Source: Corylus avellana (lineage: Eukaryota > Streptophyta > Magnoliopsida > Fagales > Betulaceae). From it: a DNA stretch of 64,000 bases. Shown in pieces: positions 1-64,000 of the stretch. Made by a program: the position numbers and the translations under genes. Positions within the stretch are counted from its first letter, which is position 1. Each line of letters opens with the position of its first letter. The notes beneath the pieces are model-generated. The model was given only the letters and a program-made list of their open reading frames with translations. It had not been told where the DNA came from and made no database searches. The stretch is taken from the NCBI RefSeq assembly GCF_901000735.1, contig NC_081545.1, forward strand, positions 29,727,513 through 29,791,512, read 5' to 3'.

Positions 1-52
1 TGCGTTTGAAAGTTGTAGTGAGAGAATAAAATGGCTTGGAAAATGCTACTTT

Positions 53-648
53 CACTACAAAAAAAAAAAAAAAGGCCATTTTTTGATGTGGCAAACAGTA
101 GGAACTTTTTGCCACGTCAGTTAATCCTGATGTGCCAAAAGTGGCACGTCAACAAATTTTTTTTTGACGTGCCAAATACATTTACTGATGTATTGAAAAA
201 AACACATCAGTATTTACTGACGTGTCAAAATTGACACGTCAGTAAATTCGAATCTAATTTAATTTTACAACATTTAAAAATAAATAACTAATTAATTTTA
301 TATTTGCTGACGTGTCAATATTTGACACGTTAGTAAATACTGACGTGCTATATTGACACGTCAGTAAATACTGCCGCAGCTATATTGACGTGCTATTTTG
401 ACACATCAGGAAGTTTTTTTGACGTGCCAAAAAATGACACGTCAGAATTTTCTGACGTGTTGGATCTAACACGTCAGGAATTTTTGACGTGCCATATTTG
501 GCACGTCAGAAAATTGCCAATTCCTGACACCCACAAACTTGAAGCGTAAAACAAGTCAAAAATGCCCCGTCAGTAGGGTTTACTGACGTGTCAAACAACC
601 TGACACGTCAGGAAATCCACGTTAGTAAAAAATCCTTTTTTTGTATAA
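53..648 (+). mobile_element. Non-autonomous CACTA-like element (probable)
   Basis: The left end is CACTACAA followed by an A-run (53-74), the canonical terminus of plant CACTA (En/Spm) elements. The interior to about 620 is almost entirely a subterminal repeat array: some ten palindromic units of the form CTGACGTGYCA, a 3-6 base spacer, then TGRCACGTCAG, for example at 128-152, 217-242, 307-333, 340-364, 421-445, 484-510 and 582-612. The right end is degenerate: CCTTTTTTTGTATAA at 634-648 resembles the expected inverted TTTTTTGTAGTG with changes in the last bases. No transposase is encoded. The 3-bp target duplication cannot be confirmed because the right terminus is eroded. Confidence 0.65.
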
Positions 649-894
649 ATTTATTCTTTTTATTTTTTATTTTTTATAACAACAATTTCAATTAAAAACC
701 AGAAGAATTACAAACATGCCATCAATGGAAAGAGGGAGAGAGAGGGAAAGTGTATCTTTGCCACTTCAAATTGGAATATAGAGGGGTCGAAAAAACGTGA
801 AAATGCAATTTAAGTACTCTTGCCATAACCCAATATGCTACATGACCAAATTCTGTGTATTTTTTTAGCTTCCCAATAGGAAGAGGCTGGAATA
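649..894. other. Intergenic, no gene seen
   Basis: AT-rich sequence with a T-rich stretch near 655-680 and a GA-rich patch near 728-750. I see no open frame of family character and no structured repeat. Confidence 0.6.
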
Positions 895-1090
895 TTAAGA
901 GAAACGTACAGCATCAGCAGTAAGATTTTCAATATGCCAGTACTGTTGGACATTAATGGAAGGGTGTTGCAAGGAAAAGAAAACAATCAAAGAGTCCCCT
1001 TCCAACGTGAAGAACTTGAGCTGCGTGGAGGATGTCAGGGAGGCAGCAAGGACTGCCGTAGCTTCACCGAAAGTGGAAAATGCAACTTTA
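895..1090 (-). pseudogene. RNase H-like fragment of a LINE-type retroelement
   Basis: On the minus strand the open frame reads like the C-terminal RNase H-like (RVT_3) domain that follows reverse transcriptase in many plant non-LTR elements: an FGEATAVLAASL-like helix, then LEGDSLIVFFSLQHPSI, then QYWHIENLTADAV. The LEGDSL core with its acidic residue and the following WHIENL-type strand are the recognisable parts. Only about 65 residues remain, with no reverse transcriptase beside it, so this is a relic. Recognition is by family resemblance; a profile search would settle it. Confidence 0.5.
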
Positions 1091-1149
1091 TTCGTTCTTA
1101 TCTTTTGCTTTTTTATATCGCATAAATTAAATAAAAAGAAGAATGTCAT

Positions 1150-1687
1150 CTGACCTTTTTCTTTTCTTTCAATGAATTATAATATATTAAATTAAATAAA
1201 CAAAATAAAAGGCACAAGTACGTCATGAACTGGCTCCCCAGGAGAACAAGAGCTAGCTAAAAGGATATAAACCAATCACAAGAAAACACAAAGAACACCT
1301 AACCGACAACAAGATCCACGACACAGCAATACATCTGTATTCTGTTAATAGAGACATCCTTGCTCAGACAACAGCCCTGAATTTCTCTCTTAGAAAGGAT
1401 AGATGAGACTGGCATGGATGGCTGCACTCTTTTCAATAATCTTAAATCTGTTTGTCTTTTTCATTTGTTTGAGTAAATGTTGTGCTGTGTATAGCTCCCT
1501 TGTGATGGCCACCATAATGGCCCTCTCCTTTCCATATATCGGAAAGTATGATTGCTGTGTACATATACACTCTCCGACAAATCCATCGATCATAGGATAT
1601 ATAGCTTGCTTATCATTAAATTTAGTTGACAAAATGTTGTGAAAAAAAAAAACAATATATATATATATATAAACTTAATTAGATAAG
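1150..1687. other. 3' flank of family copy 1, part of tandem duplication
   Basis: No gene. Two stretches recur downstream of copy 2. The segment around 1448-1500 (Leu/Phe-rich in frame, but not convincing as a gene) matches about 3988-4042. The stretch 1626-1688, which has an A-run, a (TA)n block and AAACTTAATTAGATAAGCT, matches about 4228-4290. These shared 3' flanks show that the two genes were duplicated with their surroundings. Confidence 0.7.
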
Positions 1688-2131
1688 CTACAAGATTGCC
1701 TTAGCCATCTCTAAAGCATGAAAGAAGAGCACCCCAGCAGAAAAAGGCACACTCAAAATAACAAGCGCCGCCATCCCTAATGCCAAACTCGGCCTAATGC
1801 TCAACAAATAAGACTGCAACAGCCCCACCGCCTCACAAACATCCTCGTCGTACTGTGTGTAGTATTTCTTCTCCCACTCCATCCAACTCGCAGGTGGTTC
1901 CTGGCTCATCTCTGACATCTTCAACTCCCTAATGCGCATTCGTAGCAATATCATGTTCTCGTCCACAATCCTCCCCCCATAATCTCGCCGTCCATGCTGA
2001 TCTCTTCGGCCTCCACTCGCACTCATCACAATTAGTAGGCCGCCATTAACAGGCTTTCTCCTGGAACCTGATGGTGATGACCAACTTGGCCCAAGTGGAA
2101 GCGTGGCGGATGAAAAGTTGGTTGCTTGCAT
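1688..2131 (-). CDS. Plant-specific small protein, tandem family copy 1
   Basis: Intronless 147-residue protein; I do not recognise a named function. The N-terminal 50 residues are Ser/Pro/Arg/Gly-rich and could be an organelle-targeting leader. Then comes a conserved core: RRDYGGRIVDENMILLRMRI, an EPPASWMEWEKKYYTQYDED segment, and VGLLQSYLLSIRPSLALGMA. A hydrophobic C-terminus at about residues 114-147 could be a membrane segment. The same core order appears in two paralogues at 4293-4757 and 7173-7619, so the frame is under protein-level constraint and is not chance. Copies 1 and 2 are close to each other and copy 3 is more diverged. The start is the first ATG of the frame, and a TATATATA box lies about 90 bases upstream. 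Confidence 0.85.
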   Translation of the reverse strand: MQATNFSSATLPLGPSWSSPSGSRRKPVNGGLLIVMSASGGRRDQHGRRDYGGRIVDENMILLRMRIRELKMSEMSQEPPASWMEWEKKYYTQYDEDVCEAVGLLQSYLLSIRPSLALGMAALVILSVPFSAGVLFFHALEMAKAIL

Positions 2132-2216
2132 TGATATTGCTGATAATTTTTTATTTATTTATTTATTTTGGCGAAGCAAATAATTGTTGTGACGCTAATC
2201 ATGAAGAGATCGAGGG

Positions 2217-2228
2217 ATATATATAGAT
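2217..2228 (-). promoter_or_regulatory. TATA box of family copy 1
   Basis: Read on the minus strand, CTATATATATCC lies about 90 bases upstream of the ATG at 2131, leaving a 5' leader of roughly 50-60 bases. Copy 2 has a TATATATA stretch at a similar distance (about 4841-4862). Confidence 0.5.
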
Positions 2229-2980
2229 AGACGTAGTCGAAGAAAGCGGTTAATTTACGTAACAAAACAGAAAATCTTATTAAACAAGTTAAGGTTGCAC
2301 GTATGTATATATGTCGAAAACGTGTTGATCGAGTGCCAAGTGGCTTATATAACAACGCGTGTTATAATATCTCACTTTACAAAGCGTGTACGGACGCGTG
2401 TATCTTGTCTTAGGCACCAAACTTTGTCGTAAAGAAAACGAGTAAGAAAAGAAAAGCACTAAACATGGGCGATGATTCTTATCTCGGACAACCTCTGAAG
2501 TTGCGTTGAAGAGATGATCACTTGGTAAGTTCGATCGGCCGGGGATCGATAAAGCATATAGCATAATGTTGAGATCCTAAAGTAGGCAAATGATCATGTC
2601 ATTTTCCATCATTCTTTCTTGGAGTGTTGGGTCCTAGCTTGGCGGAAACAGAGAGGACAAAATTAACAGGTAAGAATCCACTGACTATATATATAAGCCT
2701 GAGTGGCCAGTATACCTAATAACGATTCACGCAATTTATTAAAAATATTAGGTGTTTTTTTTGTGTTTTCCTTGTATTTTTTTTTTTTTTGTCTTAGGTG
2801 AATATTATTTTTTAAAAATTAAACCAAGTGAAAGAAATAAGAGAAACTTTTTATTTTTTTATATTTTTTTTATAAAATAATATCCATTTAACTTTTTTTT
2901 TTTTTTTTTTTTTTGCTATAAGCATACATTGAGTCCCCGATTCCCTTGTAACATAAAAATAGATCTTCTCATGTTTATTC

Positions 2981-3222
2981 TTTTTCTCCTTCAATTAATT
3001 TATAAACAAAGCAGGCCAGTGGCTCTCCTTCATCCCTCGAAGTATACTCTAATGATCAGTTGAAGTCAAGATTTGATTCAAAATCTTCATACAAAGCCAA
3101 GAAACTTTGCTCTAATTATCTTTCTAGCTAATAATTTTGTGTTGATATTTTAAAATGTAGTAATACATTTACATAATCATATATGTTCAGACTTATTATC
3201 TGCCAATATCATCATCAGCTCT
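2981..3222. other. Intergenic between duplicated units, no gene seen
   Basis: AT-rich spacer between unit 1 of the tandem duplication and a MITE. No coding signal or RNA gene was recognised. Confidence 0.5.
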
Positions 3223-3475
3223 ATGGCTTTGTTTGCCAATGACTTGGAAAAAAAAAAGTGGTTTGAAATTGTAGTAAGATTTGATTGATGTGTGAAAAAA
3301 GTATGAATATTTGATATGAAAAAAGTGAAAAATTTTGTTTTGTAATGATTTTTTTAGTTGAATAGTAATAAAATGCGACTGATGTGATGTAAAAAATAAG
3401 AAAGATAAAATTGAAATTGAATTTAAGATGAATAGTTTGAGGGGTTTTATTTTTTTCATCAGCAAACGCAGCCAT
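3223..3475. mobile_element. MITE A1 with 20-bp imperfect terminal inverted repeats
   Basis: The left end ATGGCTTTGTTTGCCAATGA pairs with the reverse complement of the right end, ATGGCTGCGTTTGCTGATGA (16 of 20 positions). The interior is A/T-rich and non-coding. It shares long runs with the MITE at 3647-3907, including GAAAAAGTTTTGTTTTGTA-like and GTGATTTTTTTA-like stretches, so both belong to one family. No clear target-site duplication was found. Confidence 0.6.
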
Positions 3476-3646
3476 AATTACTTACAACAGCCAGCTTGCG
3501 TGTGAATATGAAATTTAGTGTGCATGTACCTCGTACACACTTTGTCTTATTCTTTTTTCACTTGCCTAGTGCTGTCAGATCAAAAGAAATTCTTCTCGAA
3601 AGATGATTAGAACTATTAAACGGGATCGGGGAGAAAAGAATAAGGG

Positions 3647-3907
3647 GGTGTTTGGCAAAGGGGATGGCCTAAACACTGTAATTGATGTGAAAAAAAAAGT
3701 AAGAATATTTAGTATAAAAAAATGAAAAAGTGGTATGAAAAAGTGAAAAAGTTTTGTTTTGTAGTGATTTTTTTATTTGAATAATAATAAAAAGTTAATG
3801 ATTTGATATTAAAAGTGAAAAAGTTAGAATGTTTTGATGTTGATTTTTTTGGGAAATAGTGATGAATAGTATTTGGGCCAACCCCATCCCCATTACCAAA
3901 CAAAATT
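3647..3907. mobile_element. MITE A2, same family as A1
   Basis: The left terminus contains GTTTGGCAAAGGGGATGG. The reverse complement of the right terminus contains GTTTGGTAATGGGGATGG, matching at 16 of 18 positions. The interior is non-coding and closely resembles the neighbouring MITE at 3223-3475. The superfamily is not certain; a TAA next to each end would fit PIF/Harbinger, but the outermost bases do not pair well. Confidence 0.65.
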
Positions 3908-4109
3908 AATAATGCACTAGCACCTTCCTCCTCTATTGTCACCCCCCTGGCCTCCTCACTCTCTCTCTCCGATTGATGAGCACTTACATATGTTTGTCTT
4001 TTTTCATTTGTTTTACTATATGTTGTGCTGTACGTAGTTCCATTAATCATGTTACGGCAATCATGTAACCCGCTTTTTTTTTTTCTTTTTTTTTTTTTAA
4101 TTTGATTAC

Positions 4110-4141
<32 letters not shown>
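4110..4141. repeat. (TAA)n microsatellite
   Basis: About ten uninterrupted TAA/AAT units, preceded by a poly-T/poly-A tract at 4073-4100. Confidence 0.9.
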
Positions 4142-4142
<1 letters not shown>

Positions 4143-4292
4143 TAAAGGCCACCCACCATATAAATATATGATACATATATAGAGTTGTATTTAATCCGTC
4201 ATGGGATAGCTTGCTTATCATTGAATGTAATTGACAAAATGTTGTGAAAAAAAAAACAATATATATATATATAAACTTAATTAGATAAGCTA

Positions 4293-4757
4293 TTATAAGA
4301 TTGCCTTAGCCATCTCAAAAGCATGAAAGAAGAGCACCCCGGCAGAAAAAGGGACACTCAACATAAAAAGCGCCGCCATCGCTAACGCCAAACTCGGCCT
4401 AACATTCATCAAATAAGACTGCAACAGCCCCACCGCCTCGCAAACATCCTCGTCGTAATGTGTATAGTATTTCTTCTCCCACTGCATCCAACTCGCAGGT
4501 GGTTCCTGCTGGCTCGTCTCCAACATCTTCAACTCCCTAATACGCATTCGTAGCAATATCATGTTCTCGTCCACAATCCTCCCCCCATAATCTCGTCGTC
4601 CATGTTGGTGTCTTCCTCCACCGCTTGCAATGATCACAAGCCGCGGGCCGCCGCCATTAACAGCCTTTGATCTCCTGGAAGAACCTGGGGGCGATGATGA
4701 TGATGACCAAACTGCCCCGAGTGGAAGCTTGGCGGATGAAAAGTTGGTTGCTTGCAT
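4293..4757 (-). CDS. Plant-specific small protein, tandem family copy 2
   Basis: Intronless 154-residue protein, a tandem paralogue of 1688-2131. The same segments appear in order: a Ser/Pro/Gly-rich N-terminus of about 55 residues, RRDYGGRIVDENMILLRMRI, EPPASWMQWEKKYYTHYDED, VGLLQSYLMNVRPSLALAMA, and a hydrophobic tail ending MAKAIL exactly as in copy 1. Most differences from copy 1 lie in the N-terminal third, where copy 2 carries several extra residues, as expected for a fast-evolving leader. The function is unknown. Flanking DNA is also duplicated, so the copy arose by segmental tandem duplication. Confidence 0.85.
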   Translation of the reverse strand: MQATNFSSAKLPLGAVWSSSSSPPGSSRRSKAVNGGGPRLVIIASGGGRHQHGRRDYGGRIVDENMILLRMRIRELKMLETSQQEPPASWMQWEKKYYTHYDEDVCEAVGLLQSYLMNVRPSLALAMAALFMLSVPFSAGVLFFHAFEMAKAIL

Positions 4758-5792
4758 TGTTGGAGATCCTAGCTAGGTGATCTTGTCTGTTTTTTGTTTG
4801 GCCAACCAAATTAATATTAATCCTGAAGATCGATAGGGAAATATATATATGTATATATATAAGAGGTTAAGCTAAGGTTGTGTGTCGAAAACGTGTGGAG
4901 TGGCAAGTGGGGGCATCTACGACAACGCGTATTACTGTTCGTGTCTCAGTTATGGCAAAACGCGGACTCGTGTGTCGTGTGGTGTATGGTTCAAGAGTTC
5001 TTCAAGAAGTTCTTGGAGACGGTCGAAGTTGGCTTACTTAATTAAGAAGTAATCTGTCTTGTCTCGTCTTGTCTTAGCCTCTTTAGGCCCCGACTCTTTA
5101 ATTATCGTAAAGAAAACGAGTAATAAAAGAAGACAAAAAGGTAACAATCGACGGCGACAACTTTTGAAGTTGCGTTGAAGAGAACACGAATGTTGGAAAA
5201 TGCTTACGATTACAATAGTTGATTATAATAATTGGAATTTGGAGAAAATTAACAGGTAAGAATCCACTTAGGAGTTAGGAGTGTTGTAGAAGGATTCAGC
5301 TGGCAATTTTTAATTACTAATTACCTAATACCATCATCATCACTTTCCTTACTACTTTCGCCAATAAAATAAAAATTAATTAGGGTTCATTCATACTCAT
5401 GTTTAAGAAGCACAAGGAGAGGGTTTAAGGGGTCATAGCCCCTCTGGGGTGAAGATAAGAATTCAGTCTAAAACATTGGGTTGGATTGATTTTTTTTTTT
5501 CTTTTGGGGGGAGGGGTGTCGTTTTTAATAAAATAAAAATACCTATAAAATTTTTGTTCTATTTCAAATTTTTAGAGGGGACCAACTACCAAGGCCTGGC
5601 CTCTTAAGATTGCCCTCTATCTCTGCTCTGCCTTTCCTCATACTGAGGTTCTTATTTCTATCGACTCCCAAAATCTTGAGATGTCCCCTTGAATTTTGAT
5701 GTCATTTTTGTTTTTTAACATATTGCCTTTTTTTTTTTCCTTCTATAAGCATACATTGATCCCTTATAACATAAAAATAGATGTCCTAATGT

Positions 5793-6680
5793 TTAAAAGT
5801 ATTTTTTGGTTTTTGCTTGAAAAAGTTTTTTGATATGATATTGTAGAAATATATATAATACTATAATAGTAAAGAAAAGTTAGTAGAAGCATATAGAGAA
5901 GAAGAAACTGACAAAGGCCCTTAGAGCTACATCTTGATCGATTGTATTAATTATGTGATGTTTATATTACAATAGATTGTATTTATTGAGATTTTTTTTT
6001 GACATGTGGTAAATAAGGCAAGGTTAGCTACATAAGATAGGGAATCAATGGTAGACCTACAAGAAAACAAAACCAAGCTAATATGGAAATTATTCTAACA
6101 TCTCTCATCAAACTTAAGGTATAAGCCAAATGTAGTAGTCGTAGGATGCTATTAGAGAACTATTGTCGCAGGAGGTGGCCAGAGGATAGTTGTAGGTGGC
6201 GGTGACCAAATGATGACTGTTGCAGGCTAGAGATAAGCTATTAGACGTGATCGCGAAAGCACAGGCCAGTGATTGGTTGTTGATGGCTGAAGTACGACTA
6301 AGTAGTAAGTTCATTTCCCCTTATTTGGAAAGATTTTTATGGGTCCTTCAACCAAATTTACCTTGCTTTTAGTTCTCCAAAACTCCCTTGGAATTCAATT
6401 TCTTTTCTTTGTTTTTTTCTTCTTTGAAACTCTTTTTGAACTCAATAAGAAAAAGAAATATGATCACACTTGAGGATCTAAGGGGCGGTTTTCCTGCCTT
6501 ATGTAGGTCATTTAACCAAATTAAGGAGGAGCCGTCACTAAAAATAAGGTCGAAGAAAAGGATTTTGAAGGATTTCACTCAATTCAAACCCCCTTGGATT
6601 TGGCCAAAATACCATGCATGAATGATGAGTCACATGGAGGGAGTTTTTATACCAAGCTAGATCTCAAAGGTAAGTTATAT
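5793..6680. other. Intergenic, no gene seen
   Basis: No supported gene. The stretch 6120-6300 is a G-rich degenerate repeat (GTGGCGG, GTTGTAGG-type words) on an otherwise AT-rich background. The stretch 6350-6620 holds unrelated short open frames on both strands with no family character. Confidence 0.5.
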
Positions 6681-6724
6681 ATTTATTTATTTATTTCAGT
6701 TAACATAGATATGCTATAATTCAT

Positions 6725-6900
6725 AGTTGATAGTTGGACTTTGTAGCAATTGTAATGGTTTTGAATAATAGTTGAATAATTGAATAATTGTAATAGATAA
6801 TTGAATAATTGTAATAATTGTAATAATTGTAATGGTTCATATTGTAATGGTTTTGAATAATTGATAGTTGGACTTTGTTGCAATTGAAATTTCAAATTAT
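6725..6900. repeat. Imperfect tandem repeat of TAATTGTAA/GAATAATTG words
   Basis: Short words TTGAATAATTG and TAATAATTGTAA recur many times. A longer unit, ATAGTTGGACTTTGT followed by GCAATTG, occurs at about 6728 and again at about 6863, flanking the short-word array. Low-complexity DNA with no coding sense. Confidence 0.7.
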
Positions 6901-7172
6901 TACTTAAAACTAGTATCAAATTCTAAGGTTATTATATTATTACATTAAAAAAAGGCACTGAAACATAAAAATTTATAGTTTTAATGATACCGACACCTTC
7001 CCGTATATTTTGTTTAATTAATGAACTGACTTTTAAAAAAACACATGTACAGTCGATTGAAAGAATCCTGTCGTTTCCCGGTTTAAAAAAAATGGGGAAA
7101 ATGAAATTATATATACATATAAAATTATCCATACATTCAAATTCATAGACAAGAAGCACTCCAAGAACCACA

Positions 7173-7619
7173 TCAACCGTGATGAACGGCAGAGAGGACC
7201 CCGTTAGCCCCCTCAATCAAGCGAAGCACAATCATGACCGTCGATGCCGGGACGCTCATGGTGATGAGCGCAAGCATCCCAAGAGAGAAGCTGGGCCTGG
7301 TGTTCATCAAATACGATTGCAACAAACCCACAACTTGACAAATATACTCATCATAGCACGTGTAATATCGCTTCTCCCATTCCGTCCATTCCTCCGGCGG
7401 CTCATAATTCCTCTCAATCATTTTCATCTCATGAATGCGTTTCCTCAGGATGATCATGCTTTTGTCGACCAAGCCTCCTCTATAGTCTCTTCCAGCAGCG
7501 AAAACCATGGCGCTCGATCTTTTCCCTTGCAAGAATCTCATTTTCTTACACTCTGGTTTTCCCAGCAGGGAAAATGGCAGAGGAGGATGTGCTGTGGAAA
7601 ATAGACAAGTTGCTTCCAT
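7173..7619 (-). CDS. Plant-specific small protein, family copy 3 (diverged)
   Basis: Intronless 148-residue protein, the third member of the cluster. It has a short N-terminal leader (MEATCLF...), then RDYRGGLVDKSMIILRKRIH, EPPEEWTEWEKRYYTCYDEY, VGLLQSYLMNTRPSFSLGML and a hydrophobic C-terminal segment. The frame stays open 25 codons further upstream, but a TATAAATA box at 7672-7679 lies inside that extension. The ATG at 7619 (MEATC) is therefore the credible start; it also matches the short leaders of copies 1 and 2. Divergence from copies 1 and 2 suggests an older duplication. No function is recognised; a plastid or membrane location is inference from the leader and hydrophobic tail. Confidence 0.85.
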   Translation of the reverse strand: MEATCLFSTAHPPLPFSLLGKPECKKMRFLQGKRSSAMVFAAGRDYRGGLVDKSMIILRKRIHEMKMIERNYEPPEEWTEWEKRYYTCYDEYICQVVGLLQSYLMNTRPSFSLGMLALITMSVPASTVMIVLRLIEGANGVLSAVHHG

Positions 7620-7671
7620 TGCTGAACAAAGTGGAAAGATGGATATGGGGAAGGGGTGGTCTCTATATTCA

Positions 7672-7679
7672 TATTTATA
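7672..7679 (-). promoter_or_regulatory. TATA box and nearby G-box of family copy 3
   Basis: TATAAATA on the minus strand lies about 55 bases upstream of the ATG at 7619. About 55 bases further upstream is GACACGTGTC (CACGTG at 7731-7736), a perfect G-box/ABRE-type core. A second ACACGTGT occurs at about 7999. G-boxes are bound by bHLH and bZIP factors; that this gene responds to them is inference. Confidence 0.55.
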
Positions 7680-7739
7680 GATATGAGGCCTCAAGATCTA
7701 ACGTTAGCTAAAACTTTGTTGGGTTATTGACACGTGTCC

Positions 7740-8392
7740 TTTCTCCGCGTCTGGCCGTCTCCTTTTGGCGGTGCCGTGCATTTAGTTATTCTCTTCTTGG
7801 AAAGCTAGCCAGCAATAAGGTCGGCGCTTATGTATAAAGTGACCAAAAGATTATAATATAAGGAGAATTGAACGGTTGTAACAAGTGGAGTTATTAAAAT
7901 AATTTGTTTGTTGAAGTTTTGGGCAGGTTTAACATAGGATATGCCGGGTTCCAAGGGAATTACATGTGGATACCATACGATACGAAAATGTGAGATCTAA
8001 CACGTGTCGCTGCCTAAACATGTTTGATGATACTTGTATTACCAAAAGACAAAGTCAGAATGCATCTATAAGACTATAAGAGCCATGTGATACCTCCGTT
8101 CAGGGTGTTAATCTGGGGTGACTGGGTAAGTGCTAAACATCTTTAAGATATGATAATCAATTTCATTTAATATTGGCTCAAAGGAGGAGAGGTTTGAAAT
8201 AGTGAATACCACTTCATGAGAAATGATCCTCAAACAGAATGTGCTATTCTTGGGGTTATAACCAATATGAATGTACTGCTACATGCCTAGATTGAAAAGG
8301 AAAATGAAATATATGTGCAATATACATATGACAAACAAATGATAGTAAGCAAGAGTGGAGATTCTTGGGTAAAAGAAGTGAACCATGTAGTT
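7740..8392. other. Intergenic, no gene seen
   Basis: Promoter-side flank of family copy 3 followed by unremarkable sequence up to a solo LTR. No coding or RNA gene was recognised. Confidence 0.5.
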
Positions 8393-8867
8393 TGTAACAC
8401 CCCCTTCCCATAAGAAAACGATATCACGTGTTGTTTGAACCATAAACGCAAAGATACAAGAATTTCATAAATCGAAATTCAAAGCTGACTAAACATCTCA
8501 TTAACATCTTATGGATAGTACGCGGGAAATTGCCTGTTTCTACAGTTGGTCTCAGTCGTTCAGGCGACACGGTTGCTCAAACAAGGACGTCGTAGACGGT
8601 TCTACTGGCCAGTAAAACTAGAGTCGGAAGCCTTCACCTAGAAGAGGATTAAATAGGTTTCAATATGTTTTCTTATGTTAAGATTAAGTTTTAAGTTTTA
8701 ATGGGATGAGATGTAGCAACAGGAATATGATGGTTTAAGTTTTAATTATAATGAGATGCTTGGTTTACTTTGGTTTTCAGTTTATGAAATTCTTGTATCC
8801 TTGCATTTTTTGTTCGAACGATGCGTAATATCGTCTTCCAACGAGAAGGGGGTAAAGGGGTGTTACA
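8393..8867. mobile_element. Solo LTR (TGTAACACCC...GGGTGTTACA)
   Basis: The ends TGTAACACCCC and GGGGTGTTACA form the short inverted repeat with TG..CA termini found on many plant LTR retrotransposons. The 5-bp flanks are TAGTT on the left and TATTT on the right, four of five matching, so an eroded target duplication is likely. No primer-binding site, polypurine tract or retroviral frame adjoins, hence a solo LTR. It ends 30 bases from the stop codon of the minus-strand gene at 8898-9879 and must form its 3' flank. Confidence 0.6.
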
Positions 8868-8897
8868 TATTTAAATTGTGGAAGATTGTCAACTTCA

Positions 8898-9879
8898 TCA
8901 ATCATCATAGGAGGAATGAGGAGCCGCTGTACATCCAAGGTCAAAGGGATCTTCAGACCCACAGCAATGCCAGTATTGAAGAACTTTGCCAGAGCCAGGA
9001 GTGTCCATGGTGCCTCCTGAATATACACTCTCAAACTTCCTCTTTGTTTCTCCTGAGGGAGTAGGGGATGGAAACGGATGCAAATCAAAGCTAAATTAAA
9101 CCTCAAAAGACATACAAAAGTAAACATGTAAAATATCAAACACAAATATGTATGCTACTGACAACTATTACTGACAATGTTTCACAACAGTAGAGATTTA
9201 AATCTCAGAACTTATTATTCTTTACAGTTTGGATTGTACTGGTTTCTGTTCCCAATAAATGTGATCTATTCATGATTTTGAGAATTTACAGGAGAAAAAA
9301 TTGCACAAAAGAACAGGGAAACGGGGCCAAATAGAATTTCTACAATCAAGTTATCATTTCCTTAACGAAATTACATCACAATGAATACTTCCATACTAGT
9401 CATTTCATCAACAATTTCAAGAACTATTATAACAGTCTTTCAGCAACAAACAAATGTATGTTCAGATTCTGTTTTCGAATTCTAAAATTGTAAAAACATT
9501 CAACCACACCTGAATTTACACAATTCACAATAACATCCAAATTTCCCAAACATTTGATTTTTCAGAAATTTTTTTATACAAGAAAACGAAGAGCTAAAAG
9601 TGAAACAAATAAATTAATGAATGTCGTACCACCAAAGTGAGCAGTGTGGAAGCGGCAGGCGCGAGGGTGATTGAGGGCGGGGTCGTACTGGGTCTTGCAA
9701 TTCTTGCACGTTCTCAGGGTAACTTGGTCATTCGGTTTCGCCGAGCATCGGATTGCGCGGATCGGCGGCGACTCAACGCTCGTCTTCGCTGTTCGTATTT
9801 GCCGGAATCGAGGAACAGCCGGTGGGCTTTGATAGGAGAGTAGCAAGCGAGCCTGTGAATGAGGAAGAGCTAGAGCCAT
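8898..9879 (-). CDS. Plastid-targeted Cys/His-rich conserved protein
   Basis: Two exons: 9879-9630 (250 nt) and 9052-8898 (155 nt), giving 134 residues. The intron 9629-9053 begins GTAC and ends CTCAG, phase 1. Residues 1-46 look like a plastid transit peptide (MALALPHSQARLLLSYQSP, Ser/Arg/Pro-rich, few acidic residues). The mature part carries TCKNCKTQYDPALNHPRACR, FHTAHFGG, then YSGGTMDTPGSGK, YWHCCGSEDPFDLGC and APHSSYDD. The regular Cys and His spacing suggests a metal-binding fold. The exon join restores the conserved HFGGETKRKFESVY junction, which supports the gene model. I know this as a conserved plant protein of unknown function. A telo-box (AAACCCTA, 9894-9901) lies just upstream of the ATG. 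A duplicate of this gene became RPL22 next door. Confidence 0.88.
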
Positions 9880-9893
9880 GGGTCTCAGAGAAA

Positions 9894-9901
9894 AAACCCT
9901 A
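9894..9901. promoter_or_regulatory. Telo-box in leader of the Cys/His-rich gene
   Basis: AAACCCTA 15 bases upstream of the ATG. Telo-boxes are common in 5' regions of plant translation-related and housekeeping genes. RPL22 has one at 12940-12947 at a similar distance. Confidence 0.45.
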
Positions 9902-10479
9902 GTCCTCCCTCGCCTTTTCTTTTTTGATTTGCCTGAGAGAGAGCTTTGAGGAGCTGAAGAGTGAAGTGTGAAGAGGAACTTTAAGAAGATCCTGGTAAAT
10001 CACTAAATTCAATTTTTACGACAACTTCTAGGCCAATTTTAACTTAGATGGTTTCTGCTTGATTAATTTCAGCGGTTAAAAAAAAAAAAAAAAACTAATT
10101 TAATATGTATTATTATGAAAACTTAAAAAAATGAAAATCTTTCAAATATAATATATGCTTTGATCATAAAATTTGTATCATTTAATTCAAAATTGATCAC
10201 TAATTTAAGGACTTCAAGTTGGAATTACCGATATTCTTAGACATTTTTTTAATGATAAGGAACCCTTCAAGGCAGGGCCCTTTCGAACCCAATTTTGTCG
10301 GGTAAAATCTCAGAGACATGAGGCGTCCACAAAAATCATGTATTAAGTAATTGAAGTTCCAAGAGCCGGCCTTGTGATACTACACCAAACGAGCGATGAT
10401 TAAAGCTAATCCTCATGATTGACAAACACAATACTAGGAGTAAACAGTAAGAAATATCGGGAGCAATCCATTGATTGCT

Positions 10480-10600
10480 GAAGATTGTCAACTACACTAG
10501 TGATCAAAGGAGTGAGCAACAGTGCATCAAAGGTAAAAGGGTTTCAGACCCACAGAAATCCCAGTAATTAAGAACCCTGTCACAGTCACAGTATTCATAG
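10480..10600 (-). pseudogene. Relic of exon 2 of the duplicated Cys/His-rich gene
   Basis: Nucleotide words match exon 2 of the intact gene in the same order: GAAGATTGTCAACT, then TCAAAGGT (AAGGTCAAAGG in the intact gene), TTCAGACCCACAG, CCAGTA and AAGAAC. These correspond to 8880-9000 of the intact copy. Several indels break the frame (GGGATCTTCAGACC became GGGTTTCAGACC, for example). It lies 228-348 bases beyond the RPL22 stop codon, exactly where exon 2 of the duplicate should be, and may now be 3' UTR. Confidence 0.75.
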
Positions 10601-10827
10601 CCAATTTAAACATGAGTCACTCAAAACTCAGAAGAGTCTCATGAAAGTAGTGACAAAGGAAAAAGAAGGGTTAAATGCAATCTTCTAAAATAATTAAAAA
10701 GATATTGATAAGATTTAAAAACATAGGATTGCACTTACAATTCCTATGGAATTTACAACAGTTTGCATTTAAGTGGATATTACAAGCAGAAAACCTCAGG
10801 TTGAGATGGTTCTAAAAGTTGCATGTT

Positions 10828-12897
10828 TTACAAGCTTGAATCTTTCAACACAACAGTAATATGACAGGTGCGCCTCCTTATCGCACAAGCTCTTCCTCGA
10901 GCTTGAGGTCTAGGCTTTTTCCTCGTGGCACCCTCATTAACATAAGCTGTACTAACTATTAAGTTCGCTTGGTCCAAACCCAAATTGTTACTAGCATTTG
11001 CAGCAGCAGAATAAATTAATTTAAGAATCGGATCACATGCTCGGTAAGGCATGAGTTCTAGTATCATAAGTGATTCCTCGTACGAACGTCCCCGTATCTG
11101 ATCAATTACCCTTCGTGCTTTGTTAGCAGACATATGTATGTGTCGAGCAATTGCATATGCTTCTGCAGAACCGCCCTGCTTAGTGTTCTTTGTTGTCACC
11201 GTCCCTGCAGTGTTAAATAATCACATTAAACTATTTTGTTCATAAGTGCATCAACTTTTGTAACTAATAAGTTTCTCCATTCCATTTCCATTAGATTTAT
11301 AATACACAACAACATGAATAAAGTAACATGTCAACAAACTGAAAAATATGAATCATGACTTCAACATTCTCAGAAATGCATTCTGTATATATCAGCATAC
11401 AGCCATAAATATCTCTTGTAGTAAACAAAATCCAACGTTTTTGTTTTTGTTCCATTTCTCACTGAAAAGCTTCTAAGTAGTAAGTTCATCCTCCCATTAT
11501 TTGGAAAGATTTTTAAGCAACAACCAAAAGAAGTGTCATTACTTCAAATTTTGCAGACTTCCACCAGCATCTAAGTTACAAATGAGTTTTTGACCCCATC
11601 AATGGCTTTCTTTTATTATGATTATTGTTATTTTTAATAGACTATAACTTGCTTTTATTGCAGGTAATTTGTTTGATGTCACAGCATTAGAAAGCACAAG
11701 AGTCCAATAAGCAAGTGGATACAGATTAATGCTAAGTTGGCTCAGGAAAGTGTTGGAAGATAGCAGTCAATAAATTAAAATTTGAAGAGAACTTCACATG
11801 ATCTAAGCCCTTTAAACACTGCATTCAAATTTTGATAAGGGATTTCAATTTTTACATTTTGATAAGGGATTTCAATTTTTATGTAGTGTGCCTCGGAAAT
11901 CACCCTTTCAGTGACTTCTATAAAAAATTTTTCCTCAACACGAACCAGGACTCATTCAGGAAATCAAAGAGAAAAAAGATAATGAACACCTGTTGGCCAC
12001 ATGTATGAATTAGGGTACTTACCAATATGCAGGTTCTTCATCTAATATCTCCAATGCTAAGAACCTAGGAGCCATTTTCCTTCGTTTTATAACAACAAAG
12101 GAAAAGCATCTGCGCTATGACTCTAAAACGACTAATAAATTTGAAATTTCCCTAAAATCACTTATAGAGCCTAGTTTACATAGTTAGTAAGTAATGTGGG
12201 ACTTAACACCCATAAATATCTTTATAAACCACTCTATGCAGGATACTCATCTTGCTAAAATGGGACTGGGGTGTTACAATTAATCGTTGCCGCTTCATAT
12301 ATTTGTCCAGCCGCTAAGGACTGATGAACAATTAATTACTCAGCATTTGTATTTTATCTCTTTCTGTATCTGCTTGATAATTGATTAGAGATAGTCAGAA
12401 ATTACCCATCTTTTTGTCAATTTTGGCACATGTACATCCAGTTTGATATATACACCTTCTCTCGCATACACCCATTGGTTTACAAAATATCATATATAGC
12501 AGAATACATACAATGTAAATTATCACAACTTCATTTCCCAACTGAACACAAATGAAGCACCAAAATTCTCAGTAATCAAAACATAAACATACAAACTCAA
12601 ATAAAATCTCAAGCCTTAGCAAATTGACAAGGGCTGAGGGGGGGTACCTTCAGATTCAGCAGTCAGAGTGCCGCTAGCGGTAGCGCGAGTGAGCACAGGG
12701 CCGTATTGGGTCTTGGAATCCCAGCAAGTTTTGAGGGCTACTTGGTCACTAGGCTTCGCCGGGAAGCTAATGGCCGAGAATCCCAGCGACCTTATGCCCG
12801 TCTCCGACGTGGGAGCTCGATGCAATGGCTGAGTCATCCGTGGGGTTTGATGGTAGAACGGCAAACGAGCCAGCGGATGAGGAAGCGTGAGAGCCAT
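10828..12897 (-). CDS. RPL22: Nuclear-encoded plastid ribosomal protein L22 (uL22)
   Basis: Two exons: 12897-12648 (250 nt, leader) and 11204-10828 (377 nt), intron 12647-11205 with GTACC start and CTGCAG end, phase 1. The product has 208 residues. Residues 85-208 are plastid-type L22: [60 protein letters not shown] and VVLKD. The protein lines the exit tunnel of the 50S plastid ribosome. Exon 2 has no ATG upstream of the L22 core, so it needs exon 1. Exon 1 aligns without gaps to exon 1 of the gene at 8898-9879 (about 35 of 84 residues identical, both exactly 250 nt, same phase, same GTAC donor), but has lost most Cys/His ligands, as expected if it now serves only as a transit peptide. A telo-box (12940-12947) lies upstream. 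Confidence 0.92.
12050..12280 (-). mobile_element. LTR-like fragment in the RPL22 intron
   Basis: Read on the minus strand, the segment starts GTAACACCCCAGTCCCATTT at about 12278, a terminus typical of plant LTRs, and passes GTTAAGTCCCACATTACTT. No matching far end or second LTR was found, so the extent is approximate and the element is probably partial. Confidence 0.35.
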
Positions 12898-12939
12898 GGC
12901 CCAGCTGAGCGGAGCTGTGAGCGTGAGCTATGGCAGGGA

Positions 12940-12947
12940 TAGGGTTT
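12940..12947 (-). promoter_or_regulatory. Telo-box upstream of RPL22
   Basis: AAACCCTA on the minus strand, about 45 bases upstream of the ATG at 12897. Telo-boxes are typical of plant ribosomal-protein promoters. The neighbouring parental gene has one too, so it may have been inherited in the duplication. Confidence 0.45.
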
Positions 12948-13159
12948 GGAGGATGGGGGACCTGAAATGAAGTGTCAGATAACAGTCTACAGAAAAAAGT
13001 AACGGCTCAGTGGATAAAGGAGTGGGTTCGGGTTCTGAATTGGGCTGGTGGGTTATGGATCGGACTTTGTCAGTTAAAGTTGGGCTAGCCTTTTGATTGG
13101 AGTGACACCGTTTTGACTAAGATCCGAATTAATCCAAATGTTGTGATTATGTAATACTA

Positions 13160-13320
13160 ATGGTGGATCCATCACTAAATACTCAATTCATACTACTCTT
13201 ATTTTATTGGGTTGATATGTCAATGCCCATCAATTTTTTTTTTCTTTTTAAATAATAATGGATCCGATGGTTGATGAGCACTTTCACATCTATCCAATAA
13301 AATGAAAGTGAATTGAGAGT
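13160..13320. repeat. Imperfect inverted repeat, MITE-like
   Basis: The arm ACTCAATTCATACTACTC...ATTTTATTGG (13181-13213) pairs with the reverse complement of 13291-13320, which reads ACTCTCAATTCACTTTC...ATTTTATTGG. The GATGG/CCATC words nearer the centre continue the pairing. No target-site duplication was identified. Confidence 0.45.
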
Positions 13321-14030
13321 TATATATATAACTTTACTGTTAGTTTCTTTGCTCGTAAACGAGTATTTTAATTGTCCATTGCACCTATTATAGGCAAAAT
13401 GCCTTCCATAGAGTTATGGTGAGGCTTTGGCTTGAATCTACTCGAGGAGTGTTTATGATTCTCGTGTTTCATACGAAATCATTTAGACAAGTAATGCTAT
13501 GTAGCATGCTTCGATCCTACCACTATTTTTAAATACGTGGCATTATCAATTCATTCTTAAATTAATCTTACTTAAAAAGGAAACAAATGTAATCATGGAT
13601 TAACAATACCATATAGCATAGTAAGATAGGAGTAATGCTATAAGTAAGACTAGAGTCTTCCTTCAATCATTCCAATGTGATATGATTTTTAAAATTACCA
13701 ATAATTTTTTTTTAAGAAAAAAACCCATAAGGATATTTTTGTCTTATTTAACAAATTTTATAGTCATTTTTATCTTTCTGGTAGCAGAGGATACAAGTTT
13801 GTTGTAGTTTGAGAAAACATTATGTGATTTGAAAGTTTAATGAGACTTTACAAATTGAGAAAGTCTAAACAGACTAAACAGGTGGCACGTTGAATGGTAC
13901 GGGACTTTTCAAAAAATTAAGAACTAATAATTTTTTTAAACTAACAAAACGAACAAACTTACATCTGCTTCACAATGCCTCTCGCTGACTCTCTCTGTCT
14001 CTCTCTCTGACTCTCTACAACTGACTCCCC
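13321..14030. other. Promoter-side intergenic region of EAF
   Basis: No gene. AT-rich, ending in a pyrimidine-rich CT tract (about 13980-14030) directly before the EAF start, probably its 5' leader. Confidence 0.5.
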
Positions 14031-14069
14031 AAATCCCTAGAGTTTGAATTGGTTCCACAGGACAAAAAA

Positions 14070-17000
14070 ATGGCAAAGAGCAGCAACAAAGAGGAGCCCA
14101 GCACTGCTCCACAGCCAGAGAGGTGGTACAACCTAGCCCTAGGACCTTCTTTCAAGGATCACCATCCCTCTTCCAAGTTTTGCACTTTACGTTGTAAGTC
14201 CCTCCATTTTCAATCAAACCCATTTCCTGGGTTCTATATTGTTTCCGAGAAAGCTGTGTAGAAAGAAAGGGAGACAAGAAAACTTTTTGGTGTTTTATGT
14301 TTGTTTAAGTTGCTTTGGGTTCAGAGTTCTGGGAAAAATTTGACTCAAAATTAACTCAGTTGGACCGAATAATTTATTAAACCTAAAAGTTTGAAAAAAT
14401 TTAGATGTTAATTGCGATTGTGTTATGCTGAGTTTTTTTTGGTAAGAAAATTTTATAGTGAGATAAATGAGGAAGACTTTTTTTTTTTGATGAATAAAGA
14501 GGAAGACTTTGAATGTCAGATGAGCCAGGTTTATTATAAGATTAGTGCTTATTATTATTATTATTTTGAAACAGATTTAAGTTCAAATAAATAGTGGTTT
14601 TGTCATGAAACCGATTTTTTTTTTTTTTTGGATCTGTTTGGTTGAGAAGGGAAGGAGGTGAGAAAAAGAAAAAACTTCGGATTTGATAGAAACTTCAGGT
14701 AAAACTTACCTTAAAACCCGGATTACAAGGGAAGGGTTCCCTAGAGCTTATATACACATAGTTAAGATTGCATTTAAGCCTTGTGGGAGACTTAGGATCG
14801 TAACATACCATCACACTCAATAACTGACATCCTCGGCAGTCCACTCTATTGGTACTGATCCGATGGTAGCCTTTTCTCTTTTGACGGCTCTACTCAGTAT
14901 TTAATGACTTAATATTATGTCCATATATAGTGTCAAGACATTTTAAGACAATTTAATTTAACCTACAGGGCACCCTCTCCCTGACTCTGCAACCCATTTG
15001 ATCTCATAATCGACGAACTGCGTCCAATTTCATACTTGATGGGATGATTCTCTCTAATTCAAAATGATACAAACTTCAAGTAGAATTCACCATTGAAAAC
15101 CGTCTTACAAATGGAAAGTACTAAAGAGCTTATATACACTAATACACATAATTAAGATTACACTTAAGTCATGTGGGACACTTAAAATCGTAATAGGATT
15201 CTTACAATTATTGCTGATTATAGTCTTGGGGACAGAAAATCTCTACTGAACTGTGCCTAATTGCTCTGCAAAGATGTAATTTGGTTGATGTATAATATAC
15301 AAATGTATACATCTTTTATCAATTGCTTGTACTCTTTCAATAATCAGCTTCTATATATGAAAGGGTGTAAAAAGATATTGTCCTCACTTGTGTGTTTACC
15401 CAGATGAATTTAAACCAGCTTCAATTGATAAGAACCAATCCGGGTCACTCCATAAGAACAAGGACAACAGAGTTACAGTGGAATTTCACAATAACCAACA
15501 TGGGAAGCCCAAAGTGAGCTTTGAAGGTATAAGTGAGGATTACAAGGAGAATGATGCGGTCTTGTTCTTTGACGGTCAGACCTTTCGGTTGGAGCGGTTG
15601 CACAGGGCAGTGAAGCGGTTGAGGCATGTTCGGCTGCCTGGTGAGTCTGCAGCTGCAGCTACCTCAGCCCCAACTGCTTTGGTTGGAGCAGCTGCAGAAT
15701 CTTATTCACCACCACTGGATAAAGGGGCAAAAGTTCAGTCTTTGAACAAAGGCACGGTTCATCAAGTACCAGTGAGTTTTCTTTGGTTTTGCAATTCCTT
15801 ATATCTCTTTCAAGGATAAAAACATCAAAAGAGCAAATAATCATCAGGTGAACTCTTTTATCAAAAGATGCAAATAGAAAAATCATCATTTTTATTTTGC
15901 ATTGCTAGGGCTTGCATATACTAAACTTACTAGATAATGGTATTTTTGAAGTGCATATCTAAGCTCTTTCAATCTAAATAGCTTAGACCATTTAGACCAT
16001 AGCAGACACGTAAAAAATGCTGGAAAACAAACCAGTTGCTCATGAACAACTCAGTTTGGTTTTTAAGACTTCTGTTTTAGATCATCGTTCACCACATGAG
16101 TACTGTGTTACAACTTAAAAGAAAATGTCAAAAAAATCCATCTTTATTTCGTGCTCTACAATCATTATCACTGTTTAAGTGTATTGAATTAGTTTGTAAA
16201 TGTTTAAAACATGTTTGGTGGCTAATATGCATAAACAGAGGTAGGAGTAGAGGTTTTTAAAGAAAAAATTATATTAAATTAATTTGGTTAACCAGCTTAA
16301 CAAAGCTCATAACATACTCCAGCTCGTTCAGGAAACTACTGAACCGAGTTTGAACATAATAATTACGCTCGATCTTGAGCTAAAATTCAGTTTGGGCTTG
16401 ATGAAGAGTTGACGAACCAAGTTTGAACACATCAATGCGACATCTGGTTCATTTGTGATGAGGGAAGGAAGGTTGAAAAAGTTAGATGCAGTTGCTTGGC
16501 ATTGTAATCCTTCTGTTTTTGTGAGTTCCTCTTCAATTCTATTAATGAGCTAAATTTCTTCTTTTATGTCATGTACAGGCTGAGTTTGAACGAATTGATG
16601 TTGGCAACTCAGAGTGCTTAGGTATTTCTTTATTTCTTTTATTTTCCCTCCTTATTTTCATATTTTGCCTGGATAAAATTTCAAGTGCTGTAGGCTAGAA
16701 AATGATCTATTTCTTTTGCATGCATAAAATTAAGGTTTAAGATTTTTGTAGATTGGTTTAGGGGAATTGGGAATTGCTGGAAAGTGCTTTTAAATGGAAA
16801 GGGGGTTTGGAGCTCTATTGTGAAAGCTCAATTTTGTTCAAGATGGCAAAACAATTAAGTTGAAAATTTTGAAACTTCAGTCAACTCTGGCCTTACTTTA
16901 TGCCAAGTGTTTTTGCATGCAAATGAGAGTTTGAAATAGAAAAAATCAATCATTGTATTTGTATGTCATTTGAAACTCACATTGAATATGAAATTTAAAA

Positions 17001-17974
17001 CATTTTGCAAGCAGAATTTTGATTGCTTAAGATCCCAGTGACAACATTTTTTTTTTTTTTTTTTTTAATTCTTGTTTATTCTTGCACAGACACACAAGGC
17101 AGCCATCCATCCACACACATACACATTCTCTACCATTTTTTGTCTTCATGCCCAAAGGTGCAGAACCTAACACTTATTATCTCTTCCTGCCTTTATATTT
17201 CAAATCAAACTTTTTTGTTGTTGTAAATAATGGATGTATGAAAATAAATCAATTTATCTACAAATCAGTTTGCAACTGAAAATGCAACCCTTTGCTAACG
17301 TGAATCTTTAGCACTGAGTAATTTTATTGCATCAAATGGCTTCTTTTTTCTGCATTAATTACCCTTTTTGACTGTTTTCTGTCTTCTTAAGTAAACATGG
17401 ATATGTTTTCTCATTTATGTTAAAATGACCAACTTATTATCCTCCTGACCCAGGTGCGAAAGCTAAAAATGTGAAGGATGTGGATTATCCACCTTCACAT
17501 CCAAATCCATCAACTTCGTCACCAGACTCCAAGGATTGTGAACTGGAGGAACATTTAGATATAATAAATGGTGACTCCGAGGATTGTGAACTGGAGGAAC
17601 ATTTAGATATAATAAATGATGATGATGATGATGATGATGATGGCTGTGGAACAGCTGAGAAAGAAAATATTACTAAACGGGAATTCAACACGGGTTTTGA
17701 TATTAACTTACCGCATCCAGCTGACATGGATGATGAGATTGCTGAAGTAGATGTCAATGATGATGAAACAGATAAGGGCCCTAATGCTGCAGAAGCCCTT
17801 AGAGCTCAGGTGAATGCTGAGGCGAGAGAGGAGCAGACTTCGAGTGCCAGCAGTAGCAGTGGGAGTGACAGTAGCGGGACTGAAAGTGGGAGCAAGAGCG
17901 GGAGCGGAAGCAGAAGCAGTAGTAGCAGCAGTGATAGTGAAAGCAGTGATGGTGACTCTGTCAACTCAATCTAG
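14070..17974 (+). CDS. EAF: ELL-associated factor (EAF) family protein, complete model
   Basis: Four exons: 14070-14193, 15404-15771, 16579-16621 and 17454-17974, all GT-AG and in phase, giving 351 residues. Residues 13-130 form the EAF domain: RWYNLALGPSFKDHH, CTLRYEFKPASIDK, DNRVTVEFHNNQHGK, VSFEGISEDYKENDAVLFFD, GQTFRLERLHRAVKRLRHVR. EAF proteins pair with ELL to stimulate RNA polymerase II elongation in the nucleus. The C-terminal 170 residues are acidic and then Ser-rich (GSDSSGTESGSKSGSGSRS), as in other EAFs and likely an activation region. The last exon holds a tandem DCELEEHLDIIN duplication and a run of eight Asp. This model uses the exons before the assembly gap; a second set of exons 2-4 follows the gap. 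Confidence 0.92.
14685..15200. repeat. Diverged direct repeats in EAF intron 1 (LTR/TRIM-like remnant)
   Basis: About 14692-14802 and 15070-15200 share the order ACTTCA, ACC..TTACAA, AGAGCTTATATACAC, ACATA.TTAAGATT, TTAAG.C.TGTGGGA.ACTTA and ATCGTAA. Both are in direct orientation, separated by about 260 bases. This would fit two ageing short LTRs. No primer-binding site was recognised, so the class is uncertain. Confidence 0.45.
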
Positions 17975-18302
17975 TATGAACCAAGTGGATCACCTTGGAA
18001 CTAATTTCTGTAACCTTGGTTGACATAATGTGGTTTTTGCATGGTCAAGAGCTTATTGAATTGAACATTGAGGCAAAAGAGTGGGAATGCGTCTCCTGGA
18101 TCTAAACTTGACAGAGCTTTTATAAATGACTGTATGCTGAACACATTCTCTGGTTCTGGGTTGGCCATGTGAAGGTGACACCAGCTCTGGGAGTCGAAGT
18201 CTAGGAGCATTTCCAATTTCTACAAAAACGGAGCTTAAGTTTCTTGTTCTCTTTCCATTTCAGAGAAAAAGCAACATTGCAAACCAAGCTTGGCTCTAAG
18301 GA
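14716..18302. repeat. Left copy of 3.6-kb direct duplication next to the gap
   Basis: Nearly identical to 18403-21982, from ACCCGGATTACAAG in EAF intron 1 through exons 2-4 into the 3' UTR at GGCTCTAAGGA. This copy ends exactly at the first N. The first kilobase shows about ten single-base differences, roughly one percent, plus small indels elsewhere. Confidence 0.95.
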
Positions 18303-18402
18303 NNNNNNNNNNNNNNNNNNNNNNNNNNNNNNNNNNNNNNNNNNNNNNNNNNNNNNNNNNNNNNNNNNNNNNNNNNNNNNNNNNNNNNNNNNNNNNNNNN
18401 NN
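18303..18402. other. Assembly gap of exactly 100 N
   Basis: A run of 100 N, the conventional placeholder for a scaffold join of unknown size. It separates two near-identical copies of EAF exons 2-4. Confidence 0.99.
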
Positions 18403-21400
18403 ACCCGGATTACAAGAGAAGGGTTCCCCAGAGCTTATATACACATAGTTAAGATTGCATTTAAGCCTTGTGGGAGACTTAGGATCGTAACATACCATCA
18501 CGCTCAATAACTGACATCCTCGGCAGTCCACTCTATTGGTACTGATCCGATGGTAGCCTTTTCTCTTTTGACGGCTCCACTCAGTATTTAATGACTTAAT
18601 ATTATGTCCATATATAGTGTCAAGACATTTTAAGACAATTTAATTTAACCTACAGGGCACCCTCTCCCTGACTTTGCAACCCATTTGATCTCATAATCGA
18701 CGAACTGTGTCCAATTTCATACTTGATGGGATGATTCTCTCTAATTCAAAATGATACAAACTTCAGGTAGAATTCACCATTGAAAACCGTCTTACAAATG
18801 GAAAGTACTAAAGAGCTTATATACACTAATACACATAATTAAGATTACACTTAAGTCATGTGGGACACTTAAAATCGTAATAGGATTCTTACAATTATTG
18901 CTGATTATAGTCTTGGGGACAGAAAATCTCTACTGAACTGTGCCTAATTGCTCTGCAAAGATGTAATTTGGTTGATGTATAATATACAAATGTATACATC
19001 TTTTATCAATTGCTTGTACTCTTTCAATAATCAGCTTCTATATATGAAAGGGTGTAAAAAGATAATGTCCTCACTTGTGTGTTTACCCAGATGAATTTAA
19101 ACCAGCTTCAATTGATAAGAACCAATCCGGGTCACTCCATAAGAACAAGGACAACAGAGTTACAGTGGAATTTCACAATAACCAACATGGGAAGCCCAAA
19201 GTGAGCTTTGAAGGTATAAGTGAGGATTACAAGGAGAATGATGCGGTCTTGTTCTTTGATGGTCAGACCTTTCGGTTGGAGCGGTTGCACAGGGCAGTGA
19301 AGCGGTTGAGGCATGTTCGGCTGCCTGGTGAGTCTGCAGCTGCAGCTACCTCAGCCCCAACTGCTTTGGTTGGATCAGCTGCAGAATCTTATTCACCACC
19401 ACTGGATAAAGGGGCAAAAGTTCAGTCTTTGAACAAAGGCATGGTTCATCAAGTACCAGTGAGTTTTCTTTGGTTTTGCAATTCCTTATATCTCTTTCAA
19501 GGATAAAAACATCAAAAGAGCAAATAATCATCAGGTGAACTCTTTTATCAAAAGATGCAAATAGAAAAATCATCATTTTTATTTTGCATTGCTAGGGCTT
19601 GCATATACTAAACTTACTAGATAATGGTATTTTTGAAGTGCATATCTAAGCTCTTTCAATCTAAATAGCTTGGACCATTTAGACCATAGCAGACACGTAA
19701 AAAATGCTGGAAAACAAACCAGTTGCTCATGAACAACTCAGTTTGGTTTTTAAGACATCTGTTTTAGATCATCGTTCACCACATGAGTACTGTGTTACAA
19801 CTTAAAAGAAAATGTCAAAAAAATCCATCTTTATTTTGTGCTCTACAATCGTTATCACTGTTTAAGTGTATTGAATTAGTTTGTAAATGTTTAAAACATG
19901 TTTGGTGGCTAATATGCATAAACGGAGGTAGGAGTAGAGGTTTTTAAAGAAAAAATTATATTAAATTAATTTGGTTAACCAGCTTAATAAAGCTCATAAC
20001 ATACTCCAGCTCGTTCAGGAAACTACTGAACCAAGTTTGAACATAATAATTACGCTCGATCTTGAGCTAAAATTCAGTTTGGGCTTGATGAAAAAGTTGA
20101 CGAACCAAGTTTGAACACATCAATGCGACATCTGGTTCATTTGTGATGAGGGAAGGAAGGTTGAAAAAAGTTAGATGCAGTTGCTTGGCATTGTAATCCT
20201 TCTGTTTTTGTGAGTTCCTCTTCAATTCTATTAATGAGCTAAATTTCTTCTTTTATGTCATGTACAGGCTGAGTTTGAACGAATTGATGTTGGCAACTCA
20301 GAGTGCTTAGGTATTTCTTTATTTCTTTTATTTTCCCTCCTTATTTTCATAATTTGCTTGGATAAAATTTCAAGTGCTGTAGGCTAGAAAATGATCTATT
20401 TCTTTTGCATAAAATTAAGGTTTAAGATTTTTGTAGATTGGTTTAGGGGAATTGGGAATTGCTGGAAAGTGCTTTTAGATGGAAAGGGGGTTTGGAGCTC
20501 TATTGTGAAAGCTCAATTTTGTTCAAGATGGCAAAACAATTAAGTTGAAAATTTTGAAACTTCAGTCAACTCTGGCCTTACTTTATGCCAAGTGTTTTTG
20601 CATGCAAATGAGAGTTTGAAATAGAAAAAATCAATCATTGTATTTGTATGTCATTTGAAACTCACATTGAATATGAAATTTAAAACATTTTGCAAGCAGA
20701 ATTTTGATTGCTTAAGATCCCAGTGACAACATTTTTTTTTTTTTTTTTTAATTCTTGTTTATTCTTGCACAGACACACAAGGCAACCATCCATCCACACA
20801 CATACACATTCTCTACCATTTTTTGTCTTCATGCCCAAAGGTGCAGAACCTAACACTTATTATCTCTTCCTGCCTTTATATTTCAAATCAAACTTTTTTG
20901 TTGTTGTAAATAATGGATGTATGAAAATAAATCAATTTATCTACAAATCAGTTTGCAACTGAAAATGCAACCCTTTGCTAACGTGAATCTTTAGCACTGA
21001 GTAATTTTATTGCATCAAATGGCTTCTTTTTTCTGCATTAATTACCCTTTTTGACTGTTTTCTGTCTTCTTAAGTAAACATGGATATGTTTTCTCATTTA
21101 TGTTAAAATGACCAACTTATTATCCTCCTGACCCAGGTGCGAAAGCTAAAAATGTGAAGGATGTGGATTATCCACCTTCACATCCAAATCCATCAACTTC
21201 GTCACCAGACTCCAAGGATTGTGAACTGGAGGAACATTTAGATATAATAAATGGTGACTCCGAGGATTGTGAACTGGAGGAACATTTAGATATAATAAAT
21301 GATGATGATGATGATGATGATGGCTGTGGAACAGCTGAGAAAGAAAATATTACTAAACGGGAATTCAACACGGGTTTTGATATTAACTTACCACATCCAG

Positions 21401-21982
21401 CTGACATGGATGATGAGATTGCTGAAGTAGATGTCAATGATGATGAAACAGATAAGGGCCCTAATGCTGCAGAAGCCCTTAGAGCTCAGGTGAATGCTGA
21501 GGCGAGAGAGGAGCAGACTTCGAGTGCCAGCAGTAGCAGTGGGAGTGACAGTAGCGGGACTGAAAGTGGGAGCAAGAGCGGGAGCGGAAGCAGAAGCAGT
21601 AGTAGCAGCAGTGATAGTGAAAGCAGTGATGGTGACTCTGTCAACTCAATCTAGTATGAACCAAGTGGATCACCTTGGAACTAATTTCTGTAACCTTGGT
21701 TGACATAATGTGGTTTTTGCATGGTCAAGAGCTTATTGAATTGAACATTGAGGCAAAAGAGTGGGAATGCGTCTCCTGGATCTAAACTTGACAGAGCTTT
21801 TATAAATGACTGTATGCTGAACACATTCTCTGGTTCTGGGTTGGCCATGTGAAGGTGACACCAGCTCTGGGAGTCGAAGTCTAGGAGCATTTCCAATTTC
21901 TACAAAAACGGAGCTTAAGTTTCTTGTTCTCTTTCCATTTCAGAGAAAAAGCAACATTGCAAACCAAGCTTGGCTCTAAGGA
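18403..21982. repeat. Right copy of 3.6-kb direct duplication next to the gap
   Basis: Starts at the first base after the N run and matches 14716 onward; ends at GGCTCTAAGGA (21982), where the left copy meets the gap. Sequence after 21982 continues into unique 3' flank, so this copy joins the true downstream sequence. Confidence 0.95.
19091..21654 (+). pseudogene. Second set of EAF exons 2-4, no exon 1 (probable assembly duplicate)
   Basis: Exons 19091-19458, 20268-20310 and 21137-21654 have intact splice sites and an open frame; exon 1 and the promoter are absent. The protein differs from the left copy by Ala to Ser in VGxAAESYS, Thr to Met in NKGxVHQVP, and seven instead of eight Asp in the Asp run. 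There is no frameshift or nonsense change. I label it a pseudogene only because it lacks a start. The better reading is the other haplotype of one EAF locus, left unmerged at a scaffold join. If it is a real tandem copy, it would be 5'-truncated. Confidence 0.8.
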
Positions 21983-22138
21983 TTGATGACTAGACAGACT
22001 CGATTGCCATGTCTTTGTAAAGTATGCGTAGGACTTTTGTGGTGAAGATAAAGGTGTCCTCCTGGCCCTTTAATTGTCCAATGTATTAATTCCTTTACTA
22101 ATATTATTTAACTAACTGTAGAAGGTAAATCTGCCTCT

Positions 22139-22192
22139 TATTATTATTATTATTATTATTATTATCTCTCTCTCTCTTTTTTTTTTTTTTTG
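22139..22192. repeat. (TTA)n, (CT)n and poly-T microsatellite cluster
   Basis: About nine TTA/ATT units followed directly by CT repeats and a T-run, in the 3' flank of EAF. Confidence 0.85.
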
Positions 22193-22199
22193 TTGTAAA

Positions 22200-23160
22200 T
22201 ATTCTGCCTCTTATTATTCATTCATACCACTATACCATTTATCAAGCCATTGATCGCCTTAATCTCCAATTTTGTAGAAACATCACCTTAATCAATTGTA
22301 AGAGATTAAGAAAAATGCTAGTTACATTTGCATTATCACTTTAAAATAGCTAGTCAAGTTGCAATTGAAACCTTTGAAATTCACCTAAAACTAAGGGTTT
22401 GTTTGGATATGCGTTTGAGGAGTCTAAAAATACTTTTAATTATCAAAAAGTCAGTTTTTTTAAAAAAATGTATTTGTTTGGTAAAAAAAAAATTAAAAAC
22501 ACTTTTAAGGGTCTAAAACGTCCAAAAATAGCCTAAATGTATTTTTGGCAAAAGTTTAAAAAACAATTTTTGACTTAAAAGCTATATTTCTCAAATATAA
22601 TTCTAAACATGTTTTAAATATCCATGAGCTTCTTTATAATTCATTCATTTTATGTGGAGAATTCATCATCTCAACATGAAATTAATTTGTTGGGTGACAC
22701 AAAATTAATGAAAGGAGATTGTGAATTCATACCTTTTTGTTTAAAAAAATAAATAAAATATATACATTGTATTTTCTTATACTAAATTATGAGGTCAATT
22801 CTACTTTCTGTTATACTTACCATATTATCATATAATTAAGTTATTTTTTCAGGCCTTGTGATAAAGACGTAAAAGTTTAGATAAAATGAAAAACATTGGA
22901 AGACGTGGCAATTATTAGATGCTTGGTTACTCAAAACATTACAAAGAGTCCTGTTCTCGCTGCTCACCCAAAAATAAAAAAGATTCTTTTGGTTTTGATT
23001 TTTTTTTGTTTTTGGAAGGCAGCGCATCCTTAACGACGTCGTAACCAACTCAGCCAAACAACGTTGGCTTCCCATTTTTCACGATGAGCAACGAAAGCAA
23101 GCAAGAGGACGAAACGAAAGGGTGAGAAAATCATCAAATCAGACAGCGAAACAGAGGAGC
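22200..23160. other. Intergenic between EAF and CLPP3
   Basis: No gene. The segment starting at about 22393 (GTTTGTTTGGATATGCGTTT) resembles the start of GTTTGG-type MITEs found elsewhere in the window, but I could not find its partner end. The last 120 bases are GA-rich and probably hold the CLPP3 leader. Confidence 0.5.
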
Positions 23161-26100
23161 ATGGAGATGGGTTTGACGTGTGCAGCCTCACCTCCAAGGT
23201 CTATGTGCCTCAACCATGGCGTTTTACACCCACCGTTCCCTGCTGTAGCCATTAAGAGGAACACTCCAGGTCTTAGTAATGGTACTGGTAGTGGCAAAAG
23301 AATGAGAAGAAAACCCGCGTCTGCAATTAAGGCTTTGAATGGCTCGTCTTCCAAGCAGACCTTATCGAGCAACTGGGACGTTTCACAAGATTACTCTGCA
23401 AGTTCATCTCCATGGCGGCCCAGATTCGAGGAGCTCGACACCGCCAACGCGTTGCTTCGCCAGAGAATTATATTCTTGGGCTCGCAGGTCTCGTTCTTTC
23501 TGTCTCACTAGAATCGTGAAAGTTGGGTTTTTATTATTTAATTTTTGGACTAGTTATTGGATTTCTCAGATGGGTTTTGCTTATTGTTGGTTGTTGGTGT
23601 TATGTTTCTTTTGTTGGAGATGTAGGGAAGTGGTTCTAGATATGGTGATGGGTATACCTCTATCGGATAGCTGACTATTTTGGGCTTAAACATTGGATTC
23701 GGGACATGAGTTTTCAAGATTGTTGTTAATTTGCTGCATTTGCTTTTAGTTGAAGTTAACTTTTCTGACTGAAAGGTGTTTTGTTGATTATTAGCTATTC
23801 AGTTCATTCCAGTGAACTTTTGGTGGTGTATGATTTTGCTTTTGAGAATTCTGTTACCTATTGAATTTTCCTTAAGATAGAGGTAGCTGTTAATGTTGGA
23901 TGACTCTAGTGCATGTGTTGTAGTTCAGAAGTTGATCTATCATAATCGTTCGTATTGGAAGATTGAATCTCCTCCCTTTTCTGACCCTCCTCTTCCCATA
24001 TCCCCCAAAAAGTGAAAAAGAAAAAGATTGCCCTAAAAGTGTTTAGATTTGTTTCTCCTGAATGATGGCAGGTGGATGACATGACAGCAGATTTGATCAT
24101 AAGCCAGCTTTTATTTCTGGATGCTGAAGACCCAAAGAAAGACATTAAATTGTTTATTAATTCACCTGGTGGCTCTGTTACTGCTGGTATGTCTGAAAAT
24201 TTATTCACTATGGTTGATTCTGTGCTTCTTCCTTAATGTTTATTGTTGTGGTATCTCTTCATATTTTATATGTATTAGAGCTAATGCTGAGGGTGGTGAA
24301 AGAAATGAGATGTTTATGAAGAGCCTTGGGTATGCTGTATATGGTGGTCATTCTTGTATCAGACAACCAAACATTGAAACATAATGCCTGAAGAAACCCC
24401 ACCTAGTCGCTAGAGAATGCACTTCAAAGGATTCGTTGAGGGAAAGAAAAAAGATTGGAAGAATTTTAAAGGAGTAACTGGTAATTAATGTATAGGGAGT
24501 GAGGTTTAATTAAGAAGCAAATAGCTTTTGGTGTATGTTATACTTATTTTGTGTTTCAACCAAGCTTTGTTGGGGAAGTGGTTGTGGCGATATGGTGAAG
24601 AATAGAGATTGTCTTTGGAGGTAGGTTGTAAATAGGAAGTATGGTGTTTGGTGGGGTCAATGGTGTTCATTGATATGGGGGGCTCTATTGCATGAGACTT
24701 GGGAAGCATATTAGGGGGGTTTGTTCTGTATGAGGTAGGAAACAATACTAAGATCTGGTTTTGGCATGGCTTATGGTGTGGAGATAATCTGTCAAAAGAT
24801 GCCTATTCAGAATTGCTTCACATTGCTGCTGATAGAAGCACAACAGTGGTAGGTTATATGGATTGGTTGAAATGGAATATTACTTGATCTCCAACGTTTA
24901 TGAGGGCTTTGCAAGATTGGGAGCTGGAGTCCTTGGTTTCATTTCTAGACTTACTTGTATGGTTAATGTTTGTGGGGAAGGTGAAAACAAAATATGGTTG
25001 ACATCCTGAGATAATCAATTCATTAAATAAAGTTTGTACTATGAGGCATTAAAGAAAGAAGAGAACTTATCCTTTCATGGGTGGAGTGTATGGCAGGCGA
25101 AAGTACTATCTAGAAAGAATCGTGGTGTACAAAGTTATTATTAAAAGTTATTTATTTTTAGAGCAAAGAAGGTTCTTATTAAAAAGTCATGCCTCCTTTG
25201 ATATAAAGGACGTTTAAGAAGGATCACTAAATTTTCACCATTTCATTAACAATCCTGCAATTTTTAGGTAGGACATCTGCTGTGGGACAGAGTGATGCAA
25301 TTTTTAAGCAGAACATCTACTATGGGACAGAGAGAAATGTTTTGTATGTTCCAGATATACCATGTCCCTTTTTTCATTGCTATATGAAATCCAACTTCCA
25401 CGCCTAAGATTCAGTGACAAATAGGGTCAATTTTCTGGTTGAATCCATTATGAGATGTTTTCCATACTTCGTCAGTTCTATCTATCTCTGTGCCTTCTGA
25501 TTGACCTGAACAAATATACAGCTATATATTGGTTTTGTAAAGTTACTTAAAAGATGCTGGGAATTCCTCCAAAAATCGTTGTGAAAGTTAAGAGGTTGTT
25601 ATTGGTAAGTCTGTGATGGATTTGTCAGAGGATGTCTTTTGATGTTGTACAGACTGCTTATTTCTGCAATGTACTGAATATTACTGTTAGTTGCACAGGT
25701 CTCATAAAGAAAAAAAGCAAAATATTATCCTACCTATTTTATTAATGTGCAATAAACTGGAAGCTATATTGAAAGGGAAATTTCTGGACAAGATACCCAT
25801 ATGATTTTTAAGCATGTGGACTTATGTGTGTTACCCACGGCATCTTGGATCAACAAAGAACAAGTGAAACTGATATCAAACCCTAGTTGCTGGGCAATAA
25901 ATGGAGTTATGCAATGGCTCAGCTTGACCTCTCCTTGTAGGCCTGTTCATCAAACGTTTGACTTGAAGAATTGCACTAAATGTTTTTTCATCATGTTGGT
26001 GAGTTGTGTGTTTGTGTGTCTATGATGTACGTATATTATAAAGTATGTGGGTGGTGATTTTGCAAGAAATTTTTGTTTTTCATTAGGATCGGGGTTGGAC

Positions 26101-29100
26101 TAGACCCACGGATGGAGTTGAAGCCCTTTCAGAAGTTAATTTCAACTGGGATTTTGGAAACTCGTACTGAATAACTCATAATGTTTGGATATTTGTTTTC
26201 TTACTAAATGCTTTTCTATTTTACTTATCAAACAAAAAAAAAAAAAATTGTTGGGAGATAAAGCGAGTATGGAGTTTTTACCCAGAGTACATTAATATAC
26301 ATAGTTGAACACAACTCTAGCCCAAAAGCCTAAGCTAATGGGCTAAGGTCCACTTAGGTATATTAAACACTCTTTTCTCTTATATTTTCTCAATGTGGGA
26401 CACAACACTCACAAGTGCACTCACAACAATCTCCCCCTCACTTGTGAGACTCTTCACATTGACCCAACTCCCCCTCGCTTGTGAGTCTTTTTACATTTCC
26501 AAGAGTGTCTTACGTCAAGAGTTGCGGAAGGTGGACACAACTCTAAACCCGACGCATCCAAACACTCGTCCCAGGAAGGTAACCATGGCTCTGATACCAT
26601 TTGTTGGAAGATAAAGCGGTTACGGAGTTCTTTACCAAGAGTACATTAATATACATAGTTGAACACAACTCTAGCCCAAAATCCTAAACTCATGGGCTAA
26701 GGTCCACTTAGGTATATTAAGCACTCTTTTCTTTTATATTTTCTCAATGTGGGACACAATACTCACAAGTGCACTCACAACAAAAATGTTTGGATATTTG
26801 CATTTTTAGCTCCTTTTGTGCTTAGATTTCATGTTTTCCTTGTTATTTTTCTCTCCTTCTAGCTAGATGTTTTTCTTGTATACTTCCTTTGTACCCGGAT
26901 TGCACCTTTTGCTTTTAATGATATTTCGATTACTTTTAACTCATAATAAGTCTTAAAGGAGCATGGACTTAAGTTGAAAAAAATGGAAGGAGTTTGATCT
27001 GAAATGGTCCAAAGTTGTTATACTGGTCAGTTTCTGTTAAAGGCCCAAGAGATTAGTTATTTTACTGTGTAAAAAGAAATGGATTAATTGCACACATTCC
27101 AACATGGGATGCATATGTCCTACTAGTGGGAGATCGTGTGAATAATTTTGCAGATATTAAAAAGGTCATTATGCCTTTGAAAGAGAACTCGACTTTGAAA
27201 AGTTTGTCATAGCTTCTCTCAGTGAATTTATCTCTATGTTCTTCTTTGATATGGGATGCATATGTCCTACTAGTGGACAGTTTGGACAATGTTGATCCTT
27301 TCTGTATTGAGTTTTCGCTTGGATTGTGATGACATCTTTGACAACTAGTTAACTAATGAATGTTGGCATAGCTAGCCTGTTCCTTGTTGGTTTCTTATAT
27401 TTTTCTTGTCTCTACACATCTTCAAGCTTTGGATTCTTCCTTGGAATATCTTAGTCACAGGTCAGGAACTTCAAGACTGTTGTCCATGGGGGCTGAAGGT
27501 TTACCCAACCAATTAACGAGTCCCAACTCCTGGGAAAGGAGGTTTTAATTAGGATGACAGTCACTTTATTAGTTGAATTGCAAACACTCCCCCACCCTAG
27601 ACGAGAAAAAAAACTATGGAGCTCCTAAGTGGCTACGCATAGAGCTAAACGGAAAACTTGGTTTGTAGTCAATCCAAGTGATTGAGGAATAAAACTTTAA
27701 TGTATTCAGTAAATCAAAAGAACTCCTTGGTCTACTTCTGATTATCTTGTTCTCACTTCATTTATCTGATGCATGTAGGAATGGGAATATATGATGCAAT
27801 GAAGTTGTGTAAGGCAGATGTTTCAACTGTTTGCCTGGGGCTTGCTGCATCTATGGGTGCCTTTATCCTTGCTTCTGGTTCAAAAGGGAAGAGGTTCTGC
27901 ATGCCAAATGCGAGAGTGATGATCCATCAACCACTTGGAACTGCTGGGGGCAAAGTAAGTGCTTGGTCTGAATTTTGTGGGTATTGATTTACAAAGGGGG
28001 GTGTGTGTTGTTGGGATTAAAGGAGAGTAAAAGGGAAGCGATGGAAATACTTATCAAAAATAAAAAAGGAAGGGATGGAAATAATTCTTTTATTGGTACC
28101 TTAATGAGAGGAGAGGAGATTATTTTGAGGAGAAAGACATCCCCAATTTGGCCTACCTTTTAATCCTTCCAAATCTTCCTAAAGGTGAGCAGTTTTGAGG
28201 GTGAGCAAAATCTTTTAATTAATTCATATATAATGCCACATACCCTCAACTAGAACCATTGTTAACCCATCAAAGAAAGGGTACAATAATGAATAAATTG
28301 TTTCCTCTCTTTTTCCTTTTCTCTTCAACACACCCAAACAAGAGAAAAGATCTCCATCCTTTCTCCTTTATTCTTCTGCCCCTCTGTTCTCCTCTCTTCC
28401 CCTTTCCCTTAAACTCCCAATCTTAATGTTAGTTCTTGGCTTTCTTGTGCTTTGCCATGATCCCAATGTTGGTTTAGTTGTTTTCTCTCTAAAGTGACTC
28501 ACAATATATTACAAATATTGGCATAATAGCTGTGAGACTAATCATGGTAAACTTAGATAGGTATCCAAGAAAAGATGGATGAGATTCAGATTCGGACAGG
28601 AATGACACATTTCGAGACTCTCTGACCAAGAGTTGCAAATGCACAATAATTTGTAGACCTGTTGCACTACACCCCAACTTGAAATTTCAAAGCAATGTTT
28701 ATGTTATCAAATTCCTCCTTCTGAAGCAATAAGTACCAGCATATAGGGGATGTAATCTTTTACTGAATGTGACATTAAAGGATGAGGGTGATACCTTCTG
28801 CAAATTAAAATAATTTACCTTACAATTCTGTTTTATTCAACATACTATTAGAGTTGCTGTGGTAAGAATTCTTGGGAATAACTCATACAATTATGGATAG
28901 TTACTTATCAAAAAAAAAAAACAATTATGGATGGTGAAACATGTCTCTTATTAGGCTGGTGTCGCACATATTAAAATATTTATCCTTCTTCAATAAATTA
29001 TTATTCATCAAAAAAATATTATTACTATTTATCTTCATTTTGATAAGTAGGATTGAGTAGCCATTCCAAGAAATTAGTTTTGTCCAAGGTCAATGCATTG

Positions 29101-29994
29101 GATTTGCATACAAAGGATAAGCAATTGAATACCAAACTGTCATGTCCTAACCTTCTTCTTATATTACAGTCAATGAAAGGAACACATAACTATCACCTCC
29201 TCATCATATGCTTTTCTTCTGCCTTTGTCGTTTTGACCCTTAGGCCGTTGATATTTCTTGTTCATGGTCCAAGAGTGCGTTGTCTAGTTATATGCTAGAA
29301 TCTAAGGCATGGATCCCTGAAGGCAGCTGTAACATTCACCTTACCGAACTTTATTGCTTGTGAAATATTTTTCATTTATGAATATGCATTTTTTCCTCTT
29401 CTTATTTAGTTCAAGTTCCAATCTCTTTCAAGGTTCCTAGTTTTCTAAATCTCATGATGTTTTGATGATTTCTCCTGCCTTGTTTGGTATAAAATTGAAT
29501 ATAGTTACACTTTTCATGCACAAGTGTGCTGTCTCGCTCAGTTAGATTACAGTTTATAATTTAAGAGGGAAGATTATTCTTTTTCTTTACTGAGTTTTAG
29601 ACTCTTTTAAATTGTAAAGTTGCCCTTTTTTCCTTTTCTTCCTTGGGCATATGCTTGAAATTACATTAGGTCTGGACTCTTTTTTTGGCTGTTCTTTATA
29701 GAAGAGCAAGTGGCTTTAGTTCTTTTGGTGAAGAACTTGAATACATTGTTTGGCATAAGGGTTAACATCTTTGGATCTTCAGGTTGTAGTAACCTTAATG
29801 GTCTGAGTTCATGCCAATTTAGAGTGCATTTACCTTTGCGCTGTCAAGAAGTTGCTTAGTTTGCTTTTTGTTTATGAATTGGCCATAAATTTTCTATGAG
29901 GTATGAGGTGAGGGCTGATGACTGGTTATTTCAATATGAGTGCAAAGGTTAACTTTCTTCAGTCATGATAGACAATGAATTCAAAAGGGCTTTT

Positions 29995-30029
<35 letters not shown>

Positions 30030-30860
30030 TCCCATTATTATGGTTAGCTATTAGTAAGGAAAGTTTAGCCGAACAATGATTTTCATAGCACAAGAATTAG
30101 CCTTAGCAGATAAATTTTTGATTGATAGAACCAGTCATAGATATTCTGGTCACAATTTGGATATCTGTTTTTTCTTGCTCTGCGTAAACAAATATTATAA
30201 ACTTATTATGACATTAGGAAGTTATTTCGGCTTCATATGAGTTACATGTTAGTGTAGAAAGGACACATTATGTTTTGAGGAGGTTGATCCTTCGATTAGT
30301 GGTCATAAAGAAAAACTCTTTGTTCTTTCTCACTTAGTGGTCACGTGTGATTCCAGGCAACAGATATGGGTATACGGATCAGAGAAATGGTATATCACAA
30401 GATTAAGCTGAACAAAATACTGTCAAGAATCACAGGGAAGCCTTTAGAGCAGGTTGTGCATCAAATCATATTCCCATGTTTATTACATTTCTATTGATGT
30501 CCAACTACCTCTTTGCATTTCAGATGACTCTTATTTCTTCTTCTTCTTTTGTGTGGTTAATTGCAGATTGAAGAGGACACAGACCGTGATAATTTCATGA
30601 ATCCTTGGGAAGCTAAGGAATATGGACTGGTTGATGTGGTTATTGATGATGGCAAGCCAGGATTAGTTGCACCCATCGGAGATGCAACACCTCCACCGAA
30701 GACTCGGGTATGGGATCTATGGAAGGTTGAGGGTAGTAGGAAAGCAAAGAAGAATTTGCCTTCAGAGCATAAGATTTTACAGAATGGATATGGAGGGGAT
30801 CAAGGAGGCGATGGGGAGAGAGGCAGTGAACAAGAAAACCAAGCACCTACTCCTGTATGA
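23161..30860 (+). CDS. CLPP3: Plastid Clp protease proteolytic subunit ClpP3
   Basis: Five exons: 23161-23487, 24072-24186, 27779-27954, 30357-30452 and 30567-30860, GT-AG and in phase, 335 residues. The N-terminal 75 or so residues are a Ser/Arg/Lys-rich plastid transit peptide. The ClpP fold follows: [28 protein letters not shown], then the serine protease triad Ser172 ([11 protein letters not shown]), His197 (MIHQPLG) and Asp246 ([10 protein letters not shown]), whose spacing equals that of E. coli ClpP (25 and 49). Unlike the ClpR subunits, all three residues are present. The C-terminal extension ([28 protein letters not shown]) matches nuclear ClpP3 rather than other plant ClpPs. It forms part of the stromal Clp core, which degrades proteins fed by ClpC. 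The frame is open upstream, but the first ATG is at 23161 (a second at 23167). The 3.6-kb intron 2 carries transposon insertions. Confidence 0.95.
24500..25250 (+). pseudogene. LINE remnant (3' part, zf-RVT region) in CLPP3 intron 2
   Basis: Broken frames read as the region after reverse transcriptase in plant non-LTR elements: a KWLWRYG-like stretch near 24580, then [20 protein letters not shown] followed by AYSELLHIA at 24735-24840, then [11 protein letters not shown] words near 25090. The order matches intact elements, but frameshifts and stops interrupt it. It lies in sense orientation inside the intron. Confidence 0.6.
26249..26782 (-). mobile_element. Complete TRIM retrotransposon in CLPP3 intron 2
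   Basis: Two near-identical LTRs, 26249-26428 (180 bp) and 26602-26782 (181 bp), in TG..CA form (TGTTGTGAGTG to CCAACA on the minus strand). Directly inside the right LTR, minus strand, is TGGTATCAGAGCCA, the primer-binding site complementary to initiator methionine tRNA. Directly inside the left LTR is AGTGAGGGGGAGAT, a polypurine tract. The flanks are AAAAT on both sides (26244-26248 and 26783-26787), a perfect 5-bp target duplication. Only 173 bp lie between the LTRs, with no coding capacity, which defines a terminal-repeat retrotransposon in miniature. Confidence 0.93.
27099..27280. repeat. Pair of 30-bp direct repeats in CLPP3 intron 2
   Basis: GGGATGCATATGTCCTACTA followed by GTGG occurs at about 27105 and again at about 27252, in direct orientation about 147 bases apart. 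The origin is not recognised. Confidence 0.7.
29997..30030. repeat. (AAT)n microsatellite in CLPP3 intron 3
   Basis: About eleven uninterrupted TAA/AAT units. Confidence 0.9.
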
Positions 30861-30949
30861 GATAGATTTTGAACTCATCCCTTTGGCTCTATTTTAGTTT
30901 AACTTGTAATGTTCATCTCCCAAAGCCGGGAGGTTATTGTTATTTTAGG

Positions 30950-31790
30950 CTTGTTTAAATGCTCAAGGTATCTTTTATACGTAATCTAGGCTTGTTTAAT
31001 CATTCTTGTGAAGTTCTCAGGGTGGTTTTGGGATAACACAACGGTCTATTGGATCCTTTTTTTTGGGACATTAGTCATATTCATACTTTGATCCACTGTT
31101 CAGGTCTAGACAGACATTTCTTACATGAGTAATGCTATTTAATAGATTGTTATATGATTGCTATTCAGCTGAAATAACGTGGTAGTAAAAATCAGCCTTT
31201 AATTTTATTTTTTATAAATGCTGGTCTAAGGGTTGGGTTTTACTATCAGATCATTAAGTTGTGTAACAGTTATATAGCAGCCTGATAAATAGTATTACTC
31301 TTCTAATGATACTTGGTCTCAATAAGGGCGGTACCTTCCACCATTGTTACAAGACCTTTTTCCCAATCTCTAAGTACCATTATTGTCTCACCATCTCTTG
31401 TTCTCAAAACATTGACAACTTGTATCTTCAACCCTTATGTTCGATCACAATGTAAACTTCAAGTTAGACAGGTCTTTTTGAGTCCTTAAGTATTACATTA
31501 TCTAATCATATTGATATTATAAATGTTATAAATCATCATGTTTGTGATTTTTTTTTTCTTTGAATACATTTTTGAAATGACATATTATAGGTTTCTACTA
31601 TGAATCAAAGTCATAAGAAAAGATATATCGTTTCCAAGCAATTCTAACATTTTTAGGTCACATTCTTTTTACAGAATAAGACTTATAATAAATTATGCAT
31701 TGTCAAAAGCAAAATGTTAAAGGTTAATATATATATATTTTCATATTTTCTTACGATTAATCATTAGATTTGTTGACTTATATGAACCTT
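30950..31790. other. Intergenic downstream of CLPP3, no gene seen
   Basis: Contains the CLPP3 3' UTR at its start, then AT-rich sequence with no coding or RNA signal. Confidence 0.5.
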
Positions 31791-31791
31791 A

Positions 31792-32370
31792 GAGCATCTC
31801 TAAGAGAATAGGCAAATCCTTCATAATAGTCAAATTTAACTATTATTAGCTTTTTTTTTTCCTCTCCAGTAGAATAGTTATTTTGTAATTCCTCATTATA
31901 GTATGAATAGTAAATAATTTTTAAGAGGTAGCTCAATCGATTGGAATCACGCATAATGAAGCAGATGTCACTAGTTCAAATCCCGTTTCCCCCTCTTGTG
32001 TGGACATGTCAAAAAAAAAGGGTAAATAGGTTGATTCATAATAGTCAGATTTGACTATTATTAGCCTTTTTTCTTCTCCAACAGAATAACTATTTTGTAG
32101 TTTTTTCTTATAGTATGAATAGTAAATAAGTTGATTGACCTATTTACTATTTACAATATAAACTTTGTTTATTATTATTTTTGTCCCCCTTTCTTCCTTT
32201 TACTCTCTCTCCTCTTTCTTTCATACTCTTAAACACACAATAATATTTTAAGAAAATAGATAGTATAGTAGAGAATTTGTTGGAGTGTATATGAAAAAAT
32301 GAGTAGCTGAAGTAAAAAATTGTATTTTTTCCGTAACTATTTTGCCTACTTCTATTGGAGATACTCCTAT
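31792..32370. mobile_element. MITE with GAGCATCTC termini, internally duplicated
   Basis: The left end GAGCATCTCTAAGAGAATAG pairs with the reverse complement of the right end, GAGTATCTCCAATAGAAGTA, and both are followed by GGCAAA. A second partial copy starts near 32020: TCATAATAGTCAAATTTAAC (from 31830) recurs with small changes at about 32036, and TATAGTATGAATAGTAAATA recurs at about 32110. A SINE-like insertion at 31925-32019 separates the two parts. Confidence 0.6.
31925..32019 (+). mobile_element. tRNA-derived SINE, family 1
   Basis: GAGGTAGCTCAATCGATTGG resembles a pol III A box and TAGTTCAAATCCC a B box, 45 bases apart, ending in an A-run. The same layout, with many shared bases (TGTCACTAGTTCAAATCCC versus AGTCACTAATTTGAATTCC), occurs on the minus strand at 50842-50950. 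The target duplication is unclear here; TAAATA occurs on both sides. Confidence 0.6.
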
Positions 32371-32822
32371 AAGTTAATAGTGGACTCTACAAATCTAATA
32401 GTTAATCTATTCAATTTATAAGAGAATATAAGCCAAATATGAAAAATTTATTGACCCCTAATATTTTTCTTATCAAAATGATAAGTGCGTAAAAATTTTT
32501 AAACAACCACTAAAAAACCAAAATTTTAAAATTTAGAAAAAAAAAAAAAATGAAGAATATACAGTACCGTTGGGATTTTTTAAAATTAAACTCTTTTATG
32601 CGCCCAAAAAAGAAAAAAAAGAAAAAAGAAAACGTGCCAATAATGATTTTAAACAGTGTGTGTGTCCGTCAGTGTTATTTTAATTTCAAGAAGTGTTTTC
32701 TATTTTTAAAATTTTCTATATTGAAATGATTGTTAATAACATAGACTCGAAACCGTTATCGTTTTGGGTGGTTTTTGGGTTGGAGCTCCGTGTCGAAGAG
32801 AGAGACAGAGAGAGACAAAGAG

Positions 32823-35800
32823 ATGACGAGGTTTTCGCTGGGTGGAGACGAAGATGGGGAAGGCCCGAGTAGCCGGAGGCCGAAGCGGCTGAGGATCTCT
32901 GTGCAAAGCAACGCCGTAGATAGAGACTATCGAGAACGAGAAGGAGAACACTGCGAAGATGAAGGAGAGCAAGAAACTCACGAAGAAGAAGAAGAAGAAG
33001 AAGAGGAGGAGGAAGAAGAAGAAAGCGATTACGAAGAGGAAGAAGAAAGTTTTTATGATGAAGAAGAAGAAGACAACGTAGAAGAAGAAGATCCGGGCCC
33101 TACTGTGACTGTAGGACCCAGATCCAACGGTGGCCCCCAAGTGGGTCGTGACGGGTCAATTTCCGTGACCCTTACTGACCCAGAAGTCCTCGATTGCTCC
33201 ATTTGCTACGAACCCTTGTCAATTCCTGTCTTCCAGGTCTCTTCTCTTCGTCCACTTCTCTAGCTTCTTTCTCTGTTTTTCGTTTACGATTTAATCATGA
33301 TGTTTTATGTTGAATGTGATGGAAATTCATGGGTTTATTGTGTTTTGGTTTGGTATGCGTGAGAATGATTGATAATTCGATTTGATTTCTTGAATTTTGT
33401 ATCTTGGGTTCGACTTTCGAGGAGCGTTGTGATCGTATAGTGTGCGATGCTCGAGAAAGAATTCCATTTGGTTTCTTGGATTTGAATTTTGGGTTTTGGT
33501 TGTCATTGTAGTTATCTTGTTGTGGTCTGCGCCACTGTGTGCGTTTTCGAGTCTCAAGAGCGGTCGCTTCATGCAAAAAGATAGTGAAGGGTAGGACCAT
33601 ATCTAAGCCACCCTTCCTAACGCACTGGTTAATGACCCTTTTTGTTGTTTGTCAAAAGATAGTGTTTTGTAAGAGATACTAGCTTATGGTTTGTCGAATA
33701 TGGGTTGATCATAGAAATAAGTGTTTAAGAGAAGGTTGTCTGGCTTACTCAAAGTCGTTGATGCAAGGAGCTTTGTTAGATGGTGGAAGTAAAAATTGAG
33801 GTTTTACTTCTTCTGACTTGTGATGAGTTTGTAGAATAGATTAAATGAGACATTGTGAAACTTGAGAATAGGACTGTACAGACAGTCTACAAATATATAG
33901 CGACTCGGAGGTAACCTAAGGCGGTGCGGTTAACCGTGATACGGTAGGCAGAGGCTGTTATTATATATATATCAAAACAACGTTGTTTTTGTATTGGGTA
34001 CCTAAACACTAAAACATGCCCTAAAAAGAAGCCCAAAATACCAAAATAGGCCCAGTTATCGCTGTGCGATTTGGGCATAAATAACTGCTAACCGGTGGTG
34101 AGGATGGTTGGTAACCGCCTAATGCGGTTAGCGGTTATATGTAATACCTACTACCTGCCACCACCTCTATAGCTCTAATTGAGAAGCTCATAATTATATG
34201 TGCTCATAAATTTAATTGAAGTTCTGAACTACAAGGTCTCCACAACCTTATGTGACCAGGCCAAAAAAGGTTGTTAAGATACGGTCTTTGTTAGAAAGAT
34301 GTCAAGTGTCATTTTGTGACTTCAAAATGAAAAAGTAGGACATAAATTTTCTTAGTCTATAAAACTGCCATGTGTCATTTGAATACGTGAGTAGTTCTAT
34401 TAAAAAACCATGTGCTTTTCACATGCAAAGAGACACATGACAGCTTTATAGACTAGGTTGGAGGAAATTTTTGTCCAAAGTAAAAAGGTAAAAATAAAAT
34501 AAAATTATCAAGCTTAACAATGTTTGCTATCCCATGCACAAAAAGAGGGAGTTACAGGGAATGCTTCCGAATGAATTATGGGAAGCAGCCCATTTAGCTG
34601 CTACATGAGCTCACAAATTCGCATGTTTTCAAATTTTGATGGCTTTCGAACTGAGGAAAGAAGCAAGGATATGGTGAATGTCCCTGATGATGGGGTCAAT
34701 GTGCCAAGCAGATATAAGGTTTGTCCGATTAATGGCCATAATGACAATGGTAGAATCCCCTTCAAGAATTTGGAGTTTGTGAGGGTGTCTGGGCTGACTG
34801 GTTGGAGATTTTGAGGGTTTGTCTTGCTAGTTGAGATCTTCAGTTCTCTTGATTAGGAGGTCAATTTCAGGTGTGGGGTAGGCCATAGGGGGGAAGGGAA
34901 GAAGGAAGAGGGATTGGCAACGGAGTGAGAGGGACCAGCAATGGAGTGATTCAGTGAAGGAACTAGGAGAGGATAGGGAGGAGCTTGGATACAGGAGAAA
35001 GAACACAAGGAGCGGGAAGAGAGGGATATTCTTGGCTAAAGCATTACGAGAGAGAGCTGGGTCTTATTACATTTAAGTAACCCCTCCGTATAAGACAATA
35101 TTCACTTACTTGCAACTGATTATGATGCTCTCCTAGGAAATTAGATGAAAAGACGTATAATGATTCAATTTACATTTTTTTCTTCCATTTAAGGAAGTTG
35201 TATGATGTGGCTTTTATCTTCATTTAGGAAATCAGTGAGAATCATTCAATGGTGAGGTGGCGGGTGTTCCACTTCAACAGTGAAAGAGATTTCAGTATTG
35301 ACAATATGGTTGCTATATCCATATCTTCATTTGCTAAATTTACATAGATTTGCTTGTGAGCTTTGAATTCTTGAATATATGAGACACTTTAGTCGGTGTA
35401 TTATTGCTGAGTGGCTGCAGGGACCTTATGTAGGAAACTTGTTGGTGTACTCTCTTTCTTTCCTTATGATTTTGGTTTATTGTCACGTGCCTTGACCTTT
35501 TGAATGAATCCCACTTTCATTTTCCCCAAAAGAAAGGGAATAAAGAATTCAATTGCATTTTAATTTGAGTGTAATTACTGGCCAAAATTAAAGAAAAACT
35601 TTTTAAGCTGAAGACCTTGCCTAGATGCATCAAAGAGGGGAGTGTTCTCATTGTGGTTCCTTCAAGTTTTTGGCTTGGAAGCATGAAAGTTGACCTGAGC
35701 TGCACTGGCTTGCTTGATCCTTTTGACAGCTTAATTTTATGGAAGCATTAATATTAGGGTTATGTTTATTAATCAGTTTTGCAGGGTTTTTTTTTGTTTT

Positions 35801-37143
35801 TAGTTTGAAAAAAAGTGTTCTAATGTGACATAAAGGTGAAAATTGTGTTTTTGTGTTTTGAGTTGTTTGTATATATATATGTATATTAACAAAAACAAAA
35901 ACACAAACAAACATAGCATATATAGTTTTGGTGTGAAAAGATATAATTGTACACTTATTTTTTAACACGGTCTTCTTTTATCGTTCTTTCTCTCTCTGTA
36001 GTGTTTAAGTAGTCATTTAGTCCTAAAGAGGTAGTCCTGTCGTGATAATGGCTAAATTCAAGGACAGAGATTCAATTTTAATGAATCTTGTTGAAGTATC
36101 AGTCATGGTGTAGATACAGATACATTGAGCGTGAAACTGTGTTAACAGGTAAGCAATACACTGTGAAATTGTCGTGTTGTTTAAAATTGATTAAGAGATA
36201 TGTACTGTTGGTTGCCCCAATAACAATCCAGAATTGGTGATCTTTGTTATTTTGTGATTTGAGCAATTACCTAAGAATGTTGCCATTTTGCTGCTTCAGA
36301 ATATGCGCATCTTCAACTATCCATGTTGCAATTCCTTCCTTTTTTTTTGAGTGGGTTGCAATCCCTTCCTAGTATATCATTCATGGATTACATATATATT
36401 ATTAAATCCAGTCTGATAACTTTCTGTCTGCTTGTGTGTTAATTCAGTGCGAGAATGGGCATATAGCTTGCGCTTCCTGCTGCATCAAACTTAAGAATAA
36501 ATGTCCCTCTTGCTTTTGGCCTATTGGATATAATCGTTGCCGGTCCATTGAGAAGGTTCTAGAATCAGTCAAAATTTCATGCCCAAACGCCAAGTATGGG
36601 TGCAAAGAAGCAGTTAGTTACAGTAAGAAAAGTGACCATGAGAAGACATGCAGCTATGCACCTTGTTCATGCCCCCTTTCAAATTGCAACTTTATCGCTT
36701 CATCCAAGCAACTATACATACACTTCAGCAGGAAACATCCAACTTCTGCAACATGCTTCCAGTACGGTTCTATGTTCTCTGTTACCTTAAAGGTTAATGA
36801 TAAATTTATTGTCCTTAAAGAACAGAATGACAGTGTTCTATTTGTCCTCAACAATAGTGTGGAAATTATTGGGAATTTAGTGAGAGTTTATTGCATTGGG
36901 CCCTGCTCATCAACAGGAGGGTTCCCCTACACTCTTCTGGCCAAAATCCATGGAAGCTCTCTCCAATTACAATCTTTCACAAAGAACCGTCAACATTGCA
37001 TGGATAAGCCTACTTCAACAGCAACTGGGTTCCTTCTAATTCCTTCTGACTTTTTTGGTTCAAGTGGCCAGTTCAAGTTGGACGTCTGGATCCAGCGCAA
37101 TTCTTCGTGGTTTGCATCTCCCCGAAGAATGGATCCTGTTTAA
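32823..37143 (+). CDS. SINA-like RING E3 ubiquitin ligase (SINAL type)
   Basis: Two exons, 32823-33236 and 36448-37143, phase 0, 369 residues. Residues 60-105 are a long Glu-rich acidic stretch. The RING finger is split by the intron: Cys125 and Cys128 (CSICYE) in exon 1, then Cys139, His143, Cys146, Cys149, Cys157 and Cys160 (CENGHIACASCCIKLKNKCP) in exon 2. Next comes the RCRSIEKVLESV linker, the SIAH-type double zinc finger (CPNAKYGCKE, HEKTCSYAPC, CPLSNC, HFSRKH) and the TRAF-like substrate-binding region to the end. The family ubiquitinates target proteins, usually as dimers. The acidic N-terminus and missing intron elsewhere fit the plant SINA-like 7/10 group. The frame is open upstream, but the first ATG is 32823. 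The 3.2-kb intron carries two MITEs. A RING-less relative lies at 44831-45454. Confidence 0.93.
33893..34165. mobile_element. MITE-like element with GCGGTTA motifs in SINAL intron
   Basis: Many short inverted words built on GCGGTTA/TAACCGC occur at both ends (GGTGCGGTTAACCGTG near 33930; GGTAACCGCCTAATGCGGTT near 34110), a pattern of hAT-type subterminal repeats. Exact ends and target duplication are not secure. Confidence 0.4.
34338..34476. mobile_element. Short palindromic MITE in SINAL intron
   Basis: The left arm GGACATAAATTTTCTTAGTC, then TATAAAACTGCCATGTGTCA, pairs with the reverse complement of the right arm: GGACAAAAATTTCCTCC..., then TATAAAGCTGTCATGTGTCT. The arms are about 45 bases with a short loop. 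Similar TAGTCTATAAA and CATGTGTC words are not used elsewhere in the window. Confidence 0.65.
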
Positions 37144-37199
37144 ACTTTAAAGTTACTGATGTTATTGACATGTGATAATGTTTTGGAAAAGTGACTATT

Positions 37200-38600
37200 G
37201 TTGTTGATATATAAATTATCTGCTTTAGAAAAGTTTCTATATCTGTTTGGTTTTCATTTTTGTTTTTCCTGCTCTTACAAATGTTTAGTTAAAGTTACCT
37301 CATCATTTTTGGTTATCTAAAGCCGTGCAAATAGTTTATTTCTTGATTGCAGGTTTTTTTGTTAAGAATATTTTGTGGTAAGGAACATGATTACCCAGTA
37401 AGATCATGCTCAAGTTAGAGCAGTCTCTTTGAACAACGAAAGCATCTTTATTTGCAAGTAGCTGAGCTCTACCTTATTTTCACTCATTTCGTGCTTGTTT
37501 TGTAGAAATAAAAGGCAAGAAAAAATAATATTCCTTGTGATCAAGGTTATGTGTGCTCCCTACTATGTTACTGGCATCGGTTCTTTGAAGCCCTGTGCCA
37601 ATTTACTTTATTTCTCTCTAGATTATGTGAATAATTATATAAAAATTAAAAAAACCTCAACTACACATTGCACCAATTGCTGCCTAGATCATTTTTCATC
37701 ATGCTATCTATCCTACTTGTGTTTCTAACATGGCATACATACGTAAGTTTCTTTCCCTTTTCTTATTGGCTAAATTATATTTTTCTTACCTCTGAAATTA
37801 CGCTAAGCTCAATTTTTGGTATCCTAACTCGAAAAATACTCATATCTTTATTGATAATCAAAATCAAGTTTATATTTTCTATCAATATCAAAGGAGAAGT
37901 CAAAATACTTCAATGCATAAATATTGATAAGAGTAGAAAGGAGGGCAGGGACACGCTCAAAGATAATCACAAGTTTCAAGGTGTGATTATGATAGCACTT
38001 ATTTTTTTTTTATTTTTTTATTTTTAATGATAATTGATACGTAATTAGAGTTGTCGAGTTAATGAAATGCTTAAACTCATTTTGTTTTTGTTTAAATTCG
38101 TTTCGTTTAATTTTTATTTGAACATAAGCCCGATTCTAGTTTATTATTGAGTTAGATAATTTATTCAAATTCGGTTTTAAATTATTAATTTCTTATCTTA
38201 AGTGAATATAATAATTGGTTTTTTTTTTTTTTTTTTCGTAAATCCATTATAGACTAATTATAGTCCTTCAAAACAAGGCATTTTCGTACGAAGGACCTAC
38301 AAAGTTAATTATGGTCCCTCCGAGCGATTCTAATTGAAATTTGGCCTTTCCCGCACAAAAAAATCCTAATTTCGTCCTTCAAAAAATGCCAATTCAAATG
38401 TGATAAAAGATGTATTAAGATGTTTTATAAATGAAGTTTAGTAGTTGCCATGCATTTTCAACATTTTTTCCAAGTGACCCCAGCATAACCTTAACCAGTA
38501 AAGAAAATAATTTATTTTACTAATAAAACAACATTTTTTTTGGTCACAAAATCAGAAAGTACAACGCAACACAGCGACTCTGCAAAGTGCAAAGGCGAGG
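37200..38600. other. Intergenic between SINAL and the HMG/PMD gene
   Basis: No gene. AT-rich, with poly-T at 38219-38236 and degenerate GTCCTTC/GAAGGAC inverted words at 38260-38380 that may be a decayed repeat. Confidence 0.5.
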
Positions 38601-38745
38601 AGGATGAAGATGAGAGTCAATAGCAAAAGCCCTTTTCTTTCACCTACTGCGACTTCAATTGGAGTCGATTCCCATTGAGATTCACGGAATCCGAGGCCCC
38701 TCTAATCCTAATTTTGCTTCAGCTGCAGGCATCGTTCTCAGAAAA

Positions 38746-41700
38746 ATGGTTTTGCTTCTCAAACCCTATACGATTTTTATTTCTGTTGCTTTCGCAATAA
38801 CAGTTTCCAATTATGTTAAATTCAGCTAGATATAAATATAACTGGGAAGGTACAATGCGTGACAGCATGAGGTACAACCCGGTAGTGATTTTTATATTTG
38901 GATTTGGTTAGGCTCTGTGTACGTTTCTGAATGGTTTAATGCTTGAATTTCATTGGGTTTATGTTACTATTTTGAAAGGCATGGGATTTCTGTTAAAAGA
39001 GAATTAGAAGATGCTTGAATATGTTGTAGTGTACAATGTTGAACGGCATAGGTACCACCCGGAAAAGCATGGCTGTTTTTAAGCAGTTCATTGTCACTGA
39101 AAACAGCTTTATGTACCACTTGAATGGCAGATTTTTATTTAATATATACATTAACGTACATATATTTTACTTGGTAAGAAATTGTATCCATGAAAGACTA
39201 AATTAGTTGCTTTGAGAACACAAGATTATGTCCATCTTAAAGATTTTTAAAAAATAAAATAAAATAAAATCACAAGGTACAGCCGTGAATAGCATTGAGG
39301 TGCTCTGCTAAAAGCATGATCATGAATCTGGTAAACCACCTAGGAAGACTCTAAATTGAATAAAGAACATGAGTGGCTGATTGGAGAATAATGGGGATAT
39401 TGATGTAAGCTCTCTCATCTGTGATATTGATGTAGGACAAAGAGCTGTGGAACCAAATCTGATGCAGTATCTTTTTGATAAATAAGTGATTCATTGAAAA
39501 GTGCAGAGGGGCGCAACCCTAGTATACATGAAGTATACAAAGAAAGGCCCCACTAAAGGCAGAAAGAAGAACATAAAGATAAAAATTGAGACATAGTAGA
39601 AAATTGAGGCACACTAAAAGCGTCGGCCCAATGGAATAGAGTTTGAATAAACAACTTTTTGAGCTCTTCCATTAACCTTTCTTGATCTTCAAAACATCTT
39701 CCATTCCGCTCTCGCCAAATAATCCACATGGCACACAGTGGTGCAATTCACTATACCTCCTTAGCTGAAATATTGCCTTGCTGACCGCGCGAACAGGCTA
39801 ACAAATCTACCCCTACTCTAGGCATGACCCAAGTAACAGCAAAAAGAGAGAAAACCAGACTCCATAAGGCTCGGGCCACTTCATAGTGAAGGAGAAGATG
39901 GTTTATAGACTCGCCACTATGCTTGCATATACAACACCAGCCCACCACAATGATACCTCTTTTACGCAAATTATCCAAGGTCAAAATCTTTCCAAGAGTC
40001 GTTGTCCACACAAAGAAACTAACTCTCAATGGAACTTTTACTTTTCATATACTCCTCCACGGGAAAAAGGATGTCCCCAAGGAAGAAAGCTTATGGAAAA
40101 AAGACCTGACCTCAAAGATATGTCGTTTAGAAGGATGCAATATCTTACTTGGTCAACACCTAATAACTAAGGATGTAAGGATTTTGGGGCTGGTTTAGTC
40201 AATAGTAATAGATCTTATTCAAATCTTATATTCCAGCACTACTAATTCTATGAAGGAATGGATTCTTGCTGAATTTATTAGGTTTGTGGCAGTCTTATGG
40301 TAATAATAGTTCTTTAGAACTTGAAGAGATGAAAATAGATGTCTTGGGTGCAAACAATTCTTTAGTGCCACATCTGTGGCAAAGCCGAGTCTTACCCGAT
40401 TTGCATGTGTGAGAGGGGAGCCTTGCACGCATCCGGGTTTTGCTTTTTAGGGGTAGGTACACGAAATGGCTGCCTTAGGGGTTATCCGTCATTTGAAAAA
40501 AAAAAAAAAAAAAAAAGAAGAGAGAGAGAGAAGAAACTAGATGAAATTAACTTATGAAAAACAACCAAGTGCCAGACCTAGGTTTCTTGAGCATCACAAC
40601 CACGCCAATACCCAAATTATGGCATCACACCCCACGAATAAACCATAAGAGGCTGAAACACTTTATTTCATTCGTCCATCAGCACCTCAAAACGATAAGC
40701 TACAGAGGTAACTTTCATGTTGAAGTATTTACAGGCTAAGTATCCTATTAGATAAACAAGCTGAAGGCCTCCTCTGTTCCACAAATTACCAAAAGAATTT
40801 GCAAGCTGCCCTAGCCAGAAATGACACCAATTCTTCATAAGCATCACTTTGAGTATTCTCATTTGTGGGCCTCTAAATTCTGCATCGAACATAGAAAATG
40901 TCGTAGTAGCTTTTTGAACATCACCCATCACTCAAAGCTGCTTAAGGTATGACCAAGATCAGCAGTCTTTCATGAGAAATTAGTTATATCTTGCTTTTTA
41001 CCATGGAGAGCTATGAAGTTCAAGGTGCCTCTAGAGTTTTCTTCTTGAGATATTGTATCTAGTACTAATAAATTCTATTCTATTTGGTAAGCTTTTTTGG
41101 ATATAAAACATTTCTTTATAGGATTTTATTTTGTTAGCCATTGACCTACAACATTTTGTTTGACCTAAAATTCCAGGTACCTAATGAAGGAGATATTGCA
41201 AGAGTAAAGCGAAAGGCTGATGATCAGATTGTCTCAGAAGAAAAGAGGAAAAAGAAGAAGAAAAAGAAGCAAGTTGCCACTCCTCGTCCTGCATGCTCAT
41301 GGGTGTACTTTAGGTAATGCTTTTCTTTGAAGTAGTATCTGCTTTTTCTAAGCAAATACCTGTTTGGGTTATTATTTCCAAAAACTAATCTCTAAAATAA
41401 AATTATAGCCGGGAGTTTATCAAGGAGTATAGTGCTTCTCATCCTGAGTCCTCTGGTCTTAAAGCTGTGAGCCTCTTGATCGACTTTTAAATTGAGTAGC
41501 AATGCATTATTTTTTTTATTGGTATCTATATTTAAACAAATGATTGGATGTAATGACTTTTTCCATTTCAGGCCACAAAGGCTGCATCGGATGCTTGGAA
41601 GTCTATGAGCCCGGAGGAGAAAGCAAAATACACTAAGCGTGCTCGTGAAGTGTGGGATAACTACTTGAGTACATCTCCTGCCCGTAGCCCCAAGCCAAGG

Positions 41701-43717
41701 AAACAGGTAATGCAGATTTCTCGGTATTTTTTTTTTTTTTTTTTCCCTATGAGTTTGCATCTGGTGAATTTTACAGCCTCTACAATGCAGAGTAAGCTTG
41801 TAACAAGATGCTCTCCTGGACGCTTATTCAATGTGTTACAGCGTTTCACACCTGAACAGAAGGCTGCGGTGAAGAGCATGGGATTTGGAAGCCTTCTTGG
41901 CCTTAGATGTAGGACACTCCGCCGCAGTTTGTGCCTTTGGCTATTGGAGAGGTTCAACACTACAAGATGTAGCTTGGAGATTTGTGGTGAGAGGGTTTCT
42001 TTATCCCCAAAAGATGTGGAGCTTGTGATGGGATTAGTGGCTAGTGGAAAGGATGTAGTGAACTCAGGGCCGGATGATTTGATTGCAAACTTACGTCATA
42101 GTTACAATGCTACAAATCATGGGATTTCAGTGCGACTTCTAGAGGAGCGGTTGGCAGCTCCAGAAGCAGGAGAGGATTTTAAGAGATCATTTGTCCTCTA
42201 TGCATTAGGCACTCTGCTGTCCCCAACAGCGAGGCTGGACGTTAGCCCATCGTTCCTCCACTTTTTGACAAATATGGATGTTGTCCATCAGTACAACTGG
42301 GGGAAATTCTTACTTGACCGTCTAGTTCGAGAAGTATCTCGCTTTCGTCTAGGGAAGCAACTGGCAGTTGGTGGTTGTCTGTTGTTTCTCCAGGTAAATA
42401 GATTCTTATAAGTAAGCTGTGATGACTTTATCTTAAACTATTCGAACATATTATTGATTTCACTGAACTTATATTTCTTTTCAGCTCTTTTACTATGAGA
42501 GCATCTCCATTGAGGGATGTGCTCCTTTGTCCAGTGCAGTTGTTCCATGCTTGTCTTCATGGGGTGAGGAGGAGATTACTGAGAGAGAAAGACGAGAAAA
42601 AGAACTTGGTGGCTATGGCTTAGGACAGGTACATTCAAATTTGCTATATGTGATGGTATAACTACGTATGCATTTATCAAACTAGCTGCTGTTGTGCAGG
42701 TGATATGCAAGGAGAGGTGCCTTGGCATGGAGTCCTCAGAGTGCAGAGATCAACTCGATGGCCAACCAGTAGACAGCATAGGCATCACGGTTAAGCTTGG
42801 TCCTGTTTTTGAGCAGGAGGGGAAACAGGTAGTCACGGCATTGAGATTCTTGAGAAATAATTTGGGCTTGTTTGGTAAAGTTTTTGAAAAGCGTTTTGAA
42901 AAGTATTTTTGAAAAAGTGTTGCCTTTGTGGACCACATCTGAAAAAAGTGTTATCTATAGGAGCCACATCTAATGACAATGTCCTCCCCCAAGCCCCTCC
43001 CTCCCCCCAAAACCAGCAAAAAGATAGAAGTGACCCTAGATGTTTTTCAATAAGACAAAAATACTCAAATAAATTTGAAATCTTGAAAAAAAAACAATTT
43101 TTTTTTTTTTTTTTTTAATTTCACACCCTAGTTTTTTATTTTTTATTTTTAAATTAGTTTTAGAATTTTTTTAACTTTTATTTTATTTTGTTAATGGTAT
43201 TTTTGTCATTGGGGACATTGGCAATTTTTTGTAGTTTGGGGGGACATTGTCTCAATTGAAAGTTTGGATGGAGACATTGTCAATTGAGTGGTAGTTTGAG
43301 TGGAGTATGTGGACTTTACCCTAAAAATTTTATTGTTGAGTTTGTAACTTATTATAATATTATCACTTTTTCTTTTTAATTTCCTTTTGTTTTTATTATT
43401 TTTGCAATCCTAAGTTAAAATCCTGTCTCTGTTCCTCTTATTTCTAGCCAAGATGTGTTTTGTTCAGCTGTAGGCTTAAGTTTTGTCTTGAGATTGACCT
43501 GTTTGCCTTGATATTGGAAAGAATATTATTGCATAACAAATTTTTTTTTTTTTTGGCATAAGTGACATATCTAAGGTCCCTTCACCTAAAAGTGTATTAT
43601 AACCTATTAAAGGATCACCCTCCGTATAAGTAAAATGTTTGACACACTGTGTTCTTGTGTTTCTCTGTTTCATAGCCTGACAAAGAACAAATGAACGGGG
43701 AGATTACTATGGATGAG
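38746..43717 (+). CDS. HMG-box plus plant-mobile-domain-like protein
   Basis: Exons 41177-41313, 41409-41466, 41572-41706, 41791-42393, 42485-42628, 42700-42828 and 43676-43717, all GT-AG and phase-compatible. The first of these has no in-frame ATG, so the start must lie upstream. AAAAATG|GT at 38746-38748 would supply a one-codon exon and is my best guess, not proven. A Lys-rich stretch leads into an HMG-type segment: ACSWVYFSREFIKEYSASHP, AASDAWKSMSPEEKAKYTKR, VWDNYL. Then comes a domain like the plant mobile domain/DUF1985 group: RCSPGRLFNVLQRFTPEQKA, GFGSLLGLRCRTLRRSLCLW, GERVSLSPKDVELVMGL, ISVRLLEERL, YALGTLLSPTARLDVSPSFL, GCLLFLQLFYYES. Such domains occur in host genes and transposons. 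HMG suggests nuclear DNA binding. The last exon splices in phase to the SINA-like exon at 44831. Confidence 0.75.
39450..40180 (-). pseudogene. LINE 3' remnant (zf-RVT) in the presumed first intron
   Basis: On the minus strand: RVSFFVWTTTLGKILTLDNL, RKRGIIVVGWCCICKHSGES, INHLLLHYEVARALWSLVF, the conserved zinc-binding segment after reverse transcriptase (C-x2-C...H-x4-H type). It is preceded on the same strand by FEVRSFFHKL-like residues. The 5' part is missing. Inserted antisense to the gene around it. Confidence 0.75.
40345..40520 (+). mobile_element. SINE, family 2, copy 1
   Basis: Contains GGTGCAAACAATTCTTTAG, AAGCCGAGTCTTACCCGATT, then GCATGTG, GGGGTTATCCGTCATT and an A-run of about 19. 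The same word order with a similar A-tail occurs at 51024-51182. No certain target duplication here. Confidence 0.6.
42855..43330. other. Repeat-rich insertion in an HMG/PMD gene intron
   Basis: Starts GGGCTTGTTTGGTAAAGTTT, a GTTTGG-type terminus, followed by TTTTGAAAAG repeats. Later, GGGACATTG/GAGACATTGTC and CAATTGA words recur at 43208-43285. Element ends could not be defined. Confidence 0.35.
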
Positions 43718-44830
43718 GTCGTCAATTCTCTGACTCTTTCTCTTTAAACTTGCTTCTTGTTGTCTCCTTCCTCTTAACAATAGTCACATGACAGTGGGGA
43801 GGGGTTGTGATATGTATAGTTTCATATGTTTTAATCAATCTAGGAGGACATACAGTTAGAGATGAATCCTTGACATCTCCTCTCTTGTTTATATGCTGTG
43901 ACAAGACACATGGCATTGATGGCTGTTGCCGTCAGAGCATTATCTTTGTCATAGTGTGGCTGTAGACTGGCGTAATTGCTTAAATACAATTTGATGGTTA
44001 TGTAGGACATGATATTGGTTGATATACCATGATGCACATATATAATGCATAAAACAACCAGTAAAAAGAAAAGAAAAGAAAAGAAATCAGATCTAATTAG
44101 AATGATAAAATGTACAGAGCAGTTTGGTCAATATACGTAATGTACTAAAATTTGTATTAATGGATTATCTTATTGGTTTTCGGAGTATATATATAGTTTG
44201 GATAATAAAGATCTGCTTACATCCTAGGTTTTATGACTAAAATTACAGTAAACATCCTCTTCTTCTTAACAATTGGGAGGTCACTGTTTTCACCAGTACA
44301 CTATGCTTGCAACAGTTGCAGAATGGAGAATAATAATTAAGAGTGTCTCAAAATATTATCTGTTTCTTTTTCTTTTCTTTTTTTCACTTAAACGATTGGG
44401 GTTGTATAATCATAGTACTTCTGATGGAAAGAAATTAGGGTATCTCTATGTCTTGTTCACCCAACAAAAAATTGAAGATAAAAGAAAGTATTGTTCATAT
44501 GGGCTGTTTATCAGCAAGTAGTTATTGGCATTGTTAGTGTCTTGAGATACACTAGGAGTCGATTGCTGATTACTACTTATCCAGCAGATAGATTTATTGT
44601 TTTAAATTCTTTTTCCCGAATTGGACCATAAATTCATATTAGACTCTCCTGATACCAGTGTTTTCTTCGCTTGAGAAAGTCTTTCCCTATTTCATAATAT
44701 ATAATTAAAAAGAAAAAAGAAAAAAAATGAAAGATTTATTGAGGAGTTTGACCATAACTGCATAAAAGTGTATTCATTCATTTTATTTTTATATAATTTA
44801 AGGGCGGGCTTGGTTGATATGATTCTACAG

Positions 44831-45454
44831 GAAGAGATGCCAATTCTTATTAGGAGTGAAAATGTTGTCTGTGGGGACATTGAGGTGGTGGTTGATTCAG
44901 TCAGAATGCCGTGCCGGACCAAAGAGTACGGTTGTAATGAAACAGTAGATTACATGAATAATGACCATGAAGAAACATGCATCTATGCTCCATCATGTTC
45001 ATGCCCGCTTCTAGACTGCAGCTTTGTTGGCTCATCTGATCAGTTGTCACTACACTTCAGCAGTAAACATTGGGATTCTGGAAGGCGCTTCCGGTATAAT
45101 AGCCCATTGGCTGTCTCCTTAGGGATGCATGAACAGTTCCTTGTTCTTCAAGCAGAGGAGGATGGTGTTCTTTTTCTCCTGAACAAGGGTGTTGAAAGTA
45201 TTGGGAACACTGTCATGATAACTTGTATTGGACCAAGCTCATCAAAGGGAAGATTCTTGTATGATCTTGTATCAGGAAGAGGAAGCAGCTCTTTGAGATT
45301 AAAATCAGTGACAGAGACTTTTCCAGGACGGGTGGAAGGTTTTCCCCAAATGGATTTTCTTCTGATTCCATTTCGTTTCATTAGTAGGTCTGGACATATC
45401 AACTTGGATGTTTGTATATGGAATTCTACAGAGCTTGGTGCAGATTGCCCTTGA
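44831..45454 (+). CDS. RING-less SINA-like C-terminal domain, probable last exon of the HMG/PMD gene
   Basis: 207 residues after a TTCTACAG acceptor, phase 0. It keeps the SINA linker (VVCGDIEVVVDSVRMPC), the SIAH-type zinc finger ligands (CRTKEYGCNE, HEETCIYAPS, CSCPLLDC, LHFSSKH) and the TRAF-like region to the stop, but has no RING finger: the Cys/His residues that recruit E2 are gone. The upstream exon at 43676-43717 ends in phase 0 after ITMDE, so it splices directly into EEMPILIRSE. Counted from 38746, the joined gene has 624 codons before the stop. Alternatives are a separate truncated SINA gene starting at an internal Met (44819 or 44837), or a pseudogene, but no frame damage is seen over 208 codons. 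Without RING it could bind targets or dimerise but not act as an E3 by itself. Confidence 0.75.
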   Translation, partial: EEMPILIRSENVVCGDIEVVVDSVRMPCRTKEYGCNETVDYMNNDHEETCIYAPSCSCPLLDCSFVGSSDQLSLHFSSKHWDSGRRFRYNSPLAVSLGMHEQFLVLQAEEDGVLFLLNKGVESIGNTVMITCIGPSSSKGRFLYDLVSGRGSSSLRLKSVTETFPGRVEGFPQMDFLLIPFRFISRSGHINLDVCIWNSTELGADCP

Positions 45455-46870
45455 TTACTAGTTTGTAAAGGGTATAGTATACCACTTTCCTCTCTCTTTC
45501 AGGGGCCTTGGAAATATTCCTTGTAAAATTATGGTCTGAGAAATCAGAATGGAATATCTTACTGATTGCCTTGGACAAACAAATAAACAGATTGATAAAA
45601 GGTTGACTAGGATCAATGTAGTCTCTAATTGCTGATCTGAAACTAAGTTGAAGAGTATAAAGAAGATGGTGCTTGCATTCTGTTCCCAAGTCTTCCTCTC
45701 TCGTCTTCTCCGAGACTAGTCTTTCGCCATGCGAGAAATATCTCACCCTCCTTCCTTTCTCCACCACAACTAAAACTAAGAAACCATTGCCATTATCAGG
45801 ATCACAAAGATAACACCTAGACTATTTTGCGTGTTGGAACATCAAAAGTCAATCATCTAATATATAAAGCTCCAATCATGACAAGAGTTGGAATTCATGC
45901 CAAGTCTTCAAATATAACTATCACGCAAGCCACGAGTAGAAGCCATATTGAGAAATAACCACGTCTATATCACATATCAACTCAATTTACTTGTCTAAGA
46001 AAAGAAAATCAGGTCAAATCAACCAAGCCTGAAGCCAAGACTCTTAGTTGTGAGATTCAACTATAAAGGTAGCCAATAAGCATTTCCCAAGCAAACTACT
46101 CAAAATAGATATCATGGCTTCACTTCTTAATTTTTGACGAATGGGTTCTGAGAAATAACTTTTTAAGTGCAAAGATGACAGGATTTCCTTCTAGATCGGA
46201 AGTGAAAAATGAAAATATAAATTACTTGAGGATTACAACTATGTTAGAAAAGTGTTTTTGGAATCATTGGAAACAAAAAATGCCTTCAATTTACCACAAT
46301 GACACATAATATTAGTCAGCATTGTCAGTCATACAAAACAAGTATGTTTGGCATTACAATTTTACAGATTAAAAAGTAAAATTTTTACCCAAATTATAAA
46401 AAATTGTATGGTATATGAGTGCGTTTTTAAATAATTGCGATTTGAAAACATAAGAAAACATCTGATTTCAAATGGTGCGTTTTTTAAAATGTATAATGTA
46501 AATGCTAAATTGCGATTTTACCAAATTTTTAACTATATTTTTAAAATCACATTTTGAAATTTTATATTTTAAAATTATTATTTTTACATTGCACGTTTTG
46601 AAATTATAAACCCAAATGGACCAAGTGAACCCAATCTGGGTCTTTCTAAACTGGGCTTGGACTGCGCTTTAAGTCGACCCAAGTGAGCCCAACCTGCCCG
46701 AGCCGCACCTTAATCCTTTCGACCTTCCACCTGAGCCTCTTCTTGAACGGAACATCAAATGAAACTACGGATGTAGCAGATAACATTACACGTACAGATA
46801 TAGAGCAGAGCAGAGGTAAAACTCCAGTAGCCGTTGAACAGAGGGGGAGAGAGAGACAGCGAGGAAGAGG
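45455..46870. other. Intergenic between the SINA-like exon and FMT
   Basis: No gene. The segment 46342-46622 looks like a GTTTGG-type MITE: ATGTTTGGCATTACAATTTT at the left, and ATTTGGGTTTATAATTTCAA as the reverse complement of the right end. The last 200 bases are the probable FMT promoter and leader. Confidence 0.5.
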
Positions 46871-46871
46871 A

Positions 46872-49800
46872 ATGAATTCCTCGCTGATGCTTCGTCGTTG
46901 TTTCTGTTTCCAGAGTTCCACCTCTTCATCTTCTTCTCTAAGCTTCTGTTCCAAGAAGAAGCCCCTTGTCTTCTTGGGCTCTCCTCAGGTACGCTCTCTC
47001 GTTCGTTTGCTGTGTCTATCTTTGTTATTTGGGTCTCTAACGAAATGGGTATTCTTGCAGGTCTCTGCAACAGTCCTTGATACCCTTCTCAGTGCATCTA
47101 CTGCTCCAGACTCCTTGTTTGAGGTATTGGACCATAATTTCATTCCATTATATTGGGCTGACTTTTGTTCCTTCAGTTTCATATCTGTCATATTACTTGG
47201 AGTGTTTATTTTACTATTTATTTGATTGGGGTTACTTTTATAGCATTAGGATTCTTAGCATCTTTTTAATTTTAATCTTACTCTTTGAAGCTTAATTTAT
47301 GGCCAGAGTGCATATGTCAGTGTAAAAGTTAGTTCGTTGAGCCGTCAGAGAAGATTTTAGGGATTGACTGTTAACGTTTAGAATTTAGATTGTTTTAAGA
47401 GGTTGATGTTATTGATTGCTAATTTGGTATGGTTTAGGTTGCAGCAATTGTTACTCAGCCGCCTTCTAGAAGGAATAGAGGGGGAAAGGTGATGCCTTCT
47501 CCATTGGCTCAGTATGCTCTGGACAGAGGCTTCTCTTCTGACCTCATTTTCACACCTGAGAAGGCTGGAGAGGTAATCAATGGTTTCTGCTTCTGAAATT
47601 ATGTTTAAGTAGCAGTTAAAGTAGTGATTGGATTCATTTACAACATACAAGCCTGGTCTTTCGACAAAATGGCATTTCCTTCTTGCATAAGCAAGAGGCG
47701 GAAGGTGAAGCCACTTGTTCAATCCCGTAAGTGGTGTTTGGGTTTGTGTATCTGGGTGAATTCCTGCACTAGACCTGCATTTTCTTCTTATTGCAGAAGT
47801 TTGTAAACTCGTCCTTTCCTTGTGATAGTATTGCCATTTTGTTTTTGCAAATTTAATTGGGTTATGCCTCTCATGATCTTTTGTTGAAATAAATTTAAAC
47901 TTATATAATGAAAAAAGGGGGTTGAGAACGTTTGCTACATTCAAAAAATTTTGTCTGCCAGTGGGTTTTCATACAGAAAAGGAACTTGTGAATACAAATT
48001 GGGCACTGCAAGCACTGCAAACTTTAATCAAGTAAATTATATTTTCTTTCTTATTCAAGTTTTCGGATCATTACGTGAAGCTATAGTAAAAGACTGGGGA
48101 GCCTCCAACAGATTTGTTTTATCCTCCTGTTTTATGTTTTAAAAACACTTTTTTTTTAAAAAAAAAATAATTAAAAAAAAAAAAAAATCGAAAACACATT
48201 TCAATTATCAAAAAAAATTTCTTTCGTGGACCCCACAATCAACACATTTTCAAATGTCGCCCCAACTGAAGACACTTCTCAATTTTCACTTTTCAAAAAC
48301 TCTTCAAATCCCAAAACCGAAAACAGGTACAAGACTATCATTTTAACTTCATCTAGAATAGATGGCAGACCACAGGAAGAGATTCATTTTTCTTTCTGTA
48401 TGCAGGACATGTTCTTGTCAAATTTAAAAGCTTTGCATCCAGAACTCTGCATTACAGCAGCATATGGGAATATTTTACCCAGCAAGTTTCTCAATATTCC
48501 ACCATTGGGTTAGTCAAATATATTCTTTTCTAACAAAATTGAGAATATTGTGCTTCCCACTTCTTTGTTAATGGCATGAGCATCAATGGGACCACATTTT
48601 TTTTTGTCACATAAATATGCCATTTACAATGTTTGAGCATACCCAATTACTTGCACATTCTCTAGTAATGCAAAAAAGAGTAAGAATTTATCTTGCTTAT
48701 GGCTTGTGCGGTTTATTATAATGTCCAAGTTTTTACTCTTGCCTCCAATCTTTTCATTGGAAAAAGCATATTGGTTTCGGATTATGTGAAGTACAGACCT
48801 TGAGTTTGAGTTGTAAGCCTCATGATTTTTGTGCCTTGTACATGTGTTCACCTACGCATATCTAATAGAGTTATTGATGGATATTTGTTTCGTCATTCGT
48901 TTTCCCATTAATAAATAAACCATTTGGATATGTTTAACCACCATAATAAATAATATATAAACAAGAAAATGTTCTTTTGGGAAATGTGGGAGCAAGAAAC
49001 TTTACTTTCAGTTTTTTATTATTTCTTAAGGTAGAGGGATTAGGTTTCTTTGGCATTATGAGGAAATCTTCCAATATGTCATAGCAATTTATTATCACTC
49101 AATAGTAATGGCTATTGAAGTATCTAAATTTTCAAGTGATATGATTCATATGAAGCCTGAAAAAATCTGCTATAAAAATTTCAAAGGTTGAAATTTAATT
49201 TTCTCAGGGACAGTGAACATACACCCCAGTCTGCTGCCACTGTACCGTGGTGCTGCCCCTGTTCAAAGAGCATTGCAGGTTCTTTATCTTTGTAGGTTTA
49301 TGATGTTCTTTGTGTTAACTACTTAATACACTTCTTCCTTCTAAAGTGTATACAGTGACATCTGTAAATTTATGCATTAGGATGGTGTTAAAGAAACAGG
49401 AGTATCATTGGCATTCACGGTGCGTGCACTTGATGCTGGACCTGTCATTACCTGTGAAAGATTGGAAGTTGATGATCAAATTAAGGTATGCTAATCTGGA
49501 ACTACTACATTGATTATGGGGCATATAGAGGCAAGTTTAAGGATTCTGCCAGTCTTTATTTTTGCTAAGTCCTGTTTGAAACTGTCGTGGATTTGCCTGA
49601 ATCAATTACTCCATAACATGCATTTGGAGGCAAGATCTGTTGAGTTTGATGAAATCTTATTGATTGTGTCATGTATGTTAAATTCAAGATGGTAGCTATT
49701 TGTTATCCTGCAATTGTTCAGCTTTTATCCTTCTTTGTTGTTATTATTCTATTTTTTTGGAAGGGGCTCCTTCATTTGCTGCACTTTATTGTCTCTCTTT

Positions 49801-52800
49801 GCAAGCACAGACACTGCTGTATCTGTGCATTTAGCTTCAGTCTTAGCAGTCTTAGTGTGCATTTTTAGCTGAGGCATTGTAAGAGTTAATTTTATAAATG
49901 ATTTGAAACTCTCTCTCTCTCTGTTTGGATGAAACTCATAATATCCTCTTTATCTGCCTTGAAAGGGGATGACTGCTTTCTTCTTTTTTAGCGCCTTCTA
50001 ACTAACCTTAAAATACTTTGCTTACAGGCACCTGATTTACTTGAATTGCTATTTTCTGAAGGTGCGGTTTTTTGTTAGTATCTACATTTAGTTAATAATA
50101 TGTCGAACATTCATGCAGTTAATTAACTATAGCTACTTCATCTTTGTATCTAAAGCTGAAATTGTGTTACCCGACAATGATGTAGTTGTGCTTGATAATG
50201 CTATAGGCCGAGGTGCCTTGATCAATTAACTTTCTAAATGTATCACAGTAATTGTTTCATAGATGAACACGGAAAAATGTGTCTTTGTATCTATGTATGA
50301 CATTCATCAGCAAGTTTATTTTTTTATTTTTATAATAAAATTAATCGGTTTGTATCCTCTCTTCAACATTTCAAATAGAAATTTTTTACTAGTTATATTT
50401 AAACTGTTACTACGACTAATATAAGGTAATTTAAAAAAGCTTACGCATCAATGGTCGGTGCTTGGAAGACATGCATCCGACTGGAGGTTGGATTAAGAGG
50501 ATAGGTTTTCTGACCAAAACAGCCAGCGGAATTTGAAAATTAACTCCCCATGTCTTGCACATTATGTATAGGAAGACTGCACAATATGTCTGGCCTGCAC
50601 ATGCACATTTCACGAACTTCCCCTTACATGTGCAGGCTTGCCCAACAAACCTTGAATCAAAGGTAAGGACAATCTGACTCTTACACCATGTTGTTAACCA
50701 GTAGTCCCAAAAGCATAAGTTGTCTAAAAGCAGGGCAATTATATTAAGCACACCTTATAATAACAAATAACATTGTCAAACAAAACCACTCAATGAATCA
50801 CATGAGATTGTGTAAAGAGCTTCCAAAGTAGGCTGAATATAATTTTTTTTTTTTTTTTATAAGTATTGGCCCCAGGAGGGGTGGAATTCAAATTAGTGAC
50901 TTTCGTTTCATGAGGCGTGGTTTCCAACTGATTAAGCTACCATTTGGGGTTGAATATATTTAAATCAAGAAACCAGATTAAACATAGAAACATAAAAATA
51001 AAAGGAAACAGGTCAACAGTTATTTCAAGTATTTCCTCCCGAGTGCAAATAATTATTTGGGGTCATGCCCGTAGTGAAGCTGAGTCTTACCCGATTCATG
51101 GGGCTTGCATGGGTATGGGATTTACCTTCAGGGTGGGTGGCTAGCCTTAACGGTTCCCCATCATTAAAAAAAAAAAAAAAAAAACAGTTATACCCTACCG
51201 AATCAGGGTGTACTAAAAAGTGTAAGTAGGCAAAATGGCATGAAACTTCACCACTATGCGTAAGCAGACTCCTGATCTTATAAGCCCTGGGGTATTCTAA
51301 GGCCATGTTGCCATTAAGTGAACCTCAACGTGGTTTTCTAAAGTTATAGTTATGAGGTTTACTAGATGAAGACTGCAATAGCTTTTGGTTGATGGTGATT
51401 TGTTATCGTAAACTTGTTTCCTGGTATCTTTGTCCAGTGTAAGTTCTTCAATGAGCAAATTATGCGCTACTTAATTTGTGTCACAGACAATTCTATTTGC
51501 CAATTAAATATACATTTTGATTCAGTTACTTTGTTGATGAGTGATCTACTTTGAAATATTCAGGGTCTAAACTTCTAATCCGTGAACTTCCTTCTATATT
51601 TGACGGATCAGCTAGGGTGAAAGCACAACCCCAGGATGACTCTAAAGCTACCTTAGCTCCAAAGGTACCATTGTGTGATTTCTATCATACTAGAAACAGA
51701 ACTAGGAGTACTACTATCTTGCAATATTTTATAGCGATACTTCGAGGTGTAACATGTGTGTCAAATGATGTGGTGCTCTTGTTGTTTTGGCTACCAAGTC
51801 TTTAACATACTGTTGGCAGAACTTGGTGACATTGTGTGTGTGCGCGCATTATTAACATTTTTCTGTGTGCAAATCCCATTTTTCTCTCCAGAAGGTGGTT
51901 TTGCTTTTAATAATATCAAAATTCACAAGTGAATATGGTATTTGGTGCCTTTGTAGGATGTAGCATACAGCATTTGACCGCAAATCCAATCCCAAGAATT
52001 TGAATATTTTAGCAAACAAGGTGGAACTGGAGAGAAACTGACCCTTTTATGTTTCTGAATTATCTATACGTTGATGAACCTCTGCAGCATATTAAGTTGG
52101 CCAAATATTTTATGTTCAGTGACATTCAATTGGTAAAAGATTACTCACATTTAGGTTTTCCTGCTTTATGCAGATAAGTCCTGAAGAGTCGTGGCTATCT
52201 TTTGATGAAGAAGCTCTAGTCCTACATAATAAGGTAAGCTCTTTCTTATTTGAGTCCAAGCATGCAGTCATGACATACAACCTTCCCAGGTTCGTGCATT
52301 TGCAGGGTGGCCTGGAACCCGAGCTAAGATTGTAGTTATTGATGAGAAAAATGGTCACCAGAATATCGTAGAGCTTAAAATTATCACTACGAGAGTTTGT
52401 GGCCTAAGAAATATTCAGGGCAATGTTGATGACATTACTTTTGTCAAGGGTGTCTTGGTATTTCCATGCGGAGGGAACACAGCACTTGAGGTATGCTTCA
52501 TAATATCTACAACCATATCTTTGAGTCTCTATTTGTTTTTATTTATTTATTTATTACTTTGGTTGTTTGAATGGCATGTTAGTATACGTTTTCTTTTTCT
52601 TTTCTTTCTCTGTAAATGTCATTTGGTGTATAAAACCTAATATTTGGAATATTGATATGTATGTATGTATGTATATATACAAACAAAAAACAATACCAAC
52701 ATGTATCATATGAATATATATTCACAGTGTCAACCTGCAATATATGTAGGTATATATATTCAAACGGAAAACATTGGAAGTGAAAGTGGATATTCTGTTG

Positions 52801-52966
52801 ACATCTTCAATATGGCAAACACACAACATTCACTCTTTATGACTTGCTGATTTTGTTTCTTTGGTAACGCCACCAGGTTTTGGAACTTCAACTTCCTGGG
52901 AAGAAGGTGTATAGTGCGGCTGCCTTTTGGAATGGCTTGCGAGGTCAGAAGCTGAAAAAGTTATGA
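46872..52966 (+). CDS. FMT: Organellar methionyl-tRNA formyltransferase
   Basis: Eleven exons: 46872-46988, 47061-47123, 47438-47572, 48406-48508, 49208-49278, 49381-49485, 50028-50061, 51564-51664, 52174-52233, 52290-52490 and 52877-52966; all GT-AG and in phase, 359 residues. It transfers the formyl group of 10-formyl-tetrahydrofolate to initiator Met-tRNA in mitochondria and plastids (EC 2.1.2.9). The N-terminal 30 residues are Ser/Arg/Cys-rich, an organelle-targeting leader. KPLVFLGSPQ opens the Rossmann-like fold. Catalytic residues lie in NIHPSLLPLYRGAAPVQ (Asn143, His145) and RALDAGPVI (Asp181); the Asn-to-Asp spacing of 38 equals E. coli Fmt. The C-terminal domain (FAGWPGTRAKIVV, VLVFPCGG, LPGKKVYSAAAFWNGLRGQK) binds tRNA. 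Intron 7 carries two SINEs. A complete, probably functional gene. Confidence 0.95.
50842..50950 (-). mobile_element. tRNA-derived SINE, family 1, in FMT intron 7
   Basis: Minus-strand sequence CCCCAAATGGTAGCTTAATC, AGTTGG, GTCACTAATTTGAATTCC, then an A-run. TGAATATA flanks it on both sides (50834-50841 and 50951-50958), a perfect target duplication. It shares A-box and B-box layout with 31925-32019. Confidence 0.8.
51024..51182 (+). mobile_element. SINE, family 2, copy 2, in FMT intron 7
   Basis: GAGTGCAAATAATTATTTGG, GAAGCTGAGTCTTACCCGAT, GGGCTTGCATGGG and GGTTCCCCATCATT are followed by an A-run of about 18. The flanks are AACAGTTAT at 51015-51023 and 51183-51191, a perfect target duplication. 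Same family as 40345-40520. Confidence 0.8.
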
Positions 52967-54216
52967 CAAATGGATCATTTTATTTAGGCGGCATTTAAGA
53001 TTTAGGTTGAGGTTCAAGTTAGGAAAATTTGTGGAGTCATCATTTTTTCTGTCATTTTATGTTTTTGTTTCTGTTGTCCATTTGCCATTGTTTTCAATTC
53101 ATGTACAACTACAAGCAAACTTTCAGCTGCAATTGATATTCAAATTTCATTTAAACAAGAGCTACGTTGGAGACTTTCTAAGCTCTCCTCCCATTATATA
53201 TGTGCTTGTTGTGCTGTACATGTTTCGTTCTTTACTAGGTAAGACTAGGGTTTGTAGGCGATTATTCCATGGAGCTCTAATTGAAATTTTGTTAGCTATT
53301 TTGGAGTGATAGCGCAGATATAGCTAGTGCTTTTTTTGAATGGGAGAAAAATCTCTAACAATGTAGCAGCTTGCTTCCTCATTACTATTTGTAACTATTT
53401 TAATGCCTCTTGAAGCATCAAGTTCATTAACTAGATGATGTAGATTCTTTCTTGAACATTGATCTGGCAGAATTACTTTCTAGTTGTTTATGTAATTATG
53501 TTACAGCACCATCATTGGACATCCAGAATCATATAACGCTTAAATCTATAAAATCTGTTTGTTCTGGTCCACTGGTGGGGGTGTGATGCAACATCTTAAT
53601 TATGGTCCAGATAAGCAGGCATGGATGCCGCGTTTCTGGCACAAAGCATCAAAATGGTTCTTTTTGTTGGAGAAAACGTAGCCTTTTGCTTGTTACCATG
53701 CTCAAAGTCTGGCAATCTTTATCGTATTTGCTAAATTTTATACAGCAATTCACTAATAGCCGTATGACGTGTTAGTAAAGAAATCTCAACAGAAGAAGTA
53801 ATGCTATGAAGGTGCGTTACAAAGGCGCTTTCTTTAAGAAATTATTTGTGTCCACCAATTCTGATGAATGATTCAATAGGTGTGCAACTTAGTTGTACCA
53901 AATATTTTTCCGGAATACAATCGAGCTAAAAAAACTTAGATTTGATTGCATTTTGCACAAAATGAAACCAAATCAGAACACTTTTGGAGTTTCTATTCTA
54001 ACAAGGAAGAAAGATTTCGAGAGATAGAAGAAGATAAAACTTCAATTTGTTTAAAGTGGGCTATTTATGTTTTAATTCAAACTTAATTTAACGCGTCCAT
54101 TCCTTCGCATTATACTAGAGCATAACACAAGTGTAGACACTCAAGTATTGCCTTAAAGCAATAGTGACTTGGCATTGTAAATGCCTCCATTATTTTTTTT
54201 CTCTTTCTCATCTGAG
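52967..54216. other. 3' flank of FMT and intergenic, no gene seen
   Basis: FMT 3' UTR at the start, then non-coding sequence. An open frame at 53007-53309 is Phe/Leu/Val-rich with no family character and was not called. Confidence 0.5.
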
Positions 54217-54239
54217 ACTCTGCGTTCTTCAGAGAACAA

Positions 54240-54381
54240 TGATTCATATAATACTGGTGTGCATGAACAATCATGCCCGTCAGTGTTATAATATATATAT
54301 ATATATACTGTTTAAATAATTATTTAATTATATTTTATAATTAAATAACATTGGTCATGCACACCAGTATTATATGTATCA
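54240..54381. mobile_element. Palindromic MITE with 26-bp terminal inverted repeats
   Basis: The left arm TGATTCATATAATACTGGTG, then TGCATGA, pairs with the reverse complement of the right arm, TGATACATATAATACTGGTG, then TGCATGA. It has one mismatch in 27 positions. The centre holds (TA)n at about 54290-54307. Weaker pairing (GAGACTCT..TTCTTC against GAGTCTAG..GAAGAAGG) continues outside to about 54217 and 54419, so the full element may be larger. Confidence 0.7.
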
Positions 54382-54419
54382 CTAGCCTTCTTCGGAATAG
54401 GATCCTCTTCCTAGACTCT

Positions 54420-56050
54420 TTAAATGTCTTCCATTGTAAAATGTTTCCAAAGCAAAATATTAAAGTTCATTTAGAGAATTTGTTTTGCAAAGACATGCAA
54501 CAAAATATAATACGAACCATGAAATACTTTTTAAAGAAAAAAAAAAAATCGAAATTCAGTCTCTCTTAGTGGGCACTAGTGCTTGCTGAAGTTTAGATAA
54601 AATTATCTCTAAAGTTTAGCAATTCTCTTATTTCTCGTTATTAAGTTCTTTGGTGATTAATGAAGCAAGTTTGAAGCAAAACACAGTGGCTAAAAATCAC
54701 CTCTATGATACTTTTGCTCTCTTGAGCTTTTATCTTCTCTGTTTGGGATTGTCTAATCTCGATTTAAATTTAAATTTTTGATTAAATTAATGGTGTAGAA
54801 GAAAAGTTGCAGAATATAATGAACAAAGAAGTCTGAAAATTGAGTGGTAGCTCATAATTCAGGAGATTCTCTATGGGAATTTAAAGGGCCATCACTCAAA
54901 GAGCTTCTTTGAACTTTCTAGGGTTGATGATTGACAATAATATATAATCTTCTAGACGATTAAACATTAGCCCTTGGCACACCCGATGCCTATGCTAGGA
55001 GCCTAGAACAAATTAAAAATATTTCTAAATCAAAGAAGAAAAGAAGAGGAAAAAAAAAAAGTATTTACATGAGAGAGATTGGGGGGATGGTAATCTCGAT
55101 CATATATTATACACTAATAAGTACTCATCATTACTACTCATTATGAGAACTCAATAGTTTATACTATAAATGCGTGGGTGTATATGCAGTTAAAAACTCA
55201 TTAATGTGATCGGTGCGGTTTCGAGTGAAATTGATAAAATTTATTTCAAGGTCCAGATTATATTTCACAGATTTAATGGTATATATGGTGTCACATGATA
55301 AATATGTTACCACATCATTTAAAATTTGTAAATGACATAACACCATATAAATCGTTAGATATTATGAAACAAAAATGAATCATGAAATGGATCATCTCCG
55401 TTTCACATTTACTATCACTCACCCTCAAGATGCTAACATTAATCAAATGAGTTATTGATGTTTTTTTGGCTCTCCAACAGATACTTCAAAGTAAAATGTT
55501 TGTGACAGTAAACTCTCATATGTGAACGTCATATAAAAGTTCACTGTAGCACATTGAATAAAATATAATATTGAAGACAATAGTTTACTTTTTGTTTTTT
55601 TATTAGTTTCTCCCTCCTTAAGCATATTGAAAAATAACAATTAAAGACAATAAAGAGTGTAATAGATAATATGTTGGAGTACTTTGTGTTGAAAATGTAG
55701 TAGTTTTTAATAAGTAAAATAGCCACCAACGCAAGAGATGCTAAAAAAAAGGGGGAAATTTCTTAATACAAACTTCTCGTGATAAAATAATTGGAAAGCA
55801 AAACCACACTCTTATTGAAAAAGAAAATTTAAAGTAAACATATATGAGAGATCTTTACAAATATCTTTTCTTTAACCTAACTAAAATAAACAAAGACGCA
55901 TACCCAAAAGCAGTGTTGCCTTTCATTATTTGTAGACACATTAGCATGCTTTGTGGAATTTTTTTTCCCCCTTTTTTTTATGGAATAATACTCGATTTTC
56001 TAGACCCTGCTTTCTTTCATATATATCTTCTTTTAAATCTAACAAGCAGC
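54420..56050. other. Intergenic upstream of the HIPP gene
   Basis: No gene. The segment 55263-55360 contains an imperfect inverted repeat (ATGGTATATATGGTGTCAC against ATGACATAACACCATATAAA), which may be a decayed MITE. The rest is AT-rich with no coding signal. Confidence 0.5.
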
Positions 56051-56061
56051 TTCTTCTCTTG

Positions 56062-56071
56062 TATATATATA
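56062..56071 (+). promoter_or_regulatory. TATA box of the HIPP gene
   Basis: TATATATATA 90 bases upstream of the ATG at 56162, followed by a (TC)n leader. Confidence 0.6.
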
Positions 56072-56097
56072 TTCAGAGCCTTCGCAGTGTATCATAT

Positions 56098-56099
<2 letters not shown>

Positions 56100-56136
<37 letters not shown>
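56100..56136. repeat. (CT)18 microsatellite in the HIPP 5' leader
   Basis: Uninterrupted CT repeat between the TATA box and the ATG. Two more CT runs lie inside the gene's introns (56303-56329 and 56491-56507). Confidence 0.95.
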
Positions 56137-56140
<4 letters not shown>

Positions 56141-56161
56141 TTTGCTTTGTTCTAAAGGGAA

Positions 56162-57706
56162 ATGGGTGCTCTTGATTACCTCTCCAACTTTTGCACTGTC
56201 ACCAGCACAAGGAGCAAGCGCAAAGCAATGCAGGTACTCATCAATATATTATCGCCAATTAGATAACCCTTTCATACTTAGATAATATACTCTGCTCGCG
56301 GTTCTCTCTCTCTCTCTCTCTCTCTCTCTGTTGCACTGTTATGTTTTGTTCTGTGATCCTGTTTCTTAAACTTTAAGGATGGTTTATGTTCTCTTTCCCA
56401 GACAGTGGAGATCAAAGTCAAAATGGACTGTGATGGCTGTGAAAGGAGAGTTAAAAATGCTGTTACCAACATGAAAGGTTACATTCTGAAGCTCTCTCTC
56501 TCTCTCTGTGTTTTAGCTTTGTTTTGTCCCCTGCATTGCAATTCCCTGACATGTCACATGAAGCACCCGTGAAATAAAGGGATACATCATACATATAGCA
56601 GCTGCGTTTATAAGAAAAACAAATTATCCACAAACATAAAATAAATAAAAAAACGGAAACAAATGATCTTTGTGAACCTCTGAAAACCCATCATCAATAA
56701 TTCAATATTAAACTTTTACATGTTTTCTTTTTTCGTTGTAATTAGTTATGACAGCTGACAGTTAAGCAGACAATAGACTGCAAAACAAGGTCTCGGCTCC
56801 CGTCCGTTACAAAACCTCCGTTGTTACCCCTTTTTTGTCTAACGTATGACACTTGGGGAACTGAAAAATCCTAGAGTAGATACACAGTTCCTTTTCTTCT
56901 TTTTTTTTTTTTAATTTTTTATTATAACCGGGTTACAAGCGGCTTTGTCTCGTCTAGATCCCGACACCATACAGAGCATCTCCTCCATACGAGTCAAATA
57001 AAATTCGAGCTTTTGCCACAGACGTGTCCAAAACATCATTTGCACTCAAGGGGTCGAGTTCTTGTTTTGCAAGTTGGTTTAAGTGGTTCTCTGGCTTTCT
57101 CTTTCTTGGTCATAGAGTTGTCATAGTAGTAGGACTGTTGTGTTAAAGTAATGATTAAATAATTAAATTTATCTCTTCCGATTAGCTTAAACATTTGAAA
57201 TAATTGGTAATTTAACATGTTGGTGTCGTACATCTGTCAAAATTAACACACGCATACACACTCTCTTTTTGGTTTAAATTTCTTTAAGTCTAGCTCCTTT
57301 CTTTTCAAGCAAAAAAGGGTGCATGGGGAACAACCAAATATATATGTATATTTGAGTATTTTGTTTTGTGGGTAAATTTATTTAATCAATTGTAGCTCTA
57401 AAATTGCATTTAGGTGTAAAATCTGTGGAGGTGAACCGAAAGCAACACCGGGTAACAGTGAGTGGTTATGTTGAACCAAACAAGGTGTTGAAGAGAGTGA
57501 AGAGTACAGGGAAGAGAGCTGAATTTTGGCCTTATATCCCACAACATCTGGTACACTATCCTTATGCTTCTGGAACCTACGACAGAAGGGCACCATCCGG
57601 CTTCGTTCGAAACGTTGTGCAACCTTTTCCGGCCTCAAATGCACCCGAGGACAACATTGTCTCACTCTTCAGTGATGATAATGTGAACGCATGTTCCATC
57701 ATGTAA
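56162..57706 (+). CDS. Heavy-metal-associated isoprenylated plant protein (HIPP)
   Basis: Three exons, 56162-56233, 56402-56477 and 57414-57706, GT-AG and in phase, 146 residues. One HMA domain spans residues 25-90: VEIKVKMDCDGCERRVKNAV with the metal-binding pair Cys34 and Cys37, then GVKSVEVNRKQHRVTVSGYV and VLKRVKSTGKRAEFWPYIPQ. The protein ends CSIM, a CaaX box whose Cys143 is predicted to be farnesylated (Met at the last position), which would anchor it to membranes. HIPPs bind Cu, Zn or Cd and act in metal handling and stress responses. The MGALDYLSNFC N-terminus and FWPYIP motif match the single-HMA group around Arabidopsis HIPP20-27. Complete and likely functional. Confidence 0.95.
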
Positions 57707-57829
57707 ATATGTTACTGAAAACGAACGATGTGGTTCTTCTAGACAAGAACCTTGTAACATTTTCTCCCATGTATGAATGTGACATGCAGCAATGATACAT
57801 GACCATGTATTTTGTGACTATAGGTATAT

Positions 57830-58250
57830 ATAAATGTGTGTGATTTCATTCTTTGGGAGCTTAACTATGTACTTTAGAAATCTCTACATTCAAAATTTTG
57901 GTAGAATCAAACGGTATACATAGTGCCACATCATTGAAAATTTTGATAAAATGTATCAAGTAAAGTGTTACAATCTGTTATTAAGACGTTAGGATCATGT
58001 CATGTAGTACTATTGTATGTAAACTATTTGTCGTTTCCTCAAAGTAGGACGGGAGTGTTACAATATGAATCGTCATCAACCCGCCCAATTAAACTATCCC
58101 GAGTTGTTGCAGGTTTGATGGAAGGGATGATGTTCCATTGGAATATATATAAGATTGATTATAGTTCCTTACCACAGAAAGATGGAATAATGATTAAAAT
58201 GGCTGTTAATTAATTTCAACTGGATGGCATTCCGCTAAGGACAAAAATTT
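57830..58250. other. 3' flank of HIPP and intergenic, no gene seen
   Basis: HIPP 3' UTR, then non-coding sequence. A 57901-57960 stretch (GTAGAATCAAACGGTATACA, GTGCCACATCATTGAAAATT) recalls the possible MITE at 55263-55360. Confidence 0.4.
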
Positions 58251-58252
58251 TC

Positions 58253-58914
58253 GAAATATCTTCCAACCCATTTAAAATGGACAAGGAACCTCTCCGGTCC
58301 ACTTTGAACTAGAGAGGATCCAGTTAATGGCTAGGATCTCTCCTTAGAGATCCTAAGGCCATCAACTTGCCACATGACACATTAAAAAAAATAATACTAT
58401 TTTATTATTTTATGTTTAAAAATAAATAAAAAACAAAATCATAAAAAATTAAAAACAAATATAAAAAAAAAAGAAGGGTGGCTGGCCACCCATGTTGGCC
58501 ACAGGGGGTGGCCGGCCACCACATTTTGGGGCATGGGGGTGGCGACGCCACCCCCATGGGCCGGTTGGGGGTGGCCGAAGCCACCCTTCTTCTTTTTTAT
58601 ATTTGTTTTTAATTTTTTATTATTTTGTTTTTTATATATTTTTAAAAATAAAATAGTATTATTTTTTTTTAATGTGCCATGTGGCAAGTTGATGGCCTTA
58701 GGATCTCTAACATCAACTGGATTCTCTCCAGTTCAAAGTGGACTGGAGAGGATCCTTGTCCATTTAAAATAGTGACAATTCTATAAACATTTAAAAGGCA
58801 CAATAAATTCTTAAAGTCATTAATACCATTTTACTAACTTAGACTATATTTAATGTGCTTTTTAAATGTTTATAGACACTTGACACTATTTTAAATAGGT
58901 TAGAGAATATTTCC
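58253..58914. mobile_element. Outer palindromic MITE, split by a younger element
   Basis: Outside the insertion at 58279-58761, the two sides pair. The left half, read across the insertion, is GAAATATCTTCCAACCC, ATTTAAAATAGTGACAATTC, TATAAACATTTAAAAGGCAC. The reverse complement of 58840-58914 is GGAAATATTCTCTAACCT, ATTTAAAATAGTGTCAAGTG, TCTATAAACATTTAAAAAGC. Arms are about 75 bases with a short loop near 58820. Only the reading that removes the inner element gives a continuous arm. Confidence 0.65.
58279..58761. mobile_element. Mutator-like foldback MITE with long inverted arms
   Basis: Flanked by ATTTAAAAT on both sides (58270-58278 and 58762-58770), a perfect 9-bp target duplication as made by Mutator-like transposases. 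The 483 bp are nearly all one inverted repeat: the left arm has GGACAAGGAACCTCTCC, GTCCACTTTGAACT, GAGATCCTAAGGCCATCAAC and TTGCCACATGACACATT. The right arm repeats these in reverse complement. The middle is GC-rich and hairpin-forming (GGGTGGC, GGCCGGCC, GGGGGTGGCG, CGCCACCCCC). Non-coding. Confidence 0.9.
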
Positions 58915-61800
58915 TTCAAACTGCTGGCTTCAGCTAATATAATGATAATTACTGCCAGACATGTATACCTATATTATAATGCCTTGTTGGAATATTTAAA
59001 GCAACATTCCAAGGGACCCCATTCATGTAACAACAATACTTACAATTTAAGCTAAAATGTACGTTGATTAGCTAGGAGGGGGCCGTTTGTTAGAATCGTG
59101 AACATATGCGGAGAGTTGGAAGTTGCTTGGCCTTGTACACAAATTAATGGATGGTTTGCAGTCGATTCGGCCCTTTCATCATTGAGCTTCGTCAACGAGG
59201 GTTGCCGGCCGGCCAGATTCTGTCTATCAATCCCCTCACTTTCTCCATCAAATCCAACCACCAATATCCAATGGGTCATCATACATACCCTACTTATAAG
59301 TGCCTCATCTTTGAATCGATCGGGATTGGGCCAGACCGTAGGTCTCCTTCCATAAAGACCCCCACTGAACAATTGGAGTCAAGTGTGGATCGCGCGATAT
59401 ATTTTCCATCCAAATTAATAGAAAATAATGGTGGGGGCGTTAGAGGCAAAGTGAAAATTACTAGTACTTTAAAGTTTAAGGGTGATTGCAAATACGAGTT
59501 AGTGCGAGGGGCATGTACAATTTCCCGTTTGTAATATATTATATTATATATGCTAATTAAGCTTTAAGAAGTGCATGTTGCAACTATATAAATGTCGACC
59601 TAATTGTATTCATTCCCATCTGTTTTGTATAATGAATTTTCTATTACAAATTTTCTCCCGTAAAACCTGGTGGTGATCAAAGAAGAATCCTCATTTTTCA
59701 ACGCCATATCCCTAAGTTCTGGCTTTAACGTTAATGGCATGACGTAGCACTCAATTTCAAAATGATGGTCGTGACTTTGATCTGGATTTGATCTTATTTC
59801 CAACGTCTTATTTACGTGTTATTTTTCATACTCATTTCATACGGATTAACGTAACGTTTTTTTTTAAGTGACATTAGTAAGTATAAAATAAATGTATTAA
59901 TAGGTAGGAAGATGGAGTAGCTAATTACTTGTATGAAGGGGCAATAAGAAACCAACCTTCCATACCCCAATAATGCCAAACGGCGCCGCTGGGATGATAA
60001 AATTTATAAATTAGTAGTTAATTAAGCAAACCATATCTTTGAGGCATGTCGGCGCCAGGCTTGATTAGAAAATAATAATGAAGAGACAGATTGATTGGTT
60101 AATTAATTAATGATTTATCCACCTAAGGCCAAAAGAGGGATATATAATGATGATTACTGGGAGTGGGAGCACCACCCTTGGCCTGGAGTTTTTTTTTTGA
60201 AACTTAATTGTATTAAATGAGTGAGCTTTTGGGCCTTTTCAGCAATCTTTGGTGCTTTCATTCACATCAAAATGCATCCATTACTCCAACATCCTATTAT
60301 TTTAATTGCAATTTGTGGTATTTTTTTTATGTTGTTGGGATTCTAACCCACTGAGTTAGATTTTTTTTTCTTTATCGATCTATCACCAATTTAATTTAAT
60401 TAGCCAAAGCAAGCATTACCGTCAGATCAGTCCGATTTGGGGAATTTCTTTGACCAAAAGTCAAGAACTTGGACAAGAAAGTCAACGTGATTGGACACAG
60501 ACAGATCAACAAAATTCGACAGTAAAGGAGATACCAATCCATATGACAAACAAATGGTAACTCTCGGACCATCTACTGCAAAGAGCCTTTAAGATTAAAA
60601 TGGTATTAATAAAAGTAAAATACCTCACTTTAAATTGAGTGATTCGCCTAGGAATATTAGATGTAAAAGCTTCTTCAATCAAATCTTTTTCATTCACTTA
60701 AACTATGGATATCTTATTAATCTTAAAAGTATCAAAAATAGCATAATAAAGAGAGAATTTTCTAAAATATTATTCAATAATGATAACTTGATTTGCCCAA
60801 TGGTTACATGTGATGTGTAGTATTAGAATAGTTTTCTAGTGTCAAACGTCGGATCAATTCATACCTGTAAAAGATAAAGGATGTAAGCACTAGCTAGAGC
60901 TTGTTAGTGGGTGCCGACGGAAGATAGCTCTAATGCTTAGGTCAGTATAGTGTTTGTGAATGAAATGTGTTTGTGAATGAAATATAAATGTGTTTAATCC
61001 GAGTTTTGAGTTTGAGGCCAACATTTATTGGTTTATAATTAATATTATAGATATAACTTCTTTCCCACCATGTTCTAGCATGATCGTGGAGTTTCCTCTC
61101 ATGATGATTTAGGTTTACGCATCTCATATCCCCTAAATTTAAGAGTGTGACTTGGCATACACTTTTTTGATATCGGAGCGGATCCTCAGTTACGCGTAGC
61201 ATAATAAAACCGAGTCTCGGAGCCTGTATTTTTGTCTACTAACCGATTTTGGACCTCCGCGGATGTGTTTTGTGGGGCCATGTGACTTTGTTGGCCTAAT
61301 AGTTGACAAATCTCTTTGCACTTAACGAGAAAGAAGTTAAATTATTATAAAGCTTTGGATACATTCGTTGCAATTTGAACGCAATGATTTGAACCATCCA
61401 ATATGTAGAATCCATTTGAATCTCACATGACTTGTGAAATTGTGATTGCAGACAATATCTTATGTCTCTCAATAAAGTGGATGCCGTGGATCCTTTATTT
61501 CCTCCCTATGATTTGAAGATGGGGGAATATAATAGAGTGCTTAATTCAATTCTCGAATCCCAAAAGTGTAAAACCTTCCCAATGATTTAGGCCAACATAC
61601 TTTTGCTCGTGGCCTTTGGCCCACCGAAAGTGCAATTGCCCTGGAACCAAACTTCCTACAAATTCAAAAGAATGCGTAAATGGAAGAAATCATTGGCTTC
61701 TTTTCATTTGAGTAGTATGGTGAAAGAAACAAGTTTGTTTTACATCCATCCAGCTAATATATACTTTAACTGTCTCTTCGTCATAAAGATGAAGTGGAAC
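58915..61800. other. 2.9-kb intergenic stretch, no gene seen
   Basis: I found no supported gene, RNA gene or defined element here. Open frames at 59052-59534 overlap on both strands without family character. T-runs occur at about 59859, 60190 and 60361. Confidence 0.5.
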
Positions 61801-61978
61801 CAGGGCCGGCTCAAAGGCTAGGCGACTCAGGTGTCTGCCTAGAGCTCCTGAATTAATAAGGCTAAAAAAAAAAAAAAATTGGTCCAAAAAATTTTTTTAA
61901 TAATTTTTTTTTTTTTTTGGGTTAATTTAAGGCCCAATTTTTTTTAGTAAGGCCCCATAAAACATTGAGCTGGCCCTG
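61801..61978. mobile_element. hAT-type MITE with perfect 8-bp target duplication
   Basis: Termini CAGGGCCGGCTCAA and (reverse complement of the right end) CAGGGCCAGCTCAA match at 13 of 14. AGTGGAAC flanks both sides (61793-61800 and 61979-61986). An 8-bp duplication with CAGGG termini is typical of hAT elements. The 178-bp interior is AT-rich with poly-A and poly-T stretches and non-coding. Confidence 0.92.
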
Positions 61979-63262
61979 AGTGGAACGCCTGCAATCTCAT
62001 AACTGGGTGGGTGTGATTCTCATTGACTTTCCCAGACGAAGAGAAAAGTCATTTTGAGAAACGATTAATTATAAGAGTATTTGGACCTATATATATATAA
62101 CCACCGAAATAAACAGATTCCGTAGTAAAATTCAAATACAAGACACTGTGATAACATAACTCTTACACCTCTTATGTCTTATGCAGGCTGCAGCCAAACA
62201 AGTCCTTACTATGATGATAGTAATTCCTCGGTTATTTCTATTGGCATATTAAGTATCTATGAAAATGACTGTTACCAATTTTTTTTTCTGACTGCATTCT
62301 TGGATTCTCTTCTTCTTATTTATAATTTGTCCATTTGATTTGACAGGGACATGGATCCCTCTCTTCCTAGTAATTTTCTCCCTTATTATTTATTTTTTTA
62401 AAATAAAAAAAAAAGAAAAGAAATAGAAAAAGAAAAAAGAAGATGAAGAAGAATACTCATTGATGAAGAGTCAAATAAAAAGGGAAAGGCCATTGTGGAA
62501 TTCTCCCTAGGTCATTTAACTAAGTAAAATTTTTACGTGTGGAGACTGTTGTACATTTTTTCCAGGTTTAAGGTTGCCTAATTACATGCAAAAAATGGAA
62601 ACATATAAAAATTAATTAAATAAGCATAGTGGCCACTTGACCGTTGATGGTGATGATCCCCCTGGTGATTGCTAATCTGTCGAGCAACCCCACGGTGGTT
62701 GTAAGGACCATTTGCGGCTCCGTGTTGGTTGCTAGGGTCGTCTAACCACCCTACAGTCACCTATAGATTCGTCTAGCACCCTCTCCCCTTCAAATCCTCT
62801 GTGTTGGCCACTAGATCTATCTAGTGGCCCCACATTAGTTGCAAAACCCACGTGTGGGTTCCGCATTAGCTACATCACAATGACTGTTAGAATTATCTGG
62901 CGCGGTCACTTTAGTGGCTACTGCCAGGTAGCCACCACTACATAATGTAAACTCTAAAAAAATTATTTTGGAAAATACTCTTTATTTTGGTTTTTTGTTT
63001 TTGTTTTTGTTTTTGTTTTTTTTTTTTGTTTTTAAGAAACACTACTCAAAATTTATTAAACGTATTTTCTTTCTTGGACGTCACTTTTTTTTTTTCTCCA
63101 AATGTGACCCCATCAAATTAATTCTTAATTTTTGCCCTTTTCAAAATATAAAATTTTAAACGCTTCTCAAAACTTTACATTATGGTCTCCTACGGTAACT
63201 AACAAACTGTTAGGACACCCTTCTTTGATATTCACCCCCAAAGTTTAATATCCCTCAAGATG
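61979..63262. other. Intergenic, no gene seen
   Basis: The stretch 62630-62940 is a degenerate repetitive block of words such as GTTGGCCACTAG, GTGGCCAC, GTGGTTGC and TCTAGTGGCC. It contrasts with the AT-rich surroundings but has no convincing frame or tandem period. Poly-T tracts lie at 62990-63032 and 63087-63097. Confidence 0.5.
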
Positions 63263-63270
63263 GATATACA

Positions 63271-63573
63271 TAGGCCGGGGCAAACTCACCGCCTACCGAC
63301 TTTCAAATACCTACCGACTGATAGCCGATCGATTTCTATCGACAAAGATTAACCAATGGGTGGTAGGCAATTTTTTTTTTTTTTTTCGACAAATTCGGTT
63401 GGCGAAATAAAATTTGTTAACTGAACAGACTTTACCAACCGACTTCGCCGATAATTTTCAATTTTTTCACATACCGACTTTACCGACTGCCTATCGGTGT
63501 CGGGACAAAAATTTGGCAGAATAAGTCAGTAAAATTTTCAACTTTACCGATATTTTGGCGACGCCCAACCCTG
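63271..63573. mobile_element. hAT-type MITE with ACCGACTT subterminal repeats
   Basis: GATATACA flanks both sides (63263-63270 and 63574-63581), a perfect 8-bp duplication. Termini TAGGCCGGGGC and CAGGGTTGGGC (reverse complement of the right end) match at 7 of 11. The interior is rich in short TACCGACTT/CCGACTG/ATCGAC motifs in both orientations, the subterminal motif pattern of hAT elements. Non-coding. Confidence 0.8.
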
Positions 63574-63581
63574 GATATACA

Positions 63582-64000
63582 GATGCACGTAACAGACATG
63601 TGAAAACTGTTACAAACATGTTTTTGAACTTTTCAGAACATGTAAAAAAAATTTGTGTTAACATAGTACAAATTAAATCCAAAACGCCATCCTGTCCCTA
63701 CAAATGCCATTTGATTATTTTCGTGTCTGTTTCTTAAGGTGCATAATTCATATCACGTCTAAGTTAGGGCTGAACCTTGGCCAAATCCAAAGAAATTTCA
63801 GTCAATTTTGCACTAGCTAGTTCAAGGGAAGCAGCATCCTCAAGACTGAAAACTATTTCAGTTGCTTCGTTCAAGCCTTCAAGGACCACACCCCCTCCCC
63901 CCCCCCAAAAAAGAGTACATTGGTCAAACTAGCAAATCAAATCAAGGAATATTTGAGTTGGGACCAAGGAAGCAACCGAACTGGACTTTGTCTAAACCAT
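63582..64000. other. Intergenic to window end, no gene seen
   Basis: Non-coding as far as I can see. A C-run at about 63890-63906 is followed by an A-run. Confidence 0.5.

Follow-up and report, generated by a model that had tools for sequence, protein, structure and literature searches.

In grasses, the mitochondrial ribosomal protein gene rps14 lies within the sdhB gene. Nuclear copies of the plastid gene rpl22 were reportedly described for the Fabaceae by Gantt in 1991 and for the Fagaceae by Jansen in 2011. According to a passage of PMC8429499, nuclear rpl22 has gained a novel transit peptide, and a section of PMC4918201 takes the diversity of the transit peptides as a sign of two independent transfers, in Fabaceae and Fagaceae. 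According to an excerpt of PMC8941745 (citing Cusack and Wolfe 2007), the plastid gene rpl32 of Malpighiales is located within SODcp, a superoxide dismutase gene, forming a chimera that is alternatively spliced in the mangrove Bruguiera; the same excerpt describes rpl32/SODcp as having undergone duplication and division in Populus, Salix and Hypericum.

The nuclear RPL22 locus of hazel (Corylus avellana) analysed in the current study resembles rpl32/SODcp in that a plastid ribosomal protein gene appears to have entered a nuclear gene for a plastid protein, to have borrowed its transit-peptide exon and to have undergone later duplication and division. It differs in the plastid gene and host gene involved, in the division having apparently taken place separately in two orders, and in that plastid rpl22 is still annotated in some families. 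There is also a likeness to rps14/sdhB, where an organelle ribosomal gene occupies an intron and one leader is alternatively spliced, although that case is mitochondrial. The genes are those of the reported Fabaceae and Fagaceae nuclear rpl22, with the same composition of a transit-peptide part and an L22 part; in contrast to the view of novel, diverse peptides and independent transfers, the leaders of both are here traced to a single donor exon.

Results

The RPL22 locus lies on the minus strand of the 64,000-nt stretch of DNA that was analysed (the window) and comprises a leader exon, followed by an L22 exon and then by the relict of an exon 2, of which sequence comparison identified the outer two as exons of the adjacent, intact gene for a Cys/His-rich protein (hereafter the donor gene). 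The original prediction had given the same three-part order and had placed the leader and L22 exons and the span of the neighbour's gene correctly. The features are:

12648..12897, minus strand: leader exon of RPL22 (coding portion, from the ATG to the phase-1 splice donor GTACCC), 250 nt; putative transit peptide derived from the donor gene
11205..12647, minus strand: RPL22 intron (GT...AG), 1443 nt
10828..11204, minus strand: L22 exon with stop codon, 377 nt; of plastid rpl22 origin as judged by PF00237 and the tree
10474..10628, minus strand: remains, with a disrupted frame, of exon 2 of the duplicated donor gene and of its proximal 3' flank; 118/146 identical
9630..9879, minus strand: donor gene exon 1 (LOC132180476, intact CxxC...C..H), 250 nt; length and splice donor site match the leader exon
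9053..9629, minus strand: donor gene intron, 577 nt
8898..9052, minus strand: exon 2 of the donor gene, including the stop codon; the relict at 10474-10628 goes back to a copy of this exon

When joined, the exons encode uninterrupted proteins of 208 aa (RPL22) and 134 aa (the Cys/His-rich neighbour), the splice donors being G/GTACCC for the leader exon and G/GTACGA for exon 1 of the neighbour, and the acceptor before the L22 exon being CTGCAG/GG. That the leader is a copy of the neighbour's exon 1, as had been proposed, is borne out by an ungapped alignment with 162 of 250 nucleotides and 35 of 84 residues identical, in which the Cys/His residues of the donor exon are gone from the leader. As in rpl32/SODcp, the leader exon is thus homologous to exon 1 of another gene, with equal length and splice phase. 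Between the two copies, intron and 5' flank sequences could be aligned only in short scraps, a tblastn search of the neighbour's intron for remains of rpl22 was negative, and no Rfam families or tRNA genes were found within the 64-kb window. Approximate queries for rps19 and rps3 gave no match beside L22; a single weak match (24 residues, E 2.7) was observed inside donor exon 1.

The L22 exon occupies the site of the duplicate's former intron and the old exon 2 has decayed, as originally described. The relict itself was correctly recognised, while its extent (10480-10600) had been set too short: at 10628-10474, 118 of 146 aligned bases match exon 2 and its 3' flank, and gaps break the frame. 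Its alignment score of 132 compares with a best of 65.5 among 304 other same-strand windows, so a chance resemblance can be dismissed; the region was also picked up as the repeats D3 and D4. Remains of a host exon are still present downstream of the captured gene, as the rpl32/SOD type predicts. The K2P distance of 0.22 would correspond to approximately 34 to 111 million years at substitution rates of 6.5e-9 to 2e-9 changes per site per year, a rough bracket given that the rates are assumed and all divergence is assigned to the relict.

The encoded domain matched PF00237 with an E value of 3.3e-33 over profile positions 1-104 of 104, its top-scoring named relatives were plant nuclear and plastid L22, and a tree agrees with a plastid origin over a bacterial or cytosolic one. 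A near-identical protein of 188 aa (P0001; 96% identity across 90% of the query) spans the exon junction and is encoded on a JGI contig of 985 bp. Since this contig is shorter than the 1443-nt hazel intron and yet encodes the joined exons, a spliced transcript is the likely source of P0001. The L22 frames of Carya and Castanea are also intact. The origin of its leader leads us to predict import of the 208-aa RPL22 into plastids and its assembly into the ribosome.

In all, 361 donor sequences were found, of which 120 were listed. The donor protein would itself be plastid-targeted. The donor gene of the window matched no Pfam family; among the donors P0195, P0124, P0207 and P0122, the sole Pfam hit was BTK in P0122, which fell short of the cut-off. 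The search for a solved structural relative gave three matches, all with E 1.6 or worse, and the predicted fold (mean pLDDT 49) was too low in confidence for a fold search.

To compare leaders across species, a donor exon-1 HMM was built from 100 of the 120 listed donors, the 15 named Fabales and 5 named Fagales having been removed (a small number of rows lack a species name), and was applied to 27 nuclear RPL22 leaders, excluding the partial P0262 and leaderless rows. Nineteen of the 27 exceeded 10.3 bits, the highest score reached by 5800 shuffles; among them were Bauhinia (91.5), Abrus (38.3), Prosopis (35.8), Corylus (22.9), Quillaja (21.5) and Carya (12.8). The other eight were not recognised singly, namely Acacia (8.9), Vicia (8.2), Castanea (5.1), P0258 (4.7), Arachis (4.1), Medicago (4.0), Stylosanthes (3.9) and Lupinus (2.0). 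As groups, the leaders matched donor exon 1 with profile-profile probabilities of 97.2 (Fagales, 4 leaders), 97.7 (papilionoids, 18) and 98.2 (caesalpinioids, 3), against at most 3.8 for column-shuffled profiles (20 shuffles for each of the three groups) and 2.4 for the two Acer/Dipteronia leaders that served as control. Castanea, the sole Fagaceae leader and weak on its own, enters through the Fagales profile and through a Fagales leader group supported at 100/99. These comparisons show that the donor exon is common to the nuclear RPL22 of Fabales and Fagales, and the expectation of unrelated leaders in Fabaceae and Fagaceae fails, as both match one exon-1 profile. The nuclear RPL22 of the maple family has a leader unrelated to donor exon 1, and among 120 listed rows, those bearing a name included no chimera from Rosales or Cucurbitales.

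The exon-1 tree comprised 32 of the 120 donors and 14 of the 27 leaders, the eight weak leaders being represented by three, Castanea, Acacia and Arachis. Fabales leaders and Fabales donors formed one group (97/94), within which no more than one division is established, because a single clade of Fabales leaders without Bauhinia was not rejected (p 0.14). The leader and the donor of Quillaja formed a pair (91/69). Leaders and donors of Fagales did not group together, and forcing them to do so was not rejected (p 0.13). A single clade of all leaders, as expected from one duplication, was rejected with Bauhinia (p-AU 0.0008) and without it (0.005); the groups for these topology tests were named after the tree had been inspected. 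In Bauhinia, a predicted protein known as a gene model (P0009) carries an intact exon 1, L22 and an intact exon 2 in succession, and L22 alone was matched by Pfam.

For the L22 tree, 26 plastid rows were used from the 129 plastid-type rows counted after filters, a sample in which the plastid L22 of Fagales is absent. All 26 plastid sequences grouped apart together with two nuclear L22 of the maple family (98/87). In the free tree, a group of 25 nuclear rows received only 43/88, with the long-branched Quillaja outside it. Constraining Fabales and Fagales nuclear L22 together improved the score by 2.69 units relative to the free tree (p-AU 0.59); placing the Fagales sequences with plastid Rosales cost 21.2 units (p-AU 0.098) and placing those of Fabales there cost 24.9 (p-AU 0.064), neither being rejected at 5%. 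The L22 tree weakly prefers a single origin, with two origins not rejected (p 0.06-0.10). Residues common to Fagales and Fabales L22 were considered as proof of one origin and set aside, as the maple control shares about as many: of the columns changed jointly, 12 of 25 were shared by Fagales and Fabales, 10 of 17 by Fagales and maple and 9 of 19 by Fabales and maple, the last two values indicating that convergence in the nucleus is common.

Discussion

The explanation that we consider fairly likely is that rpl22 was inserted once into this intron before Fabales and Fagales split, and that in each of the two orders the locus subsequently went through at least one round of duplication and division. 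A plastid rpl22 copy would have entered the lone intron of the Cys/His-rich gene in a common ancestor of the two orders, with a splice acceptor lying near its own start codon. One locus could then have produced two plastid proteins through alternative splicing of the common exon 1, a state which may survive in Bauhinia, until separate duplications took place in the two orders, in Fabales perhaps more than once. Of the resulting tandem copies in hazel, one would have kept L22 and lost exon 2, and the other kept exon 2 without L22. Transcription of the present nuclear RPL22 is presumed to start upstream of 12897, with the intron 12647-11205 being spliced out, and the N-terminal stretch taken over from a Cys/His-rich plastid protein would act as transit peptide for the 208-aa L22 on its way to the large ribosomal subunit.

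The original prediction had the Cys/His-rich gene duplicated first, with rpl22 arriving in the intron of the spare copy, whose exon 2 then decayed. Taken alone, the window is compatible with that order, as the neighbour's intron holds no trace of L22, and the separate groups formed by Fagales leaders and Fagales donors would also fit it. If it were to cover all cases, however, the duplication would have to be older than the Fabales-Fagales split, and a single duplication behind all leaders was rejected, the Quillaja leader sits with its own donor and the Bauhinia gene model has L22 between intact exons. Insertion first and duplication later is favoured because of the shared donor exon, the Bauhinia order and the rejection of a single duplication; the reverse order is probably wrong, and we regard it as unlikely, bearing in mind that gene conversion between copies could blur the evidence against it. 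At least two independent transfers into the same intron of the same gene, one in Fabales and one in Fagales, would accord with the view expressed in the cited section of PMC4918201, with the L22 trees that leave separate placements unrejected, with the low support for a joint nuclear group and with the start of the L22 part, which, read by eye, lies approximately 4-5 codons further in for legumes than for Fagales. Such a history would nevertheless require two hits on one and the same gene, exon and splice donor among very many plastid-protein genes, and the nuclear RPL22 of the maple family, which probably stems from a transfer of its own, clusters with plastid sequences and bears an unrelated leader. 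We hold repeated transfer to be improbable, and the independence of the rosid transfers, to which the original prediction had referred, appears doubtful at least as regards Fabales versus Fagales.

It might also be argued that in hazel the nuclear insertion is dead or out of use and that plastid rpl22 does the work. The original prediction had anticipated a plastid genome without an intact rpl22, and this is contradicted by Betulaceae plastomes, Corylus included, in which rpl22 is annotated and reported as not pseudogenised. Against disuse stand the intact 208-aa frame with its GT-AG splice sites, the intact frames of Carya and Castanea, the joined sequence P0001 and the position of Betulaceae plastid rpl22 among the five most variable plastid coding genes, and we consider a dead locus very improbable.

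Should the single, early insertion be correct, the donor of the transit peptide is known and the two published transfers become one older event, adding to the plastid examples of a gene 'marriage' followed by a break-up, with one lineage perhaps undivided still. Divergence between transit peptides is also a poor argument for independent transfer, because Medicago and Arachis leaders score much like the controls singly while the papilionoid group to which they belong links to the donor. With confidence only slightly better than even, we would extend this to a fuller history in which one transfer before the split founded the RPL22 of both orders, the Bauhinia gene is undivided, at least two and perhaps at least three splits took place, and functional nuclear and plastid rpl22 coexisted in birches, hazels and walnuts for most of the history of Fagales. 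Plastid rpl22 is reported to be unbroken in Juglandaceae as well as in Betulaceae, which suggests a long coexistence of both copies; with a single early transfer, the interval between transfer and plastid loss would be very long and measurable family by family.

Structure of the hazel locus

The predicted minus-strand order of leader, L22 exon and broken exon 2 is borne out by the coordinates and by an unbroken reading frame.

12897-12648, minus strand: RPL22 leader exon, 250 nt, phase-1 donor GTACCC
Between 12648 and 11204, minus strand: RPL22 intron, 1443 nt
11204-10828, minus strand: L22 exon, which joined to the leader exon gives an unbroken 208-aa protein
10628-10474, minus strand: relict exon 2, decayed, downstream of the L22 exon
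9879-9630 and 9052-8898, minus strand: donor gene, two exons, intact, encoding a 134-aa protein

The donor-gene protein is 100% identical to that of LOC132180476 of Corylus avellana. The RPL22 leader exon and exon 1 of this neighbour are equal in length and phase, with 162 of 250 bases and 35 of 84 residues identical, the latter count agreeing with the original prediction. The relict matches donor exon 2 and its 3' flank at 118 of 146 bases with a score of 132, as against 65.5 for the best of 304 other same-strand windows. Since leader and relict both match donor exons, the duplicated unit ran from exon 1 into the proximal 3' flank, and the L22 exon occupies the place of the duplicated copy's intron. 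The proposed alignment of the two copies held for exon 1, while their introns and 5' flanks proved too divergent to be aligned.

A fold-back element (8393-8867; arms of 105 nt, 78% complementary) lies in the donor-gene 3' flank, approximately 30 nt past the stop codon; its ends are TGTAACACCCC and the reverse complement of TGTAACACCCC, and the end motif recurs at 12268 inside the RPL22 intron. Adjoining the donor gene, at 7173-7697 on the minus strand, is an open frame that measures 174 codons between stops; its start region looks by eye like that of a plastid-targeted protein, and it had no Pfam match at E 0.1.

The database protein P0001 (96% identity over 90% of the query) covers the RPL22 exon junction. 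The contig that encodes it, at 985 bp, falls short of the hazel intron in length, so that a transcript spliced in a close relative is its likeliest source; a retrocopy is less probable.

Origin of the leader

A profile of exon 1 from 100 donor genes, named Fabales and Fagales excluded, was scored on 27 nuclear RPL22 leaders, of which 19 scored above the highest value among 5800 shuffles (10.3 bits), including Corylus (22.9 bits), Carya (12.8), Quillaja (21.5), Prosopis (35.8), Abrus (38.3) and Bauhinia (91.5). The remaining eight (Castanea, Acacia, Arachis, Stylosanthes, Lupinus, P0258, Medicago and Vicia) did not surpass that shuffle; the two maple-family control leaders scored 4.7 and 5.8 bits. 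Group profiles, taken without Quillaja and Bauhinia, link leaders to donor more clearly than these single scores: the match to donor exon 1 had a probability of 97.2% for Fagales (n = 4), 97.7% for papilionoids (n = 18), 98.2% for caesalpinioids (n = 3) and 94.8% for eight papilionoid leaders chosen for having no intact CRFH block, against 2.4% for maple and at most 3.8% for column-shuffled profiles. The papilionoid match falls chiefly on the end of exon 1, where, right at the junction, several papilionoid leaders retain ACRFHTAQYGG, or nearly so, and the donor has ACRFHTAHFGG.

In Bauhinia variegata the 287-aa protein P0009 opens with donor exon 1 and closes with donor exon 2, both intact; between them come approximately 36 residues that look like intron translated by the gene predictor, and then L22. 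Whatever the real splicing, the gene model places L22 between the two intact exons. Among the 120 donors listed out of 361, and going by annotation, none was named as an ordinary Bauhinia donor protein.

Order of events

In a tree of exon 1 (46 rows and 86 columns, few for that number of rows), Fabales leaders fell together with Fabales donors (97/94) and the Quillaja leader with the Quillaja donor (91/69); the three Fagales leaders formed one group (100/99) and four of the five Fagales donors a separate one (95/90), with Fagus outside. Constraining all leaders to one clade was rejected (p-AU 0.0008 with Bauhinia, 0.005 without), so that a single duplication preceding the arrival of rpl22, as originally predicted for hazel, fails when extended to all leaders. 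Grouping Fagales leaders with Fagales donors (p-AU 0.13), or Fabales leaders without Bauhinia (p-AU 0.14), was not rejected. All of the groups tested had been chosen after inspection of the tree. These results fit insertion first, with one or more duplications afterwards in Fabales and one or more in Fagales, Quillaja and legumes having perhaps divided separately; gene conversion between copies is the chief way in which the tree could mislead.

One transfer or two

The published history would be revised by this proposal. PMC8429499 states that rpl22 gained a novel transit peptide, and PMC4918201 takes the diversity of transit peptides as a sign of two independent transfers, one in Fabaceae and the other in Fagaceae. 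The mechanism proposed here is the same as that described in PMC8941745 for rpl32 in the superoxide dismutase gene. A search of mainly open-access literature found no report of this Cys/His-rich donor. Jansen (2011) reportedly did not find the transit-peptide donor by BLAST.

The L22 tree (55 rows, 26 plastid, without plastid L22 of Fagales) placed all 26 plastid sequences and two maple-family nuclear sequences in one group (98/87), outside which every Fagales and Fabales nuclear row fell. At 85/94 the maple-family pair joined Bouea, Delavaya, Xanthoceras and Vatica. Bouea, Delavaya and Xanthoceras belong, as maple does, to Sapindales, and this placement is as should be expected of a separate rpl22 transfer. 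The group of 25 Fagales and Fabales nuclear rows was supported at only 43/88, and Quillaja and P0016 were loosely placed on long branches. Constraining Fabales and Fagales nuclear L22 together gave a likelihood 2.69 units above the free search (p-AU 0.59), and moving Fagales or Fabales to plastid Rosales, at a cost of 21.2 (p 0.098) or 24.9 units (p 0.064), was not rejected. Shared L22 residue changes were discarded as evidence, the maple control having about as many. With the residue count unhelpful and the alternative placements not rejected, the case for a single transfer rests mainly on the donor gene, exon and splice donor common to both orders. By eye, and with junctions outside hazel inferred from protein sequence, the L22 part starts at the old start codon or one codon before it in Quillaja and the Fagales, the starting point for legumes being later by 4-5 codons.

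P0061 and P0116 (Dipteronia and Acer), RPL22 proteins from nuclear assemblies, have an unrelated leader, group with mostly Sapindales plastid sequences and apparently represent a separate maple-family transfer, suggested merely as possible in PMC7365138. Quillaja RPL22 (P0039) seemingly keeps the plastid start MINERRNAYT, its N-terminus partly doubled ahead of the L22 core. P0016, an ENA protein with nuclear-like L22 on a 2316-bp contig, branches near Quillaja without firm support and is possibly a further nuclear lineage.

The plastid copy

Plastid rpl22 is annotated in Corylus (PMC6046460, PMC6865063), contrary to the expectation that the plastid would lack an intact copy, and is reported as free of pseudogenisation in Betulaceae and Juglandaceae; that of Fagaceae is treated also in PMC7697516. 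As Corylus, Carya and Castanea fall in one leader group, nuclear RPL22 should predate their split, after which the nuclear and plastid copies should have persisted side by side in the lineages leading to hazel and walnut. In Betulaceae, a family whose stem is dated near 89 million years, plastid rpl22 ranks within the top five plastid coding genes for variability (PMC9789603), and Ka/Ks >1 is reported for C. americana (PMC6046460); the plastid copy is plausibly under relaxed constraint.

Elsewhere in the window, 14716-18302 and 18403-21982 form a direct duplication of approximately 3.6 kb (99.0% identity over 3589 bases), either a tandem copy of very recent date or a feature of the assembly, and 58270-58770 is a large imperfect palindrome that matches its own reverse complement (80% over 531 aligned columns).
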